A stretch of DNA of 53,323 nt from assembly GCA_902772915.1 (NCBI GenBank), contig CACYCE010000017.1:1-53323 (forward strand), in the 5' to 3' direction. Made by a program: the position numbers and the translations under genes. Position 1 is the stretch's first letter; every line of letters begins with the position of its first letter. The notes under the pieces are model-generated. The model was not told the origin of the DNA. It did not search any database and worked only from the letters and a program-made list of their open reading frames with translations. Shown piece after piece: positions 1-53,323 of the stretch. Origin of the DNA: an uncultured Erysipelotrichaceae bacterium (GTDB lineage: Bacteria > Bacillota_I > Bacilli_A > RFN20 > CAG-288).

Positions 1-320
1 GATCTTCTAGCTTGATCTCTCTCATATTTATTTGCATAGTGATGAACAAAGATGAGGAAGATAACCATCATAACTAAGCAGACAACAGCACCCCAGATTC
101 TGAAGTCGAAGACTTTGTTTCCTCCTCCTCCAAAAGCTTTGCCGATTGTTAATTCCGCTTGATAGATGGAATTATATTTATAAGGGACAGGGCTATTGTA
201 AGCGAAGAAACCGAGGATACACATAGTTAATCCACCAAGCCAAAGAACACCAATAATCGTGTAGATGATTATCTCTCTTTTACGATCCTTTTTTCTCTTT
301 TCTTCGTATTTATTATTCAT
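1..320 (-). CDS. Small membrane protein, C-terminus cut by window edge
   Basis: Reading the minus strand from ATG at 318-320 gives an open frame that runs off the window start after about 106 residues. It begins MNNKYEEKRKKDRKREIIIY and has one hydrophobic segment near residues 17-42 and a second near residues 83-98. A glycine-rich stretch (KAFGGGGNKVF) lies between them. The lysine/arginine-rich start suggests a cytosolic N-terminus. It starts 5 bases after the stop of the 326-1315 gene, so the two are probably co-transcribed. I do not recognise the family. Confidence 0.6.
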   Translation of the reverse strand, partial: MNNKYEEKRKKDRKREIIIYTIIGVLWLGGLTMCILGFFAYNSPVPYKYNSIYQAELTIGKAFGGGGNKVFDFRIWGAVVCLVMMVIFLIFVHHYANKYERDQARR

Positions 321-325
321 TTTAA

Positions 326-1315
326 TTATTCAGCTTTAGATTCTTCTTGTTTAGGAGCGGGTTCAACAACCTTTTCTCCTCTTTCTTTAATTAATTTTTG
401 TTCGTATTGAGCTAATTCGTTGAAGATGGTTGTAAAGGCTCTAACCCAAGCATCTCTATAGCCACTTAAGACATTTGTGAAGGTGTTTTCAAAAGCACCC
501 ATAACATCGGAGAATTTTTGACCTTCAGCTAATTTTCTAGTTCCATCGAAATAATGGAAATATTCATCGGATCTAGTAATACAATCGGTGAAGATTATAT
601 CTTTAGTCTTGTTGTGAGCTTTTAAGAAGTTATAGAATCCGACGATTCTATTCATTTCAGTATTGATGAAGGCACAAGAAGGATCGACTTTAGGATCAAA
701 GCCAGGTTGAGTGGAAGGATCAACACCATTCTTTTCTCTCTCATTAGAGATATAACTTCTAACTGCAGCGTTAAATTCGTTGAATTTTAATAAGAAATTA
801 ACGATAACAACTCTAAAAGCGTTAGATCTGTAATAAGGATCATCAACATTCATCAAAGCTTCAAATTTATCTTCTAAAGTACCTTCTTTTTTGAAAGTGT
901 TCATGAAACCTAAGCAAACATCTGATAAAGTCTCGTGTAAACCAACAACATAATCTAATAATTGCAAGGATAAAGAAGTATCAACTCTAATCTTTTCGTG
1001 ATCGATAGAGACGATTCTAGGATTTTCTCCATAGACATCTTCATATAACTCGTGAACTTGATTGGAAATTCTATCACCGACAGTGATTTCAGGAGCAGAA
1101 GGATCGTTAGATTTAACAATTTCTTTGTTGTTTCTGCAGAAGATTGCGAAAGGTGAATCCTCAGCAATCAAGTGGAAGAACATGTCTTTTCTCTGTTTAT
1201 AGACATCAACACTGTAACCTTCTTCGCTATTGTTAGGAAGTAAGTATTCCATAGTATCTCTAATAACAGCACTCAATTGATAAATCGCCATTACATAACG
1301 AGTTTGTTCATTCAT
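326..1315 (-). CDS. Hypothetical cytosolic protein, 329 aa
   Basis: An intact 329-residue protein with no signal peptide or membrane segment. It is mostly charged and probably helical, with an acidic/lysine-rich tail ending EESKAE. I recognise no domain. A GGAGG Shine-Dalgarno lies 12 bases before ATG, and a TATAAT -10 box lies further upstream at 1345-1350, so transcription starts just upstream and continues into the small membrane protein at 1-320. Function unknown; the coding call is firm because of length, start signals and operon spacing. Confidence 0.7.
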   Translation of the reverse strand: MNEQTRYVMAIYQLSAVIRDTMEYLLPNNSEEGYSVDVYKQRKDMFFHLIAEDSPFAIFCRNNKEIVKSNDPSAPEITVGDRISNQVHELYEDVYGENPRIVSIDHEKIRVDTSLSLQLLDYVVGLHETLSDVCLGFMNTFKKEGTLEDKFEALMNVDDPYYRSNAFRVVIVNFLLKFNEFNAAVRSYISNEREKNGVDPSTQPGFDPKVDPSCAFINTEMNRIVGFYNFLKAHNKTKDIIFTDCITRSDEYFHYFDGTRKLAEGQKFSDVMGAFENTFTNVLSGYRDAWVRAFTTIFNELAQYEQKLIKERGEKVVEPAPKQEESKAE

Positions 1316-1344
1316 ATTTATTAATTTCCTCCGTAGACTAAATT

Positions 1345-1350
1345 ATTATA
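1345..1350 (-). promoter_or_regulatory. -10 box of the 326-1315 operon
   Basis: TATAAT on the minus strand, followed by GGAGG (1328-1332) and ATG at 1315. No convincing -35 was found at 17 bases. Confidence 0.5.
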
Positions 1351-1375
1351 ACGCACATGCTTGTATTATTCTACA

Positions 1376-1396
1376 ATTATTAATTACATTAATAAT
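1376..1396. repeat. AT-rich inverted repeat between genes
   Basis: ATTATTAAT and ATTAATAAT form a 9-bp perfect stem with a 3-base loop. It lies just after the stop of the HAD gene (minus strand). No T-tract follows on the minus strand, so it may be a weak terminator or an RNA 3'-end stabiliser. Confidence 0.4.
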
Positions 1397-1401
1397 CGTA
1401 T

Positions 1402-2256
1402 TTATTTTTTCAATTTTCCTTCTTCTGTAAGAGAATATTCTCTCATATCTGAAACTCTATCTATCAAATGCTTAGCCCTTCTTCTAATGCAATTTTCTCC
1501 TGATTTCATGCCGAAAGAATTCTCGAAAGCCTCGAACATAGCAATATCGTTGTAAGAGTCACCTACAACCGCAACTTCATCTTCTTTAATGCCCTTCATT
1601 TTAATGTAATCTTTCAGGGTATCAGCTTTATTGGCTTCTTCAGCCGTAATTTCTAACATCATAGAAGTAACATTGATAGTAAGCTTATCTCCAAATTTAT
1701 CCATCATGGCAATTCTAGCGGCTTGAGCTTTTCTTTTAGCTCCTTCAGATAAGCCGAACGCCGGCATGACTTTATAAATATTTTTAGTAGAGATAGTCTT
1801 GATAAATTCAGATTCACTTATGTAATACTTTTCTCTATAAGCTCCTAGAAAGCCATTAACTATAACCGCTCCTAAAGATAATAATTTTCCCATGTTAGTA
1901 GGGGCAATTTTTATGATGTCGGTTTCATCAAAAATAATCCATCCGATGATACCTAATTCTCTTCTAAAGGTAATGAATAAATCCATCATCGTCTCTCTAT
2001 CGATTGGATGAGATTGAATAAATTCACCATTCTGATAAATAAAAGATCCACCGCATCCAATTAAAGGAATGTGAAATCCTAATTTCTTATCGACTTTCTT
2101 GCTTATTCGTAATGAGCGCCCAGTTACTAAAACTATCTCTCCCCCAGCTTTGTGATAATCAATTAAAAATCTCTTATTTTTTCTAGTCATAAGAGCAATT
2201 CTTCTTTTGGGATAAAATAATGTACCGTCTAAATCTGTAGCAATTAATTTGATCAT
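1402..2256 (-). CDS. Cof-type HAD-superfamily phosphatase
   Basis: A 284-residue HAD hydrolase of the Cof/YwpJ type, which usually dephosphorylates sugar phosphates or flavin nucleotides. Motif I is DLDGTLF at residues 8-14 (nucleophile and acid Asp), motif II is VTGRS at about 44-48, and the C-terminal motif IV GDSYNDIAMFEAF lies near residues 237-249. Length is typical for the family. No Shine-Dalgarno is visible; CATAAT lies 5 bases before the ATG, so the start may be leaderless. Substrate cannot be read from sequence. Confidence 0.85.
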   Translation of the reverse strand: MIKLIATDLDGTLFYPKRRIALMTRKNKRFLIDYHKAGGEIVLVTGRSLRISKKVDKKLGFHIPLIGCGGSFIYQNGEFIQSHPIDRETMMDLFITFRRELGIIGWIIFDETDIIKIAPTNMGKLLSLGAVIVNGFLGAYREKYYISESEFIKTISTKNIYKVMPAFGLSEGAKRKAQAARIAMMDKFGDKLTINVTSMMLEITAEEANKADTLKDYIKMKGIKEDEVAVVGDSYNDIAMFEAFENSFGMKSGENCIRRRAKHLIDRVSDMREYSLTEEGKLKK

Positions 2257-2286
2257 TTCTAATTATGTTTTTTCTAACAATATTTA

Positions 2287-3708
2287 TTATAACTCTACAA
2301 TAGTAGTCACACTTTCTTTTTGATAATAAGAAGGATATTCTTTTTGAGATATTTTTATATTTTTAATCTCTTCTTTTGGAGCATAACAATTGACAGTATT
2401 GTTAGAGTTATTAATTAAATATACAGGAATTATATCCATATTTAAATAATTTTTATACTCTCCTATTAAAATATTAGCCTCTTCTAATGAAGAAGTATTC
2501 ATTAAAGAAGTAGTAATCATATCTCCATAAGACCCATCTTCTATAAAGACAGTAACAGAAGAAAAGTAAGTGTGAGAATATCCAGTTAAAGAATCGATGA
2601 TGTGATGACGAATGATATTATCTTTATTGTAGAAATAGGCGTTATACGAACCGGAAGTTGACATTGAAAAAGTTCCTTCTTTAAACATTACTAAATCCGA
2701 AGGCGAATATTTACTCCCTCCTAAATAATTAATGCCAACTCTCTCTTCTTGATAATAAAGAGGATTCGATAAAGAAAACTCCCACTTAGATGAAGTTAGC
2801 TTACTACCAATACAAGAAATAGAACTCGTACCGGAATTAATAAACATATTCTTGTTAGGATACTTTCTTTTAAACAATTCTGTCGCTTCTCCTTTACCAA
2901 ACCCTCCTAAAGTTAAACTAGGTTTAGATAAATCGATATTAAATTTTTCTTTTAATGACTCAATTAATGGTGAATTATTCTTGATTACCTCGTCAATTCT
3001 CGGTATATTCTTGAAAATAACTGACTTATTAATGTCGTTTAATTGAACGTAAGTATTCAATTCTTGACTTGTTAAAGTCAAATCTTTGCAAAAATTAATT
3101 TCTTCATCTAAAGGGTCATCAAACATAACTTTTCTATTTAAAATTGATGATTCTAGATATCTATCTTTTACACTTGAATTTGTATAATCAGAAGACATAT
3201 CTAAATACGCATCCCACAATAGAGAAAGGCTACCTATACCTATATTAAATTTGTCTTTGCTGTGAATAGAAAAATCCAAAGCCTTTTTCAATGAATTGTA
3301 AAAAGATTCTTCAAGTATTATTTCTTGATTACTCCCGTAAGAATTATTGATAGTTTTTAAATTATTAATTACTTTTCCATCAGAAGAAGAATAGTAATAA
3401 TTATGTCTATCAAAATAAGCGTGCTTTTCTTTGAAAAAAGAATAAAAATCACTTTCTAATTCTTTATCGTAAATCTTATCTTGATTGCCGTAGCCGTAAT
3501 ATCTTAGTTGAATCGAAGTATTAAATGGAGCGATTGTGCCTTTTTCATCACTTAGAAGATTACCTTGTTTATCACAAGCATGGTAAGTCCCGGTATACGG
3601 ATTAATATTTCCGCACATCAAATCGATATACGAAACTTTTTCCGAGCAAGAACTTAAACTTAATAAGGGAATAAATGAGAATAATAAAGTCAGTGTTTTT
3701 TTATTCAT
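2287..3708 (-). CDS. apbE: ApbE-like FAD:protein FMN transferase, lipoprotein
   Basis: A 473-residue lipoprotein of the ApbE family, which attaches FMN to Thr/Ser of target proteins such as RnfG and RnfD. ATG at 3708 is preferred because upstream in-frame ATGs lie inside the terminator of the next gene, and because it places a clean signal peptide with lipobox LSSC at the N-terminus. ApbE signatures are GGFGKGEATEL, INSGTSS, HHIIDSLTGYSH and the metal-site region GDMITTSL. The N-terminal third is longer than in typical ApbE (about 300-350 aa). It lies near but outside the Rnf operon, its likely substrate source. No Shine-Dalgarno is present; the promoter suggests a leaderless mRNA. Confidence 0.8.
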   Translation of the reverse strand: MNKKTLTLLFSFIPLLSLSSCSEKVSYIDLMCGNINPYTGTYHACDKQGNLLSDEKGTIAPFNTSIQLRYYGYGNQDKIYDKELESDFYSFFKEKHAYFDRHNYYYSSSDGKVINNLKTINNSYGSNQEIILEESFYNSLKKALDFSIHSKDKFNIGIGSLSLLWDAYLDMSSDYTNSSVKDRYLESSILNRKVMFDDPLDEEINFCKDLTLTSQELNTYVQLNDINKSVIFKNIPRIDEVIKNNSPLIESLKEKFNIDLSKPSLTLGGFGKGEATELFKRKYPNKNMFINSGTSSISCIGSKLTSSKWEFSLSNPLYYQEERVGINYLGGSKYSPSDLVMFKEGTFSMSTSGSYNAYFYNKDNIIRHHIIDSLTGYSHTYFSSVTVFIEDGSYGDMITTSLMNTSSLEEANILIGEYKNYLNMDIIPVYLINNSNNTVNCYAPKEEIKNIKISQKEYPSYYQKESVTTIVEL

Positions 3709-3714
3709 ATTGTA

Positions 3715-3720
3715 ATTATA
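3715..3720 (-). promoter_or_regulatory. Leaderless -10 box of apbE
   Basis: TATAAT on the minus strand ends six bases before ATG (3706-3708), so the predicted first transcribed base is the A of ATG. No Shine-Dalgarno follows. It abuts the T-tract of the hpf terminator. Confidence 0.65.
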
Positions 3721-3724
3721 CATC

Positions 3725-3754
3725 AAAAAAGACTGGGAATATTTCTTCCCAGTC
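3725..3754 (-). terminator. Rho-independent terminator of hpf
   Basis: On the minus strand a 9-bp perfect stem (GACTGGGAA / TTCCCAGTC, 3731-3739 and 3746-3754) with a 6-base loop is followed by six Ts (3725-3730). It lies 20 bases beyond the hpf stop. Confidence 0.9.
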
Positions 3755-3773
3755 CATTTCATGGTTTTAGATT

Positions 3774-4316
3774 TTACTCTATTTCAATAAGACCGAAGTC
3801 TCCTTCATTTCTCTTGTAAATAACGCAAGTTTTTTGAGAAGCAGAATCTAGATAAATGAAGAAATTGTGATCTAGAGCTTCCATTCTACATAAAGCTTCT
3901 TCGACATCCATAGGAGTTAGATTGAGATTCTTTCTCTTAACGATTTTTTCAATCGGTAAATTGTCTTGAGAATTCGCCTCTAATAGATCTAATCTCATAT
4001 CTTCCGCTAAGGAATTTCTCTTTTTAAATTTAGCTTTCTTAGTCTTAATTCTACGAAGTTGCTTTTCTAATTTATCTAAAGCTAAGTCGACAGCGGAATA
4101 AGTATCTGCAGAGATAACTTTAGCTCTCAAGTCTGTATTTTTAGAGTGAACATTGATTTCAACTGTTTGATCGACTTGTCCAACCGAATAAGTAATGACA
4201 CATTTAACAGGATAAGAAGAATCAAAGTATTTTTCGATACGCGAAAGTTTTTTAATCGCTTGTTCCTTCATGGCAGGGGTAACTTCAATGCCACGACCTA
4301 CGACTTTGTATTCCAT
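3774..4316 (-). CDS. hpf: Ribosome hibernation-promoting factor, long form
   Basis: A 180-residue long-form HPF, which pairs 70S ribosomes into inactive 100S dimers in slow growth. The N-terminal S30AE domain (about 1-100) starts MEYKVVGRGIEVTPAMKEQA and ends in a basic stretch (RRIKTKKAKFKKR). After a linker, the C-terminal dimerisation domain (about 122-180) reads IEKIVKRKNLNLTPMDVEEA and ends FGLIEIE. AGAAGGAG precedes the ATG. It is monocistronic: it has its own promoter with a cre-like element and its own terminator. Confidence 0.93.
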   Translation of the reverse strand: MEYKVVGRGIEVTPAMKEQAIKKLSRIEKYFDSSYPVKCVITYSVGQVDQTVEINVHSKNTDLRAKVISADTYSAVDLALDKLEKQLRRIKTKKAKFKKRNSLAEDMRLDLLEANSQDNLPIEKIVKRKNLNLTPMDVEEALCRMEALDHNFFIYLDSASQKTCVIYKRNEGDFGLIEIE

Positions 4317-4361
4317 AATAAGTTTCTCCTTCTAAGGGAACTAATCCCTACTTGTACCTAT

Positions 4362-4367
4362 ATTATA
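4362..4367 (-). promoter_or_regulatory. -10 box of hpf
   Basis: TATAAT on the minus strand, about 45 bases before ATG. A clear -35 at 17 bases is lacking, which fits a regulated promoter. Confidence 0.6.
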
Positions 4368-4372
4368 CACTA

Positions 4373-4386
4373 TTAAAGCGCTTTCA
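4373..4386 (-). promoter_or_regulatory. cre-like catabolite operator in hpf promoter
   Basis: TGAAAGCGCTTTAA on the minus strand matches the CcpA cre consensus TGWAANCGNTNWCA at all but one position and has the palindromic core AAAGCGCTTT. It sits in the -35/-10 spacer of the hpf promoter, where CcpA binding would repress. CcpA itself is not in this window. Confidence 0.5.
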
Positions 4387-4455
4387 ATAGAGGAAACCAA
4401 AAATTTATTTTAGTGTTTTAAATTATAAACAGGCGAAAAATTAACGTTTATATAA

Positions 4456-5958
4456 TTAATCCTGAGAATATAAATCAGCGGCTTTATACCACTTATCTTT
4501 ATCCACTACTTTGATATAACCATCTTTAGAATCAGAAAGGAGAACTCCTCCATCATCTTCGTAGAAAGATAAGATATCGATAACTGAACTAGATATTAAT
4601 TCTCCAGGTATTAAAACAGGGATTCCTGGAGGATAGACCATTATCGATTCAGCGCAAATTTCTCCAACGGCATCTTCTAATTTAACAACCTTATAAGGAG
4701 CGTAGAAAGCTTCTCTAGGGCGAACTAAAAGCTTAGGATAGTGATACTCAAAATTAGGAATTATATATTCTTCATTATTTTGGTAATATTCTTTAGATAA
4801 TTCTTTGAAAGCTTTAATTAAAATATCCTTATCTTTCTCTAAAGTACCTATCCCGAATAAAGCCATAACTTCTTTAGCTTCGCCTAATTCTAATTGAATA
4901 TTAAATTTCTCTCTGATTTCTCGATAGATTTCAAATCCAGTTTTACCTAAACCAGAGACATTAATAACTAATTTAGATTTATCTCTTCCGTATCTTCCCG
5001 GAGTAGAGCAAAAAGAATCATCGATGCAACTTAACCCTGGAATCTTGGAAATTTCTTTTCTAGCTTCCTCAGCGTATCTGATAGATCTATCTATATATTC
5101 TTCACCTTGGAAATATAAAAATTTTCTGGCGGCATCTAAAGAAGCTAATAGCAAATGGTTAGGAGAAGTAGATGAAAACATAGAAAAAACTCTAGTAACT
5201 CTATGCCAATCTATCAAGTCACCTTTACCAAGAATCATAGATGATTGTGTTAAACTTCCTCCGGTTTTATGAATAGATAAAATAGATAAATCCGCTCCAG
5301 CATCCATAGCTGAGCAAGGCTCATTTTTTGAAAAGTGGAAATGGGCTCCATGAGCTTCATCACAAATTACCACCACTCCTCTTTTATGAGCTTCTTTAAC
5401 TATGCTTTTTAAATCAGAAACAATACCAAAGTAAGTAGGATTAATAACAAACAGAGCTTTAACGTCAGGATTTTCGTCCATAGCTTTAACGTATTCTTCA
5501 ACATCCACCCCATTAGCGATACCTGTTTCTTCATCTAAATCCGGGGATATAAATATCGGATATGCTCCTGAAACTATCAAGCCGTTAATGGCGGATTTAT
5601 GCACATTTCTCGGGAGAATAATCTTATCTTTAGGATCTAAGACCGCACATAAAAGAGTTATGATTCCTCCAGTAGAACCATTGACTGAGAATAAACATTC
5701 ATCTGCGTTAAAAGCTTGAGCTGCTAAAGCTTCAGCTTTTTTTATAACTCCTTGAGGGTGGTAGAGGTTATCTAAACCTATAGGAGCGTTAAAATCCGAA
5801 TCGAAAATATTTTCACCGGCAAAATAAACTAAATCAGTCTTTATACCTCCAAGTTTATGTCCAGGCACATCAAAAGGAGTCGGAGACGATTTCATGTAAT
5901 CTATACAAGCTTGTAAGAACGGTTCCTCTTCTTGAGGATCTTTTTCAAATTTATTCAT
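4456..5958 (-). CDS. Orn/Lys/Arg decarboxylase family, PLP-dependent
   Basis: A 500-residue PLP enzyme of the aspartate-aminotransferase-fold Orn/Lys/Arg decarboxylase group found in Gram-positives (speA/cad type). Seen: DVPGHKLGG at 29-37, SVNGSTGGI (cofactor phosphate region), CDEAHGAHF (Asp against pyridine N) and SIHKTGG, whose Lys is the Schiff-base residue. The C-terminal domain contains YPPGIPVLIPGE, also typical. It starts in the TAATG overlap with the metK stop, so it shares the SAM-riboswitch transcript. Which amino acid it uses cannot be told; pairing with MetK hints at polyamine synthesis, but no SAM decarboxylase or spermidine synthase is present here. Confidence 0.85.
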   Translation of the reverse strand: MNKFEKDPQEEEPFLQACIDYMKSSPTPFDVPGHKLGGIKTDLVYFAGENIFDSDFNAPIGLDNLYHPQGVIKKAEALAAQAFNADECLFSVNGSTGGIITLLCAVLDPKDKIILPRNVHKSAINGLIVSGAYPIFISPDLDEETGIANGVDVEEYVKAMDENPDVKALFVINPTYFGIVSDLKSIVKEAHKRGVVVICDEAHGAHFHFSKNEPCSAMDAGADLSILSIHKTGGSLTQSSMILGKGDLIDWHRVTRVFSMFSSTSPNHLLLASLDAARKFLYFQGEEYIDRSIRYAEEARKEISKIPGLSCIDDSFCSTPGRYGRDKSKLVINVSGLGKTGFEIYREIREKFNIQLELGEAKEVMALFGIGTLEKDKDILIKAFKELSKEYYQNNEEYIIPNFEYHYPKLLVRPREAFYAPYKVVKLEDAVGEICAESIMVYPPGIPVLIPGELISSSVIDILSFYEDDGGVLLSDSKDGYIKVVDKDKWYKAADLYSQD

Positions 5959-7136
5959 TATTGATTTTTATTAATATATTCTTTTAAAGCTTCAACCTTA
6001 TCTAACTTTTCAAAAGGTAAGTCTAAATCAGGTCTACCAAAGTGTCCGTAATTACATAATTCCGCATACTTAAATGTAGGCTTTCTAAGAGAAAAGTTAT
6101 CAATAATTCCTTGAGGTGTAAAGTCGAAAATATCATATATTGCTTTCAATATTAAATTTTTATCAACTTTCTCGGTTCCAAAAGTCTCAATAGCAATAGA
6201 AACTGGTTTAGAAACGCCTATTGCGTAAGACAATTGTATTTGACATCTATCCGCTAAAGAAGCTGCTACTATATTCTTAGCGCAATATCTAGCCGCATAT
6301 GTAGCAGATCTATCAACCTTAGTAGGATCTTTACCAGAGAAAGCTCCACCTCCATGAGGGCAACTCCCTCCGTAAGTATCGACAATAATCTTTCTTCCTG
6401 TAACACCAGTATCACCTAGAGGACCACCTATGCAGAATCTACCAGTAGGGTTGATGTAATAATTAAAATCAGTATCGAATCCAAAAGATTTAACAACTTC
6501 ATCTAAGACAACTTTCTTCAACATCAAACGATATTCTTTCATATCTTTAACTTCTTCATCATGTTGACATGAGAAGACGATAGTATCAATCTTAGATTTG
6601 TTAGGATTGGTATAATCGATAGTAACTTGGGCCTTCATATCAGGTCTAGAATGAGGTAATTTACCTTCTTTTCTCAAAGTCGAAGCATATCTAACAATCT
6701 TATGAGCCATAACTATAGGCAAAGGCATGTAGTTGCTAGTTTCATTAGATGCATAACCAAACATGATACCTTGGTCACCAGCACCTAATTCTTTAGAATC
6801 GAAAGAAGAATCGACACCTTGAGCAATATCCTGCGATTGAGATTTAATTAAATTTTCAATCTTACAAGAATCACAACCTATGCCATCGCTAGGCTTTAAA
6901 TAACCTATCTTTCTTAAGACATCTCTAGTGATTTGCTCATAATCGACTTTTGCAGAAGTTGTAATTTCTCCAGCTAAAGTTATGTGTTCAGTAGTAGCTA
7001 AAACCTCAACTGCTACTCTAGAAAAAGGATCTTGACTAAGACACTCATCTAAAATAGCATCAGCGATTTGATCACAGACCTTATCAGGATGTCCTTCTGA
7101 AACCGATTCACTTGTAAATAATACTTTTCTTCCCAT
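5958..7136 (-). CDS. metK: S-adenosylmethionine synthetase
   Basis: A 392-residue MetK, which makes S-adenosylmethionine from methionine and ATP. Motifs: SESVSEGHPDKVCDQIADA at the N-terminus, GAGDQGIMFGYA, and the phosphate-binding GGGAFSGKDPTKVDRSA. The start at 7136 is chosen because MGRKVLFTSESVSEGH matches the family start and a GGGGG purine run lies just before it. The longer in-frame start would lie inside the riboswitch terminator. The stop overlaps the decarboxylase ATG (TAATG). Confidence 0.95.
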   Translation of the reverse strand: MGRKVLFTSESVSEGHPDKVCDQIADAILDECLSQDPFSRVAVEVLATTEHITLAGEITTSAKVDYEQITRDVLRKIGYLKPSDGIGCDSCKIENLIKSQSQDIAQGVDSSFDSKELGAGDQGIMFGYASNETSNYMPLPIVMAHKIVRYASTLRKEGKLPHSRPDMKAQVTIDYTNPNKSKIDTIVFSCQHDEEVKDMKEYRLMLKKVVLDEVVKSFGFDTDFNYYINPTGRFCIGGPLGDTGVTGRKIIVDTYGGSCPHGGGAFSGKDPTKVDRSATYAARYCAKNIVAASLADRCQIQLSYAIGVSKPVSIAIETFGTEKVDKNLILKAIYDIFDFTPQGIIDNFSLRKPTFKYAELCNYGHFGRPDLDLPFEKLDKVEALKEYINKNQ

Positions 7137-7155
7137 ATTCTTCCCCCTATATAAG

Positions 7156-7276
7156 AAAAAGCCCATCTCAATGATGGGCATAGTAAGTGTGATTCCCATC
7201 ATTCAAGTTTTAGCACCTTGTGATTACAGGTTGCTGACGGATCAAAGGGCTTGTCCCTAACCGTACTCTTTATGGC
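7156..7276 (-). ncRNA. SAM-I (S-box) riboswitch upstream of metK
   Basis: The minus strand leader carries S-box core elements: AGGGACAAGCCC (P2), a CCGTCAGCAACC stretch matching the family's GCAACC, then AGGTGCTAAAA matching the GGTGCTAA junction. Downstream, TGATGGG can pair with CCCATCA (antiterminator), or GCCCATC (7161-7167) with GATGGGC (7173-7179) to form a terminator followed by TTTTTC. This is the standard S-box OFF switch on metK. P1 is not clearly resolved by eye. Confidence 0.85.
7161..7179 (-). terminator. Riboswitch-controlled terminator
   Basis: A 7-bp stem GCCCATC/GATGGGC with a 5-base loop, followed on the minus strand by five Ts. Its 5' arm overlaps the antiterminator partner. 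Confidence 0.85.
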
Positions 7277-7283
7277 ATTACTT

Positions 7284-7312
7284 ATATTATCTTTACCTAG
7301 GTTCTTTTGCAA
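7284..7312 (-). promoter_or_regulatory. metK promoter
   Basis: TTGCAA (7307-7312) and TAATAT (7284-7289) on the minus strand are separated by exactly 17 bases. The start point is near 7277, just upstream of the riboswitch core. The -35 begins only 7 bases beyond the stop of the last Rnf-operon gene, and no terminator lies between. Confidence 0.6.
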
Positions 7313-7318
7313 GAGAAA

Positions 7319-7582
7319 TTATTTAGAAAATTCTTCTTGTTTAAGTTTTTTAAGTCCTTGAGCTAACTGATCTGGACAAGAAGTGCTTTTTTCTCTGCAG
7401 GTTATTCCTTCTAATCTAGAAATGACATCGTCGATTTTCATCCCGGATACTAATTTAGCTATCCCTTTTAAATTGCCGTTACAACCTCTTACGACCACTA
7501 AATCTTTAACGGTATCACCTTCGTAAAAAATATGCATTTCAGTAGAGCAGACACCTTGAGGTTTATAGATGTATTCTTTCAT
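7319..7582 (-). CDS. TSCPD-domain protein
   Basis: An 87-residue protein of the TIGR03905 TSCPD type, named for a motif seen here as TSCPDQLAQGL near the C-terminus. Other family features are YKPQGVCSTEM, RGCNGNLKGIAKLVSGM and ITCREKSTSCP. The four conserved cysteines suggest metal or redox chemistry; the TSCPD domain also occurs at the end of some class II ribonucleotide reductases. AGGAGG precedes the ATG. It is the last gene of the Rnf transcription unit, 14 bases after the Gx transporter. Confidence 0.8.
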   Translation of the reverse strand: MKEYIYKPQGVCSTEMHIFYEGDTVKDLVVVRGCNGNLKGIAKLVSGMKIDDVISRLEGITCREKSTSCPDQLAQGLKKLKQEEFSK

Positions 7583-7596
7583 ATCATTAATTCCTC

Positions 7597-8109
7597 CTAA
7601 TTAGCTTTAAGTCTATTTAATTGTGGAATGCGCTTTATAAGCTGACTAACTATTAATGCTATCACTAATCCACTTCCAATACCAACTATAGATAATACAG
7701 GGAAATACAAGAACATATAAGGATTCTTAACTATTACTACATACATAATAATTTGACCTAGAACGTGGAAGTAAGAACCTAATATCGATATTGTATAAAT
7801 TGAACTCTTAGTAAATTGATATAAAACAAATGTTATGATAACACTTAAACTCGTTCCTACTATCGACAACAAAAATGAAGTGCCAAAACCTTGGAATAAT
7901 GCTACTAAAATTACTTTTAACAAACTGACTATCACATAATATGAAGGCCCTAAATACAACAGAGCAAATAGGCAAGGCAAAATAGCTAAACCTAATCTAA
8001 ATCCAGGGACTGGCATAGGTATGAAGCCTTCGACGTAATGTAAGACAGAGGATAAAGCTAATAGGAAGGCAGTGATTGTAATCTTTTTAACTAAATTGTT
8101 ATTACGCAT
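7597..8109 (-). CDS. Gx transporter family membrane protein
   Basis: A 170-residue integral membrane protein with about five hydrophobic segments. It contains the conserved stretch FIPMPVPGFRLGLAILP, followed by FALLYLGPSYYVIVSLLKV. This matches the Gx transporter / heptaprenyl diphosphate synthase component I family (PF07456), which often accompanies rnf genes in Firmicutes. AAGGAGG lies before the ATG, and the first 8 bases overlap the upstream NusG-II gene. Transport substrate is unknown; a role in Rnf biogenesis or quinone/flavin supply is only suggested by location. Confidence 0.75.
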   Translation of the reverse strand: MRNNNLVKKITITAFLLALSSVLHYVEGFIPMPVPGFRLGLAILPCLFALLYLGPSYYVIVSLLKVILVALFQGFGTSFLLSIVGTSLSVIITFVLYQFTKSSIYTISILGSYFHVLGQIIMYVVIVKNPYMFLYFPVLSIVGIGSGLVIALIVSQLIKRIPQLNRLKAN

Positions 8110-8662
8110 CAGGCCTCCTTATAGAATCAGAGTTAGATTTAATAGCAAACATCAAATAATTAGGAAGACAAACTACAGGTAAATTAGTAAAAGATACTTC
8201 CCCCTGTTTAGAACATATATTGTGAGGGGAAGTTTCTCTTATAATAGATATCTTTCCTTGTTTAACTTGTAAATCAACTTGAGGACCATAAAGTAAAGAA
8301 AAACCATTCAATATTAAATATTTACCGTTAATCGAAGAATAATCTTTAAGCTCTTTCAATGATTGAATACTGCTTTCTTCATAGCTAGAAGGATTGTAAT
8401 ATGTCTCACCTTGTTTTAATTTTCTTCTAAAAGAAAGAATATATTCTCTTTCTTCTAAAGAAGGAGAGATTACTTCTAAATTATTTAAGATAACTTCAGA
8501 ATTATAATTAACTTCTAAATAGGAAGCAGACTTACTAATCTTTACAGAAAAGTAAGACCATACAAAAACTCCGGAAGAGATAGCAAGTAATAAGAAAATT
8601 ATTATTGCATCTTTAATTCCGAAGTGAAAACGATCTGTAATCTTTTTGCTTTCTTCCCCCAT
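8102..8662 (-). CDS. NusG domain II-containing membrane-anchored protein
   Basis: A 186-residue protein with one N-terminal membrane segment (about 18-38) and an extracellular C-terminal NusG domain II (PF07009). The domain is recognised by GPQVDLQVKQGKISIIRE, then HNICSKQGEVSF and LPVVCLPNYLMFAI, with the usual pair of conserved Cys. About 60 residues between membrane segment and domain are unlike the short family form. Its ATG overlaps the rnfB stop (TAATG) and its end overlaps the Gx gene. Such proteins are common Rnf-operon companions of unknown role. Confidence 0.75.
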   Translation of the reverse strand: MGEESKKITDRFHFGIKDAIIIFLLLAISSGVFVWSYFSVKISKSASYLEVNYNSEVILNNLEVISPSLEEREYILSFRRKLKQGETYYNPSSYEESSIQSLKELKDYSSINGKYLILNGFSLLYGPQVDLQVKQGKISIIRETSPHNICSKQGEVSFTNLPVVCLPNYLMFAIKSNSDSIRRPDA

Positions 8663-9000
8663 TAGAGTTCAACTTTTAGAGTGCTTCCATCAGGGCCAGG
8701 TGTGGAATTAAGATAATCCACAACTTCTTGAGCTTTATCTTTGGCGATGACTTTACAAGTAGTAATCTTTTTGACTTCTCCAGAAATAACCGCATCTACT
8801 AAGCCAGAACACCCAGGGTAACCGCATCCTCCACAATTAGCGCCAGGCATCATAGAATTCATCTTATCAGCGCGAGGATCCGCTTCAACTTTAAATTTGC
8901 TAGAAATAACAGCAATTAAGATACCCATTATTACCGCTACAGCGACAATAACGGCGATCGCGACACCGATTTTACCACCGGCAGATAATTCTAAGAACAT
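8662..9000 (-). CDS. rnfB: RnfB-like subunit, very short (Fe-S domain only)
   Basis: Only 112 residues. An N-terminal membrane helix (about 10-33) is followed by the RnfB [4Fe-4S] domain with C56, C59, C64 and C82 (NCGGCGYPGC). Typical RnfB proteins continue with two or more ferredoxin-type 4Fe-4S domains; none follows here. The stop overlaps the next gene's ATG, and the downstream frames show no CxxCxxCxxxCP, so this is not a simple frameshift. AGGAGG precedes the ATG. In Rnf, RnfB takes electrons from ferredoxin; how this form does so is unclear. Confidence 0.8.
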   Translation of the reverse strand: MFLELSAGGKIGVAIAVIVAVAVIMGILIAVISSKFKVEADPRADKMNSMMPGANCGGCGYPGCSGLVDAVISGEVKKITTCKVIAKDKAQEVVDYLNSTPGPDGSTLKVEL

Positions 9001-9002
9001 AA

Positions 9003-9281
9003 TTATTTATTCCCTCCTTTATCATTTAATTCGTCTAAATTTTCTTTCTTGTCTTCTTTATATCCTTCGACCATATTTTTAGTTAAATCGGGGATAGAAA
9101 GTTCTTCTTCTCTTCTAGAGCAATTAAGCATACAGCCTTTGCATCCGACTTCGACTTTAGGGCAGTTGTCAGGAACTTTAGTTCTTTTATTTATTATGTA
9201 AGTGATAAAGAATACTACAAGTAACCCTACAAGAAGACCTACACCTATTAAAACTTTAGCGTAAGTAGGTAAATTAGCCAT
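9003..9281 (-). CDS. Small Cys-rich single-pass membrane protein in Rnf operon
   Basis: A 92-residue protein with one membrane helix (about 8-30) and then C40, C47, C50 and C54 (CPKVEVGCKGCMLNC). A charged tail ends DELNDKGGNK. The four cysteines could hold a 4Fe-4S cluster. It resembles FeoB-associated Cys-rich membrane proteins in general design but lies between rnfA and rnfB, one base beyond the rnfA stop region and two before rnfB. I know no standard Rnf subunit with this layout. It may supply an iron-sulfur site missing from the short RnfB. Confidence 0.65.
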   Translation of the reverse strand: MANLPTYAKVLIGVGLLVGLLVVFFITYIINKRTKVPDNCPKVEVGCKGCMLNCSRREEELSIPDLTKNMVEGYKEDKKENLDELNDKGGNK

Positions 9282-9282
9282 A

Positions 9283-9879
9283 TTAACCTAATAAACCTGC
9301 AAATGACATTACAGCCATAGCCATGAAAGCAGTGGTGATAAAGCCAATAGCGGCGCCTTTAAAGGCTTTGTGAGGAGTAGAAGCAGCTAAGATTCTTTCT
9401 TGAATAGCTGAGAATAACAACAAGACGATATAGTAACCTAAAGGTACACCTATACATAAAGCTAAGACGTTTTGAATTTGTTCGCCCCAGTTAGTGTTAA
9501 TTTCAGTGTAAGCGGAAACTTGCAAAGCTAAACCTAAGACGACACAGTTAGTAGTAATCAAAGGTAGATAGATACCTAGAGCCTTATATAAAGAAGGCAT
9601 GAATTTCTTCATGATGATTTCTAACATTTGAACTAAAGAAGCGACGACTAAGATAAAGGCAACAGTTTGCAAATAGCCGATATTTAAAGCGTTTAAGATA
9701 AACTGAATACCCCAACAAATTAAACCAGCTAAGACACAAACGACAGTTAAAGCCGCACCCATACCAACTGATGATTTCCATTTGTTAGAAATACCAATAT
9801 ATGAGCATAAGCCTTTATAACCAGCTAGAACGACGTTATTAACTAAGATAGAAGATAATAAAGTAATTAAGAATGTCAT
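9283..9879 (-). CDS. rnfA: Rnf electron transport complex subunit RnfA
   Basis: A 198-residue membrane protein with six predicted helices. The half-site NNVVLAGYKGLCSYIG and the later YLPLITTNCVVLGLALQ carry the Cys residues that, with RnfE, hold the intramembrane iron-sulfur cluster. Length is normal (about 190-200 aa). GGAGA precedes the ATG. RnfA pairs with RnfE as the core of the Na+/H+-pumping ferredoxin:NAD+ oxidoreductase. Confidence 0.93.
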   Translation of the reverse strand: MTFLITLLSSILVNNVVLAGYKGLCSYIGISNKWKSSVGMGAALTVVCVLAGLICWGIQFILNALNIGYLQTVAFILVVASLVQMLEIIMKKFMPSLYKALGIYLPLITTNCVVLGLALQVSAYTEINTNWGEQIQNVLALCIGVPLGYYIVLLLFSAIQERILAASTPHKAFKGAAIGFITTAFMAMAVMSFAGLLG

Positions 9880-9897
9880 ATGTTATATTCTCCTTTC

Positions 9898-10590
9898 TTA
9901 GGCAGCTTTAGCGGATACTTCTTCAGATTTATTTTTGAGTTCCGCAGCTTTTTTAACTTTGCGATCATTGACTTTATCTAAGACCATCTTGAACAAGCCC
10001 ATGATAATACCAATCCACAAGAATCCTCCGACAGCTTGATTCATTAAAGGAATGGCGAATCTTTGTAAAGGTACCCATTCGAAGACTAATTTAGATGTGA
10101 AAGGATTAGTCCAGGTGAATCCACCAGTACCGAAGAATTCTCTAGGGATAGCAATCAATAGACAGGCGATTAAGAAGCCTAAAGATTGACCAACAGCATC
10201 GCACATAGAATCAGTGACCGTATTCTTGCTAGCGAAGGCTTCCGCTCTTCCTAAGATGATACAGTTAACAGTGATTAGAGGTAAGAATTCACCTAAAGAA
10301 TCCGCTAAATCGGGAGTGAAAGCTTGCATCAATAATTGAACGCAAGTAACTAGAGAAGCGATGATGACAATATAGACGGGAATTCTTATTTCTGAAGGTA
10401 TAAATTTTCTAATTGAAGAGACGATCAAGTTAGCAAAGAATAAGACTAAGAAGACCGCAATAGACATACCTATAGCATTATTTATTGATTGAGTAGCAAT
10501 AATAACAGGACATAGACCTAAGACGATAGAAAGAATAGGGTTCTCAGAGAACATGCCTGCAAGTATTATTTGACTTTTTTTGCGTTTCAT
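9898..10590 (-). CDS. rnfE: Rnf electron transport complex subunit RnfE
   Basis: A 230-residue membrane protein homologous to RnfA. Six helices carry the Cys motifs in LSIVLGLCPVIIATQS and FLPLITVNCIILGRAEAFAS, where the second is the family signature. A lysine-rich tail follows the last helix. AGGAGG lies 9 bases before the ATG, 15 bases after the rnfG stop. With RnfA it forms the electron path across the membrane. Confidence 0.93.
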   Translation of the reverse strand: MKRKKSQIILAGMFSENPILSIVLGLCPVIIATQSINNAIGMSIAVFLVLFFANLIVSSIRKFIPSEIRIPVYIVIIASLVTCVQLLMQAFTPDLADSLGEFLPLITVNCIILGRAEAFASKNTVTDSMCDAVGQSLGFLIACLLIAIPREFFGTGGFTWTNPFTSKLVFEWVPLQRFAIPLMNQAVGGFLWIGIIMGLFKMVLDKVNDRKVKKAAELKNKSEEVSAKAA

Positions 10591-10605
10591 AAATCCATTC
10601 CTCCT

Positions 10606-11166
10606 TTAATTCCCACTAGCTAATGTAATAGCATTAGCGATAATTTTATCTAAGGTTGACGTGATGACAGGAATAGTCTTCTGAGCGGTTTGACCAGAAG
10701 TTATGACTCCGCCAGGAGAATAAGGGAAAGAAGAAGCATAAATCTTCTTAGCCGCTGATAAACCGGTAGAATCCTCGTCACCAGTAATGTAGGAGAAGCC
10801 GATAATAGATTGACCATTAGGGCTAGTTAAGGCACCGAAAGTCACAGTTCCAGAATATCCTTTAGGAGTAGTAGCGTTGTAATAGTAATAAGTACTTCCA
10901 TCGGTACATTCAATCTTCATTCTAGAGTTGAGATTAGAATGTTCTTCTCCCTCCTTCCAATCGATAGTAATCATGGAAGATTCATTTTTCGCTGCAAGTT
11001 CATTTTGTTCTAAAACAGCAGTAACAGCTCTTTTAGCTTTAATAACATTATTCTCTGCAATCTTATTTTCAGTAGCGAAATTAACTAGAGCTAAAGTAGC
11101 TCCACAAACCAAACAAACTCCGCCTAAAACTATAGGATAAAGAGCGTATACAGGTAGTTTTTTCAT
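10606..11166 (-). CDS. rnfG: Rnf electron transport complex subunit RnfG
   Basis: A 186-residue protein with an N-terminal membrane helix (about 8-30) and an extracellular FMN-binding domain. Family features are GYSGTVTFGALTSPNGQSIIG and DEDSTGLSAAKKI. The flavinylation site is expected in VITSGQTAQKT (about 154-164), where the usual DxxSGAT reads VITSGQT; T160 is the likely acceptor. The ATG overlaps the rnfD stop (TAATG). The FMN would be attached by ApbE (gene at 2287-3708). Confidence 0.88.
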   Translation of the reverse strand: MKKLPVYALYPIVLGGVCLVCGATLALVNFATENKIAENNVIKAKRAVTAVLEQNELAAKNESSMITIDWKEGEEHSNLNSRMKIECTDGSTYYYYNATTPKGYSGTVTFGALTSPNGQSIIGFSYITGDEDSTGLSAAKKIYASSFPYSPGGVITSGQTAQKTIPVITSTLDKIIANAITLASGN

Positions 11167-12353
11167 TAGAAGGCACCTCCTATAAATACTGAATAGTTAG
11201 GAATTTGAGCAATAGCTTCAATTAGACTGACAGAAGCGTTGGCTTTATGGAAAGTTCCATAAACCAATCCGAAAATTATAGAAGCGACCATGATGCTAGA
11301 GATAATAATAGACTTTCTAGCGATATGTTGATTAGATTTGCCTTTAATAAGTTTAGAAATTAAAGGAGAAAGCATATTGGTGATGATGATAGATGAACCA
11401 ACACCTTCAGGTGCGGCAGCTTGATATCTAATTAAGCAAGCTACGAAGGCACATATAACTGTAACCATAATTCTTCCATATCTAGATGCAGGTGAAGTGA
11501 CAGGATCAGTTAGACAGAAGACACAGCCAAACAAGACTCCACCAATCATAATGTTCTTTAAAGCAAAAGCGAAAGAATCAGCACCTAATCCACCAGTAAA
11601 GCCCATGAATAAGCAAGTTAGATAGAAGGTAACTATATAGAAGACAGGAGTTCTCCAGTCGATAATTCTTCTAACCGCTAAATAAACGCAACAAATGATT
11701 AAACCGATGATGCAACTTTCACCCATACTACCGGCGTGAATTTGACCTAAGAACAATCTATCTAGAGGTATATCGTAAGTTCCATTTAACCATCCAGCTT
11801 GTTGAGTGGAGAACATAATAGAGGCACCAGCGTTGAAGTCTCCAGCAGCAGGAGCAGTACCAATATAAGTCTTCATAGAAGAGGAGAAACAAAGTTGACA
11901 GAAGACTCTACCAGCAACTGCGGGGTTAAAGATATTTCGACCGAAGCCACCAAATATGCACTTCCCAAAGAAAGTACCGATAAAAGCGGAAACAGCGCAA
12001 GCGTAATAATCGACACCTATAGGTAAAAGCAAGGTGAAGATTAAGCCGGAAATCCAACCGTATGAATGGAGAATTTTATATCCCCAATTCTTGAATCTAA
12101 TTTTGATATCTTTCTCTTTCTTATCACATAGACAAGAAGGAATAAGATATAAAGCGTCAGAGCCAACTGAAACACCTACTGAAATAACAAAAATAATTAA
12201 AGCGTGATTTCCCCATTCTCCTCCAAAAGAGACATAATAAGAAATCATTTCAAATAAGAATAATCCTAATAGACAAATGCCTAGTTCAACCATCATTGAG
12301 AAGGTGGAACGCTTATTTTGAATATGAGGTCCTTTTTCTACCGCAAATTTCAT
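11166..12353 (-). CDS. rnfD: Rnf electron transport complex subunit RnfD
   Basis: A 395-residue polytopic membrane protein. RnfD/NqrB features are FGGFGRNIFNPAVAGRVF and CVFCLTDPVTSPASRYGR. It is longer than most RnfD (about 310-350 aa), partly from an added basic cytosolic loop CDKKEKDIKIRFKN. The flavinylation region reads DFNAGAS (Ser near residue 178) instead of DxxSGAT. ATG at 12353 is preferred over 12362, because AGGAGG lies only one base from the latter and 10 from the former. Confidence 0.9.
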   Translation of the reverse strand: MKFAVEKGPHIQNKRSTFSMMVELGICLLGLFLFEMISYYVSFGGEWGNHALIIFVISVGVSVGSDALYLIPSCLCDKKEKDIKIRFKNWGYKILHSYGWISGLIFTLLLPIGVDYYACAVSAFIGTFFGKCIFGGFGRNIFNPAVAGRVFCQLCFSSSMKTYIGTAPAAGDFNAGASIMFSTQQAGWLNGTYDIPLDRLFLGQIHAGSMGESCIIGLIICCVYLAVRRIIDWRTPVFYIVTFYLTCLFMGFTGGLGADSFAFALKNIMIGGVLFGCVFCLTDPVTSPASRYGRIMVTVICAFVACLIRYQAAAPEGVGSSIIITNMLSPLISKLIKGKSNQHIARKSIIISSIMVASIIFGLVYGTFHKANASVSLIEAIAQIPNYSVFIGGAF

Positions 12354-12371
12354 ATTGACCATTCCTCCTTT

Positions 12372-13727
12372 CTATTTTTTAGCCTCAGCTGCAGGTTCCT
12401 TTTTAGGAGCGGGAGCGGGTTTTCTTTGAGCACGAGGGCATTTAATTGTGGTCATTAACTTAGCTTGTTTAACTTGACCGCTGACTTCAATGTGAGAAGG
12501 GCAGACAAATGAACAAGTACCGCAATTTACACATTCTAGAACATTCAAATCGAAGCACTTATCAAAGTCTCCTCTTCTAGCGGCATCGTTAATTTCAACA
12601 GGCATCAAATTCATAGGACAGTGAGCTATGCAATTACCGCAGTGGAGACAAGGTTCTTCTCTGATAGTCTTAACTGGAGTAACTGTGATAGCGTCATTTT
12701 GAATTAATAGAGGAACATCATCGGACATCTGACATTCAGAACACATAGGTCCGCCTAAGAGTAAAGAAGCCTTTTCAGCGGTATATCCACCTACATAATT
12801 AATAGCGTCTTTAACTAATGTGCCATAAGGGAGAGAAACATTTTGAGGATTTTTAACTAATCCTGAGATAGTAATTACTTTATTGGAGATAGTTTCACCA
12901 TAGAAGAACAAACGAGATATTGCTAAAACTGTGGCGAAGTTATTAACAATAACTCCACATTGACTAGGTAGCTTGTCGTAAGTTCTATTTAGCGCTAGAG
13001 AAATCATCGTTCTTTCAAAGCCGGCAGGATAGACTGATTTAATTCCTTTGACTTTAATACGAGGATCTCCAAATTTGTCTACTTCTTGTTGGAACTTTTC
13101 AAGCATCTTGACCTTTTCTAACTTAGTTACTAAAAAGGTCTGCTTAATATTCAAAGCGTCCATTAAGACCTTCAAAGCTTTCATCATGTCTTGAAGATCG
13201 TATTTTAAACAAGTGACGTAATCTGTAGTTAAATATGGCTCACACTCTGCAGCGTTAACTAAAATCGTATCGATAGGATCTTTGGTATTGTACTTAATAA
13301 AAGTAGGGAAACCTGCTCCGCCTAAACCAACAATACCACCTTCTTTTAATTTAGCGACAACGTTAGCTTGGTTTATTTCACCTTCTAAAGGTCTAAGAGT
13401 AATTCTTTCGCCTTTCTTGTCGTTTTCAATTTCTATAAAATCAACAGGACGACCTACCACGGTTGATTTCTTTTTGACAATGGCTGATACCTTACCTGAA
13501 ATTGGTGAGTAAATAGGAACTCCAAAGTCTTTCCTCACACCTAACAAAGTACCTACTTTTACTTCCGCGCCAGCTTCAACGCGAGAGTCTAAAGGTAAAC
13601 CTTTGTTATCCACTCCAGGAACATAAACTTTTTCAGGGTCAAAAAAACTAATTTCCCCTTCTTCAGTTTGTTCCTTATGGCCAGGGATTTTGGTACACCC
13701 ATCCGAAGAAAAAAGATGTAATAACAT
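12372..13727 (-). CDS. rnfC: Rnf electron transport complex subunit RnfC
   Basis: A 451-residue NADH-site subunit. It has an N-terminal barrel-sandwich domain (VEAGAEVKVGTLLGVRK), the NuoF-like FMN/NADH domain (GGIVGLGGAGFPTFIKY, then VNAAECEPYLTTDY) and a SLBB region. Two C-terminal 4Fe-4S motifs read CLHCGNCIAHCP and CVNCGTCSFVCP. The tail is lysine/proline/alanine-rich. ATG at 13727 has AGGAG nine bases upstream; the TTG at 13733 is too close to it. First gene of the Rnf operon. Confidence 0.93.
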   Translation of the reverse strand: MLLHLFSSDGCTKIPGHKEQTEEGEISFFDPEKVYVPGVDNKGLPLDSRVEAGAEVKVGTLLGVRKDFGVPIYSPISGKVSAIVKKKSTVVGRPVDFIEIENDKKGERITLRPLEGEINQANVVAKLKEGGIVGLGGAGFPTFIKYNTKDPIDTILVNAAECEPYLTTDYVTCLKYDLQDMMKALKVLMDALNIKQTFLVTKLEKVKMLEKFQQEVDKFGDPRIKVKGIKSVYPAGFERTMISLALNRTYDKLPSQCGVIVNNFATVLAISRLFFYGETISNKVITISGLVKNPQNVSLPYGTLVKDAINYVGGYTAEKASLLLGGPMCSECQMSDDVPLLIQNDAITVTPVKTIREEPCLHCGNCIAHCPMNLMPVEINDAARRGDFDKCFDLNVLECVNCGTCSFVCPSHIEVSGQVKQAKLMTTIKCPRAQRKPAPAPKKEPAAEAKK

Positions 13728-13822
13728 ATCCAAATGCTCCTCTAAGAAAGTAAATTAATATAAAAATATGTAATTAGTTTACTAACAAATATTAAAATAA
13801 TTAATTTATATAACAAAAACTA
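13728..13822 (-). promoter_or_regulatory. Upstream region of the Rnf operon
   Basis: This 95-bp AT-rich gap must hold the rnf promoter. TATATT boxes are visible on the minus strand but no unambiguous -35/-10 pair. An inverted repeat TTAGT-TT-ACTAA at 13774-13785 could be an operator; it does not match the Rex consensus. Confidence 0.35.
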
Positions 13823-14764
13823 CTACTCCGAGTACAAAGTTTCGCTTGTATCTTTATATTTTTTAACAGTCCCGATTTTCTTACCTTCAAAATCTATTTC
13901 TGATTCTAAAATAGAATAGGCTTCAAAAATTGATTGATTCTTTTTAAATTCATTCAAGCACATAGAAAATTTATTTAAAGCTTCTTGATATAAATCTATG
14001 AATGTTTTATTACTTTTTTCCCCAGTAGCAGGATGGCGCCACTCAAGATGATTGAGGTTAAATACTTCTTCATGGAACTTGTTAGGATTACGCATTTTCT
14101 TTAAAGGACCTATTGCGAAAGCCTTAGTTTTCTTATTTGCTAAAGAAGCAAATCTCAACATGTTGTTAACTGCTCCTTTGTAATAAAATTTAGGTATTTT
14201 ATATCCGAAGAAAGATTCTAAAACTTGAACGTAACATTCAGAAATAATTTTTAAATCTTCAGAACCGATTTTAATCATAGACTTAGGATTCTTAATATAA
14301 GAAGTTTCTTTCTTTATATAGCAGATTGAAGAATCAATACACGCTTCAAAATGAGCGTGGCGGTAATGATAATGACCGGTTAGATGACCTTCATCATCAA
14401 ATCCGGACCAGTAATATATATAGGGATGAGTGGTACTATCTAGAATGTAATGAGCTAATTGACCTAGATAAAAAGATTTCAATAAATTTTTCTTTTCTTC
14501 ATTTTCACTCATCAAGGTTAAATTGCTATCATACGCAAAAGTGATAGTCTTGTTATCGCTTTTATGAATTTTATTTCCCATCTTCTTCAAAGCGAGAAGA
14601 GGATGAAGACTAGTAACAGAAACTCCTCCATAAAAAAGTGGATCAGGTCCAACTGACCCCAACTTAAAGGCTTCAAAATCAATTTTGAAACCCAATTCTT
14701 CGCTGTTTAAAAAGTTATTATAAGCTTCTATAGCGAAGAAAGAGTGCGTGAGTAAATTAGGCAT
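13823..14764 (-). CDS. Zinc-dependent phospholipase C-like protein
   Basis: A 313-residue protein of the zinc-dependent phospholipase C / S1-P1 fold (PF00882). Seen are MPNLLTHSFFA with the ligand His near the N-terminus, LGSVGPDPLFYG, LGQLAHYILDSTTHPYIYYW (His and Asp zinc ligands) and HYHYRHAHFEACID. There is no signal peptide, so it is likely cytosolic, unlike the secreted toxins of this fold. It starts 19 bases after the pduL stop with no clear Shine-Dalgarno and is probably co-transcribed with pduL. True substrate unknown. Confidence 0.75.
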   Translation of the reverse strand: MPNLLTHSFFAIEAYNNFLNSEELGFKIDFEAFKLGSVGPDPLFYGGVSVTSLHPLLALKKMGNKIHKSDNKTITFAYDSNLTLMSENEEKKNLLKSFYLGQLAHYILDSTTHPYIYYWSGFDDEGHLTGHYHYRHAHFEACIDSSICYIKKETSYIKNPKSMIKIGSEDLKIISECYVQVLESFFGYKIPKFYYKGAVNNMLRFASLANKKTKAFAIGPLKKMRNPNKFHEEVFNLNHLEWRHPATGEKSNKTFIDLYQEALNKFSMCLNEFKKNQSIFEAYSILESEIDFEGKKIGTVKKYKDTSETLYSE

Positions 14765-14783
14765 GATCCACTACCAGTAGGTT

Positions 14784-15383
14784 TTATTTAACTAAAGTTC
14801 CGTAGACTTCACCAAAAGCGCAAGCGGCATTGCATTCATCAGTATCAATGTGCATCGCTAAGGCGTATTTAGGAGAGACTCTGATGACAGTGTCACCGAA
14901 GATAGTCTTTCTTCCAGAGCCAGTATCGACTAAAACAGAAACGATTTGTCCGTTTTCAACGCCGAATTCTTTAGCATCAGCAGGAGTCATGTGAATGTGT
15001 CTTTTAGCGATGATGACACCTTCTTCTAAATCAACTTCACCTGCAGGTCCTCTTAAAGTGCATTTGCCAGAACCGGCAATATCACCCGATTCTCTAACAG
15101 GAGCGGATAAACCTAAAGTTCTCGCATCGGTGAAAGAGACTTCAACTTGATTGTGATCTCTAACAGGTCCTAAAATGGATAATTTGGCAGAGGGGCGAGG
15201 AGCGGAGGGATCTTTCTTGTTGTAGCCAATAACTTCTACTTTATCGGTAGAGGCAAATTGACCAGGTTGTGAAAGCATCTTTCTAACTTCTAATTGATGC
15301 CCTTTACCAAAGAGGACTTCTAAAGTTTCTTGAGTGACGTGAACGTGACGCGCCGAGGTTTCTACTAGAATTTTCTTTTCCAT
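14784..15383 (-). CDS. pduL: Phosphate propanoyltransferase PduL
   Basis: A 199-residue PduL-type phosphotransacylase (PF06130 twice), which interconverts acyl-CoA and acyl-phosphate, here probably for acetate/ATP formation. Motifs: SARHVHVT at about 8-15 and AKRHIHMTPADAKEFG at the second repeat, whose His residues bind zinc; AMHIDTDECNAA lies near the end. No microcompartment-targeting extension is seen. ATG at 15383 has AAAGGAA upstream; the longer in-frame start would place promoter sequence in the protein. Confidence 0.9.
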   Translation of the reverse strand: MEKKILVETSARHVHVTQETLEVLFGKGHQLEVRKMLSQPGQFASTDKVEVIGYNKKDPSAPRPSAKLSILGPVRDHNQVEVSFTDARTLGLSAPVRESGDIAGSGKCTLRGPAGEVDLEEGVIIAKRHIHMTPADAKEFGVENGQIVSVLVDTGSGRKTIFGDTVIRVSPKYALAMHIDTDECNAACAFGEVYGTLVK

Positions 15384-15488
15384 ACTATTCCTTTCAAAAG
15401 AATGAGATTTTTGTATCTCTATATATAAGGATATCACGTACGTACCCTAAAAGTGAAAAAGTAAGTTAATTAATTAAACAATATTTCC

Positions 15489-15494
15489 TATAAT
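15489..15494 (+). promoter_or_regulatory. Leaderless -10 box of the 15501 gene
   Basis: TATAAT followed by exactly six bases and ATG at 15501; no Shine-Dalgarno is present. Confidence 0.65.
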
Positions 15495-15500
15495 TAAAAT

Positions 15501-16331
15501 ATGGATAAACAACAGATAAGAGAATTGCTAGATAAAATAGGGATACCTTGCAATATAATCTACAATTCTAACAAAGGAATCTCAAATAACAACTACATTA
15601 TTGATAATCGTTACATCTTAAAAGAGAGTTACGATCTTCATTTTGAAGTTATCAATAATTTTTCTTTTAAAATCCAAGAAGAGATGAATAAATTTAATTT
15701 TTCTCCTAAACCTATTTATATAGACACTGAAAGAGGAATTTTTTTATCAGAGTACATCCCTTTTTATAAGCCCGTAGAAGATATAACATATTTAAATATC
15801 GAAAAACTAGTGAAAATCCTTCGAAAATTGCATTCTTTAAAGATCGAAGGACCTCATTTAGACTATGAAAAAAGTTTAGATTTTTACAGGTTAATCCTTC
15901 CTGTAAAAGATAGAATTTATGTCGAACATTTAGAAAAATCTCCTCTTTTATCCAAGGAACAAGAAATTAGTCACTTTGATTTAATTACGGATAACCTATT
16001 AGTCGATAGAAATTCCGATTTGAAACTCATAGATTACGAATTTTGTATATACGCTCCTAAATATTTCGACTTAACTTCACTTTTATTTGAGAATAATTTT
16101 CCTGAATTCATAATAGACTCTATAATCAATGCCTACTTCAAAGAAGATGAAGAGAATAAAAAATTCTATTTAGATAATAAAGATGAATATCGCGCTATAG
16201 CTGATCTATATTGGTATCATTGGGCTAAAGCTAGATATTTAACCTCAAAAAAAGAAAGCTTCTTAAATATCTCTATAGATAAGAAAAACACTCTATTCAC
16301 TTATTTAAGAAAGAAAAATCAAAATATTTAA
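15501..16331 (+). CDS. Choline kinase/APH-type phosphotransferase
   Basis: A 276-residue protein of the choline/ethanolamine kinase-aminoglycoside phosphotransferase fold. The catalytic loop is SHFDLITDNLLVD (HxDxxxxN, residues about 159-171), and the metal-binding DFG equivalent is LIDYEF. An N-terminal lobe region around YILKES supplies the ATP Lys. LicA-like choline kinases decorate glycolipids or teichoic acids; no licB/C/D is nearby, so the substrate is open. Its stop codon overlaps the convergent stop of the next gene by 4 bases. Confidence 0.75.
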   Translation: MDKQQIRELLDKIGIPCNIIYNSNKGISNNNYIIDNRYILKESYDLHFEVINNFSFKIQEEMNKFNFSPKPIYIDTERGIFLSEYIPFYKPVEDITYLNIEKLVKILRKLHSLKIEGPHLDYEKSLDFYRLILPVKDRIYVEHLEKSPLLSKEQEISHFDLITDNLLVDRNSDLKLIDYEFCIYAPKYFDLTSLLFENNFPEFIIDSIINAYFKEDEENKKFYLDNKDEYRAIADLYWYHWAKARYLTSKKESFLNISIDKKNTLFTYLRKKNQNI

Positions 16332-17917
16332 TCTAAAGTATAGATTATAGATTTACCCGTGACTTTCTCTGGGATTTTTATATTCAAATATTTTAAAAGC
16401 GTAGGTAAGAAATCAGAGATATCAGAATTTTCTTTCAGTCTAATCTTCTCATCGTCAATGACAAAAGGTACTTTATTAGTCAATTTCACAGTATAAAAAT
16501 TCTCACCTGCAGGAATTATTGTTTCTCCTAAAGAATTAGAAGAAACGAGAATGAATTTATAATCGTTAGATTTGCAAAAATCCACTAATTTACCTACGCA
16601 TTCATCAGCAACTTCCACGCCTTTAATAGAACTGTTAATTTCTCCGCAGTGAGCTAAAGTATCTAAACAAGCAAATTCAATAAAACCCACTTCGTAATTT
16701 TCTGATTTTATTTTAGATAAAAACAATTCAGTCATTTCTCTAGTTTTTAATTCAGGAATCAAATTGTATGTTAGAGTTTTTTTCGATTCTAAAATAAGAG
16801 GGTGGACTCGGTGATTCAATTTCTTTTGACCATTGAAATCATAGAGCAATCTATCCTTTTTTAAAGTCTCGGTACAAGCGAGAATTTTACGATATTTTCT
16901 CGATAAAATGTCGTAAATAGTATTCTCGATTTCATCGTCTTCAAACGCTGTTAAAAGTTTAGTATAAGAAGGATATTCAATTAATGATGCTCCTATTAAA
17001 TTTTCATATTTATTAATAGTAAAATCTTTAGCTCTTTCTCTAAATCCATCGTATGTATTTCTTAAATAATTAAAATAATCAGGATTACAGATTAATGTTG
17101 CTAACTTAGAAATATTATTGTAATTGTAATTTAAAAAAACTATTGAATCATCTTCTTCAATTCTAGAATCAAGAGTAGAATCATAAGCAGGAATAATATA
17201 AGAATCATCAACTTCGATTCCTTCTTTTTCCATTCTAGAATATTCACTGATGATGTAATCTTTAGGGTTAGAATAAGAAACCCCAGAATTATTCACAATA
17301 GATTCGTATGTTTTATAAACCCTATAAAAAGAAGGGGTAGTATCGTAAACATAATATTTGCCACAGATTGAAGCAATATTTCCTAAACCTTCAGATTTAA
17401 ATCTAGTTAAAAGTTTTTGAATGGAACCTAAGCCGTCCTTTTTTGAACCTTCAGAGCCATCTAAAATTATATTAAATAAAACTTGATTTCCGCTTAAGCC
17501 GTACATTCTACACATTCTTATAAAAGCTATAACATGGGAGAATGAAGCGTTATTTTCAACATCGGAAATAGAGACTACTACATGTAATTTTGAATAATTA
17601 TTAGCTGCGTTTCTAATAACTTTTTTAAATACTTTGTTATTGAAAAAAGAACCATTGTTAATTCTATCGTCGATTTTTTTAGAAACATCACCTATCTTTC
17701 TTCCTGTTCCTAAAACCAAATGCCCTGAAGAAGATGAACAATTTTCATCAAAAGAAAAGCCTAGAGAAGAAGGAGAACAATCTAATACTGTAAAATGGTT
17801 GCGAGAAAAAAGAGAATCTATATTAATCTTTTTAGCTTGGTTTAAAGGGTTGTTAAAATTTTCTCTTTTAATTCCATAACCATCTAAGATACAAAGAATA
17901 AACTTTTTCTTTTCCAT
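16328..17917 (-). CDS. iPGM-like protein, key catalytic residues lost
   Basis: A 529-residue protein collinear with cofactor-independent phosphoglycerate mutase. LDGYG keeps the first metal Asp (D12) and SSSSGH (61-66) keeps the phosphoserine region. DTLAHCG keeps one Asp/His pair. But the GGVHSH motif reads VENNASFSH, DGRD reads DGSE, GRYYAMDRD reads GKYYVYDTT, the ADHGN motif reads SNSLG, and HTxNPVP reads KLTNKVP, so metal and substrate ligands are missing. It is therefore likely a pseudoenzyme or has a new substrate. It starts 2 bases after the LemA-like gene, in one operon. Confidence 0.75.
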   Translation of the reverse strand: MEKKKFILCILDGYGIKRENFNNPLNQAKKINIDSLFSRNHFTVLDCSPSSLGFSFDENCSSSSGHLVLGTGRKIGDVSKKIDDRINNGSFFNNKVFKKVIRNAANNYSKLHVVVSISDVENNASFSHVIAFIRMCRMYGLSGNQVLFNIILDGSEGSKKDGLGSIQKLLTRFKSEGLGNIASICGKYYVYDTTPSFYRVYKTYESIVNNSGVSYSNPKDYIISEYSRMEKEGIEVDDSYIIPAYDSTLDSRIEEDDSIVFLNYNYNNISKLATLICNPDYFNYLRNTYDGFRERAKDFTINKYENLIGASLIEYPSYTKLLTAFEDDEIENTIYDILSRKYRKILACTETLKKDRLLYDFNGQKKLNHRVHPLILESKKTLTYNLIPELKTREMTELFLSKIKSENYEVGFIEFACLDTLAHCGEINSSIKGVEVADECVGKLVDFCKSNDYKFILVSSNSLGETIIPAGENFYTVKLTNKVPFVIDDEKIRLKENSDISDFLPTLLKYLNIKIPEKVTGKSIIYTLD

Positions 17918-17919
17918 AT

Positions 17920-18468
17920 TTAGAATAATATTGCGTCGGAATTTTTATCTTTGGCAATTTTTGCAATTAATTTAGCAAATAAAGAATGGCGGAAAGCGTT
18001 ATATTGAGCTGCTAATTTATTATATTTAGCGTATTTTTCAGCTGAGACTTCGTGGAAATGATGAAATTCTTCAGCGACTTCTTTAGAGATGTATTTGCCA
18101 TATTTTCTATCTTCTCTATGGATTTTAGCGATGAAGAATGAAGAATAATCAACCATATTTTTGTAGTGAGCTCTTTGATCCATATCTAAAGATCTGATAT
18201 CTTCTACACCTTTAGCGATAGTATCGCGAGCCTCTGAATCAAAATTATAACCATGTCGATCTAATTCATCGATAGCAGCGAGAACTTTCTTTCCTCTTTC
18301 CACTTCAAATTCACATAAAGCATATAACTCAGCTTCTAATTTAGGAGCTTTTCTTTTAGAAATAAAATACATAATCGTTCCAATAATTGCGTACATTACA
18401 ATAATTCCAGCTAATACTGAAACGATGATTACGATAGTCTGCCAAGTTATTCCTGCGAAAATTTTCAT
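17920..18468 (-). CDS. LemA-like membrane-anchored protein
   Basis: A 182-residue protein with one N-terminal membrane helix (about 10-37) and a long charged helical domain. The C-terminal KYNKLAAQYNAFRHSLFAKL resembles the YNxxVxxYN end of LemA proteins. ATG at 18468 is chosen because a TATATT -10 box lies six bases upstream; the longer frame start overlaps the promoter. It leads an operon with the iPGM-like gene. The role of LemA proteins is poorly known. Confidence 0.6.
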   Translation of the reverse strand: MKIFAGITWQTIVIIVSVLAGIIVMYAIIGTIMYFISKRKAPKLEAELYALCEFEVERGKKVLAAIDELDRHGYNFDSEARDTIAKGVEDIRSLDMDQRAHYKNMVDYSSFFIAKIHREDRKYGKYISKEVAEEFHHFHEVSAEKYAKYNKLAAQYNAFRHSLFAKLIAKIAKDKNSDAILF

Positions 18469-18474
18469 ACTAAT

Positions 18475-18480
18475 AATATA
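18475..18480 (-). promoter_or_regulatory. Leaderless -10 box of the LemA-like operon
   Basis: TATATT on the minus strand, six bases before ATG (18466-18468). No Shine-Dalgarno. Back to back with the ispD promoter. Confidence 0.55.
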
Positions 18481-18515
18481 ATACATATTTTAATAAAATA
18501 TGAAATTAAACAATG

Positions 18516-18521
18516 TATAAT
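18516..18521 (+). promoter_or_regulatory. Leaderless -10 box of the IspD-like gene
   Basis: TATAAT followed by six bases and ATG at 18528. The ATG at 18513 overlaps this box, so it is not the start. Confidence 0.65.
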
Positions 18522-18527
18522 TTAATT

Positions 18528-19214
18528 ATGAATATCAGTCTAATTCCTATTTCCGGTTCGGGAAATAGATTACTAAAGATCATTAAGATGAAAAAACAAT
18601 TTTTCTTGCTGGACAAGAAGAACGAAATGTTCATCATCACTTTAAATAACTTTGTAAATAATCCTCTTTTTGATAAATCAGTTTTAATCATCGATAAAGA
18701 TGATGAAATTAAAGTCCAAAAAATTCTCTCTAAACACAATTTATCTTCTAAAGTTGAATTGACTTACGGAGGTAAAAGTAGAGAAGAATCAGTCTACAAT
18801 GGGTTAAAATACATCGACTCTAAATATCATAAAGAGAATCCTAAAGTCTTCATACACGATGGTGATAGACCGTTCATCTCTAGTGAATTGATATACGAAT
18901 TAAATGAAAAAGCTTTAAAAGGGACTATAACCATTCCCGGTATCAAGGTCAAAGAATCAATCTACGATATCAAAGAAGGTAAATATATAAATAGAGAAAA
19001 TCTCGTAAGAGTTCAAACCCCGCAAGTAGCTTACTTAAATGATTTTATTTTTGCTTTCAATAGTGCTACTAACTTAAATTTGTTTACCGATGAAGGTGGA
19101 ATATTCAAAAATGCATCTTTAAAAGTTAAAATAATAAACGGGGATGAAAAAAATATCAAAATCTCAACCTCTCAAGATTTAGAAAGTGGTATTAAATATA
19201 TAAATGAAAAATAA
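18528..19214 (+). CDS. ispD: IspD-like cytidylyltransferase
   Basis: A 228-residue nucleotidyltransferase. IspD-type motifs: IPISGSGNRL (CTP-binding loop), KKQFFLL, GGKSREESVYNGL, VFIHDGDRPFIS, RVQTPQVA, FTDEGG and INGDEKNIKISTSQDLE. This fits 2-C-methyl-D-erythritol 4-phosphate cytidylyltransferase, but the related ribitol-5-phosphate enzyme TarI cannot be excluded. The usual DT of the DTI motif reads ES. The start at 18528 aligns with family N-termini and follows a leaderless promoter. It overlaps the S1 gene by 11 bases. Confidence 0.75.
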   Translation: MNISLIPISGSGNRLLKIIKMKKQFFLLDKKNEMFIITLNNFVNNPLFDKSVLIIDKDDEIKVQKILSKHNLSSKVELTYGGKSREESVYNGLKYIDSKYHKENPKVFIHDGDRPFISSELIYELNEKALKGTITIPGIKVKESIYDIKEGKYINRENLVRVQTPQVAYLNDFIFAFNSATNLNLFTDEGGIFKNASLKVKIINGDEKNIKISTSQDLESGIKYINEK

Positions 19215-19617
19215 TCATTTAATTCAGTTTAAAATCGGAGATAAGGTCAAAGTTAAAATCACTTCCATAGTAGCTTATGGAGCTTTTTGTGAACTATTAG
19301 AAGGTGGAAGTGGATTGATTCACATATCTGAGATTGCTGATAATTATATTTCTGATATTTCTTTATACCTCCCGTTAAATTCCATTCACGAAGTTACTAT
19401 TACCGCTCTAGGTAATAAACCTTACACTTACGCTTTATCATTAAAAGGTGGAGACTCTTCTTCTCGCCGTCCTCGTCAAAACATTCAAAAAGCTAAAAAG
19501 CCTTTAGGGAGAAAAGAATCTAACAAAGAAGAATTAGATGCTTATCCTTTTACAAATATCGGGTCATTGTTAGATGAGATGATTGATAAAGAATACACTA
19601 GGTTTAAATCCAATTAA
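19204..19617 (+). CDS. S1 RNA-binding domain protein (YugI/GSP13-like)
   Basis: A 137-residue protein with one N-terminal S1 domain (about 7-75): GDKVKVKITSIVAYGAFCEL and GLIHISEIADNYISD. A basic linker (SSRRPRQNIQKAKK) and an acidic C-terminus follow. It resembles general stress protein 13 (YugI) of Bacillus, whose gene lies near pgi, as here. Such proteins bind ribosomes or RNA. Translation is probably coupled to ispD through the 11-base overlap. Confidence 0.8.
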   Translation: MKNNHLIQFKIGDKVKVKITSIVAYGAFCELLEGGSGLIHISEIADNYISDISLYLPLNSIHEVTITALGNKPYTYALSLKGGDSSSRRPRQNIQKAKKPLGRKESNKEELDAYPFTNIGSLLDEMIDKEYTRFKSN

Positions 19618-19659
19618 TTATTGGAATTAAAATATAAATTGTACATAAGGAGAAAAAAC

Positions 19660-20946
19660 ATGGTCAAAGTACAAAATTATTCAAAAATTATTAAGAAGTT
19701 AGACTTTTCTGAAATTGAAAAGAGAAATGAAGAAATCTGCTCTACTATCGATAACAGATCAGGAGCAGGAAATGATTTCTTAGGTTGGTTAGATTACGCT
19801 TCTAAATTACCTCAAGGAGAAATCGAGAGAATTAAAAAGACCGCTCAAAGAATCAGAAAGAACTACAAAGCTCTTGCTGTAGTTGGTATTGGTGGATCTT
19901 ATTTAGGTGCTAGAGCCGCCATTGAAGCTTTGAACGGTTTATATCCTTCTGATAAGTTTAAAATTGTGTTCTTAGGTGATACTTTATCTTCTACCTACAC
20001 CGCCCAAGCCTTAAAATTCTTAAAAGGTAAAAAATTCGCTATCAATGTCATTTCTAAATCTGGTACTACTACTGAACCTGCTGTAGCATTTAGATTATTA
20101 AAAGAAATGCTAGAAAAGAAATATGGTCACGAATATCTAAAAGAAGCGATTGTCGCCACTACCGATAGAGCAAGAGGGGCTTTAAAGGCTGAAGCTGATG
20201 CTGAAGGTTATGAACAGTTTGTCATTCCTGATGATGTCGGTGGAAGATATTCAGTTATCACTCCTGTTGGATTGTTACCTATGGCTTGTGCCGGTATTGA
20301 TATCGAAAAATTCTTAGCCGGTGTCAAAGATGGTGAAAAAGAATATTCTAACCACAACTGGAAAGAAAATCCCGCTTACAAATATGCCGCAACTAGATAC
20401 TTATTAAATAAACAAGGGTACCCTGTTGAAATGTTTGTTACTTACGAACCTCACTTTGCTATGATTGGCGAATGGTTAAAGCAATTATTTGGTGAATCTG
20501 AAGGTAAAGATGGCAAAGGATTATTACCTGCTTCTGTCACTTTCACTACCGACTTACACTCCATGGGTCAATTTATCCAACAAGGTAGCAAAGTATTATT
20601 CGAAACTATCATTATGCCTTCTTCCGCTCAAAAAGATTTGAAAGTCGGCAATGATGATAAGAACTTAGATGGTTTAAATTATTTAGCGGGTAAGAAGCTC
20701 TCTTACATTAATAAGAAGGCTTTTGAAGGAACTTTAGATGCTCATGTCAATTCTGGTAATGTTCCTGCTAACGTCGTCTCCTTCAAGAAGATGGATGAAT
20801 ACAATTTAGGTAACTTAATGTATTTCTTCATGAGAACTTGCGCTTACACTGGTTACTTATTAGAAGTCAATCCTTTCAATCAACCTGGTGTTGAAATCTA
20901 CAAGCATAATATGTTTGTCTTGTTAGGTAAGCCCGGCGTTAAATAA
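19660..20946 (+). CDS. pgi: Glucose-6-phosphate isomerase
   Basis: A 428-residue PGI, which interconverts glucose-6-P and fructose-6-P in glycolysis. Seen: VVGIGGSYLGARAAIEAL, VISKSGTTTEPAVAFR (sugar phosphate loop), GGRYSVITPVGLLP, the catalytic Glu in LFGESEGKDGKG and QFIQQGSKVLFET. ATG at 19660 has AAGGAG seven bases upstream. Codon use is strongly biased, as in a highly expressed gene. A terminator follows. Confidence 0.96.
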   Translation: MVKVQNYSKIIKKLDFSEIEKRNEEICSTIDNRSGAGNDFLGWLDYASKLPQGEIERIKKTAQRIRKNYKALAVVGIGGSYLGARAAIEALNGLYPSDKFKIVFLGDTLSSTYTAQALKFLKGKKFAINVISKSGTTTEPAVAFRLLKEMLEKKYGHEYLKEAIVATTDRARGALKAEADAEGYEQFVIPDDVGGRYSVITPVGLLPMACAGIDIEKFLAGVKDGEKEYSNHNWKENPAYKYAATRYLLNKQGYPVEMFVTYEPHFAMIGEWLKQLFGESEGKDGKGLLPASVTFTTDLHSMGQFIQQGSKVLFETIIMPSSAQKDLKVGNDDKNLDGLNYLAGKKLSYINKKAFEGTLDAHVNSGNVPANVVSFKKMDEYNLGNLMYFFMRTCAYTGYLLEVNPFNQPGVEIYKHNMFVLLGKPGVK

Positions 20947-20964
20947 ACTGACAAATATCTAGGC

Positions 20965-20993
20965 AAAAGGTCGAGTCATCTTGACCTTTTTTT
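20965..20993 (+). terminator. Terminator of pgi
   Basis: AAAAGGTC (20965-20972) pairs with GACCTTTT (20983-20990) over a 10-base loop, and the T-run continues to 20993. The next promoter's TATAAT starts two bases later. Confidence 0.85.
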
Positions 20994-20994
20994 A

Positions 20995-21000
20995 TATAAT
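20995..21000 (+). promoter_or_regulatory. Leaderless -10 box of the GNAT gene
   Basis: TATAAT, six bases, then ATG at 21007; no Shine-Dalgarno. Directly joined to the pgi terminator. Confidence 0.65.
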
Positions 21001-21006
21001 AATTTC

Positions 21007-21495
21007 ATGAAATATTTACGTTGCACTCAAGAAGATCTCCCACAAGTATTAGAAATATACTCTCGAGCTAGGGATTTTATGAAAAAAACTAACAACCCTA
21101 ATCAATGGAGAGACAGCGAACCTAGTCTAAATTTGATTAAAAAGCACATTTCTATGAATAGGTTATATAAGTTAGTCGATTCTAAAAATAGAATCTTAAC
21201 TGTCTTCGCTTTAATCTACGGCGAAGATATTACTTATAAAAGAGTAGTCGGAGGTAAATGGATTTCGTCTTCTCCTTATGCAACTATCCATTCCATAGCC
21301 TCTTCTCATCTTATAAGCCATACTGGAAGAAGCGCAATTCTCCATTGTTTACAAGAAGTTAAACACATTAGAATCGACACTCATAAAGATAATAAAATCA
21401 TGCAAAACACCTTAAGAAAATTAGGTTTTATCAAAGTTGGTATCATCTACTTACTTAACGGAGAAGAGAGAATCGCTTTCGAAAAAATTATATAA
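21007..21495 (+). CDS. GNAT family N-acetyltransferase
   Basis: A 162-residue GNAT. The N-terminus (LRCTQEDLPQVLEIYSRAR) and the C-terminal IRIDTHKDNKIMQNTLRKLGFIKVGIIYL are typical (motif B, LGF after the NxxxxxxxxK segment). The central acetyl-CoA loop is weak: IASSHLISHTGRSAILH stands where RxxGxG/A is usual. Substrate unknown. It has its own leaderless promoter and is monocistronic. Confidence 0.7.
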   Translation: MKYLRCTQEDLPQVLEIYSRARDFMKKTNNPNQWRDSEPSLNLIKKHISMNRLYKLVDSKNRILTVFALIYGEDITYKRVVGGKWISSSPYATIHSIASSHLISHTGRSAILHCLQEVKHIRIDTHKDNKIMQNTLRKLGFIKVGIIYLLNGEERIAFEKII

Positions 21496-21608
21496 AATCC
21501 TTAAAATAATTTATTTCTGAATTACTGAATTTAGATAAATAAAAAACTTGATATTTCGTTTGCAACTATGATAAGATTTATAAGCATGTTTAAGGAGGAA
21601 GGAAATAT

Positions 21609-21836
21609 ATGTCTAGAACCTGTCCTGTTACCGGTAAGAAACCTATGTACGGAAATAATCGTTCACATTCGTTACGTGCCACTAGAAGAAGATGGAATGT
21701 CAACTTACAAAAAACTACTATAGTTGTCGATGGAAAGAAGGTTACTCTTCGTTTATCCACTTCTGCTTTACGTACATTGAGAAAAGGCAACAAGTCCAAA
21801 AAGTCTAAAAAGACTCAAGAAGCTGTCGCTGCCTAA
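21609..21836 (+). CDS. rpmB: 50S ribosomal protein L28
   Basis: A 75-residue L28: SRTCPVTGKKPMYGNNRSHS, then RRRWNVNLQKTTIVVDGKK and RLSTSALRTLRKG. The lysine-rich tail is normal for the family. It keeps only one of the zinc-finger cysteines, i.e. the Cys-minus form. AAGGAGG lies 10 bases before ATG. In Bacillus rpmB follows thiN and spoVM; here it lies next to the ThiN-like end of the same string on the opposite strand. Confidence 0.95.
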   Translation: MSRTCPVTGKKPMYGNNRSHSLRATRRRWNVNLQKTTIVVDGKKVTLRLSTSALRTLRKGNKSKKSKKTQEAVAA

Positions 21837-21855
21837 TTAAATAACTTACGCAATT

Positions 21856-21884
21856 AAAAATGAGGCTTGTTAGCCTCTTTTTTT
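21856..21884. terminator. Bidirectional terminator between convergent genes
   Basis: GAGGCT (21862-21867) and AGCCTC (21872-21877) form a stem with a 4-base loop. It is followed by a T-run on the plus strand and preceded by five As (a T-run on the minus strand), so it can serve both rpmB and the gene ending at 21890. Confidence 0.85.
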
Positions 21885-21889
21885 CTTTT

Positions 21890-22540
21890 CTAATATCGAC
21901 CTAGAATAGCGTTGATAAGAACTAATAACATATTAACCATATGTACGCACAAAGTTCCCCATTCGATGATACCTAGAGGATTAACCCTCTTTCTTATATA
22001 TTGAATTTTCCCATCTTCTTCAACTTTATCTAACTTAGCCCAATCTTTTAACTGAGGATTGAAGACAAAAAGCAACAAAATTAAGCCGAATACGCCAAAG
22101 ACTAATAAAACAGAAGGGATATATAAAGGATATCTATCGACTTCATTGAAATAAGGAATTGCAGTTAAGGTATTACCAAATATTGTTGTACTAATCATAA
22201 TAGCTGCAAAAATAATATGAATTCTAGGTGAGTCAAGAAGTGTATAACAATAAACCACTATGATACTAACTTGACTGATTAAAAGAAGAATCATCGAAGA
22301 AATGAATACTGGGGAACTATATAAAGAGAAAAAATCTATATAAACTACATCACAAAAAAGTGAAAAAGCCAACGTTACAACTGTAAAGATATATCTTTCT
22401 ATTTGGGTAGTAGGTATTTCGCAAGGGAAAAAGGCTAAATGAGAATACTTTTCCATCTTCTTTCTATAGGAAAAGAAAGGAAAAACGATAATAGTAAGTC
22501 CAAAGAATAGAGCTAACGCACTAAAAATTATTTCCTTCAT
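21890..22540 (-). CDS. Hypothetical membrane protein, about six helices
   Basis: A 216-residue integral membrane protein. Hydrophobic segments lie near 4-24, 52-75, 80-100, 108-130, 142-160 and 192-213. A cytosolic KDWAKLDKVEEDGKIQYIRKR lies before the last helix. No known family recognised. It overlaps the ThiN-like gene by 20 bases, so it is the last gene of the gmk-to-thiN-type string. Confidence 0.65.
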   Translation of the reverse strand: MKEIIFSALALFFGLTIIVFPFFSYRKKMEKYSHLAFFPCEIPTTQIERYIFTVVTLAFSLFCDVVYIDFFSLYSSPVFISSMILLLISQVSIIVVYCYTLLDSPRIHIIFAAIMISTTIFGNTLTAIPYFNEVDRYPLYIPSVLLVFGVFGLILLLFVFNPQLKDWAKLDKVEEDGKIQYIRKRVNPLGIIEWGTLCVHMVNMLLVLINAILGRY

Positions 22541-23156
22541 CTTTAACAGTGGCCAAAGATAGCAACACTCCTCCTTTATTCACTTTCAAAACCGCAACTC
22601 TCTCTAAAATATTAAAATCTAAAGGCGTTATATCAAAAAAAGATATTTTTACATTTTTAATAGGCTTAGATACATGTTCTATAGAGATATTAGCTTCAGG
22701 AAATCCTATAACTGAAAAATAATTATATTCTTGTTTATTAATAATGTGGACTCCTTCTTGATAGTAGTTAATTTGATTGTCATCATCTTGGAAAGAAACT
22801 TTACCTTTATATTCTTTCAAAAGAGATAGTATCAATCTGAATCTCTCTAATTTATCATTAAATTTATCCAAAATAACTATCTCTTCGCTGCCGCGAGAAA
22901 TCAAAAATTTAATAATTTTATCGATAGATTTACCATCGCCAACATCCTCATATTTCATGATTTTATCTTTAGGAATAAACGACAATAAATCATTTAAATC
23001 CACGGAATTAAACGAGGAAATTGCCATTGCTAGTCTTATATTTAAACTCTTAGCAACAAAAATCCCTTCATCCAATCCGATGACTTCCGCGTCCGGATGT
23101 AATTTCGACAATAAGGATAAAGAAGCATTCTTAGTTACCAACAAAGTCTTTTTCAT
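22521..23156 (-). CDS. Thiamine pyrophosphokinase-like protein, motifs eroded
   Basis: A 211-residue protein at the thiN position of the Bacillus gene order, directly after rpe. The fold can be followed: GLDEG (27-31) stands where GxDGG is usual, SSFNSV (47-52) replaces GDFDSV, and DKLERF replaces GRLDH. Thus the metal-binding Asp pair and the substrate motif of thiamine pyrophosphokinase are lost. The ORF is intact and translationally linked (3-base gap from rpe). Probably a diverged protein without TPK activity; family assignment rests partly on synteny. Confidence 0.55.
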   Translation of the reverse strand: MKKTLLVTKNASLSLLSKLHPDAEVIGLDEGIFVAKSLNIRLAMAISSFNSVDLNDLLSFIPKDKIMKYEDVGDGKSIDKIIKFLISRGSEEIVILDKFNDKLERFRLILSLLKEYKGKVSFQDDDNQINYYQEGVHIINKQEYNYFSVIGFPEANISIEHVSKPIKNVKISFFDITPLDFNILERVAVLKVNKGGVLLSLATVKDEGNNF

Positions 23157-23159
23157 GTT

Positions 23160-23822
23160 CTATTTACCTTTGAGCATCTTTATAGCACCAGGTCTATATA
23201 AAGAAGAGAAGAAGAAGGAACCAGTTACCAACACGTCCGCTCCAGCTTTAACAACATCTTGACAAGTATCTTGGTTAATACCTCCATCAACTTCAATTAA
23301 AGTATTAAGATTATTTTCATCGATATACTTTCTTAAAATTCTAATTTTATCTAATGAAGAAGGAATGAAAGCTTGACCTGAAAAACCAGGTTCAACTGAC
23401 ATTACTAAAATTAAATCGAAATAATTCAAATAAGGTAAAACTTCTTCAACTGAAGTTCTTGGTTTAATGGAAATACCTACCTTAATTTTTTCAGACATAC
23501 CTCTAATTCTTTCGCAAGCCTTCAAGCAGTCCTCAACCGCCTCGTAATGGAAAGTAATTAAATCTGCCCCAGAATCGATGAATTTCTTTGCGTATTTGCA
23601 AGGATCTTCAATCATTAAATGAACATCGTTAAATAGGCCTTTGTCAGATAGAGCTTTAACAAAATCCGCACCAAAAGTAATATTAGGAGCAAAGTGCCCA
23701 TCGATTATATCGTAATGTAACCAGTCTGCGCCGGCATTCTTACAAGATTCAACTTCCGATTCCAATCTTCTTTTATCTGCAGATAATAAAGAAGGGGAAA
23801 CTAATATTTCTCTATTCTTCAT
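23160..23822 (-). CDS. rpe: Ribulose-phosphate 3-epimerase
   Basis: A 220-residue TIM-barrel epimerase of the pentose phosphate pathway. Motifs: VSPSLLSAD, WLHYDIIDGHFAPNITFG (metal His/Asp), VHLMIEDP, VMSVEPGFSGQAFI and IEVDGGI. ATG at 23822 is preferred over 23837 because GGA lies upstream of it and because the latter overlaps the kinase coding end without a binding site. Place between pknB and the ThiN-like gene is as in Bacillus, but rsgA is missing. Confidence 0.93.
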   Translation of the reverse strand: MKNREILVSPSLLSADKRRLESEVESCKNAGADWLHYDIIDGHFAPNITFGADFVKALSDKGLFNDVHLMIEDPCKYAKKFIDSGADLITFHYEAVEDCLKACERIRGMSEKIKVGISIKPRTSVEEVLPYLNYFDLILVMSVEPGFSGQAFIPSSLDKIRILRKYIDENNLNTLIEVDGGINQDTCQDVVKAGADVLVTGSFFFSSLYRPGAIKMLKGK

Positions 23823-23826
23823 AATT

Positions 23827-24705
23827 TTAATTTCCATGGTGGAAGAGTCTGTAGAAGAAAGACTTCTTCTCTTTAATTAAGTCGGGGTTTTGTAAGATTC
23901 TTTCGATATCTTTTCTCATATCAACTGCAGATCTATAACGATCGTAAGGTGATTTAGCACACGCTTTATAAATAATCTTTTCAATGACAACTGGAGTCTT
24001 AGGATTGAATTTTCTAACTGAAGGGAATTTATCTTTAATGTGTTTTAAAGCAATAGTAACGGCTGAATCATCATCGAAAGGTAAACGCCCAGTGACCAAT
24101 TCAAAGAAAGTGATGCCTAAAGAATAGATGTCAGATTGAGGGGTAGCTACATTACCTTCAGAGACTTCCGGAGCCAAATAATGAACCGAACCAACAACGA
24201 CATCGGATCTAGTAATATGAGCAGAATTTTGGAAAGTAGCAATACCAAAATCTCCTAATTTAATGGTTCCATCAGGAGTAATGAAAACATTTTGAGGTTT
24301 GATATCACGATGGATAACTCCATGTTGATGAGCATAATAAACTGCAGAGCAAAGTTGATACATAATATCACAAGCTTCTAAGAAAGAAAATTTACCTCTG
24401 ATTTGTAAAGTATCTTTCAAAGTCTTACCGACAATCATCTCATTGACCATGTAAGGACGACCATTGTAAGTCCCTAAATTAGAAACTTGAACTATATTTT
24501 GATGCTTTAAAGCAGCAGTAGCGCGAGCTTCTCTTTCAAAACGAGTTAAATTAAGAGGATTCTTCATAGTCTCCTCTTTGATCATTTTAACAGCAACTTC
24601 TCTTTCAGTGATGATATCTTTGGCTTTATAGACAATAGCCATTCCACCTTCGCCTAATACTCCTTGTACCTCGTAGCGATCATCAATAATATCCCCAGTT
24701 TTCAT
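23827..24705 (-). CDS. Ser/Thr protein kinase, PknB/PrkC type, kinase domain only
   Basis: A 292-residue Hanks-type kinase: GEGGMAIVYKAKD (P-loop), REVAVKMI (ATP Lys), HRDIKPQNVF (catalytic loop), DFGIATF, and APEVSEG. It ends shortly after the kinase fold (FFYRLFHHGN). PrkC/PknB normally continue with a membrane helix and extracellular PASTA repeats that sense muropeptides; both are absent and nothing downstream restores them. It overlaps its phosphatase gene by one base (TAATG). Confidence 0.92.
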   Translation of the reverse strand: MKTGDIIDDRYEVQGVLGEGGMAIVYKAKDIITEREVAVKMIKEETMKNPLNLTRFEREARATAALKHQNIVQVSNLGTYNGRPYMVNEMIVGKTLKDTLQIRGKFSFLEACDIMYQLCSAVYYAHQHGVIHRDIKPQNVFITPDGTIKLGDFGIATFQNSAHITRSDVVVGSVHYLAPEVSEGNVATPQSDIYSLGITFFELVTGRLPFDDDSAVTIALKHIKDKFPSVRKFNPKTPVVIEKIIYKACAKSPYDRYRSAVDMRKDIERILQNPDLIKEKKSFFYRLFHHGN

Positions 24706-25487
24706 TATTTTGCAACCTCCATAACAGTGACACCAATGTTGTCAATTCCTCCGTTTTTCAACGCAGTTTTTATAAATATATTTGTTAATTCCTCAGCGTT
24801 TTTACCTTCGTTTTCATCAAAGATTTTCTCTAATTCTGCTTCTTCAACCATGTTAGATAAACCATCCGAGCAAAGAAGAATATCGTCGTAATCGTTATTG
24901 ATTATATTTAAATCATAAGAAGCGTGAGGTGAAATACCTAGAGCGTTCATCAAGACGTGACGTTTAGGATTAGTTTTGATTTCCTCTTTAGTAATCGCGC
25001 CTAGTTTATATAGATACTGAACGACTGTTTGGTCGACAGTTTCTTGATGAATTCCTCTGTCTTTAGAATAAGTGTAACAACGAGAATCCCCACAATTTAC
25101 TATCAATGTGTAATCAGGGAAGATTAGAGCCATAACTAGAGTCGTTCCCATCCCGTAATATTTCTCGTTTCGAGAAGAGAGACGATGAATAACAGAATTA
25201 GCTTCCTTGACAGCTTTTTTAATGTGCTTTTTAATTTCCACTAAATCGGTGGTAGTTACATTATTGTTAAAGTAATCAATAATAGTATCTTTAGCGATAC
25301 GCGAAGCTACTTCACCCATTCTATGTCCACCCATACCGTCAGCGATAATTCCGATTTTCACGTATTCTCTATCTAAATAAGACGCTTCATCCTCATTGTT
25401 AGGTCTACATAAGCCCTTATCAGTTTTACTAAACATAGAATAAGAGAGCGTGAATTCTTTGGGTTTAATTACTTCTTTTTTTCTCAT
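24705..25487 (-). CDS. prpC: PP2C-type protein phosphatase
   Basis: A 260-residue PPM phosphatase that reverses the adjacent kinase. Motifs: NEDEASYL, IGIIADGMGGHRMGEVAS, VNCGDSRCYTY, LLCSDGLSNMVEE and GGIDNIGVTVMEV, supplying the metal-binding Asps. An extra basic N-terminal stretch (MRKKEVIKPKEFTLSYS) precedes the domain. It overlaps rlmN by 23 bases and the kinase by one. Confidence 0.93.
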   Translation of the reverse strand: MRKKEVIKPKEFTLSYSMFSKTDKGLCRPNNEDEASYLDREYVKIGIIADGMGGHRMGEVASRIAKDTIIDYFNNNVTTTDLVEIKKHIKKAVKEANSVIHRLSSRNEKYYGMGTTLVMALIFPDYTLIVNCGDSRCYTYSKDRGIHQETVDQTVVQYLYKLGAITKEEIKTNPKRHVLMNALGISPHASYDLNIINNDYDDILLCSDGLSNMVEEAELEKIFDENEGKNAEELTNIFIKTALKNGGIDNIGVTVMEVAK

Positions 25488-26523
25488 AACGAGCCCTCAA
25501 TTGCCCACAAGCTGCATCAATATCAGCCCCGAACTCTTTTCTTATTGTAGTCTTTATTCCTGCTCTCAACAACATATCGTGGAAAAAGTGAACCCTGTTA
25601 TTTGAAGGGCGCTTAAAATCGTTTTCCATAACTTCATTGTAAGGAATCAAGTTGACAAAACCTTTAGTAGGTTTAATTAATTCAATTAATTTTTTACAGC
25701 ATTCTTCAGTATCGTTAAAATTATTGATAAGAATATATTCAAAAGTAACTTCTCTTTTAGAATTTTGATAATAATCCATAACGGCAGGAATCAATTTTTC
25801 CAAAGGATAAGCCTTATTAATAGGCATGATTTTATCTCTTAATTCATTAGTAGGAGCATGGAGAGAAACCGCCAAATTAACTTGTAGACCCTCTCTGCCA
25901 TATTGAATGATTTTAGGCACTACACCGGCAGTGGAAACAGTTATATGCCTAGCTCCAATATCTAAACCAAATTGGCAATTAGCAACTCTGATAAATCTAA
26001 TAACATTATCGTAATTATCAAAAGGCTCACCTGTGCCCATGACGACTATATGAGAAACTAATTTATCTTCGCCTCTTTCTTTTAAAAGTCTATTCATGGC
26101 AATAAGTTGACCAACCATTTCCGCGCTAGTGACATTTCTAACTTTCTTCAATAAACCAGAGGCACAAAAAGCGCAAGCCATATTACATCCTACTTCAGAA
26201 GTAATGCAAATGGCGTTACCGTAAATATATCTCATTAAAACAGTCTCAATCTTTTGACCATCAGCCAATTTATATAGAAGCTTAATTGTTCCATCCGATG
26301 ATTCTTGGCTAGTAAAAATAGTAGGTAAATCTAAGGTGTAACGTTGCTTTAAAACTTCTCTAAAATCTTTAGAGACATCGCTCATTTCATCAAAAGAAGA
26401 AACATCCTTCTTGTACAACCAAGAATACAATTGTTTCGCGCGATATTCTTTTTGACCTAAACCGACCATTTGAGCCTTTAATTCATCTAAGGTCAAACCA
26501 TACATATTAATCTTTTCTTCCAT
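25465..26523 (-). CDS. rlmN: 23S rRNA (adenine2503-C2)/tRNA A37 methyltransferase RlmN
   Basis: A 352-residue radical-SAM methyltransferase. CNMACAFCASG is the CxxxCxxC cluster motif, VVMGTGEPFDNYDN the GEP motif, and the second catalytic Cys lies in DIDAACGQLRA near the end. Methylates A2503 of 23S rRNA and A37 of some tRNAs. It lies one base after the RsmB-like gene, as in Bacillus. Confidence 0.95.
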   Translation of the reverse strand: MEEKINMYGLTLDELKAQMVGLGQKEYRAKQLYSWLYKKDVSSFDEMSDVSKDFREVLKQRYTLDLPTIFTSQESSDGTIKLLYKLADGQKIETVLMRYIYGNAICITSEVGCNMACAFCASGLLKKVRNVTSAEMVGQLIAMNRLLKERGEDKLVSHIVVMGTGEPFDNYDNVIRFIRVANCQFGLDIGARHITVSTAGVVPKIIQYGREGLQVNLAVSLHAPTNELRDKIMPINKAYPLEKLIPAVMDYYQNSKREVTFEYILINNFNDTEECCKKLIELIKPTKGFVNLIPYNEVMENDFKRPSNNRVHFFHDMLLRAGIKTTIRKEFGADIDAACGQLRARYEKKRSN

Positions 26524-26524
26524 A

Positions 26525-27703
26525 CTACTTTTCTTTCTTTCTCAAATACGCGTAAAACAAACCGGAACTAGAGTAATCAAAAGGGAAAATCGTCCCTTGC
26601 TTAATTACTTCTAGAGGGTAAGTAGAGATGAGATCTTCACCTTCGTTTTTATTCATAGTGAAGACTATGTAAAGCATCACTCCTTTACCCTTTAATAGAT
26701 TAATACTTTTTTCTATCAAATTTCTCTGATTTTGAATTAAATTTGGTATTTCTTTTTTACTTAAAAACAAATTCGCTTCTTTGTTGATTTTCAACAAACC
26801 TAAATTAGAAGAAGGAGGATTACAGATAACTATGTCGTGCTCTTTAAACAACTTTCTTCTTATAGAAGCGTGAGAAGAAATATTCTTCAATTTCAATTTA
26901 GAAATCGCGTTGACATTTTGATTGTAAATAATGTCAGATTTATAAACTATATCTTGATTTAATTGAGGATATTTTAAACCTAGAATTCTATTTAATGAAG
27001 TATCGAAAGTCTCTAACTGCAATAAATTTTGATAAGGTGAAAAATCAAATTCCGATAGAATTTTCATTAAAGAATAAGAAATCTTAACTGTCTTCTTACC
27101 TCCGAATAATTTAGAGTCTTTAGATTCATAATAATAAAGATTATCTATATCGCTTGAAGGTAAATCTAATTTCTCTTCAGAGTAAATAGTATTTTTAATT
27201 TCTTTAGAGTTAGAATAAGCAAATTCAGTGGCGATATCTAAGCCATATTGAGACTTAATTAATTGTAAAAAATCATAATTGATCGAAGAAAGAACGCTAA
27301 TGTTCAACAACTTATTAGAAATCTTTAATTTAGATGAATATATCGAGTATTCTAAAATTTCTTTCTTATAATCTTTACCATCTTCAATACATAAATATTC
27401 TTTACCTTTAAGATAATCTTGGTAGAGTGTATCTTTTTTGATTCTCAATATTTCTAGAGCGCAAGTTAAAACGATATAGAAGTGTTTTTCAATAAATGAT
27501 TTATGCTTACCAAAGATATAATTTGCTTTATAAGAATAGAAATAATATTGATTTAATACTGCTATCAATATTTTTTTAGAAAGTTCAAGCTCCTTATCAG
27601 AAATGTTATATCTCATTTCGACATCAAAAATCGCAGCTTTAAGAGAATATTTTTCTTTGTAAATAGATTCGAGGACCTTGCTGGAAAAAGATAAATAATT
27701 CAT
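26525..27703 (-). CDS. RsmB-position protein lacking catalytic cysteines
   Basis: A 392-residue protein at the rsmB position before rlmN. An N-terminal NusB-like helical domain (about 1-130) is followed by a Rossmann-type region. The m5C-methyltransferase motif IV (DAPCSG) reads CNPPSSN (294-300), motif VI (TCS) reads VFTM (347-350), and the SAM-binding AAPGGK motif is unrecognisable (around 230-240). Both catalytic Cys are gone, so methylation of C967 is unlikely. The ORF is long and intact. ATG at 27703 lies six bases from a TATAAT box with no Shine-Dalgarno. Confidence 0.65.
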   Translation of the reverse strand: MNYLSFSSKVLESIYKEKYSLKAAIFDVEMRYNISDKELELSKKILIAVLNQYYFYSYKANYIFGKHKSFIEKHFYIVLTCALEILRIKKDTLYQDYLKGKEYLCIEDGKDYKKEILEYSIYSSKLKISNKLLNISVLSSINYDFLQLIKSQYGLDIATEFAYSNSKEIKNTIYSEEKLDLPSSDIDNLYYYESKDSKLFGGKKTVKISYSLMKILSEFDFSPYQNLLQLETFDTSLNRILGLKYPQLNQDIVYKSDIIYNQNVNAISKLKLKNISSHASIRRKLFKEHDIVICNPPSSNLGLLKINKEANLFLSKKEIPNLIQNQRNLIEKSINLLKGKGVMLYIVFTMNKNEGEDLISTYPLEVIKQGTIFPFDYSSSGLFYAYLRKKEK

Positions 27704-27709
27704 ATATGA

Positions 27710-27715
27710 ATTATA
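27710..27715 (-). promoter_or_regulatory. Leaderless -10 box of the RsmB-like operon
   Basis: TATAAT on the minus strand, six bases before ATG (27701-27703). It sits on the T-tract side of the preceding terminator. Confidence 0.65.
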
Positions 27716-27720
27716 ATACA

Positions 27721-27744
27721 AAAAGAGCGTTATTTAAACGCTCC
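27721..27744 (-). terminator. Terminator of the DUF1904-like gene
   Basis: GAGCGTT (27726-27732) and AACGCTC (27738-27744) form a stem with a 5-base loop, followed on the minus strand by five Ts. It ends the gmk-priA transcript. Confidence 0.85.
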
Positions 27745-27754
27745 CAGCAACAAT

Positions 27755-28267
27755 CTATTTCTTAGTTTTTAAACGGAGAGATTCTTGAGCTAATTGTTCT
27801 TGCTCTTTCTCTTTAACTCTCTCTTCGTATTCAGCAAAGGCATTACCTAAAAATATGTCTTCTTTTTCGTGGTTATGATGATCGTGATCGGGCTCTTCAT
27901 ATTCAAAATGAGCCATATTATCTTCAGTCATAAAACGAGGATATTCTTCATCGATATAAAGATGCTCGTGCTCTTCTTCAAAATAATCAAATAAAACTCT
28001 GATATGAACGTGAGATTCTTTCAATAATTTTACTAGACAGTCATTAATTCTTTCCTCTAATGGGTGATATTTCATAGGAAGCTGGATTTCAACATCCAAT
28101 TGATAAGAAGTTTGATCGACTCCTTTATAATAGATAAATGAATCAGGAGCATAGAAAACGACATTAGTAGGATCGGTCTCTAAGATTTCCGCAACAGAAG
28201 AATGAATATCACGAACTAATTCTCCCGCTTGATATTGATCTATACCTAACAATTTAACAACAATCAT
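27755..28267 (-). CDS. DUF1904-like protein with His/acid-rich tail
   Basis: A 170-residue protein. Residues 1-115 resemble the tautomerase-like DUF1904 family (MIVVKLLGIDQYQAGELVRD, then HIRVLFDYFEEEHEHLYIDE), without a Pro at position 2. The tail contains EPDHDHHNHEKED, which could bind metal, and a Glu/Gln/Lys-rich end. ATG at 28267 has AAAGGA upstream; the longer frame overlaps priA. It occupies the place where def/fmt would be in Bacillus. Family call is moderate; function unknown. Confidence 0.55.
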   Translation of the reverse strand: MIVVKLLGIDQYQAGELVRDIHSSVAEILETDPTNVVFYAPDSFIYYKGVDQTSYQLDVEIQLPMKYHPLEERINDCLVKLLKESHVHIRVLFDYFEEEHEHLYIDEEYPRFMTEDNMAHFEYEEPDHDHHNHEKEDIFLGNAFAEYEERVKEKEQEQLAQESLRLKTKK

Positions 28268-28280
28268 AATATTTTCCTTT

Positions 28281-30515
28281 CTATATAATGTCTGATGATG
28301 GATCGACATCGATATTTAATTTTATGTCGCTAGTATCGAATTCTAGCGTTCTCAGTTGCGTAAGAACCTCATTGAATTCTTCGCGCTTTTTGTATTTTAA
28401 CATAAGAGAATAATAATACCTATTATTTTTTACTGGTAAGTATGGTTTTGAAGGCCCTAAAAAATCACATTTAGATCTATCTGCTAATTTTCCAGAGGAA
28501 ATAAATAGATTTTTAATTTTATTTGCAGCTTTTAAAGCGTTCGGAGCAGTAGAAGCAGAAACATAAAAATTAATCAAAAAATAATACGGTGGTTGTCTTC
28601 TTTTACGCCTATTGTCGATTTCGTATTCATAAAACTTATCATAATCCTGATTACATGCCATTTGAATAACTTCATTATCAATAAGGTAAGTTTGAATCAT
28701 AGCGTAACCCTGTTCTTTTCTTCCAGCTCTTCCGATTAACTGAACTAATAAATCGAAAGTATCTTCATTAGCTTTATAAGAAGGGAAAGATAGAGATTGA
28801 TCCGCTAACAAAGCACACGCGAATGATACAGAAGGAAAATCGTGCCCTTTAGCGACCATCTGTGTTCCAACCATAATATCGTATTTCTTATTTGAAAAAT
28901 CGCTTAAGATTTGATGATACTTTTTAGGTTGTCTAGTATTATCCGCATCAAAGCGAATTATACGCGCGTCTGGGAACAGTTTTTGTAAATCTAAAACTAT
29001 TCTTTCAGTTCCATATCCTTCAGTGTAAAATTCGCTTTTTCCACAATTAGGGCATTTAAGTCTATAGTCCGCTCTAATTTCATAATTGCAATGGTGACAT
29101 TTTAAAGTCATATCTGATTTATGAAGAGTCAAAGGTATATCACAAGAAGGGCATTTAATCGGCTTATGACAGTGCCTACAAACGTAGATTGGAGCGTAAC
29201 CTCTTCTATTTAATAATAAGATTGCTTGTTCATTTTTTTCTAGAGTTAAAGCGAGCTTTTCTTTTAAAGGTTTACTTATGATTGGATTGTCGTAATCGAG
29301 ATTATTAACATCGGATAAATCGACAATTTGAACTTCAGGTAATTTAACATCACTGTATCTTTTAGTAAGTTTAATAACAGTATAAATACCTTTTAACCCC
29401 CTTGCCATAACGTCAATTGAAGGAGTAGCTGAACCCAAAACTAAGCGGCAAGAAGGATGGTAATCTAAGCGAAAATTTGCTACTTTTCTAGCTTCATAAT
29501 AAGGGGAATTATCTTGCTTGTAAGTTTGAGAATGTTCTTCATCGATAATGATAAGCCCTAATTTAGATAAGGGGGCAAAAACAGCACTTCTAGCCCCTAC
29601 AACTACATGAACATCGCCTCTAGCGATTCTTATATATTCATCGTATTTTTGAGTATCTGTGAGTCCAGAATGTAACAATGCTACTTGATCACCAAAAGCC
29701 GCCTTAAATCTCGATACTAATCTATCGGTAAGTGAAATTTCCGGGACCAGTACTATAGAATCTAAACCATCTTTGAGTTTTTGATTAACTAATTGAAGAT
29801 AAACTTCAGTTTTACCAGATCCAGTAATACCATATATTAAATAACGTTTATTATCTCCTGTTAATATCGTTTTATAAGCTTTTTCCTGCTCTTCATTTAG
29901 TTCTTGTAAACCTAATTCTGAAGCTTCAATTGAAGGTAATCTCAATTTTTCGAAATCGATTAATTTAACTATACCTTTATGGATTAATTTCTCTAAAGCT
30001 ATAGGAGAAGTAATCTCGCTTTTCATTAGACCATTCTTGCTATTTTTTAATTTATCTAATAACTTTATTTCATTTCGATCTAAAATTTCATTAGATTGAA
30101 TTTCTCTAACGACGTTATAACGAGATTCATAAGATCTTTTAGGCTTAGATAAGGAAGAAGTGTTAGGTCTTAAAGAAGGAGGAAGCATAACCTTTAATAC
30201 ATCGATTAAAGGCACGCAATAATAATCGGTCATCTTATAAGCTAGAGATAACAATTCATCGTTTAAGACCGGTTCTGAATCCAATACTTTATTTATATAT
30301 TTAATAGTGAATCCAGTCTTTAAAGAATACTCCTCTAAAGATAAATCAATTACTTGAGGATTACTGACGACAAATCCTATCAATTCTTGTCGCCCAAAAT
30401 TGACGTAGACACGTTCGCCTTTTTTAATTTCAACATCTGCTTTACAAGCATAAGAAAAAGGTCTATTTATTCCTTTAGCACTATGTTCTATAACTACTTG
30501 TATTAATTGAAACAT
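28281..30515 (-). CDS. priA: Primosomal replication restart helicase PriA
   Basis: A 744-residue PriA, which reloads the replicative helicase at stalled forks. Order: N-terminal DNA-binding domain (YVNFGRQELIGFVV), Walker A YGITGSGKTEVYLQ, DEEH box (IIDEEHSQTYK), a zinc-binding insert with CRHCHKPIKCPSC and CHHC/CPNC pairs, and helicase motif VI QLIGRAGR. Normal length. The start has GAGG eight bases upstream, supplied by the 3' arm of the gmk terminator. Confidence 0.95.
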   Translation of the reverse strand: MFQLIQVVIEHSAKGINRPFSYACKADVEIKKGERVYVNFGRQELIGFVVSNPQVIDLSLEEYSLKTGFTIKYINKVLDSEPVLNDELLSLAYKMTDYYCVPLIDVLKVMLPPSLRPNTSSLSKPKRSYESRYNVVREIQSNEILDRNEIKLLDKLKNSKNGLMKSEITSPIALEKLIHKGIVKLIDFEKLRLPSIEASELGLQELNEEQEKAYKTILTGDNKRYLIYGITGSGKTEVYLQLVNQKLKDGLDSIVLVPEISLTDRLVSRFKAAFGDQVALLHSGLTDTQKYDEYIRIARGDVHVVVGARSAVFAPLSKLGLIIIDEEHSQTYKQDNSPYYEARKVANFRLDYHPSCRLVLGSATPSIDVMARGLKGIYTVIKLTKRYSDVKLPEVQIVDLSDVNNLDYDNPIISKPLKEKLALTLEKNEQAILLLNRRGYAPIYVCRHCHKPIKCPSCDIPLTLHKSDMTLKCHHCNYEIRADYRLKCPNCGKSEFYTEGYGTERIVLDLQKLFPDARIIRFDADNTRQPKKYHQILSDFSNKKYDIMVGTQMVAKGHDFPSVSFACALLADQSLSFPSYKANEDTFDLLVQLIGRAGRKEQGYAMIQTYLIDNEVIQMACNQDYDKFYEYEIDNRRKRRQPPYYFLINFYVSASTAPNALKAANKIKNLFISSGKLADRSKCDFLGPSKPYLPVKNNRYYYSLMLKYKKREEFNEVLTQLRTLEFDTSDIKLNIDVDPSSDII

Positions 30516-30544
30516 TAAAAAAACCTCTATATGTATTATAGAGG
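30516..30544 (-). terminator. gmk terminator overlapping the priA start signals
   Basis: CCTCTAT (30524-30530) and ATAGAGG (30538-30544) pair over a 7-base loop and are followed on the minus strand by seven Ts ending at the priA ATG. The first arm region contains TATAAT (30535-30540) on the minus strand and the second arm gives GAGG. Confidence 0.75.
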
Positions 30545-30545
30545 A

Positions 30546-31133
30546 TTACGCGTTATTTTGAGCGATTTCTTTGTTGATGATCTCTTTAATTTCATCAGCA
30601 GCACGCTGAACAATATCATTTAAAACAATATATTTATAATTACTTCTTTCGCCTAGTTCAGATTTAGCTTTACTCAATCTCGCTTTGATAACTTCATCAG
30701 ATTCAGTTCTTCTCTTTCTGATTCTTCTTTCCAAAGCAGCCATTGAAGGAGGGATCAAGAATATTGAGACGATATCATCGTTATTCTTCTTGCATGTAGC
30801 TAAAACTTGCTTGGCACCTTGAACTTCAATTTCTAGCAAGACGTTCTTACCTTGCTCTCTAAGTTCATCTACATAAGCTTTTGGCGTACCATATTTATTA
30901 CCGACAAAGGAAGCGTGTTCCAATAAATCTCCATTAGCTACGTGTTGCTCAAATTCTTCATCAGACACAAAGAAATAATCAACTCCGTTTTTTTCCAAAG
31001 GTCTAGCTTTTCGAGTAGTCATAGAAATTGAGTACGCTAAATCTAAAGATTTATCTTCCATGATTACGCGTCTTACGGCGCCTTTACCAACTCCCGAAGG
31101 GCCAGAAATGATAATTAAAAGACCTTTTTTCAT
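30546..31133 (-). CDS. gmk: Guanylate kinase
   Basis: A 195-residue GMP kinase (GMP + ATP to GDP + ADP). P-loop GPSGVGKGAVR, GMP-binding SMTTRKARPLEKNGVDYFFV, LEIEVQGAKQVL and the lid RRIRKRRTESDEVI. Normal length. It heads the conserved string toward priA; remA and rpoZ, usual neighbours in Bacillus, are not here. Confidence 0.96.
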   Translation of the reverse strand: MKKGLLIIISGPSGVGKGAVRRVIMEDKSLDLAYSISMTTRKARPLEKNGVDYFFVSDEEFEQHVANGDLLEHASFVGNKYGTPKAYVDELREQGKNVLLEIEVQGAKQVLATCKKNNDDIVSIFLIPPSMAALERRIRKRRTESDEVIKARLSKAKSELGERSNYKYIVLNDIVQRAADEIKEIINKEIAQNNA

Positions 31134-31188
31134 ATAGAGAACCCACTTTCTGATACTTAATCTATCTTAATTGAAATATATTAAATAA

Positions 31189-32439
31189 TCAATTATTTTC
31201 AGTATCTTTATTTTTATTTTTTTCAAGTCTTTTTTGCTTAATCTGTTTAACAAGACTATGTTGGAATTTTCCTTCAAAAATACCATTACAAATAAAGGAA
31301 GCAATCAAGACGATATAATAATTCAATAATCTCCAAATCAATGTAACTGCAGAAGCGTGGCCTGCAATGGCTGCATCAAACATCGATCCCCCTAACAAAG
31401 ATAGCAAAACAATCTTGAAGGCGTATTCAATTCCACCAGTTCCGCCAGGAGTAGGAACCCAAACTGACGCTGACAAAGCAAATACGGTACCTAAAGTGAC
31501 AAGCATAAAATCATTCCAGCCAACTTGAATGCCAATAGATTTTAAAATGAAGAAAGGTAAAGAATAAGAACAGAGGTAAGAGAAGAATTTGATTACAACT
31601 GAAAAGAAAACAGTCTTTCTGTGTTTCCACATTTCTTTGATAACTTTTTGAACATTGTCGCAATAATCTCTAAAATCATCAATTTTATTACCTAAGAATT
31701 TATTAATCCATTTAATCTTACATAACAATTGCATGCATTTTACTAGGAAATTAGCTAATTTCTTTGATGCACCTAAAGAGATGACAAATCCTAAGAAAGC
31801 AAAATTAAAACCATATCCAATAAAACATACATATTTAAACCAATTCATGCTAGGGTCAATGTTATTGACATAGCGAGGGTAATATATTAAAGATACGGCG
31901 TAGAAGATATTTACCGCTATTAAGAAAACTATGAAGTTACCTAAGACAATACCGGTAGCTTTACTAGTAGTATCGCCGTTTTTATGAATGGAATAAACTT
32001 GGAAAGGCTGACCTCCAACAGAGAAAGGAGTGATACCATTGTAGAAATGTTCACTAGCGCCAATTAAATACAAATCGCTAAATTTAGATTTAGTCCCTAA
32101 TCTCTTGCCAATTAAGCATAAAGATAGAGGATATGTAGCAAAGTGAACAATTAAAACAATAAAAGCTACAATTAGCCAAACATAGTTGGTTCCTTTAGTA
32201 ATATTAATGAAAGCATCACCAATTTGTTGAATTTCCCCTAAAGACAAAAACAAAGTGACGACTAAAATAGTCATCGCCACTAAAAATATAATATAGGAAA
32301 TTGTCTTAGTTCTATTTTTCTTCGAATTAGGATCCTCTACTTCTTTAGTAACAACTAGAGTATCGACAACATCTTGTTTATCAGAACTATCTTTTCCTTT
32401 TAGTTCTTCTTGAGGAACTTCTTTATTATTATCATCCAT
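31189..32439 (-). CDS. LPG synthase/flippase-like TM protein (UPF0104)
   Basis: A 416-residue polytopic membrane protein of the lysylphosphatidylglycerol_TM family (AglD/MprF flippase-type). Signature parts: YNGITPFSVGGQPFQVYSI and WVPTPGGTGGIEYAFKI. The N-terminus (about 1-42) is hydrophilic and acidic, the C-terminus lysine-rich. There is no MprF catalytic domain, so a lipid-flipping or export role is likelier than aminoacylation. A promoter lies just upstream. Confidence 0.75.
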   Translation of the reverse strand: MDDNNKEVPQEELKGKDSSDKQDVVDTLVVTKEVEDPNSKKNRTKTISYIIFLVAMTILVVTLFLSLGEIQQIGDAFINITKGTNYVWLIVAFIVLIVHFATYPLSLCLIGKRLGTKSKFSDLYLIGASEHFYNGITPFSVGGQPFQVYSIHKNGDTTSKATGIVLGNFIVFLIAVNIFYAVSLIYYPRYVNNIDPSMNWFKYVCFIGYGFNFAFLGFVISLGASKKLANFLVKCMQLLCKIKWINKFLGNKIDDFRDYCDNVQKVIKEMWKHRKTVFFSVVIKFFSYLCSYSLPFFILKSIGIQVGWNDFMLVTLGTVFALSASVWVPTPGGTGGIEYAFKIVLLSLLGGSMFDAAIAGHASAVTLIWRLLNYYIVLIASFICNGIFEGKFQHSLVKQIKQKRLEKNKNKDTENN

Positions 32440-32453
32440 ATAGATCCATTTAA

Positions 32454-32482
32454 AGATTAAATCAAAAATACACTATAGTCAA
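32454..32482 (-). promoter_or_regulatory. Promoter of the 31189-32439 gene
   Basis: TTGACT (32477-32482) and TAATCT (32454-32459) on the minus strand with a 17-base spacer; GGA lies before the ATG. Confidence 0.5.
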
Positions 32483-32511
32483 ATGCAAATTAATTTAATT
32501 ATATATACTTA

Positions 32512-33495
32512 TTAATATAGAGGAGTTTTATCAATTTCTGTGTCGATGGTAGGTAAAGCATTGTTATCAAGAGAGACGTTTTTATTGAGTTCTGCACACT
32601 TTTTACGATACTCAGAAGGGGAGATTCCCATAATCTTTCTAAAGGATATAGCAAAGTAATTAGGATCTCCAATTCCTACATTTTTGGCAATATCTGTAAT
32701 TTGTTTATTCGTAGTAGATAATAGATTACAAGCGGTCGCAATTCTATGTTTCATTAAATATTGAATCGGAGATTCATTGACATACTTCTTAAATAATTTA
32801 CATAACTCAGATTTAGATAATAAAGAATTTCTAACTATATCATCTAAAGAAACTTCTTTCATGTAATTTTCTTTAATAAATCTAATAGAAGATTTAACCA
32901 AGAGTATTTTTGAAGAAAAAGTATTACCTAAGACATCAGATTTAGGTATGTTTTTATATAAAAGATACCAGGCATCAGTGATCATAATCTTAATACCTAA
33001 TTCGTATCCATCTTTCTTAGATTCGTTGAATTTAACAGCGTTAGTAAAAGCGTTTATGAATCTCTTGCCCCAGTTAGTCGGATCAGAATCATTTTTAATA
33101 TAGTAAAAAGAATGGTCACCATTAATTATAGGTAAGACATAAAGTCGTTCTATATCTGAACCGTGATATCCGTAAATGATAACAGGGTTGAAGATGATAG
33201 TTTGAATTTCTGAATCGGGATATTCATCATGCATCACACAATGCAAGATATTAGCATTAACTAAAACAGCATCTCCTTGATATAAGATAATCTTCTCATC
33301 GTTAATGGTGATTCCCATATCACCTTTCAAAGCGATTATTACTTCCATATCAGAATGCCAATCCGCATAGATGTTTCTCATTCCGAAGTATCTATACTTA
33401 TCGTCAATAAAAGCGACAGGAAAGGCCATGTTAGTATTGGTAATACTCTTATTCTCTAAATCAACATTTAAATCGTTAGAATAGTTATTTATCAT
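32512..33495 (-). CDS. AraC-family transcriptional regulator
   Basis: A 327-residue regulator. The N-terminal cupin-like sensor (about 20-120: NIYADWHSDMEVIIALKGDM, YQGDAVLVNANILHC) is followed by a C-terminal double HTH (about 205-305). The latter has SLDDIVRNSLLSKSELCKLF and the AraC signature DPNYFAISFRKIMGISPSEYRK. AAAGGAA precedes the ATG. No sugar genes adjoin; targets unknown. Direct repeats in its own promoter suggest autoregulation. Confidence 0.88.
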   Translation of the reverse strand: MINNYSNDLNVDLENKSITNTNMAFPVAFIDDKYRYFGMRNIYADWHSDMEVIIALKGDMGITINDEKIILYQGDAVLVNANILHCVMHDEYPDSEIQTIIFNPVIIYGYHGSDIERLYVLPIINGDHSFYYIKNDSDPTNWGKRFINAFTNAVKFNESKKDGYELGIKIMITDAWYLLYKNIPKSDVLGNTFSSKILLVKSSIRFIKENYMKEVSLDDIVRNSLLSKSELCKLFKKYVNESPIQYLMKHRIATACNLLSTTNKQITDIAKNVGIGDPNYFAISFRKIMGISPSEYRKKCAELNKNVSLDNNALPTIDTEIDKTPLY

Positions 33496-33516
33496 ATTAC
33501 ATTCCTTTCTACTGCT

Positions 33517-33571
33517 ATTATAATAATATTAAAAAGCAAAAATAATAATATTAAAAGAGCAAATAATATTA
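33517..33571 (-). promoter_or_regulatory. araC-type gene promoter with direct-repeat operators
   Basis: The minus-strand -10 TATAAT lies at 33517-33522. Upstream, AATAATATTAAAA-GCAAA-type repeats occur at 33522-33540 and 33544-33563 (22 bp apart), with a partial third AATAATATTA at 33562-33571. Spacing near two helical turns in the -35 region fits AraC-type sites. Confidence 0.45.
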
Positions 33572-33619
33572 TTTTTTATACTTTTTAATATAATTTATTA
33601 ATATTTGTAGATTAACAAA

Positions 33620-33645
33620 AAACATCTAGAATTAACTAGATGTTT
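33620..33645 (-). terminator. Terminator of the 33654-34292 gene
   Basis: AAACATCTAG (33620-33629) pairs with CTAGATGTTT (33636-33645), a 10-bp stem with a 6-base loop. A T-rich tail lies on the minus strand. Confidence 0.85.
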
Positions 33646-33653
33646 CAAATTAT

Positions 33654-34292
33654 TTATTTTTTAGATTTTATTTCAGTTTTAGTAGATTTTTTAGTCTTGT
33701 GATTTTCTACATTGACTGTCTTTTTTTCTTTAGTGGTAGCTTTCTTAGTTGAAGGTTTTTTAGATTCAACAACCTTTTCTTCAACCTTTTCTTCTACCTC
33801 TTCTTTAGCTTCTTCAGCCTTTTCTTCTTGAACAATTTCTTCTTCTTTTTCTTTGACTAATTCTTGCTTAGGTTCTTCTTTAACAGCTTCATTAGCAACC
33901 ATAGAGGCCAATAATTCTCTTTTAATTGCTTCTTTTTGTTCATCAGTTAAATCTGAAAGAGAAGTGGATTTCTTCTCTTTAGATTCTTTAGCAGCTTCTT
34001 TCTGATAATAAGTTACAGTTAAGATGATATTAACAACTAAAAGGACAAATAGAGGAATAACAACTGCACATAAGAAGACAGTAGGTCCTTTAGGATTGGC
34101 CATGAAGAAATAAATCATCCCCATGAATCCATTCGCATTAACTAATTCCGCTCTTCTAGAGATATTTGCTAATAGAATGATAGATAAGACTAACAAGAAT
34201 ATAGTAACTACAACATCTAAACACAATCCGCAGTAGAGAGCGATGCGCTTAGGAGTCCATTCTTTTTTTGAATTTGAAGCTTTTTCTTCCAT
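33654..34292 (-). CDS. Membrane protein with long Lys/Glu-rich cytosolic tail
   Basis: A 212-residue protein with two or three membrane segments (about 19-42 and 66-95) and a C-terminal tail of about 110 residues that is almost all Lys, Glu, Ala and Val (coiled or disordered). It ends in a basic region (TKKSTKTEIKSKK). ATG at 34292 has AAAGG nine bases upstream; the TTG three codons earlier is less likely. No family recognised. Confidence 0.65.
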   Translation of the reverse strand: MEEKASNSKKEWTPKRIALYCGLCLDVVVTIFLLVLSIILLANISRRAELVNANGFMGMIYFFMANPKGPTVFLCAVVIPLFVLLVVNIILTVTYYQKEAAKESKEKKSTSLSDLTDEQKEAIKRELLASMVANEAVKEEPKQELVKEKEEEIVQEEKAEEAKEEVEEKVEEKVVESKKPSTKKATTKEKKTVNVENHKTKKSTKTEIKSKK

Positions 34293-34379
34293 ACTTTTCA
34301 ACCTTTCGGCAATAAACTAGTTATAATATAGCACCACAAATTAAATTGTTTCAACTTTATTAATTATAGAAACTATTAT

Positions 34380-37300
34380 TTATCGCCTTTTTTGTCCTTT
34401 CTTTTTATCTTTATCTTGAGATTGGTCTTGATTAATTTCATCAACCTTTTCATCGACAAATTTAGATTCTTCTTCAGTGATATTTCTAGATGAACGCTCT
34501 TGAATAGCTACTAAGAAATCATCGACTTTCAAAGGTTCAGCTAGATAGTAACCTTGCGCTAAATCCGCGCCGGCATATTTAACGAAATTTAATTGTTCAG
34601 CAGTTTCGATACCTTGAGCGACAACTATTAAATTATTATAGTGACATTCATTGATAACGGATTGATATAAACCTTTAGAAACGTTATCAGACATAGCGTT
34701 AATCAAGAACTTTCTAGAGAATTTAACTGTGGTGAAACCTAATTGAGCAATTTCTCTAGGGGACATAATATTGTTCTCGTAATTATCAACAGCCCAGTTA
34801 ACATGGAGAGATTCAAGTTCTTTAACCCAAATTTGGACGCGCCCTTTTTCTGTCTTCAACGCATCCTCATTAATTTCTAGAGATAAGAAATTATCAGGGG
34901 TTCTATTAACGTTGAGATAATTCTTTAAATGTTTTAACCATTCATTAGAATCTAGCGAGTCGTTAGAAAGGTTAATGGAGAAACCATTGTACGAATACAA
35001 TCTGAAGATACCTGAACCATATTTATTATACAAGCCGACAGCATTCTCATAGTTCAAAGAGTCAAATTTACCCATCTTATTAGCTTTAGATGCCGTTTGA
35101 ACAACATCGAAAGGAGGGAGCATTTGCTCTCTTAAAGCATCGTAAAGTCTAAGTAGAATTTCACCGTAAGCTAAAGTGCTAGTTCTTATATTAAAAATAG
35201 GTTGGATTCTAGACTCGACAACTTTGTTGGAGAAGTTTTCTTCCAAAAGGTTGAGGATGTAATCTTTCTTAGAAGCAGCTCTAGAAATATTTTCACCGCC
35301 AATGCACATATAATCATCAGGAAGTTTTCTAACTTGAACTAAGCCTCTAGAAATAGAAGAGAACAAATCAGCAGAGTTAGGAATATTACCAATCAAATTG
35401 ATTTCAGTGTATTTGAAATGACATTGGATATTTAAAGTAGCGATTGAATAAGCTCTAGAGATAGCTTCGTGAATATTTTCAATATAATTGTACATTCTAG
35501 TTCTAGGGACATCGTTAAAATAAATGGCTAAAACTCCATCATCATATCTATATATTTTTTCATCTAAACCGATAGAAGTAATTCTTTGAGCGGCTTCTTT
35601 AAAGATGTCCGCTAAAATTAATTCACCGTAATCATGGACTAATCGACCTATACCTTCTAGAACAATAAATAACAAACTTCCTTTAGATTTAGAGACCACT
35701 AAATTATCAATTTCCGAATTGAAATTATCTCTAGATAACAAGTAGGTTTGAGGATCAAATCTTCTAGTGAGTCTGGATTTCTTAACATCAATATAAGGCT
35801 CTAACAACATAGATACCGCTGAATAATGAGTAGTAGCAACAGATAACTTTCTACGGAGATATTTATTTTTGCCTAAAACAATTGGAGAATTAGGATCAGC
35901 AACTCCAACGTAAGGACAATTGTCACAAGGTTTATCACTATTAAAAAGGAATTTGTGGCATTTAATGCCTCCCTCAGGAACATCTCCTAGTAAATCTTTA
36001 ATACCATCTGAGACGTAAAGCAAATCAAAATTCTTAGGAACAACTTTATATCTCAAACGTCCATCTAGTTTCATGATAGCTTCTACATCAGCATCATTCT
36101 GCCTGGATTCATGGCTTCTCATAATATTAGTAATTAACGCACCTAAAGCCATCATTCCCATTTCAACAACGTGGAAATCGACACTAGTTAAAGGAGCGCT
36201 TTTATCTCTACTTCCAAAGTAAATCATTCCTAATATCTTATTGTTGAAGCCAAAGAAGTAACAATAAAATGAATTTAAATTATATTTATCGAAAAATTCC
36301 GCTGCATCAGGAGGTAAATCCTCTCTTCTAGTAGAATAGAAACAATTAGAATTGTCTTTGTATTTAATTAGAGGAGCGATAGTCTTGAAAGTGATACTAC
36401 TTTCGTGCTCAAAAATATTAAAATCTTTATATGTTTTCTCTTTAAATAAATATAGCGAATCATCTCTAGAGGCAGTAGAGGGTCTAGTTAAAACGCCAAA
36501 GACATCAAAGTTATTGAATTCCGCAATTTGTAGACCAGCGTCATCAACAACCTTCATTTCAGAATTGATATCTCTACCTAATTTGTATAATTTACCAACC
36601 AAATCATCCAATAAAATTAATTGTTTTCTACGCATGTCATCAGTAGATTCAATACTGGTGACGCCGTATTTTATAGTTTCAGGTAAGAAAATACCATAAT
36701 TCTTTGTTTTTTCTAGAACCTGATTAGCATCACTAACTAAAGTGCCTTTTAAAGAATAGGGGAAGACTGATGCACCGATCTTACAAGTGATTACTATTTG
36801 CTTAGAGAGATAATTATCTAAATAGGAATAACGAGAATACAATCTCTGTAACAAAGTTTCAAATACAGAGAGAGATTCAATATCAGCCACGTAAGTAATC
36901 AAAGTATCTTCAGAATAGAAACCAATATAAGTCTTAGTTGAAAAATTAGCTCTAATCTCTTTAGCTAAATGATTGATAGCATCTTGAGGAACACCTTCAT
37001 AATAACCATATAACTTAGTTAAAATGACACCACCTCTAGAATAGGAATTCAATTTTAAAATGAAAGGTAAGTTATAAGTAAATGAACTTCTAGTGATAAT
37101 ATCATCAAAGCCTTCTTCATATTCGAACTTCATTCTCTTTTCATCGATATCTCTATCGATGATGACGACATCTCTAAATGAATTGATAGTGTTGACAAAT
37201 CTACTTTTAACGTCATCAAATTCAACTATGCCTGACTTTTCTAAATAGATAGGATCTCTAGAAGTGGTCATGGAATTTAAAGCTCTATTTAAATCAGAAG

Positions 37301-37547
37301 TCAGGCCTTTATCGACCATAGAAGAAATTCTCTTAGGCAATCTCAAATTGATAAGTAAGTAAGCTACACTATCGAGTAATAAAACAACTATAGCGATGAT
37401 GAAATAAACACTATTATTTAAAACGCTACCTAAGACTACCAAGGTGATAGTGGCGACAATAACAAAAATGTTGACAAATCTAGCCAATACTAAAGAAGGA
37501 TTTATCGCATCACTAAGTCTTACACTTTTCTTTTTCTTTTTTTTCAT
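34380..37547 (-). CDS. Large membrane sensor: degenerate GGDEF-GAF-PAS-GGDEF-EAL
   Basis: A 1055-residue protein. Two membrane helices (about 22-65) are followed by a GGDEF-like region (about 155-310), a GAF-like region (about 335-480) and a PAS-like segment ending CDNCP. A second GGDEF-like domain (about 600-755) has RYDDGVLAIYF in place of GGDEF. The EAL domain (about 775-1015) reads EIL for EAL, keeps NLS and LEINED, but has VDN for the DD metal pair and VKFS for VKID. Catalysis in both output domains is doubtful, so it may be a c-di-GMP-binding or purely structural regulator. Monocistronic. Confidence 0.75.
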   Translation of the reverse strand: MKKKKKKSVRLSDAINPSLVLARFVNIFVIVATITLVVLGSVLNNSVYFIIAIVVLLLDSVAYLLINLRLPKRISSMVDKGLTSDLNRALNSMTTSRDPIYLEKSGIVEFDDVKSRFVNTINSFRDVVIIDRDIDEKRMKFEYEEGFDDIITRSSFTYNLPFILKLNSYSRGGVILTKLYGYYEGVPQDAINHLAKEIRANFSTKTYIGFYSEDTLITYVADIESLSVFETLLQRLYSRYSYLDNYLSKQIVITCKIGASVFPYSLKGTLVSDANQVLEKTKNYGIFLPETIKYGVTSIESTDDMRRKQLILLDDLVGKLYKLGRDINSEMKVVDDAGLQIAEFNNFDVFGVLTRPSTASRDDSLYLFKEKTYKDFNIFEHESSITFKTIAPLIKYKDNSNCFYSTRREDLPPDAAEFFDKYNLNSFYCYFFGFNNKILGMIYFGSRDKSAPLTSVDFHVVEMGMMALGALITNIMRSHESRQNDADVEAIMKLDGRLRYKVVPKNFDLLYVSDGIKDLLGDVPEGGIKCHKFLFNSDKPCDNCPYVGVADPNSPIVLGKNKYLRRKLSVATTHYSAVSMLLEPYIDVKKSRLTRRFDPQTYLLSRDNFNSEIDNLVVSKSKGSLLFIVLEGIGRLVHDYGELILADIFKEAAQRITSIGLDEKIYRYDDGVLAIYFNDVPRTRMYNYIENIHEAISRAYSIATLNIQCHFKYTEINLIGNIPNSADLFSSISRGLVQVRKLPDDYMCIGGENISRAASKKDYILNLLEENFSNKVVESRIQPIFNIRTSTLAYGEILLRLYDALREQMLPPFDVVQTASKANKMGKFDSLNYENAVGLYNKYGSGIFRLYSYNGFSINLSNDSLDSNEWLKHLKNYLNVNRTPDNFLSLEINEDALKTEKGRVQIWVKELESLHVNWAVDNYENNIMSPREIAQLGFTTVKFSRKFLINAMSDNVSKGLYQSVINECHYNNLIVVAQGIETAEQLNFVKYAGADLAQGYYLAEPLKVDDFLVAIQERSSRNITEEESKFVDEKVDEINQDQSQDKDKKKGQKRR

Positions 37548-37771
37548 ATCAAAATACCGCCATCAATAATGTGTTCAATTTAATTATATATATAAATTAT
37601 TAAAATCATAAATAAATTAGCAAAAATTAGACTCAAAAAGCTTAAAAATATTAAAATTAACGCATAAGGCAAAAAAAATAGTGGAAAACTGTTTATTTAA
37701 ATGCATCCTCCGATTGAATTTGTAGATATTTCTAACTAGTTAAAATGATTTAAGAATTAAAAACTATTATC

Positions 37772-37806
37772 AAAAAAACCGAATTACGAATAAATCGCAA
37801 TTCGGT
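37772..37806 (-). terminator. Terminator of the SDR gene
   Basis: ACCGAATT (37778-37785) pairs with AATTCGGT (37799-37806) and is followed on the minus strand by seven Ts. The rest of the 284-bp gap (37548-37831) is AT-rich with nothing else clear. Confidence 0.8.
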
Positions 37807-37831
37807 AATGAAATTTAATGCAAACTTAAGA

Positions 37832-38632
37832 TTATTGAGGTTGTTTACCAATGTAAGCTAAGATACCGCCATCGACATATAAGATATGTCCATTAACGAA
37901 ATCGGAAGCTTCAGAAGCTAAGAAGACAGCAGGGCCTTGTAAGTCTTCAGGTGTACCCCATCTTCCAGCGGGAGTCTTAGCTCTGATGAATTGATCGAAA
38001 GGATGCATCGAACCATCAGGTTGCTTTTCTCTTAAAGGAGCAGTTTGAGGAGTGGCAATATAACCAGGACCAATACCGTTACATTGAATGTTGTAAGCAC
38101 CATATTCAGAGCAGATGTTCTTAGTTAACATCTTTAATCCACCTTTACCAGCGGCGTAAGCGGAGACGGTCTCTCTACCTAATTCAGACATCATAGAGCA
38201 GATGTTGATAATCTTACCGTGGCCTTGTTTGATCATGTGAGGGATAACAGCCTTAGAAACGATGAAAGGAGCGACTAAATCAACATCGATTACTTGTCTA
38301 AAATCGCCTACTGCCATTTCAGTCATAGGTATTCTCTTAATAATACCAGCGTTGTTAACTAAAATATCGATATGACCAAATTTATCAATGATTTTTTGAA
38401 CGAATTCTTGAACTTGTTCTTCTTTGGTGACATCGCAGACACCACCAAAAGCATCAATACCTTTTTCTTTATAAGCCTTCATACCTAATTCGGCTTTTTC
38501 GGGATTTAAGTCATTAAAGACGATTTGTGCACCCATTGTGGCAAAAGCAGAAGCGATACCAAAACCGATACCGTAACTACCACCGGTAACCCAGGCTACC
38601 TTACCTTTTAAACTAAAAGCATTAGCATCCAT
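37832..38632 (-). CDS. SDR dehydrogenase, gluconate 5-dehydrogenase type
   Basis: A 266-residue short-chain dehydrogenase: cofactor loop TGGSYGIGFGIA, NNAGIIKR, catalytic YAAGKGG, and the C-terminal DGGILAYIGKQPQ typical of gluconate 5-dehydrogenase / 2-keto-3-deoxy-gluconate dehydrogenase (IdnO/KduD). It would reduce 5-keto-gluconate or a related keto-acid with NAD(P)H. It stands alone with its own AGGAGG, a TAGAAT -10 box and a terminator; no uronate genes adjoin. Codon bias suggests good expression. Confidence 0.85.
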   Translation of the reverse strand: MDANAFSLKGKVAWVTGGSYGIGFGIASAFATMGAQIVFNDLNPEKAELGMKAYKEKGIDAFGGVCDVTKEEQVQEFVQKIIDKFGHIDILVNNAGIIKRIPMTEMAVGDFRQVIDVDLVAPFIVSKAVIPHMIKQGHGKIINICSMMSELGRETVSAYAAGKGGLKMLTKNICSEYGAYNIQCNGIGPGYIATPQTAPLREKQPDGSMHPFDQFIRAKTPAGRWGTPEDLQGPAVFLASEASDFVNGHILYVDGGILAYIGKQPQ

Positions 38633-38730
38633 TTAAAATTTCCTCCTATATTTTGGACATCTTTATTCTATCATTATTTGCCTTATTCAAATAAATAAAA
38701 TTAAATATGCTGAAAAAAATAAAATAAATA

Positions 38731-39258
38731 TTAATAGAACAATTGAGGGAAAACTAGGGCTGAAGGAAGTAAGCATAAATCCAATAAGATCACTCCTCCT
38801 AATATCCAGTAATCGTAGCTCTTAAAGCCTTTAACTAAGATTGAATATTGCAACAAGTTGAATATTGATACACCTAACAAAGCGAATCCTCCAAAAAGTG
38901 AGCAAGTAGATAAAAATTCAAAGCAGAGAATTTGCAAACCTAATAATACTATTGAAGCGCCATTGACGAAAATAAAAGAGAATATTTGCAGTAAAAAAGC
39001 TACGATAGTCAATCCTGATATAACTAGACTCACAACCATGAATATTGAATAAGGTCCGCTAAATAGAGGAGAAGAAATTGCAGAATATCCTCGCAAAACG
39101 ATTTCATTTAAAGATGGTCCACTGTATCTAAATATAGGTAAAGCGAAAATGACGAAATAAACAATGCATAAAAATACGACTAAAAGTCTAGAAGTTAAAC
39201 TTCTATAAAAGTCGATTTCATTGAAAGAATAAGGTTTGCTTTTGATTTTTACTTTCAT
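38731..39258 (-). CDS. Hypothetical membrane protein, about four helices
   Basis: A 175-residue hydrophobic protein with a basic N-terminus (MKVKIKSKPYSFNEIDFYRS) and membrane segments near 24-45, 70-95, 97-120 and 145-170. No family recognised. No Shine-Dalgarno is seen; TATAAA (39267-39272, minus) lies 8 bases before the ATG, again hinting at a very short or absent leader. Divergent from cysE. Confidence 0.6.
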   Translation of the reverse strand: MKVKIKSKPYSFNEIDFYRSLTSRLLVVFLCIVYFVIFALPIFRYSGPSLNEIVLRGYSAISSPLFSGPYSIFMVVSLVISGLTIVAFLLQIFSFIFVNGASIVLLGLQILCFEFLSTCSLFGGFALLGVSIFNLLQYSILVKGFKSYDYWILGGVILLDLCLLPSALVFPQLFY

Positions 39259-39345
39259 AAAAATAGTTTATAACATTTTAACCTAAGCAATATAATATAT
39301 ATTTATTTTCGAAAAAGTTTAAAATAAATATGTGCGAGGTATCAG

Positions 39346-40098
39346 ATGATGGAGTTAAATTGCAGCAGTTTACCTAATAAAAAAGCTATTCATGATTTTA
39401 TTGATTGCTTAAAGAATATTTTTTACCCTGGTTTTTTCAAGTGCGATGTCAACATCAAAGAAGAAGAGGACAAAGCTAGAGAACTTTTTAATCAATACAT
39501 TTGTGATGATAAAGAAAACACCGAATTCTTTTTCAACTCCATTCCTGTATTAAAAGAGAAATATCTAAAAGATTTAAAATTCACTTACGAATGTGATCCC
39601 GCTTGTGATTCTTACGAAGAAATTATCTCTTGCTATCCTGGATTTACCGCGACTTTCTATTACAGAATCGCTAATTTACTCTATGCTTTGGGTATAAGAA
39701 TCACTGCTAGATTCATCTCGGAGCAAGCGCATTTCTTAACCGGAATCGATATTAATCCTGGTGCGCAAATTTCTTCGCCTCTATTTATCGATCACGGTAC
39801 AGGAATCGTCATAGGTGAGACTGCTATTATCGGCCATCACGTCAAAATATATCAAGGTGTCACTCTAGGTGCTTTAGCTTTATCTAAGGGTCACCAATTG
39901 ACAGGCACTAAAAGACATCCTACCATCGGTAATTATGTCACTATTTATTCTGGAGCTTCCATTTTAGGAGGTGATGTTAAAATTGGAGACAATGTCGTTA
40001 TAGGATCTAATGTCTTCTTGATGAAATCCATCCCTTCAAATACTAAAGTAGTTATTCCTGAACCTAAATTAACTATCATTACTAAGGAGAAGAAATAA
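39346..40098 (+). CDS. cysE: Serine O-acetyltransferase
   Basis: A 250-residue left-handed beta-helix acetyltransferase that makes O-acetylserine for cysteine synthesis. The N-terminal helical domain is followed by hexapeptide repeats: SPLFIDHGTGIVIGETAIIG, KIYQGVTLGALALSKGHQ and RHPTIGNYVTIYSGASILGG. GAGG lies six bases before the first of two adjacent ATGs. It ends in a TAATG overlap with the CDF gene. No cysK in this window. Confidence 0.9.
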   Translation: MMELNCSSLPNKKAIHDFIDCLKNIFYPGFFKCDVNIKEEEDKARELFNQYICDDKENTEFFFNSIPVLKEKYLKDLKFTYECDPACDSYEEIISCYPGFTATFYYRIANLLYALGIRITARFISEQAHFLTGIDINPGAQISSPLFIDHGTGIVIGETAIIGHHVKIYQGVTLGALALSKGHQLTGTKRHPTIGNYVTIYSGASILGGDVKIGDNVVIGSNVFLMKSIPSNTKVVIPEPKLTIITKEKK

Positions 40099-41231
40099 TG
40101 AAGAATTTCAATGACGAGAAGACTATATCCCGGGACAAAATAATCAGTAGAACTTCTTTTATATCTATATTCACTAATTTAATTTTAGCGACTTTGAAAA
40201 TAGTATTTGGTTCTATTGCTAAATCTTCCGCTGTCGTCTCTGATGGTATCAATAATTTAACTGATTCTTCTTCATCAATCATTACTATTGTAGGAACTAC
40301 GCTCGCGAAGAAAAAACCCACTAAAAAGCACCCCTTTGGTTTTGGGAGAATCGAATATTTCACTTCGTTAATTATCGGCGTAATAGTCTTAGTAACTGGT
40401 GTAGAAACTTTAATTAATGGTATTCAAAGAGCTATTCATCCTGTTGAATCTATCGATTATTCACTTTTAGTCATGATTTTAATGGGTGTATCAATACTAG
40501 TTAAAATCGGCCTAGGTCTATACGTAGTTAGACAAGGAAAAAAGACTAATTCTCAAGCTTTGATCGCTTCAGGTAAGGATGCGATGTTAGATTCTATTTC
40601 TACTTTCTTAGCCTTAATAGCCGGTATTATTTATATCTCTACTAACGGAAATGTCTCTATTGATGCATATGTATCAATAGCTGTCTCCTTATTAATATTA
40701 AAGACTGGTTTAGAAACTATCGTATCCACCTTATCTAATCTCTTAGGAGAAAGGGCGGATTCTTCTTTAGCAAAAGACATCAGAAATTTTATCGCTAAAG
40801 AAAAAATCATCATCTCTTCTCACGATTTAATAATTAACAATTACGGCCCTGATAGAAATACCGGATCTATAAATGTAGAAATAGATCACTCAGTCGAAGC
40901 AGGAACAATCTATCCTCGTCTTCATAAGCTTCAAACTGAGATATATCAAAACTTCCACACTTACATAGTCTTTGGTATCTACGCTGTAGATAATAAGAAT
41001 CCTCTTAATAAGAAAGTCCAAATGGCTTTAAACGCTTTCTTAAAAGAAGAGAAAGGATGTCTAGGGTATCACGGTATCTGTTTTGATGAAGAAAATAAAC
41101 TCCTCTATGTCGATATAGTTTTAGATTTTGTGAAAAATAGAGAGGAACTGCAGGAAAAATGCAAAAGTTTATTAAAAGATACCTGCGCTGAATACACCCC
41201 AATAGTAACAATCGACACTGAATTTGCTTAA
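40098..41231 (+). CDS. Cation diffusion facilitator transporter
   Basis: A 377-residue CDF exporter with six membrane helices in the first 210 residues and a cytosolic C-terminal domain longer than usual. Metal sites are visible in helix 2 (SDGINNLTDSSSS) and helix 5 (GKDAMLDSIST). The DxxxD in helix 5, where Zn exporters have HxxxD, may point to Mn or Fe. Translationally coupled to cysE through TAATG. Confidence 0.85.
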   Translation: MKNFNDEKTISRDKIISRTSFISIFTNLILATLKIVFGSIAKSSAVVSDGINNLTDSSSSIITIVGTTLAKKKPTKKHPFGFGRIEYFTSLIIGVIVLVTGVETLINGIQRAIHPVESIDYSLLVMILMGVSILVKIGLGLYVVRQGKKTNSQALIASGKDAMLDSISTFLALIAGIIYISTNGNVSIDAYVSIAVSLLILKTGLETIVSTLSNLLGERADSSLAKDIRNFIAKEKIIISSHDLIINNYGPDRNTGSINVEIDHSVEAGTIYPRLHKLQTEIYQNFHTYIVFGIYAVDNKNPLNKKVQMALNAFLKEEKGCLGYHGICFDEENKLLYVDIVLDFVKNREELQEKCKSLLKDTCAEYTPIVTIDTEFA

Positions 41232-41264
41232 GCGCTTGAAATATTAAATCTAAATTATAAGAGT

Positions 41265-42623
41265 ATGAGAAAAAAAATTAACGAAATTGTAATTGAAGTC
41301 GAACCTATCAAATTGGATGATAATGGGAGAGGTATCTTCTATTATGACAATTCGACTTTTTTCGTTCCTAATTTACTACCTTCAGAAAAAGGTCAAGTAA
41401 AAATTTTTAAAATAAAAGATAAATATATCAAAGATGCAAAATTAATTAAAAGATTAACTTCCTCTTCTAATAGAACTACTCCTATTTGTCCTATATATGA
41501 AAAGTGTGGAGGATGTTCTTTAATGCATTTAAATTATCAAGCTCAACTTGACTATAAAAGACAGAAAGTGGAAAATCTTCTCCATAAATTCGCTTCGATC
41601 GACATTAAAGTTCAACCTACTATAGGCATGGAAAATCCTTATAGATTCAGAAACAAAGTTCAAGTTCCTTTTAGAAAAGAAAAAGGTAAAGTCGTCTATG
41701 GCTTTTTTGAAGAAAATACTCACAATGTCATTCCTTCTTCCGATTGTTTAATCGAATCTAAAAGGGCGTGTGACATTTTAAAATACATTAAATCTCTGAT
41801 GGTTAAATACGACATTGAACCTTACCAAGAAGATTCTTCTAAAGGTTTAATTCGTCACGTTCTAATTAAAGAATCTCTCCACTTTAATGAAATTATGGTA
41901 GTGCTAGTTACCACTAAGAAAGAAATGTACGCCAAGACGAATTTTGCTAGGATGTTAGTTAAAAAATTCCCTGAGATTACTACTGTAGTTCAAAATATCA
42001 ATCCTCGCCATACTAACGTAATTTTAGGAGAGGAAGAAGAGATACTTTATGGTACAGGTAAAATTAAAGATTCCATATTTGGTATTAAATTTTTAATATC
42101 CGCTAAATCCTTCTATCAAACTAATCCTATTCAAGTTGAAAAACTATATTCTAAAGCTATTGAATACGCTAACTTAACAGGGAAAGAAAATGTTTTAGAT
42201 GCCTATTCAGGAACCGGAACTATAGGTATATGTGCTTCTAAAAACGCCAAGCATGTAACTTGTGTAGAAATTGTCGATTCTTCAGTAAAAGACGCCAGAA
42301 AAAACGGTCAAATCAACAATATTAATAATGTTACCTTCATCAAAGATGACTGTACAAAATGGATGTTAAATAACAAAGACAATGTTAATTTTGACGTGGT
42401 CTTTATGGATCCTCCTAGAAAAGGTTCTACTAAAGAGTTTTTAAATGCTTTAAAAGAAATAAAACCTAGAAGAGTAGTCTACGTATCTTGTGATGCTGTG
42501 ACTTTAGCTAGAGATTTACAATTGTTAAAAGATACCTTTGATGTTGTAGAAGTTACCCCTTGTGATATGTTCCCTCATACGGCACACGTTGAAACAGTTG
42601 TTCTCTTGCAATTAAAGGCATAA
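41265..42623 (+). CDS. RNA m5U methyltransferase, TrmA/RlmD family
   Basis: A 452-residue class I methyltransferase. An N-terminal TRAM domain (about 1-62) precedes the iron-sulfur Cys cluster CPIYEKCGGC (residues about 73-83). Then come the SAM site VLDAYSGTGTIGICA, VFMDPPRKG and the catalytic Cys in VVYVSCDAVTLARDL. It methylates U747/U1939-type positions of 23S rRNA or U54 of tRNA. There is no Shine-Dalgarno; TATAAG lies three bases from ATG. Last core gene before the accessory region. Confidence 0.9.
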   Translation: MRKKINEIVIEVEPIKLDDNGRGIFYYDNSTFFVPNLLPSEKGQVKIFKIKDKYIKDAKLIKRLTSSSNRTTPICPIYEKCGGCSLMHLNYQAQLDYKRQKVENLLHKFASIDIKVQPTIGMENPYRFRNKVQVPFRKEKGKVVYGFFEENTHNVIPSSDCLIESKRACDILKYIKSLMVKYDIEPYQEDSSKGLIRHVLIKESLHFNEIMVVLVTTKKEMYAKTNFARMLVKKFPEITTVVQNINPRHTNVILGEEEEILYGTGKIKDSIFGIKFLISAKSFYQTNPIQVEKLYSKAIEYANLTGKENVLDAYSGTGTIGICASKNAKHVTCVEIVDSSVKDARKNGQINNINNVTFIKDDCTKWMLNNKDNVNFDVVFMDPPRKGSTKEFLNALKEIKPRRVVYVSCDAVTLARDLQLLKDTFDVVEVTPCDMFPHTAHVETVVLLQLKA

Positions 42624-42780
42624 AAACATATAAAAGGGGTCCCTTTTGTTATAAAAGTAGTCTTTTTTGACTTAGGCGTTAGGTCGTATTTGTTGACTCC
42701 ATGACTACAAAAGTTGTCGTAAATGACTATTTTTCTCTTTTGACAGATGATAATATTTTAGTGTTGAAAGGAACAAACGT
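42624..42780 (+). promoter_or_regulatory. Island-boundary gap with candidate operators
   Basis: The gap contains a near-palindrome AAAAGGGGTCCCTTTT soon after the methyltransferase stop (possible terminator). GTCGTA-TTTG-TTGAC and GTCGTAAATGAC are related direct repeats starting at 42683 and 42716, 33 bp apart. A TTGACA and TAATAT-like boxes lie before the XRE gene. These repeats are candidate operators for the XRE protein. Confidence 0.4.
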
Positions 42781-43857
42781 ATGTCAGATTTGCGTAAAAA
42801 CATCCACCGATACATGGATATTAAACAAATAAAGTATTATTCAGATTTATTAGTCATGATTGGAAAAGAATTAAAGGTAAGCAATCCTTATACTTTTGCT
42901 GAAAAAGAAAAATCAAACTTTTCAAAAATGCTAAAAGAAGAAAGGCCATTAAAACACGAATATATCATTCCTTTAGAAAAAATCTTTGGTGTATCGATGG
43001 CTAGATTAATGGATGATGGTGCATATGCATTGCCATTAAACAAAGAAGACATGCCATATGTAAAAGGATTTAGATATTACGCATACAAGGACGATTCCAA
43101 TTTATACGAAAACGAGTTTGAAAAAACCATGATTACTAACGAAGGATACCCAACGATTTGTAATTCAGATGAGTTTAATAAAATGTTTCTTGATTATGTT
43201 GTTGAGTATAGATCAATTAATGCACTAAGATTTTTACTACATAAACATAATTTAAAACCTTGTTTTGGTTCACGTAATTCTTATCAAATAGATGGAAGAT
43301 ATAACATTTTCACTACAATGGATAATCAATTACTTAATATGGCTATACAAGAAGATGATGTTGAATTATTTGATGCTCTTTTTAATCCATTTGAAACATG
43401 CATTGCATACAGAACTGCATGGGAGCAATTAAGAATAGAACTAGAAACGTATGAATTTATTTTAAATAGTGACAAGGTTTTTAATTCACTATTTAGTCCA
43501 AAATCTCTCCCGTACAAATATGTAAATAATGGAATTGTGGGGCATGATGATGAATATATTGAGTTACTAAACCCGTTTTTAACCGAGTGTCTAAACTATG
43601 CTCTAAGTAGATTGGATAAACATAAGGAAAGAGCCAAACAAATATTGAATTTCGGTGTTGAATATAACAAGCGTGTTCTTGAAAAGTCAGGGATAGATTT
43701 TAATTCTCTTCAAGTTAGGAAATATGGGAACGTATATTTTGGTGGTGAATATGAGTTAATCACAAATATTATTTTCCCAGAATATTCCATTGATGATCCT
43801 GAACTTATCGAAATATATAAGAAATTAACTCTACCTAAATTTATTAGGAGGGCATAA
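42781..43857 (+). CDS. XRE-type HTH regulator with unknown C-terminal domain
   Basis: A 358-residue protein. Residues about 10-75 look like an XRE helix-turn-helix (NFSKMLKEERPLKHEYIIPL, EKIFGVSMARLMD). The remaining 280 residues are not recognised; INALRFLLHKHN and LLNMAIQEDDVELFDALF have an ankyrin-like helical rhythm. AAAGGA lies 8 bases before the ATG. It ends 2 bases before the next gene, as in antitoxin-toxin or regulator-effector pairs. Ala and Ser codons end in A more often than in the core genes. Confidence 0.6.
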   Translation: MSDLRKNIHRYMDIKQIKYYSDLLVMIGKELKVSNPYTFAEKEKSNFSKMLKEERPLKHEYIIPLEKIFGVSMARLMDDGAYALPLNKEDMPYVKGFRYYAYKDDSNLYENEFEKTMITNEGYPTICNSDEFNKMFLDYVVEYRSINALRFLLHKHNLKPCFGSRNSYQIDGRYNIFTTMDNQLLNMAIQEDDVELFDALFNPFETCIAYRTAWEQLRIELETYEFILNSDKVFNSLFSPKSLPYKYVNNGIVGHDDEYIELLNPFLTECLNYALSRLDKHKERAKQILNFGVEYNKRVLEKSGIDFNSLQVRKYGNVYFGGEYELITNIIFPEYSIDDPELIEIYKKLTLPKFIRRA

Positions 43858-43859
43858 AA

Positions 43860-45239
43860 ATGGCATTAAAAACATTTAATCAAGCTGTAAGTATTGCATT
43901 TGCTTTACCTGACACTACAACAAAATTAATAAAAACTTCACTAATAGGGTTATGCAGCGATGTGGATAGATATTTTAGGGTCACTTTCGGTGTCGACATG
44001 TATAAAGAAGTAAATGAAAGAGATTTTAATAAAATCAAAGGTGTGTTCCCAAACTTTAGATTGTTAAATTTAGAACAGTTTAATCGTTTGCTATTCACTT
44101 TTATAAGCATTAGAGATTTATCTGCGCATTTATTCTTAAATAAGCCAATTTATTTAGATGATGATCTAAAGGAATTTATTAAAGGGTTGGTTGATTCTCC
44201 ATATTCTTTAGCAAACGGCAAGGAAGCGACTCTTTTTGGTATTATCTGTGTTGTATTGTTATTCAGTCAGAACTATCAACTTTGGTATCTTAATACTGGA
44301 ATAATGAGACATACCATCTTTTCAGAAATTCAGAAAAACTCGATAGCTCAATTTCAGCAAGATTTTCAAAAGAAATATAGTGTATTAGTTGGAATTGGTA
44401 AGCCGTGCCGACCAGAGGAATATTTGTTTTTTACAAAGAATGGCATCACATTCTTCGTCGAGGAAGTCAAAAAAACTCTGACCAGATTAATCTTTGACTT
44501 TGAGGAATTTCCTGGAAAGAAACAAAAGATGTCTTCTCGTGCATCCAATATAAAAATAATGCTGAATAAATATGATTGCCTAAAAGATAAGCAAAACCTT
44601 ATTGAGCGCATATGCATTTTAAGGAATTGCTGGTTACACGGATATAGATTATTTGATCATATCAAGGTTGGCGATAAGGAATTTGATTTTGATTTTAATT
44701 ATCTATTTGAAATACTAATTGATATTAAGAATGCTTTTGCTGGCACACCTAGATCATACGAAATTTTAAGCGATATAAGTAGATGTGGGTCAAGCATGAT
44801 TGATTTCTATACTTTAAGAAACATTGAAATTTCTTATAAGATTTTAGATTCAAAACTATTTGAACAAGGAAAAATCAATGAAAGAATCACGAAATCGGTG
44901 ACCGCTTATCAGCGAGCTATGTCGGCCGAAGTTTGGTTCTATAATGGTGCTAAATCACTAATGCACGGAAACAACAAAACATGGTATTTAGCAGCAAATA
45001 AATTTAAAGATAAGAAAGAAAGAGTATTAAAAGGCGATAGAATTGAGGTATACAAATTTTCGTCGGACAATGGATTTGATATCGGAAGTGTACATATAGA
45101 TAACAATGAAATGGTGTTAACTAATATTGATTGTCCTATTGAAGACCAATTAACTATCAACGGTAAATATTTAGAAGACTATAAGGAAAAAATCGCAGAT
45201 GCTTATGGAATATTCGATATCTATATAATTAATCTTTAA
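43860..45239 (+). CDS. Unknown protein with two RX4H (HEPN-like) motifs
   Basis: A 459-residue soluble, mostly helical protein of no known family. Two RX4H motifs stand out: R85-DLSA-H90 in SIRDLSAHLF and R255-NCWL-H260 in ILRNCWLHGYRLF. The LRNxxxHG form is typical of HEPN ribonuclease active sites, found in many toxins and abortive-infection proteins. The C-terminal 60 residues look beta-rich. GGAGG is in the end of the XRE gene; spacing is 2 bases. The pair could be a regulated RNase effector module; the HEPN call is by motif only. Confidence 0.5.
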   Translation: MALKTFNQAVSIAFALPDTTTKLIKTSLIGLCSDVDRYFRVTFGVDMYKEVNERDFNKIKGVFPNFRLLNLEQFNRLLFTFISIRDLSAHLFLNKPIYLDDDLKEFIKGLVDSPYSLANGKEATLFGIICVVLLFSQNYQLWYLNTGIMRHTIFSEIQKNSIAQFQQDFQKKYSVLVGIGKPCRPEEYLFFTKNGITFFVEEVKKTLTRLIFDFEEFPGKKQKMSSRASNIKIMLNKYDCLKDKQNLIERICILRNCWLHGYRLFDHIKVGDKEFDFDFNYLFEILIDIKNAFAGTPRSYEILSDISRCGSSMIDFYTLRNIEISYKILDSKLFEQGKINERITKSVTAYQRAMSAEVWFYNGAKSLMHGNNKTWYLAANKFKDKKERVLKGDRIEVYKFSSDNGFDIGSVHIDNNEMVLTNIDCPIEDQLTINGKYLEDYKEKIADAYGIFDIYIINL

Positions 45240-45254
45240 AACAGGAGGAAGAAT

Positions 45255-46322
45255 ATGAATTTGAAGAAGATTATAGCGTTAACTTTTGCTCCAGCCATTC
45301 TACTAAGATGCTTAGTAGGTTGCTCTAAAAATGGTGATACTGGTAATGAATCTATTACTATAGTTGATATGGAAGGGAATAATGTTACTGTATCCAAAAA
45401 TGTTAAAAAAATCGCATGCATTTCGCAATCTGCCACAGATCTTATGATTGCCTTTGGATTAGGTGACAAGATTGTTGGAACATATCGTTCCTTCACTTAT
45501 AACAAATGGGCTGCAGAGATATATCCAAATGCCGCAAACTATAAAGCTTATTCTTATAGTGTTTCAGCTGAAGAATTACTCGCAGATGATATTGATTTAG
45601 TTATTATTCAAGATACAGAGAACGCCCAATCATTTAGAAATGCAGGGATTCCAGTGATAGCTGTTCATCAATATTCTCCAACTGGAGTTTTTGATGATGA
45701 GGTATATGATGTTGCAAGGATACTTGGACAATTATTCCCGGAAGTGAAATCAAAGGCTGATGCTTGGATTAAGGATGTTAAAGACGCAATTAGCGACATA
45801 CAAACGAAATGTGGAACAGTTAATAGTGAAAATGCAGTTTACTATGTAAATGGTGAAAAATCAAAAGGTCTCTATTACTCTGATGGCGGCAATTCAATGA
45901 TTTCGAGAATCTATGATGTTGCCAACGTTAGATTAGCTACAGAGAAATATGAAGTTATAAATGTTCATAAAGTATCTGATGAAGAAATGGTTGATTTAAA
46001 TCCATACGCAATGATGATTGGTGGAGCATATCAAAATAATCTTGTTGACGAATTGAATAATTCTCCAGTTTGGTCAACGCTTGATTGCAATACCAATAAT
46101 CGTGTGTACCGCATACCAGTTTGTATGGTTGGTATTGAAAATGTCAGTGCTGAAACACCATTAATGCTTAAATTCACCGCATCATTATTCAATGAATATG
46201 AGTTTGATTTAAAAACTGAAATGAAATCTAACATTAAAAAATACTTTAACTACGATCTAAGCGACGATGATGTTACAAATATGTCACAAGGTTTAGATAA
46301 AGATGGCCATAGGATGGTTTAA
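45255..46322 (+). CDS. ABC importer substrate-binding lipoprotein (Fe/B12 class)
   Basis: A 355-residue lipoprotein with lipobox LVGC (Cys about 23) and the FecB/BtuF-type fold: ITIVDMEGNNVTVSKNVKKI, ACISQSATDLMIAFGLGDKI and DIDLVIIQDTENAQSFRNAGIPV. It should capture an iron-siderophore, heme or cobalamin. AGGAGG precedes ATG, 15 bases after the HEPN-like gene. It is followed by its permease and ATPase with overlaps, one operon. Confidence 0.85.
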   Translation: MNLKKIIALTFAPAILLRCLVGCSKNGDTGNESITIVDMEGNNVTVSKNVKKIACISQSATDLMIAFGLGDKIVGTYRSFTYNKWAAEIYPNAANYKAYSYSVSAEELLADDIDLVIIQDTENAQSFRNAGIPVIAVHQYSPTGVFDDEVYDVARILGQLFPEVKSKADAWIKDVKDAISDIQTKCGTVNSENAVYYVNGEKSKGLYYSDGGNSMISRIYDVANVRLATEKYEVINVHKVSDEEMVDLNPYAMMIGGAYQNNLVDELNNSPVWSTLDCNTNNRVYRIPVCMVGIENVSAETPLMLKFTASLFNEYEFDLKTEMKSNIKKYFNYDLSDDDVTNMSQGLDKDGHRMV

Positions 46323-47326
46323 TGAAAGCCAAAAGAAATAAGAAATTTATCATTACCTTAATCGTGCTTAGCGCGATTTTGGTCGTTTTATTCTTTACAT
46401 CTATGTGCCTTGGAAGATATCCAGTTTCCATAGGTGATGTTTTCAAGTTCTTCACTTTCCAAACTATTGATAATACTTCCGAAAAGGTTATTGAATATCT
46501 AAGACTGCCAAGAACTTTAATAGCTCTTCTTATCGGTTGCTCGCTTGCAGTAAGTGGTGCGATATATCAAAGCGCGTTCAATAATAAGTTGGTGTCACCA
46601 GATTTGTTAGGTGTCTCAAGTGGGGCGAGCGTTGGAGCTTGCTTGGCGATCCTTATTGGCTTCTCAAGTGCATTAATTAGTGTATTTGCATTTATTTTTG
46701 GCTTTGCTGCTGTTGCTTTAACTTTGTTAATATCAAAGACGTTTAGAAACAAATCAAACATAATATTGATTCTATGCGGATTAGCTGTTGGAGGATTGAT
46801 GTCATCGCTTGTGGGATTGATGAAATACCTCGCTGATAACGAGATGAAATTGGCAGAAATGACATTCTGGCTTCTAGGAGACCTGTCAAAGGCAACAATT
46901 AAAGACTTCTGGATTATGCTTCCGGTTACAGTTGTTGATTGCGCTTTGGCTATACTTCTTTCTTGGAGATTGAATATTATCTCGTTAGGCGCCAAGGAAT
47001 CTAAAACATTGGGCGTTAATTACAAGTTAACAATGGCTTTGCTAATAGTTGTTGCAACATCGCTCACAGCTGTTTCTGTAGCTATAGGAGGAACAATTGG
47101 ATGGATTGGATTGGTTATTCCAAATATCGTTAGATTGTTCGTTGGCAGCAATAATAAGAAAGTTATTCCGATATCTATTTTGCTGGGATCAATCATGATG
47201 ATAGTGGTTGATACAATTGCAAGAAGTATTGCCCCGAACGAGATTCCACTTAGTATCATTACAGGCATACTTGGAACACCTGTATTTATCTATGCAATAT
47301 TTAAGAGAAGGAGGGAAATTCAATGA
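46322..47326 (+). CDS. FecCD-type ABC importer permease
   Basis: A 334-residue membrane permease with about ten helices, of the FecCD/BtuC family. Seen: YLRLPRTLIALLIGCSLAVS, SPDLLGVSSGASVGACLAI, GWIGLVIPNIVRLFVG and the C-terminal GILGTPVFIYAIFKRR. Its ATG overlaps the substrate-binding gene stop (TAATG), and its end overlaps the ATPase gene by 4 bases. Confidence 0.92.
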   Translation: MKAKRNKKFIITLIVLSAILVVLFFTSMCLGRYPVSIGDVFKFFTFQTIDNTSEKVIEYLRLPRTLIALLIGCSLAVSGAIYQSAFNNKLVSPDLLGVSSGASVGACLAILIGFSSALISVFAFIFGFAAVALTLLISKTFRNKSNIILILCGLAVGGLMSSLVGLMKYLADNEMKLAEMTFWLLGDLSKATIKDFWIMLPVTVVDCALAILLSWRLNIISLGAKESKTLGVNYKLTMALLIVVATSLTAVSVAIGGTIGWIGLVIPNIVRLFVGSNNKKVIPISILLGSIMMIVVDTIARSIAPNEIPLSIITGILGTPVFIYAIFKRRREIQ

Positions 47327-48069
47327 GTAACATTATTGAAGTTAAGAATCTTTCTTTTGGTTATGACAAAACAAAAAAAGTATTAGATGATCTGTCTATT
47401 TCATTTATTGAAGGAAGAATTATTGCGTTGATAGGGCGAAATGGTAGTGGTAAGTCAACATTCCTTGATTGCGTTTTAGGGATAAATGAGTACGATGGAG
47501 AAATATTAATAAGCGAACAAAATATAAAAGAGCTATCTTCAAAAGAATATGCTAAGTACGTTTCTTTTATTCCTCAAAGCGTTCAAATTAATATCGATTT
47601 CTCGATAAGAGACTTTATTTCTTTTGGCAGAAACCCACATGTTGGATTTGGCCTTTCAATAGATGCAAGCGATTACCAAAAAATAGATGAAAGCGCAGAA
47701 AAGTGTGGAATTAAAGAGTTGCTCGATAAGAGCATTAACAAAGTAAGTGGCGGTGAAAGACAACTTGCGTTTATAGCTCGCGCCTTGACTCAGGAAACTC
47801 CTATTATAATAATGGATGAACCAACTGCTTCCTTGGATTTTGGAAATCAGCAAAAATTGTTCAAGATTATGAAAGCGTTAGTTAAAGACGGCAAAACGAT
47901 TATATTTACAACTCATAATCCTAATCACTTAGTCAATTTAGACTGTGATATATATGCTGTTTCTAATGGCAAATTAAAAAAGATTGACGAGCTTAATAGC
48001 GAAACGGTAAGAGAAATATATGGTGATGAATTTGAACGTGATGGCAAATCGTTCTTGTTTAAATTATAA
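47323..48069 (+). CDS. ABC importer ATPase (FhuC/BtuD type)
   Basis: A 248-residue ATPase energising the FecCD permease. Walker A GRNGSGKST, Q-loop FIPQSV, signature VSGGERQLAFIARAL, Walker B PIIIMDEPTASLD and switch His in FTTHNPNHL. GGAGG precedes the ATG. Last gene of the five-gene run that begins with the XRE gene. Confidence 0.94.
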   Translation: MSNIIEVKNLSFGYDKTKKVLDDLSISFIEGRIIALIGRNGSGKSTFLDCVLGINEYDGEILISEQNIKELSSKEYAKYVSFIPQSVQINIDFSIRDFISFGRNPHVGFGLSIDASDYQKIDESAEKCGIKELLDKSINKVSGGERQLAFIARALTQETPIIIMDEPTASLDFGNQQKLFKIMKALVKDGKTIIFTTHNPNHLVNLDCDIYAVSNGKLKKIDELNSETVREIYGDEFERDGKSFLFKL

Positions 48070-48568
48070 AAAAACAATAGATATAAAATGAACTGTGCCC
48101 CAAATCCTGGACAATAGGAGGAGGGATACAGTTCAGATTGAATGGGCTTTTCTTTTTTTATACTTTTGTCAGCATTAAGTAATTTCAACTAAGGATTGTA
48201 ACGAAAAAACAAGATATCTTGGAAAACATATTTTAGGCATTTGTCAGCACTCAAACTCTATTTTTATAGTTACAACTATATTGAGCATAAAAACATATCA
48301 GCCAAAAACAAAATACTTAAAAATGTTCAAATGTGTTAAATGATTATCCTCAAATGTGTTAAATAAATATCATCAAATGTGTTAAATTTCATTAAAATAT
48401 TTTTTGAATAATGATGTAATATAAAAAAACCAACTCTCTATAAAAATCAAGTGGAAAGTTAGCTTTTTATTTTTATCACCCTCTCAACCCAGAATTTCCG
48501 CTTTACCCTTGAAGGCGGGAACATATCTTTACTTTAAATAGAAATATTTATGAGTTAAGATATTTGCA
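48070..48568. other. 500-bp non-coding stretch with repeats
   Basis: No gene is seen. It holds an 8-bp inverted repeat TGAACTGT/ACAGTTCA (48089-48096 and 48128-48135) around a segment reading GCCCCAAATCCTGGACA, reminiscent of an IS3-family end, then T-rich sequence. Further on are three perfect 15-bp direct repeats and an AT-rich leader. Probably a scar of mobile DNA. Confidence 0.4.
48327..48387 (+). repeat. Three perfect 15-bp direct repeats, 23-bp period
   Basis: TCAAATGTGTTAAAT occurs at 48327-48341, 48350-48364 and 48373-48387. The 8-base spacers differ. They could be terminal repeats of an IS21-type element, iterons, or binding sites for a regulator. Confidence 0.85.
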
Positions 48569-49294
48569 ATGGAAGACAGAGAACAATATTTAAAGGTTTT
48601 AGAGATAGCTCAGGAAATAAGTGATTACGGTCCAGCTATTGTTGATAACTTAAGAGTTACAGAAAAGAAGAGACTCTATTCTTTGATAGTAGAGTCATTT
48701 AGATCTTTTTCTGCTTTTTCTAGATTGATTAGAATGCACTTCTTAGTTCAAAGCAGTGCTGTTCTTAGATTGTTTGTTGAAGAAATATCTAAAGTAGTTA
48801 TCCTGGTTGAACACCCAGAACTATATGATACTTTCGTTAAACACTGCCAAGCTAGAGAAGAAGTAATGGACATGACTCAGAAGCAAAGAAAACTTAGAGT
48901 TATGGAAATCTTTGGTCTTAGTAAGAATCAATATGATAATGCCTTAGCGTACCTAGACTATGGTTGGATTAAACCAATCAGCAAAGAAGGCAAGTATGGA
49001 TACCACGAAATGCTTAAACTAGCATGTGTAGAAGGCAGCTCTGTTTTAAAATGGATCGATAATTTAGATCAATTCATTCATCAAAATATAGATTCGCACT
49101 CATTAACACCAGAGGGATTTGGTCTCTTTGAATTAGATAACATCTACTTTGGTTGTATTGCTTTTGAAAAGTTGTTTGTTGCTTTTCATAATCTTACCGG
49201 AAAAGAATTCGTTATTAAGGGAGAAAGATTATTTGAAGATAAGTTCTGGCCGGAGTACGAAAAAATGCTTAAACTAGGAGACACAATATATTAA
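48569..49294 (+). CDS. Hypothetical helical protein, 241 aa
   Basis: A 241-residue soluble, largely helical protein: VQSSAVLRLFVEEISKVVIL and HPELYDTFVKHCQAREEV recall the R-xxx-E helix pairs of DUF5677-like proteins, but I am not sure of this. TAAGAT lies seven bases before ATG with no Shine-Dalgarno, a possible leaderless start. Function unknown; it lies alone between repeats and the small HTH gene. Confidence 0.55.
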   Translation: MEDREQYLKVLEIAQEISDYGPAIVDNLRVTEKKRLYSLIVESFRSFSAFSRLIRMHFLVQSSAVLRLFVEEISKVVILVEHPELYDTFVKHCQAREEVMDMTQKQRKLRVMEIFGLSKNQYDNALAYLDYGWIKPISKEGKYGYHEMLKLACVEGSSVLKWIDNLDQFIHQNIDSHSLTPEGFGLFELDNIYFGCIAFEKLFVAFHNLTGKEFVIKGERLFEDKFWPEYEKMLKLGDTIY

Positions 49295-49360
49295 AATATT
49301 TGTGCTTTAACGCATTAGTTTACCGCTTGTTTCTATCGAACGTGGAGGAGGTAAATCAAT

Positions 49361-49564
49361 ATGCGAAAAAGCTACAAAACCTTCTCCTACAAGAATTTTC
49401 TTGAAGATTTAAGAGAAGAAATACGTTTTTCAAAATATACTCAAGAATCGATTGCTCTTAACCATCTTGATATGGCAAGAGAGACATTGTGTAGAAAACT
49501 CGCTAACGGTGATCTTACCGGAAGACAGTTATACACGATTCTAGTGTTGCTTGGAAAACTTTGA
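49361..49564 (+). CDS. Small HTH protein, 67 aa
   Basis: A 67-residue protein with a Cro/XRE-like helix-turn-helix: YTQESIALNHLDMARETLCR then KLANGDLTGRQLYTILVLLG. GGAGGAGG lies nine bases before ATG. Its TGA stop lies at the base of a strong terminator, so it is monocistronic. It may regulate the AAA+ protease operon that follows. Confidence 0.65.
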   Translation: MRKSYKTFSYKNFLEDLREEIRFSKYTQESIALNHLDMARETLCRKLANGDLTGRQLYTILVLLGKL

Positions 49565-49596
49565 CCTGCCAAACGATAGACCGGCAGGTCTTTTTT
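49563..49596 (+). terminator. Strong terminator of the small HTH gene
   Basis: GACCTGCC (49563-49570) pairs with GGCAGGTC (49583-49590) over 12 bases, followed by six Ts. Confidence 0.93.
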
Positions 49597-49616
49597 GTCG
49601 TTCTCAAAAATAGCCT

Positions 49617-49644
49617 AAATGTGATTTATATGTACGTCACATTT
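49617..49644. promoter_or_regulatory. Inverted repeat AAATGTGA-N12-TCACATTT
   Basis: A perfect 8-bp inverted repeat with a 12-base spacer in the gap (49565-49852) before the AAA+ protease. It may be an operator. The rest of the gap has a weak open frame without start signals. Confidence 0.4.
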
Positions 49645-49852
49645 TCTGACAAGAAAACTTCTTTTTCTTATATTGATGACGCTCGGTCTAGAAAGCCAGC
49701 AAAACTGTTCTTTGAAAACTTAAAACAAAAAGTGTCCTCGGTTCTTGAGTTTACAAGGATAAATATAAGAACTCTTGGGTTGTATGTTACCCATCATATG
49801 AACATTCCTTAAGCGAATACTTAGTGGTCAAACAACACAGAAAGGAAAATTT

Positions 49853-51178
49853 ATGAACGACAAAATTTATTTAAAAGACATTGCAGGGTATGACGAAGAG
49901 AAGGCGGAAGCCAAAAAGATCATCGAAGTACTCAAAAATCACGAAAAATACAAGAAGATAGGAGCTTACATCCCTAAAGGATTAATCTTATCTGGAAATC
50001 CAGGAGTGGGTAAAACGATGCTAGCTAAAGCGATTGCTTCTGAAAGTGACGTTCCATTCTTTGAATTTGAAAGCAACGAAAGTGAAACCGAAGCAGCAAC
50101 GATTAAATCTATTAAGGAATTATTTAAGAAGGCTAGGGAAAACGCTCCATCCATTATCTTCATTGATGAATTTGATGAATTGGTGATGACAGTGGATTTC
50201 CGTTCTGATTACTCAAGAAAAGCCACCAAAATCTTATTAACTGAGATTGATGGAATATCTTCGAGTGATGGTGTGTTAGTAATAGCGACAACAAACTATA
50301 GACCAATGCTTCCTCCAGCACTTGTGAGAAGTGGCAGAATGGATAAAAGAATCACAATGGAAATGCCTGATACTTTAGATAGAGAAGAAATCTTCAAACT
50401 CTACTTAAGTAAAAATGAACTTCTCAAAGATATTGATGCTCACCAACTTGCTCTAAAGACAGCAAATTTCTCTGGTGCTGATATTAAAACCTTAGTGAAT
50501 GAAGCAATTATCGATTGTGCATCACAAGGAATTGAGAAGATTACCATCGCGGATTTTGAAAGAAATATTCCAGTAGTAATGTTCCAAGATATTAGAAAGA
50601 AGAGTAAGAATGGTCCAGATGATATGACTTGTTATCACGAAATCGGACACTTTATCACTGAATACAAGACAAGTGGTTCGGTTGGCTCAATCTCAACTGA
50701 AAGGTATGGCAGAGTTCAAGGACACGTCTACTTTGAAGAAGAGATAATCGAATTTGAACCAGTGACTAGAGATACCCTTAAAAAGAAACTGGTCACAATA
50801 CTCGGTGGTTTAGCAGGTGAAGAAGTCATGTGTGGTGATGTCACTAGTGGATCAGGCGATGATGTTGGTAAAGCTAGAAGATTTATCTCTCAACTCATGA
50901 ATGTTGGCGCATTTGGATTCGATAAATTATTACCTGATACAAAGATTGGTAAAATCTCGCGCGAATCATTCCCAACATCCGAAAAAAGAATTGAAGCAAT
51001 TGAGAACTTGGAAACCGAATTGTTAACTGAAGCATTCGAGAAAGCCAAGGCCTTAATTAAGTCAAACGAAAGCCTTGCTAAAGCTCTATATACTGAACTC
51101 AAGCAAAAAGAAAAACTCTCCAAGCGAGAAGTACAAGAAATCCTTAAAAACTTTAAAGAAAGTGGGGAATTGCAATGA
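49853..51178 (+). CDS. FtsH-like AAA+ zinc metalloprotease without TM domain
   Basis: A 441-residue AAA+ protein: Walker A GNPGVGKT (48-55), Walker B SIIFIDEFDE (101-110), second region of homology VIATTNYRPMLPPALVRSGR. An M41 peptidase domain follows with HEIGH (H263, E264, H267) and a probable third ligand Asp in SGSGDDVGKA. FtsH normally starts with two membrane helices; here the AAA module begins at once, so it is soluble. AGAAAGGAA precedes the ATG. It overlaps a small partner gene by 4 bases. Such forms occur on mobile elements of Firmicutes. Confidence 0.9.
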   Translation: MNDKIYLKDIAGYDEEKAEAKKIIEVLKNHEKYKKIGAYIPKGLILSGNPGVGKTMLAKAIASESDVPFFEFESNESETEAATIKSIKELFKKARENAPSIIFIDEFDELVMTVDFRSDYSRKATKILLTEIDGISSSDGVLVIATTNYRPMLPPALVRSGRMDKRITMEMPDTLDREEIFKLYLSKNELLKDIDAHQLALKTANFSGADIKTLVNEAIIDCASQGIEKITIADFERNIPVVMFQDIRKKSKNGPDDMTCYHEIGHFITEYKTSGSVGSISTERYGRVQGHVYFEEEIIEFEPVTRDTLKKKLVTILGGLAGEEVMCGDVTSGSGDDVGKARRFISQLMNVGAFGFDKLLPDTKIGKISRESFPTSEKRIEAIENLETELLTEAFEKAKALIKSNESLAKALYTELKQKEKLSKREVQEILKNFKESGELQ

Positions 51179-51642
51179 AGACTATGCTGGTGTTCAAAGC
51201 TATGGTAGTGGATCTAGAATTCACGCCAAAAGATTTAATCGAATCGTGCCCTAAGTCAGTATTTAATGCTCTTGAATATTGGGAACAGGCCAAAATCAGA
51301 AAGAAAGAAAAACATCGTAGGCAGGGCAATGCCGCCAAAAGAAAAGAAGGACAAGCAATGTGGGGCGAGCTATATCGTGACCATGAACCATTACTAGAAG
51401 ACCCTAATTCAATAGGCAAGTTCATCACTGTTAGTGGTGAAATGAAAGAGCACCATGCCGAACTAAAACAGTTAATCCAAATTATTAAAGAAAAGGGTTA
51501 TGTTGCCTATGATAGGATTAATGGCTCTGATTTCATGATTGTATTTGATGAAGAAAATAAAAAGGAAATGACGAGTGGATTAAAGTATCCATATGCTGGT
51601 CAAATCCTGACGTATCAAGAATTCTTAGATATTAATCAATAA
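51175..51642 (+). CDS. Unknown partner of the AAA+ protease, 155 aa
   Basis: A 155-residue protein with a basic central segment (KIRKKEKHRRQGNAAKRKEG) and a C-terminal region reading GSDFMIVFDEENKKEMTS. No family recognised. Its ATG overlaps the protease stop by 4 bases, so the two are translated together; it may be an adaptor, inhibitor or substrate. A terminator follows. Confidence 0.6.
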   Translation: MKTMLVFKAMVVDLEFTPKDLIESCPKSVFNALEYWEQAKIRKKEKHRRQGNAAKRKEGQAMWGELYRDHEPLLEDPNSIGKFITVSGEMKEHHAELKQLIQIIKEKGYVAYDRINGSDFMIVFDEENKKEMTSGLKYPYAGQILTYQEFLDINQ

Positions 51643-51648
51643 ATCTAG

Positions 51649-51673
51649 TCCCCATCATTTTGGTGGGGATTTT
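51649..51673 (+). terminator. Terminator of the AAA+ protease operon
   Basis: TCCCCA (51649-51654) pairs with TGGGGA (51664-51669), with inner G-U extension, followed by four Ts. Confidence 0.8.
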
Positions 51674-51769
51674 CATATGATTAATACCAGGATGATTCCT
51701 TGGTCACTACCATCTAACAGATAGTGATAGAGTGCCACAAGTAGTCACCGGTGAATACTTTGTACCACT

Positions 51770-51794
51770 AAAAGTGTACTATAGTACTACTTTT
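51770..51794. repeat. Near-perfect palindrome around GTACTATAGTAC
   Basis: The 12-bp perfect palindrome GTACTATAGTAC (51776-51787) is flanked by AAAAGT and ACTTTT arms with one extra base on the right. It could be an operator, a cruciform or an origin/recombination site. Confidence 0.6.
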
Positions 51795-51853
51795 TATGTT
51801 TAAACTTATTTAACAAGTGTAATAGTTCTAAATTAGAACGATTTGTTCTTTTG

Positions 51854-51913
51854 AATGATAAGATAAATGATAAGATAAATGATAAGATAAATGATAAGAT
51901 AAATGATAAGATA
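51854..51913 (+). repeat. Five tandem copies of a 12-bp unit
   Basis: The unit AATGATAAGATA is repeated five times without error. In one frame it reads Asn-Asp-Lys-Ile five times, then NEINKK and stop, but that frame has no start codon with a binding site. It lies 30 bases before the next gene, so copy number could alter promoter or leader spacing. Confidence 0.9.
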
Positions 51914-51942
51914 AACGAAATCAATAAAAAATAATAGCAGAA

Positions 51943-52209
51943 ATGAACGATAACAAATATGTGACAATACCAGAACTTGCTATAAAAAAAGGTAAGTCAG
52001 AACCAACAATATATAATCCTACATTTGAGCGTAATGTCCCAAAATTTTTGTTAGAAAGCATAGAAAATCTCAAAAAAGCCAAAAGAAAGAAAAGCAGTTT
52101 ATTAGATTGTTATTTAGATGAGACCAATAGTAGTATAAACGTTTGTGAGGTTGAAAATTTAATTTCAAAAGAGCAAGCCGATTACCTAAGAAAAAAATAT
52201 TTGTACTAG
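51943..52209 (+). CDS. Small HTH protein linked to HipA-like kinase remnant
   Basis: An 88-residue protein with an excisionase-like N-terminal helix-turn-helix (YVTIPELAIKKGKSEPTIYN), a basic middle, and a C-terminus KEQADYLRKKYLY. Small proteins with a similar DCY...EEQADYLRxKYL end accompany HipA-like kinases in Firmicutes; this link is from memory. No clear Shine-Dalgarno. Directly downstream is the tail of a HipA-like kinase, which supports the pairing. Confidence 0.5.
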   Translation: MNDNKYVTIPELAIKKGKSEPTIYNPTFERNVPKFLLESIENLKKAKRKKSSLLDCYLDETNSSINVCEVENLISKEQADYLRKKYLY

Positions 52210-52263
52210 GAGGTAAAAAATAAAATTAATGAATTTTACTGACAAGAAACAGATGATATAAAG

Positions 52264-52596
52264 ATGGCGCCTATCTTTGATTGCGGGTCATGTTTGTATC
52301 CGCAAATTGATGATACTACAATTGAAAAATGTTTAAATGATAAGTATGAATTTAATGCAAGAGTTTACGATTTTCCCACATCTGCAATATTGAAAAATGG
52401 GAAGCGTATTAATTACTATTCATTTATCACTTCGCACGAATATAAAGAGTGTGATAAAGCTGTGGAAAGAATAAAAAAACTAATTAAATTAGAAGAGATT
52501 TACAAACTAATTGATAATCTTACAATTATTAAAAATAATCATAAATTGTTTTTAAAGAAAATAATCGAAGCTAGATGTAAAGAATTTTTCAAATAA
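52264..52596 (+). pseudogene. C-terminal remnant of a HipA/CtkA-like kinase
   Basis: A 110-residue frame beginning MAPIFDCGSCLYPQ, which corresponds to the (A/T)P-x-(Y/F)-D-x-G-x-S-L segment near the catalytic/metal site of HipA-type Ser/Thr kinases, followed by a helical C-terminal part. The N-terminal kinase lobe and the catalytic loop are missing, and the 54 bases upstream have stops. There is no Shine-Dalgarno. A decayed toxin kinase is the simplest reading. Confidence 0.5.
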
Positions 52597-52612
52597 AGTA
52601 AGGAATTAAAAT

Positions 52613-53062
52613 ATGATAAAATATTTAGAAATAAAACCAAATAATAAGGATATAGAACAACTAATATCATTATCTAAGTGTTGGACTAATGAAGATATAA
52701 CTCGTGGATATAGAATAAATGGTTTAGAAGATATCATTGATAAAAGGACATTTGTTGCAAAAGAAGATGACACTATCATCGGGTATATATTTGAAAAAGA
52801 TGGTATTAGTAAAAACTATAAATCTTTAATGCAAGATGGGGAGAAATATTTCGGCATTGAAGAAATATATGTCATTCCTTCTAAAAGAAGTTTAGGTATT
52901 GGAAAGAGATTAATGGATTTTGCTAAAGAAATTGCAAAAAAAGATGGATACAAATATATTTTTTTAGTAACCTCAACAAAGGATTGGAATAAAATATTAG
53001 ATTTCTATATTAATAAATGTGATATGACATTTTATTGTGCATCTTTAGTTGAAAAACTATAA
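52613..53062 (+). CDS. GNAT family N-acetyltransferase
   Basis: A 149-residue GNAT. GIEEIYVIPSKRSLGIGKRL carries the acetyl-CoA loop (RSLGIGK), followed by KYIFLVTSTKDWNKILDFYI. AAGGA lies before ATG. AAC(6')-type aminoglycoside enzymes are among its possible relatives, but the substrate cannot be read. Seventeen bases after the HipA remnant. Confidence 0.75.
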   Translation: MIKYLEIKPNNKDIEQLISLSKCWTNEDITRGYRINGLEDIIDKRTFVAKEDDTIIGYIFEKDGISKNYKSLMQDGEKYFGIEEIYVIPSKRSLGIGKRLMDFAKEIAKKDGYKYIFLVTSTKDWNKILDFYINKCDMTFYCASLVEKL

Positions 53063-53121
53063 TTAATATCAAAACATTCTCTGCTGATTTGTTTCCAAGA
53101 ATGGATCCCTACAATAGTCGC

Positions 53122-53143
53122 ACACCCTAAAAAATAGGAGTGT
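53122..53143. repeat. Imperfect hairpin ACACCCTA/TAGGaGTGT
   Basis: An 8-bp stem with one bulged base. It could be an IS200/IS605-type end or part of a small RNA; nothing else supports either. Confidence 0.35.
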
Positions 53144-53251
53144 CTGCATTTATATCAACTGCGCACATGTGGAAAGTATTGCGTTGCTGACAAGAAAACA
53201 AATCTAATAAATAAACTGGATATTTAGGCTTAAATTTGCCTATTTTGATGT

Positions 53252-53289
53252 AAAAAATGACCTTAAGGAATAAAAACTTAAGGTTTTTT
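53252..53289. terminator. Bidirectional terminator near window end
   Basis: ACCTTAAG (53260-53267) pairs with CTTAAGGT (53277-53284). A T-run follows on the plus strand and an A-run precedes it. The 53063-53323 gap has no gene. Confidence 0.8.
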
Positions 53290-53323
53290 CTTTGAAAATT
53301 ACTTTTCATAAGTGGTAATTTTA

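Follow-up and report, generated by a model that had tools for sequence, protein, structure and literature searches.

The question raised by this locus is what a small, cysteine-rich membrane protein contributes to the Rnf pump when its gene sits between rnfA and rnfB. The window, which is the whole stretch of DNA that was analyzed (53,323 nucleotides from an uncultured Erysipelotrichaceae bacterium), carries this gene, here called X, on the minus strand at positions 9003 to 9281. It is an open reading frame of 92 amino acids with an ATG start, it has relatives at the same place in other operons, and it is the only copy in the genome. One base separates X from the end of rnfA (9283 to 9879), and two bases separate it from the start of rnfB (8662 to 9000); these and all of the other window genes named here lie on the minus strand. 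The order rnfC-rnfD-rnfG-rnfE-rnfA was backed by TIGR01943 to TIGR01948, with some matches under the curated cutoffs: rnfC (12372 to 13733) matched TIGR01945 above the cutoff, rnfD (11166 to 12362) matched PF03116, rnfG (10606 to 11166) matched TIGR01947 at 4.7e-13, under the cutoff, rnfE (9898 to 10590) matched both TIGR01948 and NF009070, and rnfA matched TIGR01943 at 5.6e-56, under the curated cutoff. Beyond rnfB lie genes for a NusG domain II protein, a frequent companion of rnf genes (8102 to 8662; PF07009), and for an Hpre_diP_synt_I/ECF-like membrane protein (7597 to 8109; PF07456), and apbE, encoding an FMN transferase of the Rnf-maturing kind, is found at 2287 to 3762 (PF02424, 6.6e-23). 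Despite this nearby apbE, the RnfG and RnfD proteins of the window contain no usual [ST]G[AS][TS] flavin-attachment motif. Other loci of the same order (L013, L059, L062, L074, L014, and L016) encode an RnfD of 650 to 1000 amino acids and an RnfG of 330 to 470 amino acids, and several of them have repeated [ST]GA[ST] motifs, resembling extra covalent-flavin sites. The genome of the window also encodes a pyruvate:ferredoxin oxidoreductase domain protein, and reduced ferredoxin is therefore a plausible substrate.

The X protein has two recognizable parts. AlphaFold2 predicted a single confident membrane helix at residues 6 to 33 (9183 to 9266; block pLDDT, 84 to 98), and alignments delimited a cysteine segment with C40, C47, C50, and C54 (9120 to 9164), which reads PDNCPKVEVGCKGCMLNCSRREE and follows the pattern C-x6-C-x2-C-x3-C. 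The cysteine tail was modeled with no confident fold, which gives no verdict on a cluster because AlphaFold2 models no metal. Since the K/R-rich stretch NKRTK comes after the helix, the tail is predicted by the positive-inside rule to be cytoplasmic. No Pfam or NCBIfam model matched X above its cutoff, and no chain among the solved structures matched it.

The RnfB encoded next to X is also unusual. It is only 112 amino acids long and consists of a membrane anchor helix and one FeS domain (PF04060), with the CGxCGxxGC...C motif of that domain present and no Pfam match to a C-terminal, ferredoxin-accepting Fer4 domain; it scored 60.1 bits against TIGR01944, for which the cutoff is 68.7. The predicted structure likewise showed a helix and an FeS domain (pLDDT, 92.7). 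In the solved complexes, the helix of RnfB is followed by a small [4Fe-4S] domain and then by a larger acceptor domain that holds two to seven clusters (PMC12174285). The short RnfB profile aligned to residues 3 to 90 of the 333-amino-acid protein of Acetobacterium woodii, and the first ~90 residues of the proteins from A. woodii, Clostridium tetanomorphum, and Azotobacter vinelandii (9ERI, 7ZC6, and 8AHX) correspond to the short RnfB, whereas those proteins extend further into a ferredoxin-like domain, missing from the short version, that carries two to seven [4Fe-4S] clusters (PMC12174285). A sequence-only reading of this DNA had described X as one helix plus CX6CX2CX3C packed tightly between rnfA and rnfB, had called RnfB truncated, and had known of no such standard subunit; the reading frame and intergenic gaps, the domain content of RnfB, and the library and structure searches all agree with that description. 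A different arrangement was seen in family f14 (L105, L115, and L118), where an RnfB of 183 to 187 amino acids carries a tandem pair of FeS-type domains and lacks a Fer4-type motif, with X adjacent.

This gene arrangement is not peculiar to the window. In its family, a single-sequence search found X in 11 of 23 genomes, and the family operons that were fetched had X between rnfA and short rnfB, with relatives in the equivalent position sharing 35 to 52% identity. Within the order, rnfA was carried by 126 of 245 genomes, and about 70 rnfA loci showed rnfA-X-short rnfB as the rule, with gaps mostly of −8 to +4 bases. The exceptions were G037, with X by apbE; G191, at an assembly gap; G149, which has Nqr-like genes in place of rnf (L080 and L081); and loci cut at contig ends. 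The apparent RnfA-X fusion in G191 was ruled out, since its frame runs across a stretch of N that hides the start of X. In G037 (L144:1878-3405), X lies directly after apbE, overlapping its end, about 3 kb from rnf and on the other strand. A named-locus set that includes Erysipelotrichaceae, Anaeroplasmataceae, and uncultured Bacilli, which partly overlaps the class genomes and from which two loci were read by hand, had X immediately 3′ of rnfA in 80 of 80 cases and a short RnfB (about 89 to 129 amino acids) after it in 79, the exception (L266) being cut by a contig end. Cultured carriers include Catenisphaera adipataccumulans, Absicoccus porci, and Lactimicrobium massiliense. When 60 sequences from the order were aligned, three cysteines never varied and a Phe and a Pro close to the helix were nearly invariant as well, while over 68 diverse sequences the cysteine core was the sole invariant part. 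Across 101 sequences, the family pattern is C-x(3-10)-C-x2-C-x(3-5)-C; every member keeps the core C-x2-C-x(3-5)-C, the spacing ahead of it ranges from x3 to x10, and the first cysteine is absent in 20, leaving four cysteines in 81 sequences and three in the rest.

To what extent X follows the short RnfB was examined in a class sample of 346 genomes, with X called at an E value of ≤1e-6 and related genomes counted as if independent. Of the 193 genomes with rnfA, 161 carried X, against 3 of the 153 that lack rnfA; two of those three were drafts about 85% complete. The remaining carrier, G073 (L152:6151-6387), is a 96%-complete genome with no detectable rnfA, and its X is possibly a relic. When RnfB was counted as short if no long frame occurred among the matches listed, supplemented by 132 operons read directly, X was present in 161 of 176 short-RnfB genomes. 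It was found in none of 7 genomes with full-length RnfB, which were searched again with a wider profile, and in none of 10 genomes with an rnfA-type gene and no RnfB match, which were taken as Nqr type. Five of the 15 short-RnfB genomes with no X match belong to family f17, in which two operons read by eye contain a tiny X-like frame with three cysteines; several others are incomplete drafts, and one (G326) does have X in its operon. Among the 132 operons, 97 had a short RnfB and an adjacent X, 29 had a short RnfB and no adjacent X (one of these, in a full-length genus, was cut by a contig end), and 6 had an RnfB with Fer4 domains, none of them with X. Families f12 and f20 were themselves divided, with full-length-RnfB genera that have no X and other genera with short RnfB and X. 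A phylum search matched X within the class of the window only; Clostridia, a separate phylum in GTDB, was outside its reach. When the window protein alone served as the query, neither viral contigs nor genome contigs gave a match, and in the collection of papers searched, none covered both RnfB and Erysipelotrich-.

X is not always encoded in the rnf operon. In f23, f10, and part of f12, it adjoins a dCMP deaminase gene, mostly between that gene and tcdA/aspS, and in f28 and f26 it lies between the phosphoglucomutase and uracil-DNA glycosylase genes (neighbors were identified by Pfam on one example of each and otherwise assigned by similarity). These genomes keep the short-RnfB operon with nothing of X between rnfA and rnfB. 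X is thus retained where it is not cotranscribed, and its link to Rnf is not based on operon position alone. The numbers of RnfB and X ran roughly parallel but not strictly one to one: 23 single-operon genomes had one of each, G283 had one RnfB and two X, and in seven multioperon short-RnfB genomes X was less numerous than RnfB in four (RnfB:X in G255 and G312, 3:2; in G277 and G246, 2:1) and equal in three (G266 and G273, 2:2; G288, 3:3). In family f19 (L204 to L212), two or three divergent rnf operons share one small genome, all with short RnfB, and the extra operons have no adjacent X. The sequence-only reading had proposed checking for co-occurrence with short RnfB, and the class counts bear this out. 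It had also named two patterns that would speak against its proposal: the first, wide occurrence away from rnf, was found in part (in f10, f12, f23, f26, and f28, all with short-RnfB Rnf), whereas occurrence with full-length RnfB was not. Overall, many anaerobes of the gut and rumen within one class possess a stripped-down Rnf, and X accompanies it almost without exception. From this near-constant pairing, X is probably a helper dedicated to this pump, one that builds or joins its iron-sulfur electron path.

Distant kin of X were found outside Rnf. The window protein scored 15.4 bits against PF12669 (E value, 0.023; cutoff, 27 bits), 26 of 60 X members matched this model under the cutoff, and the weak second matches of the X profile in the order were feoB-adjacent proteins belonging to PF12669. 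Alignment of the X family to the FeoB-associated family with hhalign gave a probability of 97.4% (E value, 1.1e-11) over helix and cysteines, a signal that comes partly from the hydrophobic helix. By these profile comparisons, X is distantly related to the Cys-rich membrane proteins associated with FeoB, which, like X, are small and consist of a single helix with a Cys-rich tail after it. However, PF12669 proteins are encoded by feoB and X in rnf operons, some X-bearing genomes of the order have separate PF12669 copies beside feoB, and the cysteine spacing of X differs from the Cx3-5Cx2-3Cx6-8C published for FeoB-associated proteins (PMC8749426). The kinship and the feoB-adjacent matches therefore suggest that X is a distinct, Rnf-linked branch of a wider kind. 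X was ruled out as a truncated copy of RnfB, having no CGxCG motif and Pfam matches that point elsewhere. A second small protein that resembles X is NqrM (DUF539, PF04400), which is encoded with the membrane subunits of its pump and has a single helix and four cysteines. No sequence match between X and NqrM was seen: PF04400 was not one of the 25 families to which X members matched most often, had no match in the genome of the window at an E value of 0.1, and was not found in 13 further genomes from the class, Nqr-type genomes included. By eye, no RseC-like counterpart gene was seen at two ends of full-length-RnfB operons.

The explanation that we tentatively favor, while granting it somewhat less than an even chance, is that X is a dedicated accessory of the Rnf type without the ferredoxin-accepting domain of RnfB and serves as a donor of iron or Fe-S clusters. 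The tail would face the cytoplasm and hold iron or a nascent cluster with the C-x2-C-x(3-5)-C core and, in most members, the fourth cysteine. X would then pass this cargo to the intramembrane [2Fe-2S] cluster of RnfA-RnfE or to the [4Fe-4S] cluster of the short RnfB, much as has been proposed for NqrM in the case of Nqr, and reduced ferredoxin would dock straight on the small FeS domain of the short RnfB. Nearly as likely, and placed slightly behind, is that X is a structural subunit with a surface Fe-S cluster that, together with the short RnfB, forms the entry for electrons from ferredoxin and replaces the missing domain, as the sequence-only reading had suggested. The co-occurrence counts, the split within f12 and f20, the tight packing of rnfA-X-rnfB, and the four cysteines of most members all fit a subunit of this kind. 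On the other side, members with three cysteines, the variable spacing, and a tail with no confident fold are unlike a relay domain, and X is outnumbered by RnfB in the four multioperon genomes and kept in trans, far from rnf, in several families; these same points favor the donor. The donor is also favored because X is akin to feoB-adjacent proteins (profile-profile probability, 97%), because in G037 X has moved out of rnf to apbE, another Rnf maturation gene, and because there is a precedent in NqrM, which is predicted to deliver iron to Nqr, a pump with the same intramembrane [2Fe-2S] cluster (PMC12174285; PMC6209661). With the first cysteine missing in 20 of 101 sequences and homology to FeoB-associated proteins, iron delivery or maturation fits at least as well as relay. 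Counting against the donor, X showed no sequence match to NqrM, the full-length-RnfB and Nqr-type genomes have no X, and NqrM was not found in the 14 genomes searched, Nqr-type ones among them. The intramembrane cluster can thus apparently be made with neither protein, and it is unlikely that such a donor is generally required.

The correlation with short RnfB is itself open to more than one reading. In an RnfA tree of unknown root and with some long branches, the full-length-RnfB operons grouped together, near the Nqr branch, and they therefore look like foreign replacements of the native operon. If whole operons were replaced, loss of X would be expected whether it donates iron or relays electrons; the correlation may thus reflect operon replacement, which weakens the case for a relay in particular. 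A probable single origin of this Rnf type, in which short RnfB and X may have arisen together, also confounds the correlation. It is less likely than not, though far from remote, that X and short RnfB amount to a rebuilt electron-entry module, so that a large part of the class would have a ferredoxin:NAD oxidoreductase lacking the acceptor domain of RnfB, with a tethered Cys mini-domain relaying electrons from free ferredoxin. A less probable role for X would be to stabilize the short RnfB and place it against RnfA/RnfE, its cysteines serving as a structural metal site or in redox sensing. The gene position, the shortness of both proteins, and the near-invariant Phe and Pro beside the helix are consistent with this, but the cysteine core, the part that is strictly kept across diverse members, would be needless in a pure helix bundle. 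Very improbable is that X is a general iron handler of the FeoB-associated type whose place in the rnf operon is accidental; its homology to PF12669 and its place among housekeeping genes in several families would suit such a role, but the phylogenetic profile over rnfA-positive and rnfA-negative genomes is strongly against it, and some X-bearing genomes hold separate FeoB-associated copies.

In all solved Rnf complexes, electrons enter via a large, clustered RnfB domain, and the class-wide type described here does without that domain while keeping an extra conserved protein that none of the searched libraries names above its cutoff. Donation and relay can both be tested in cultured carriers such as Catenisphaera adipataccumulans. 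We know of no Rnf factor for assembling the membrane-buried iron-sulfur cluster, and, if X is a donor, it would show how this cluster is assembled; if X instead relays electrons, it would be part of a second route by which they enter Rnf.
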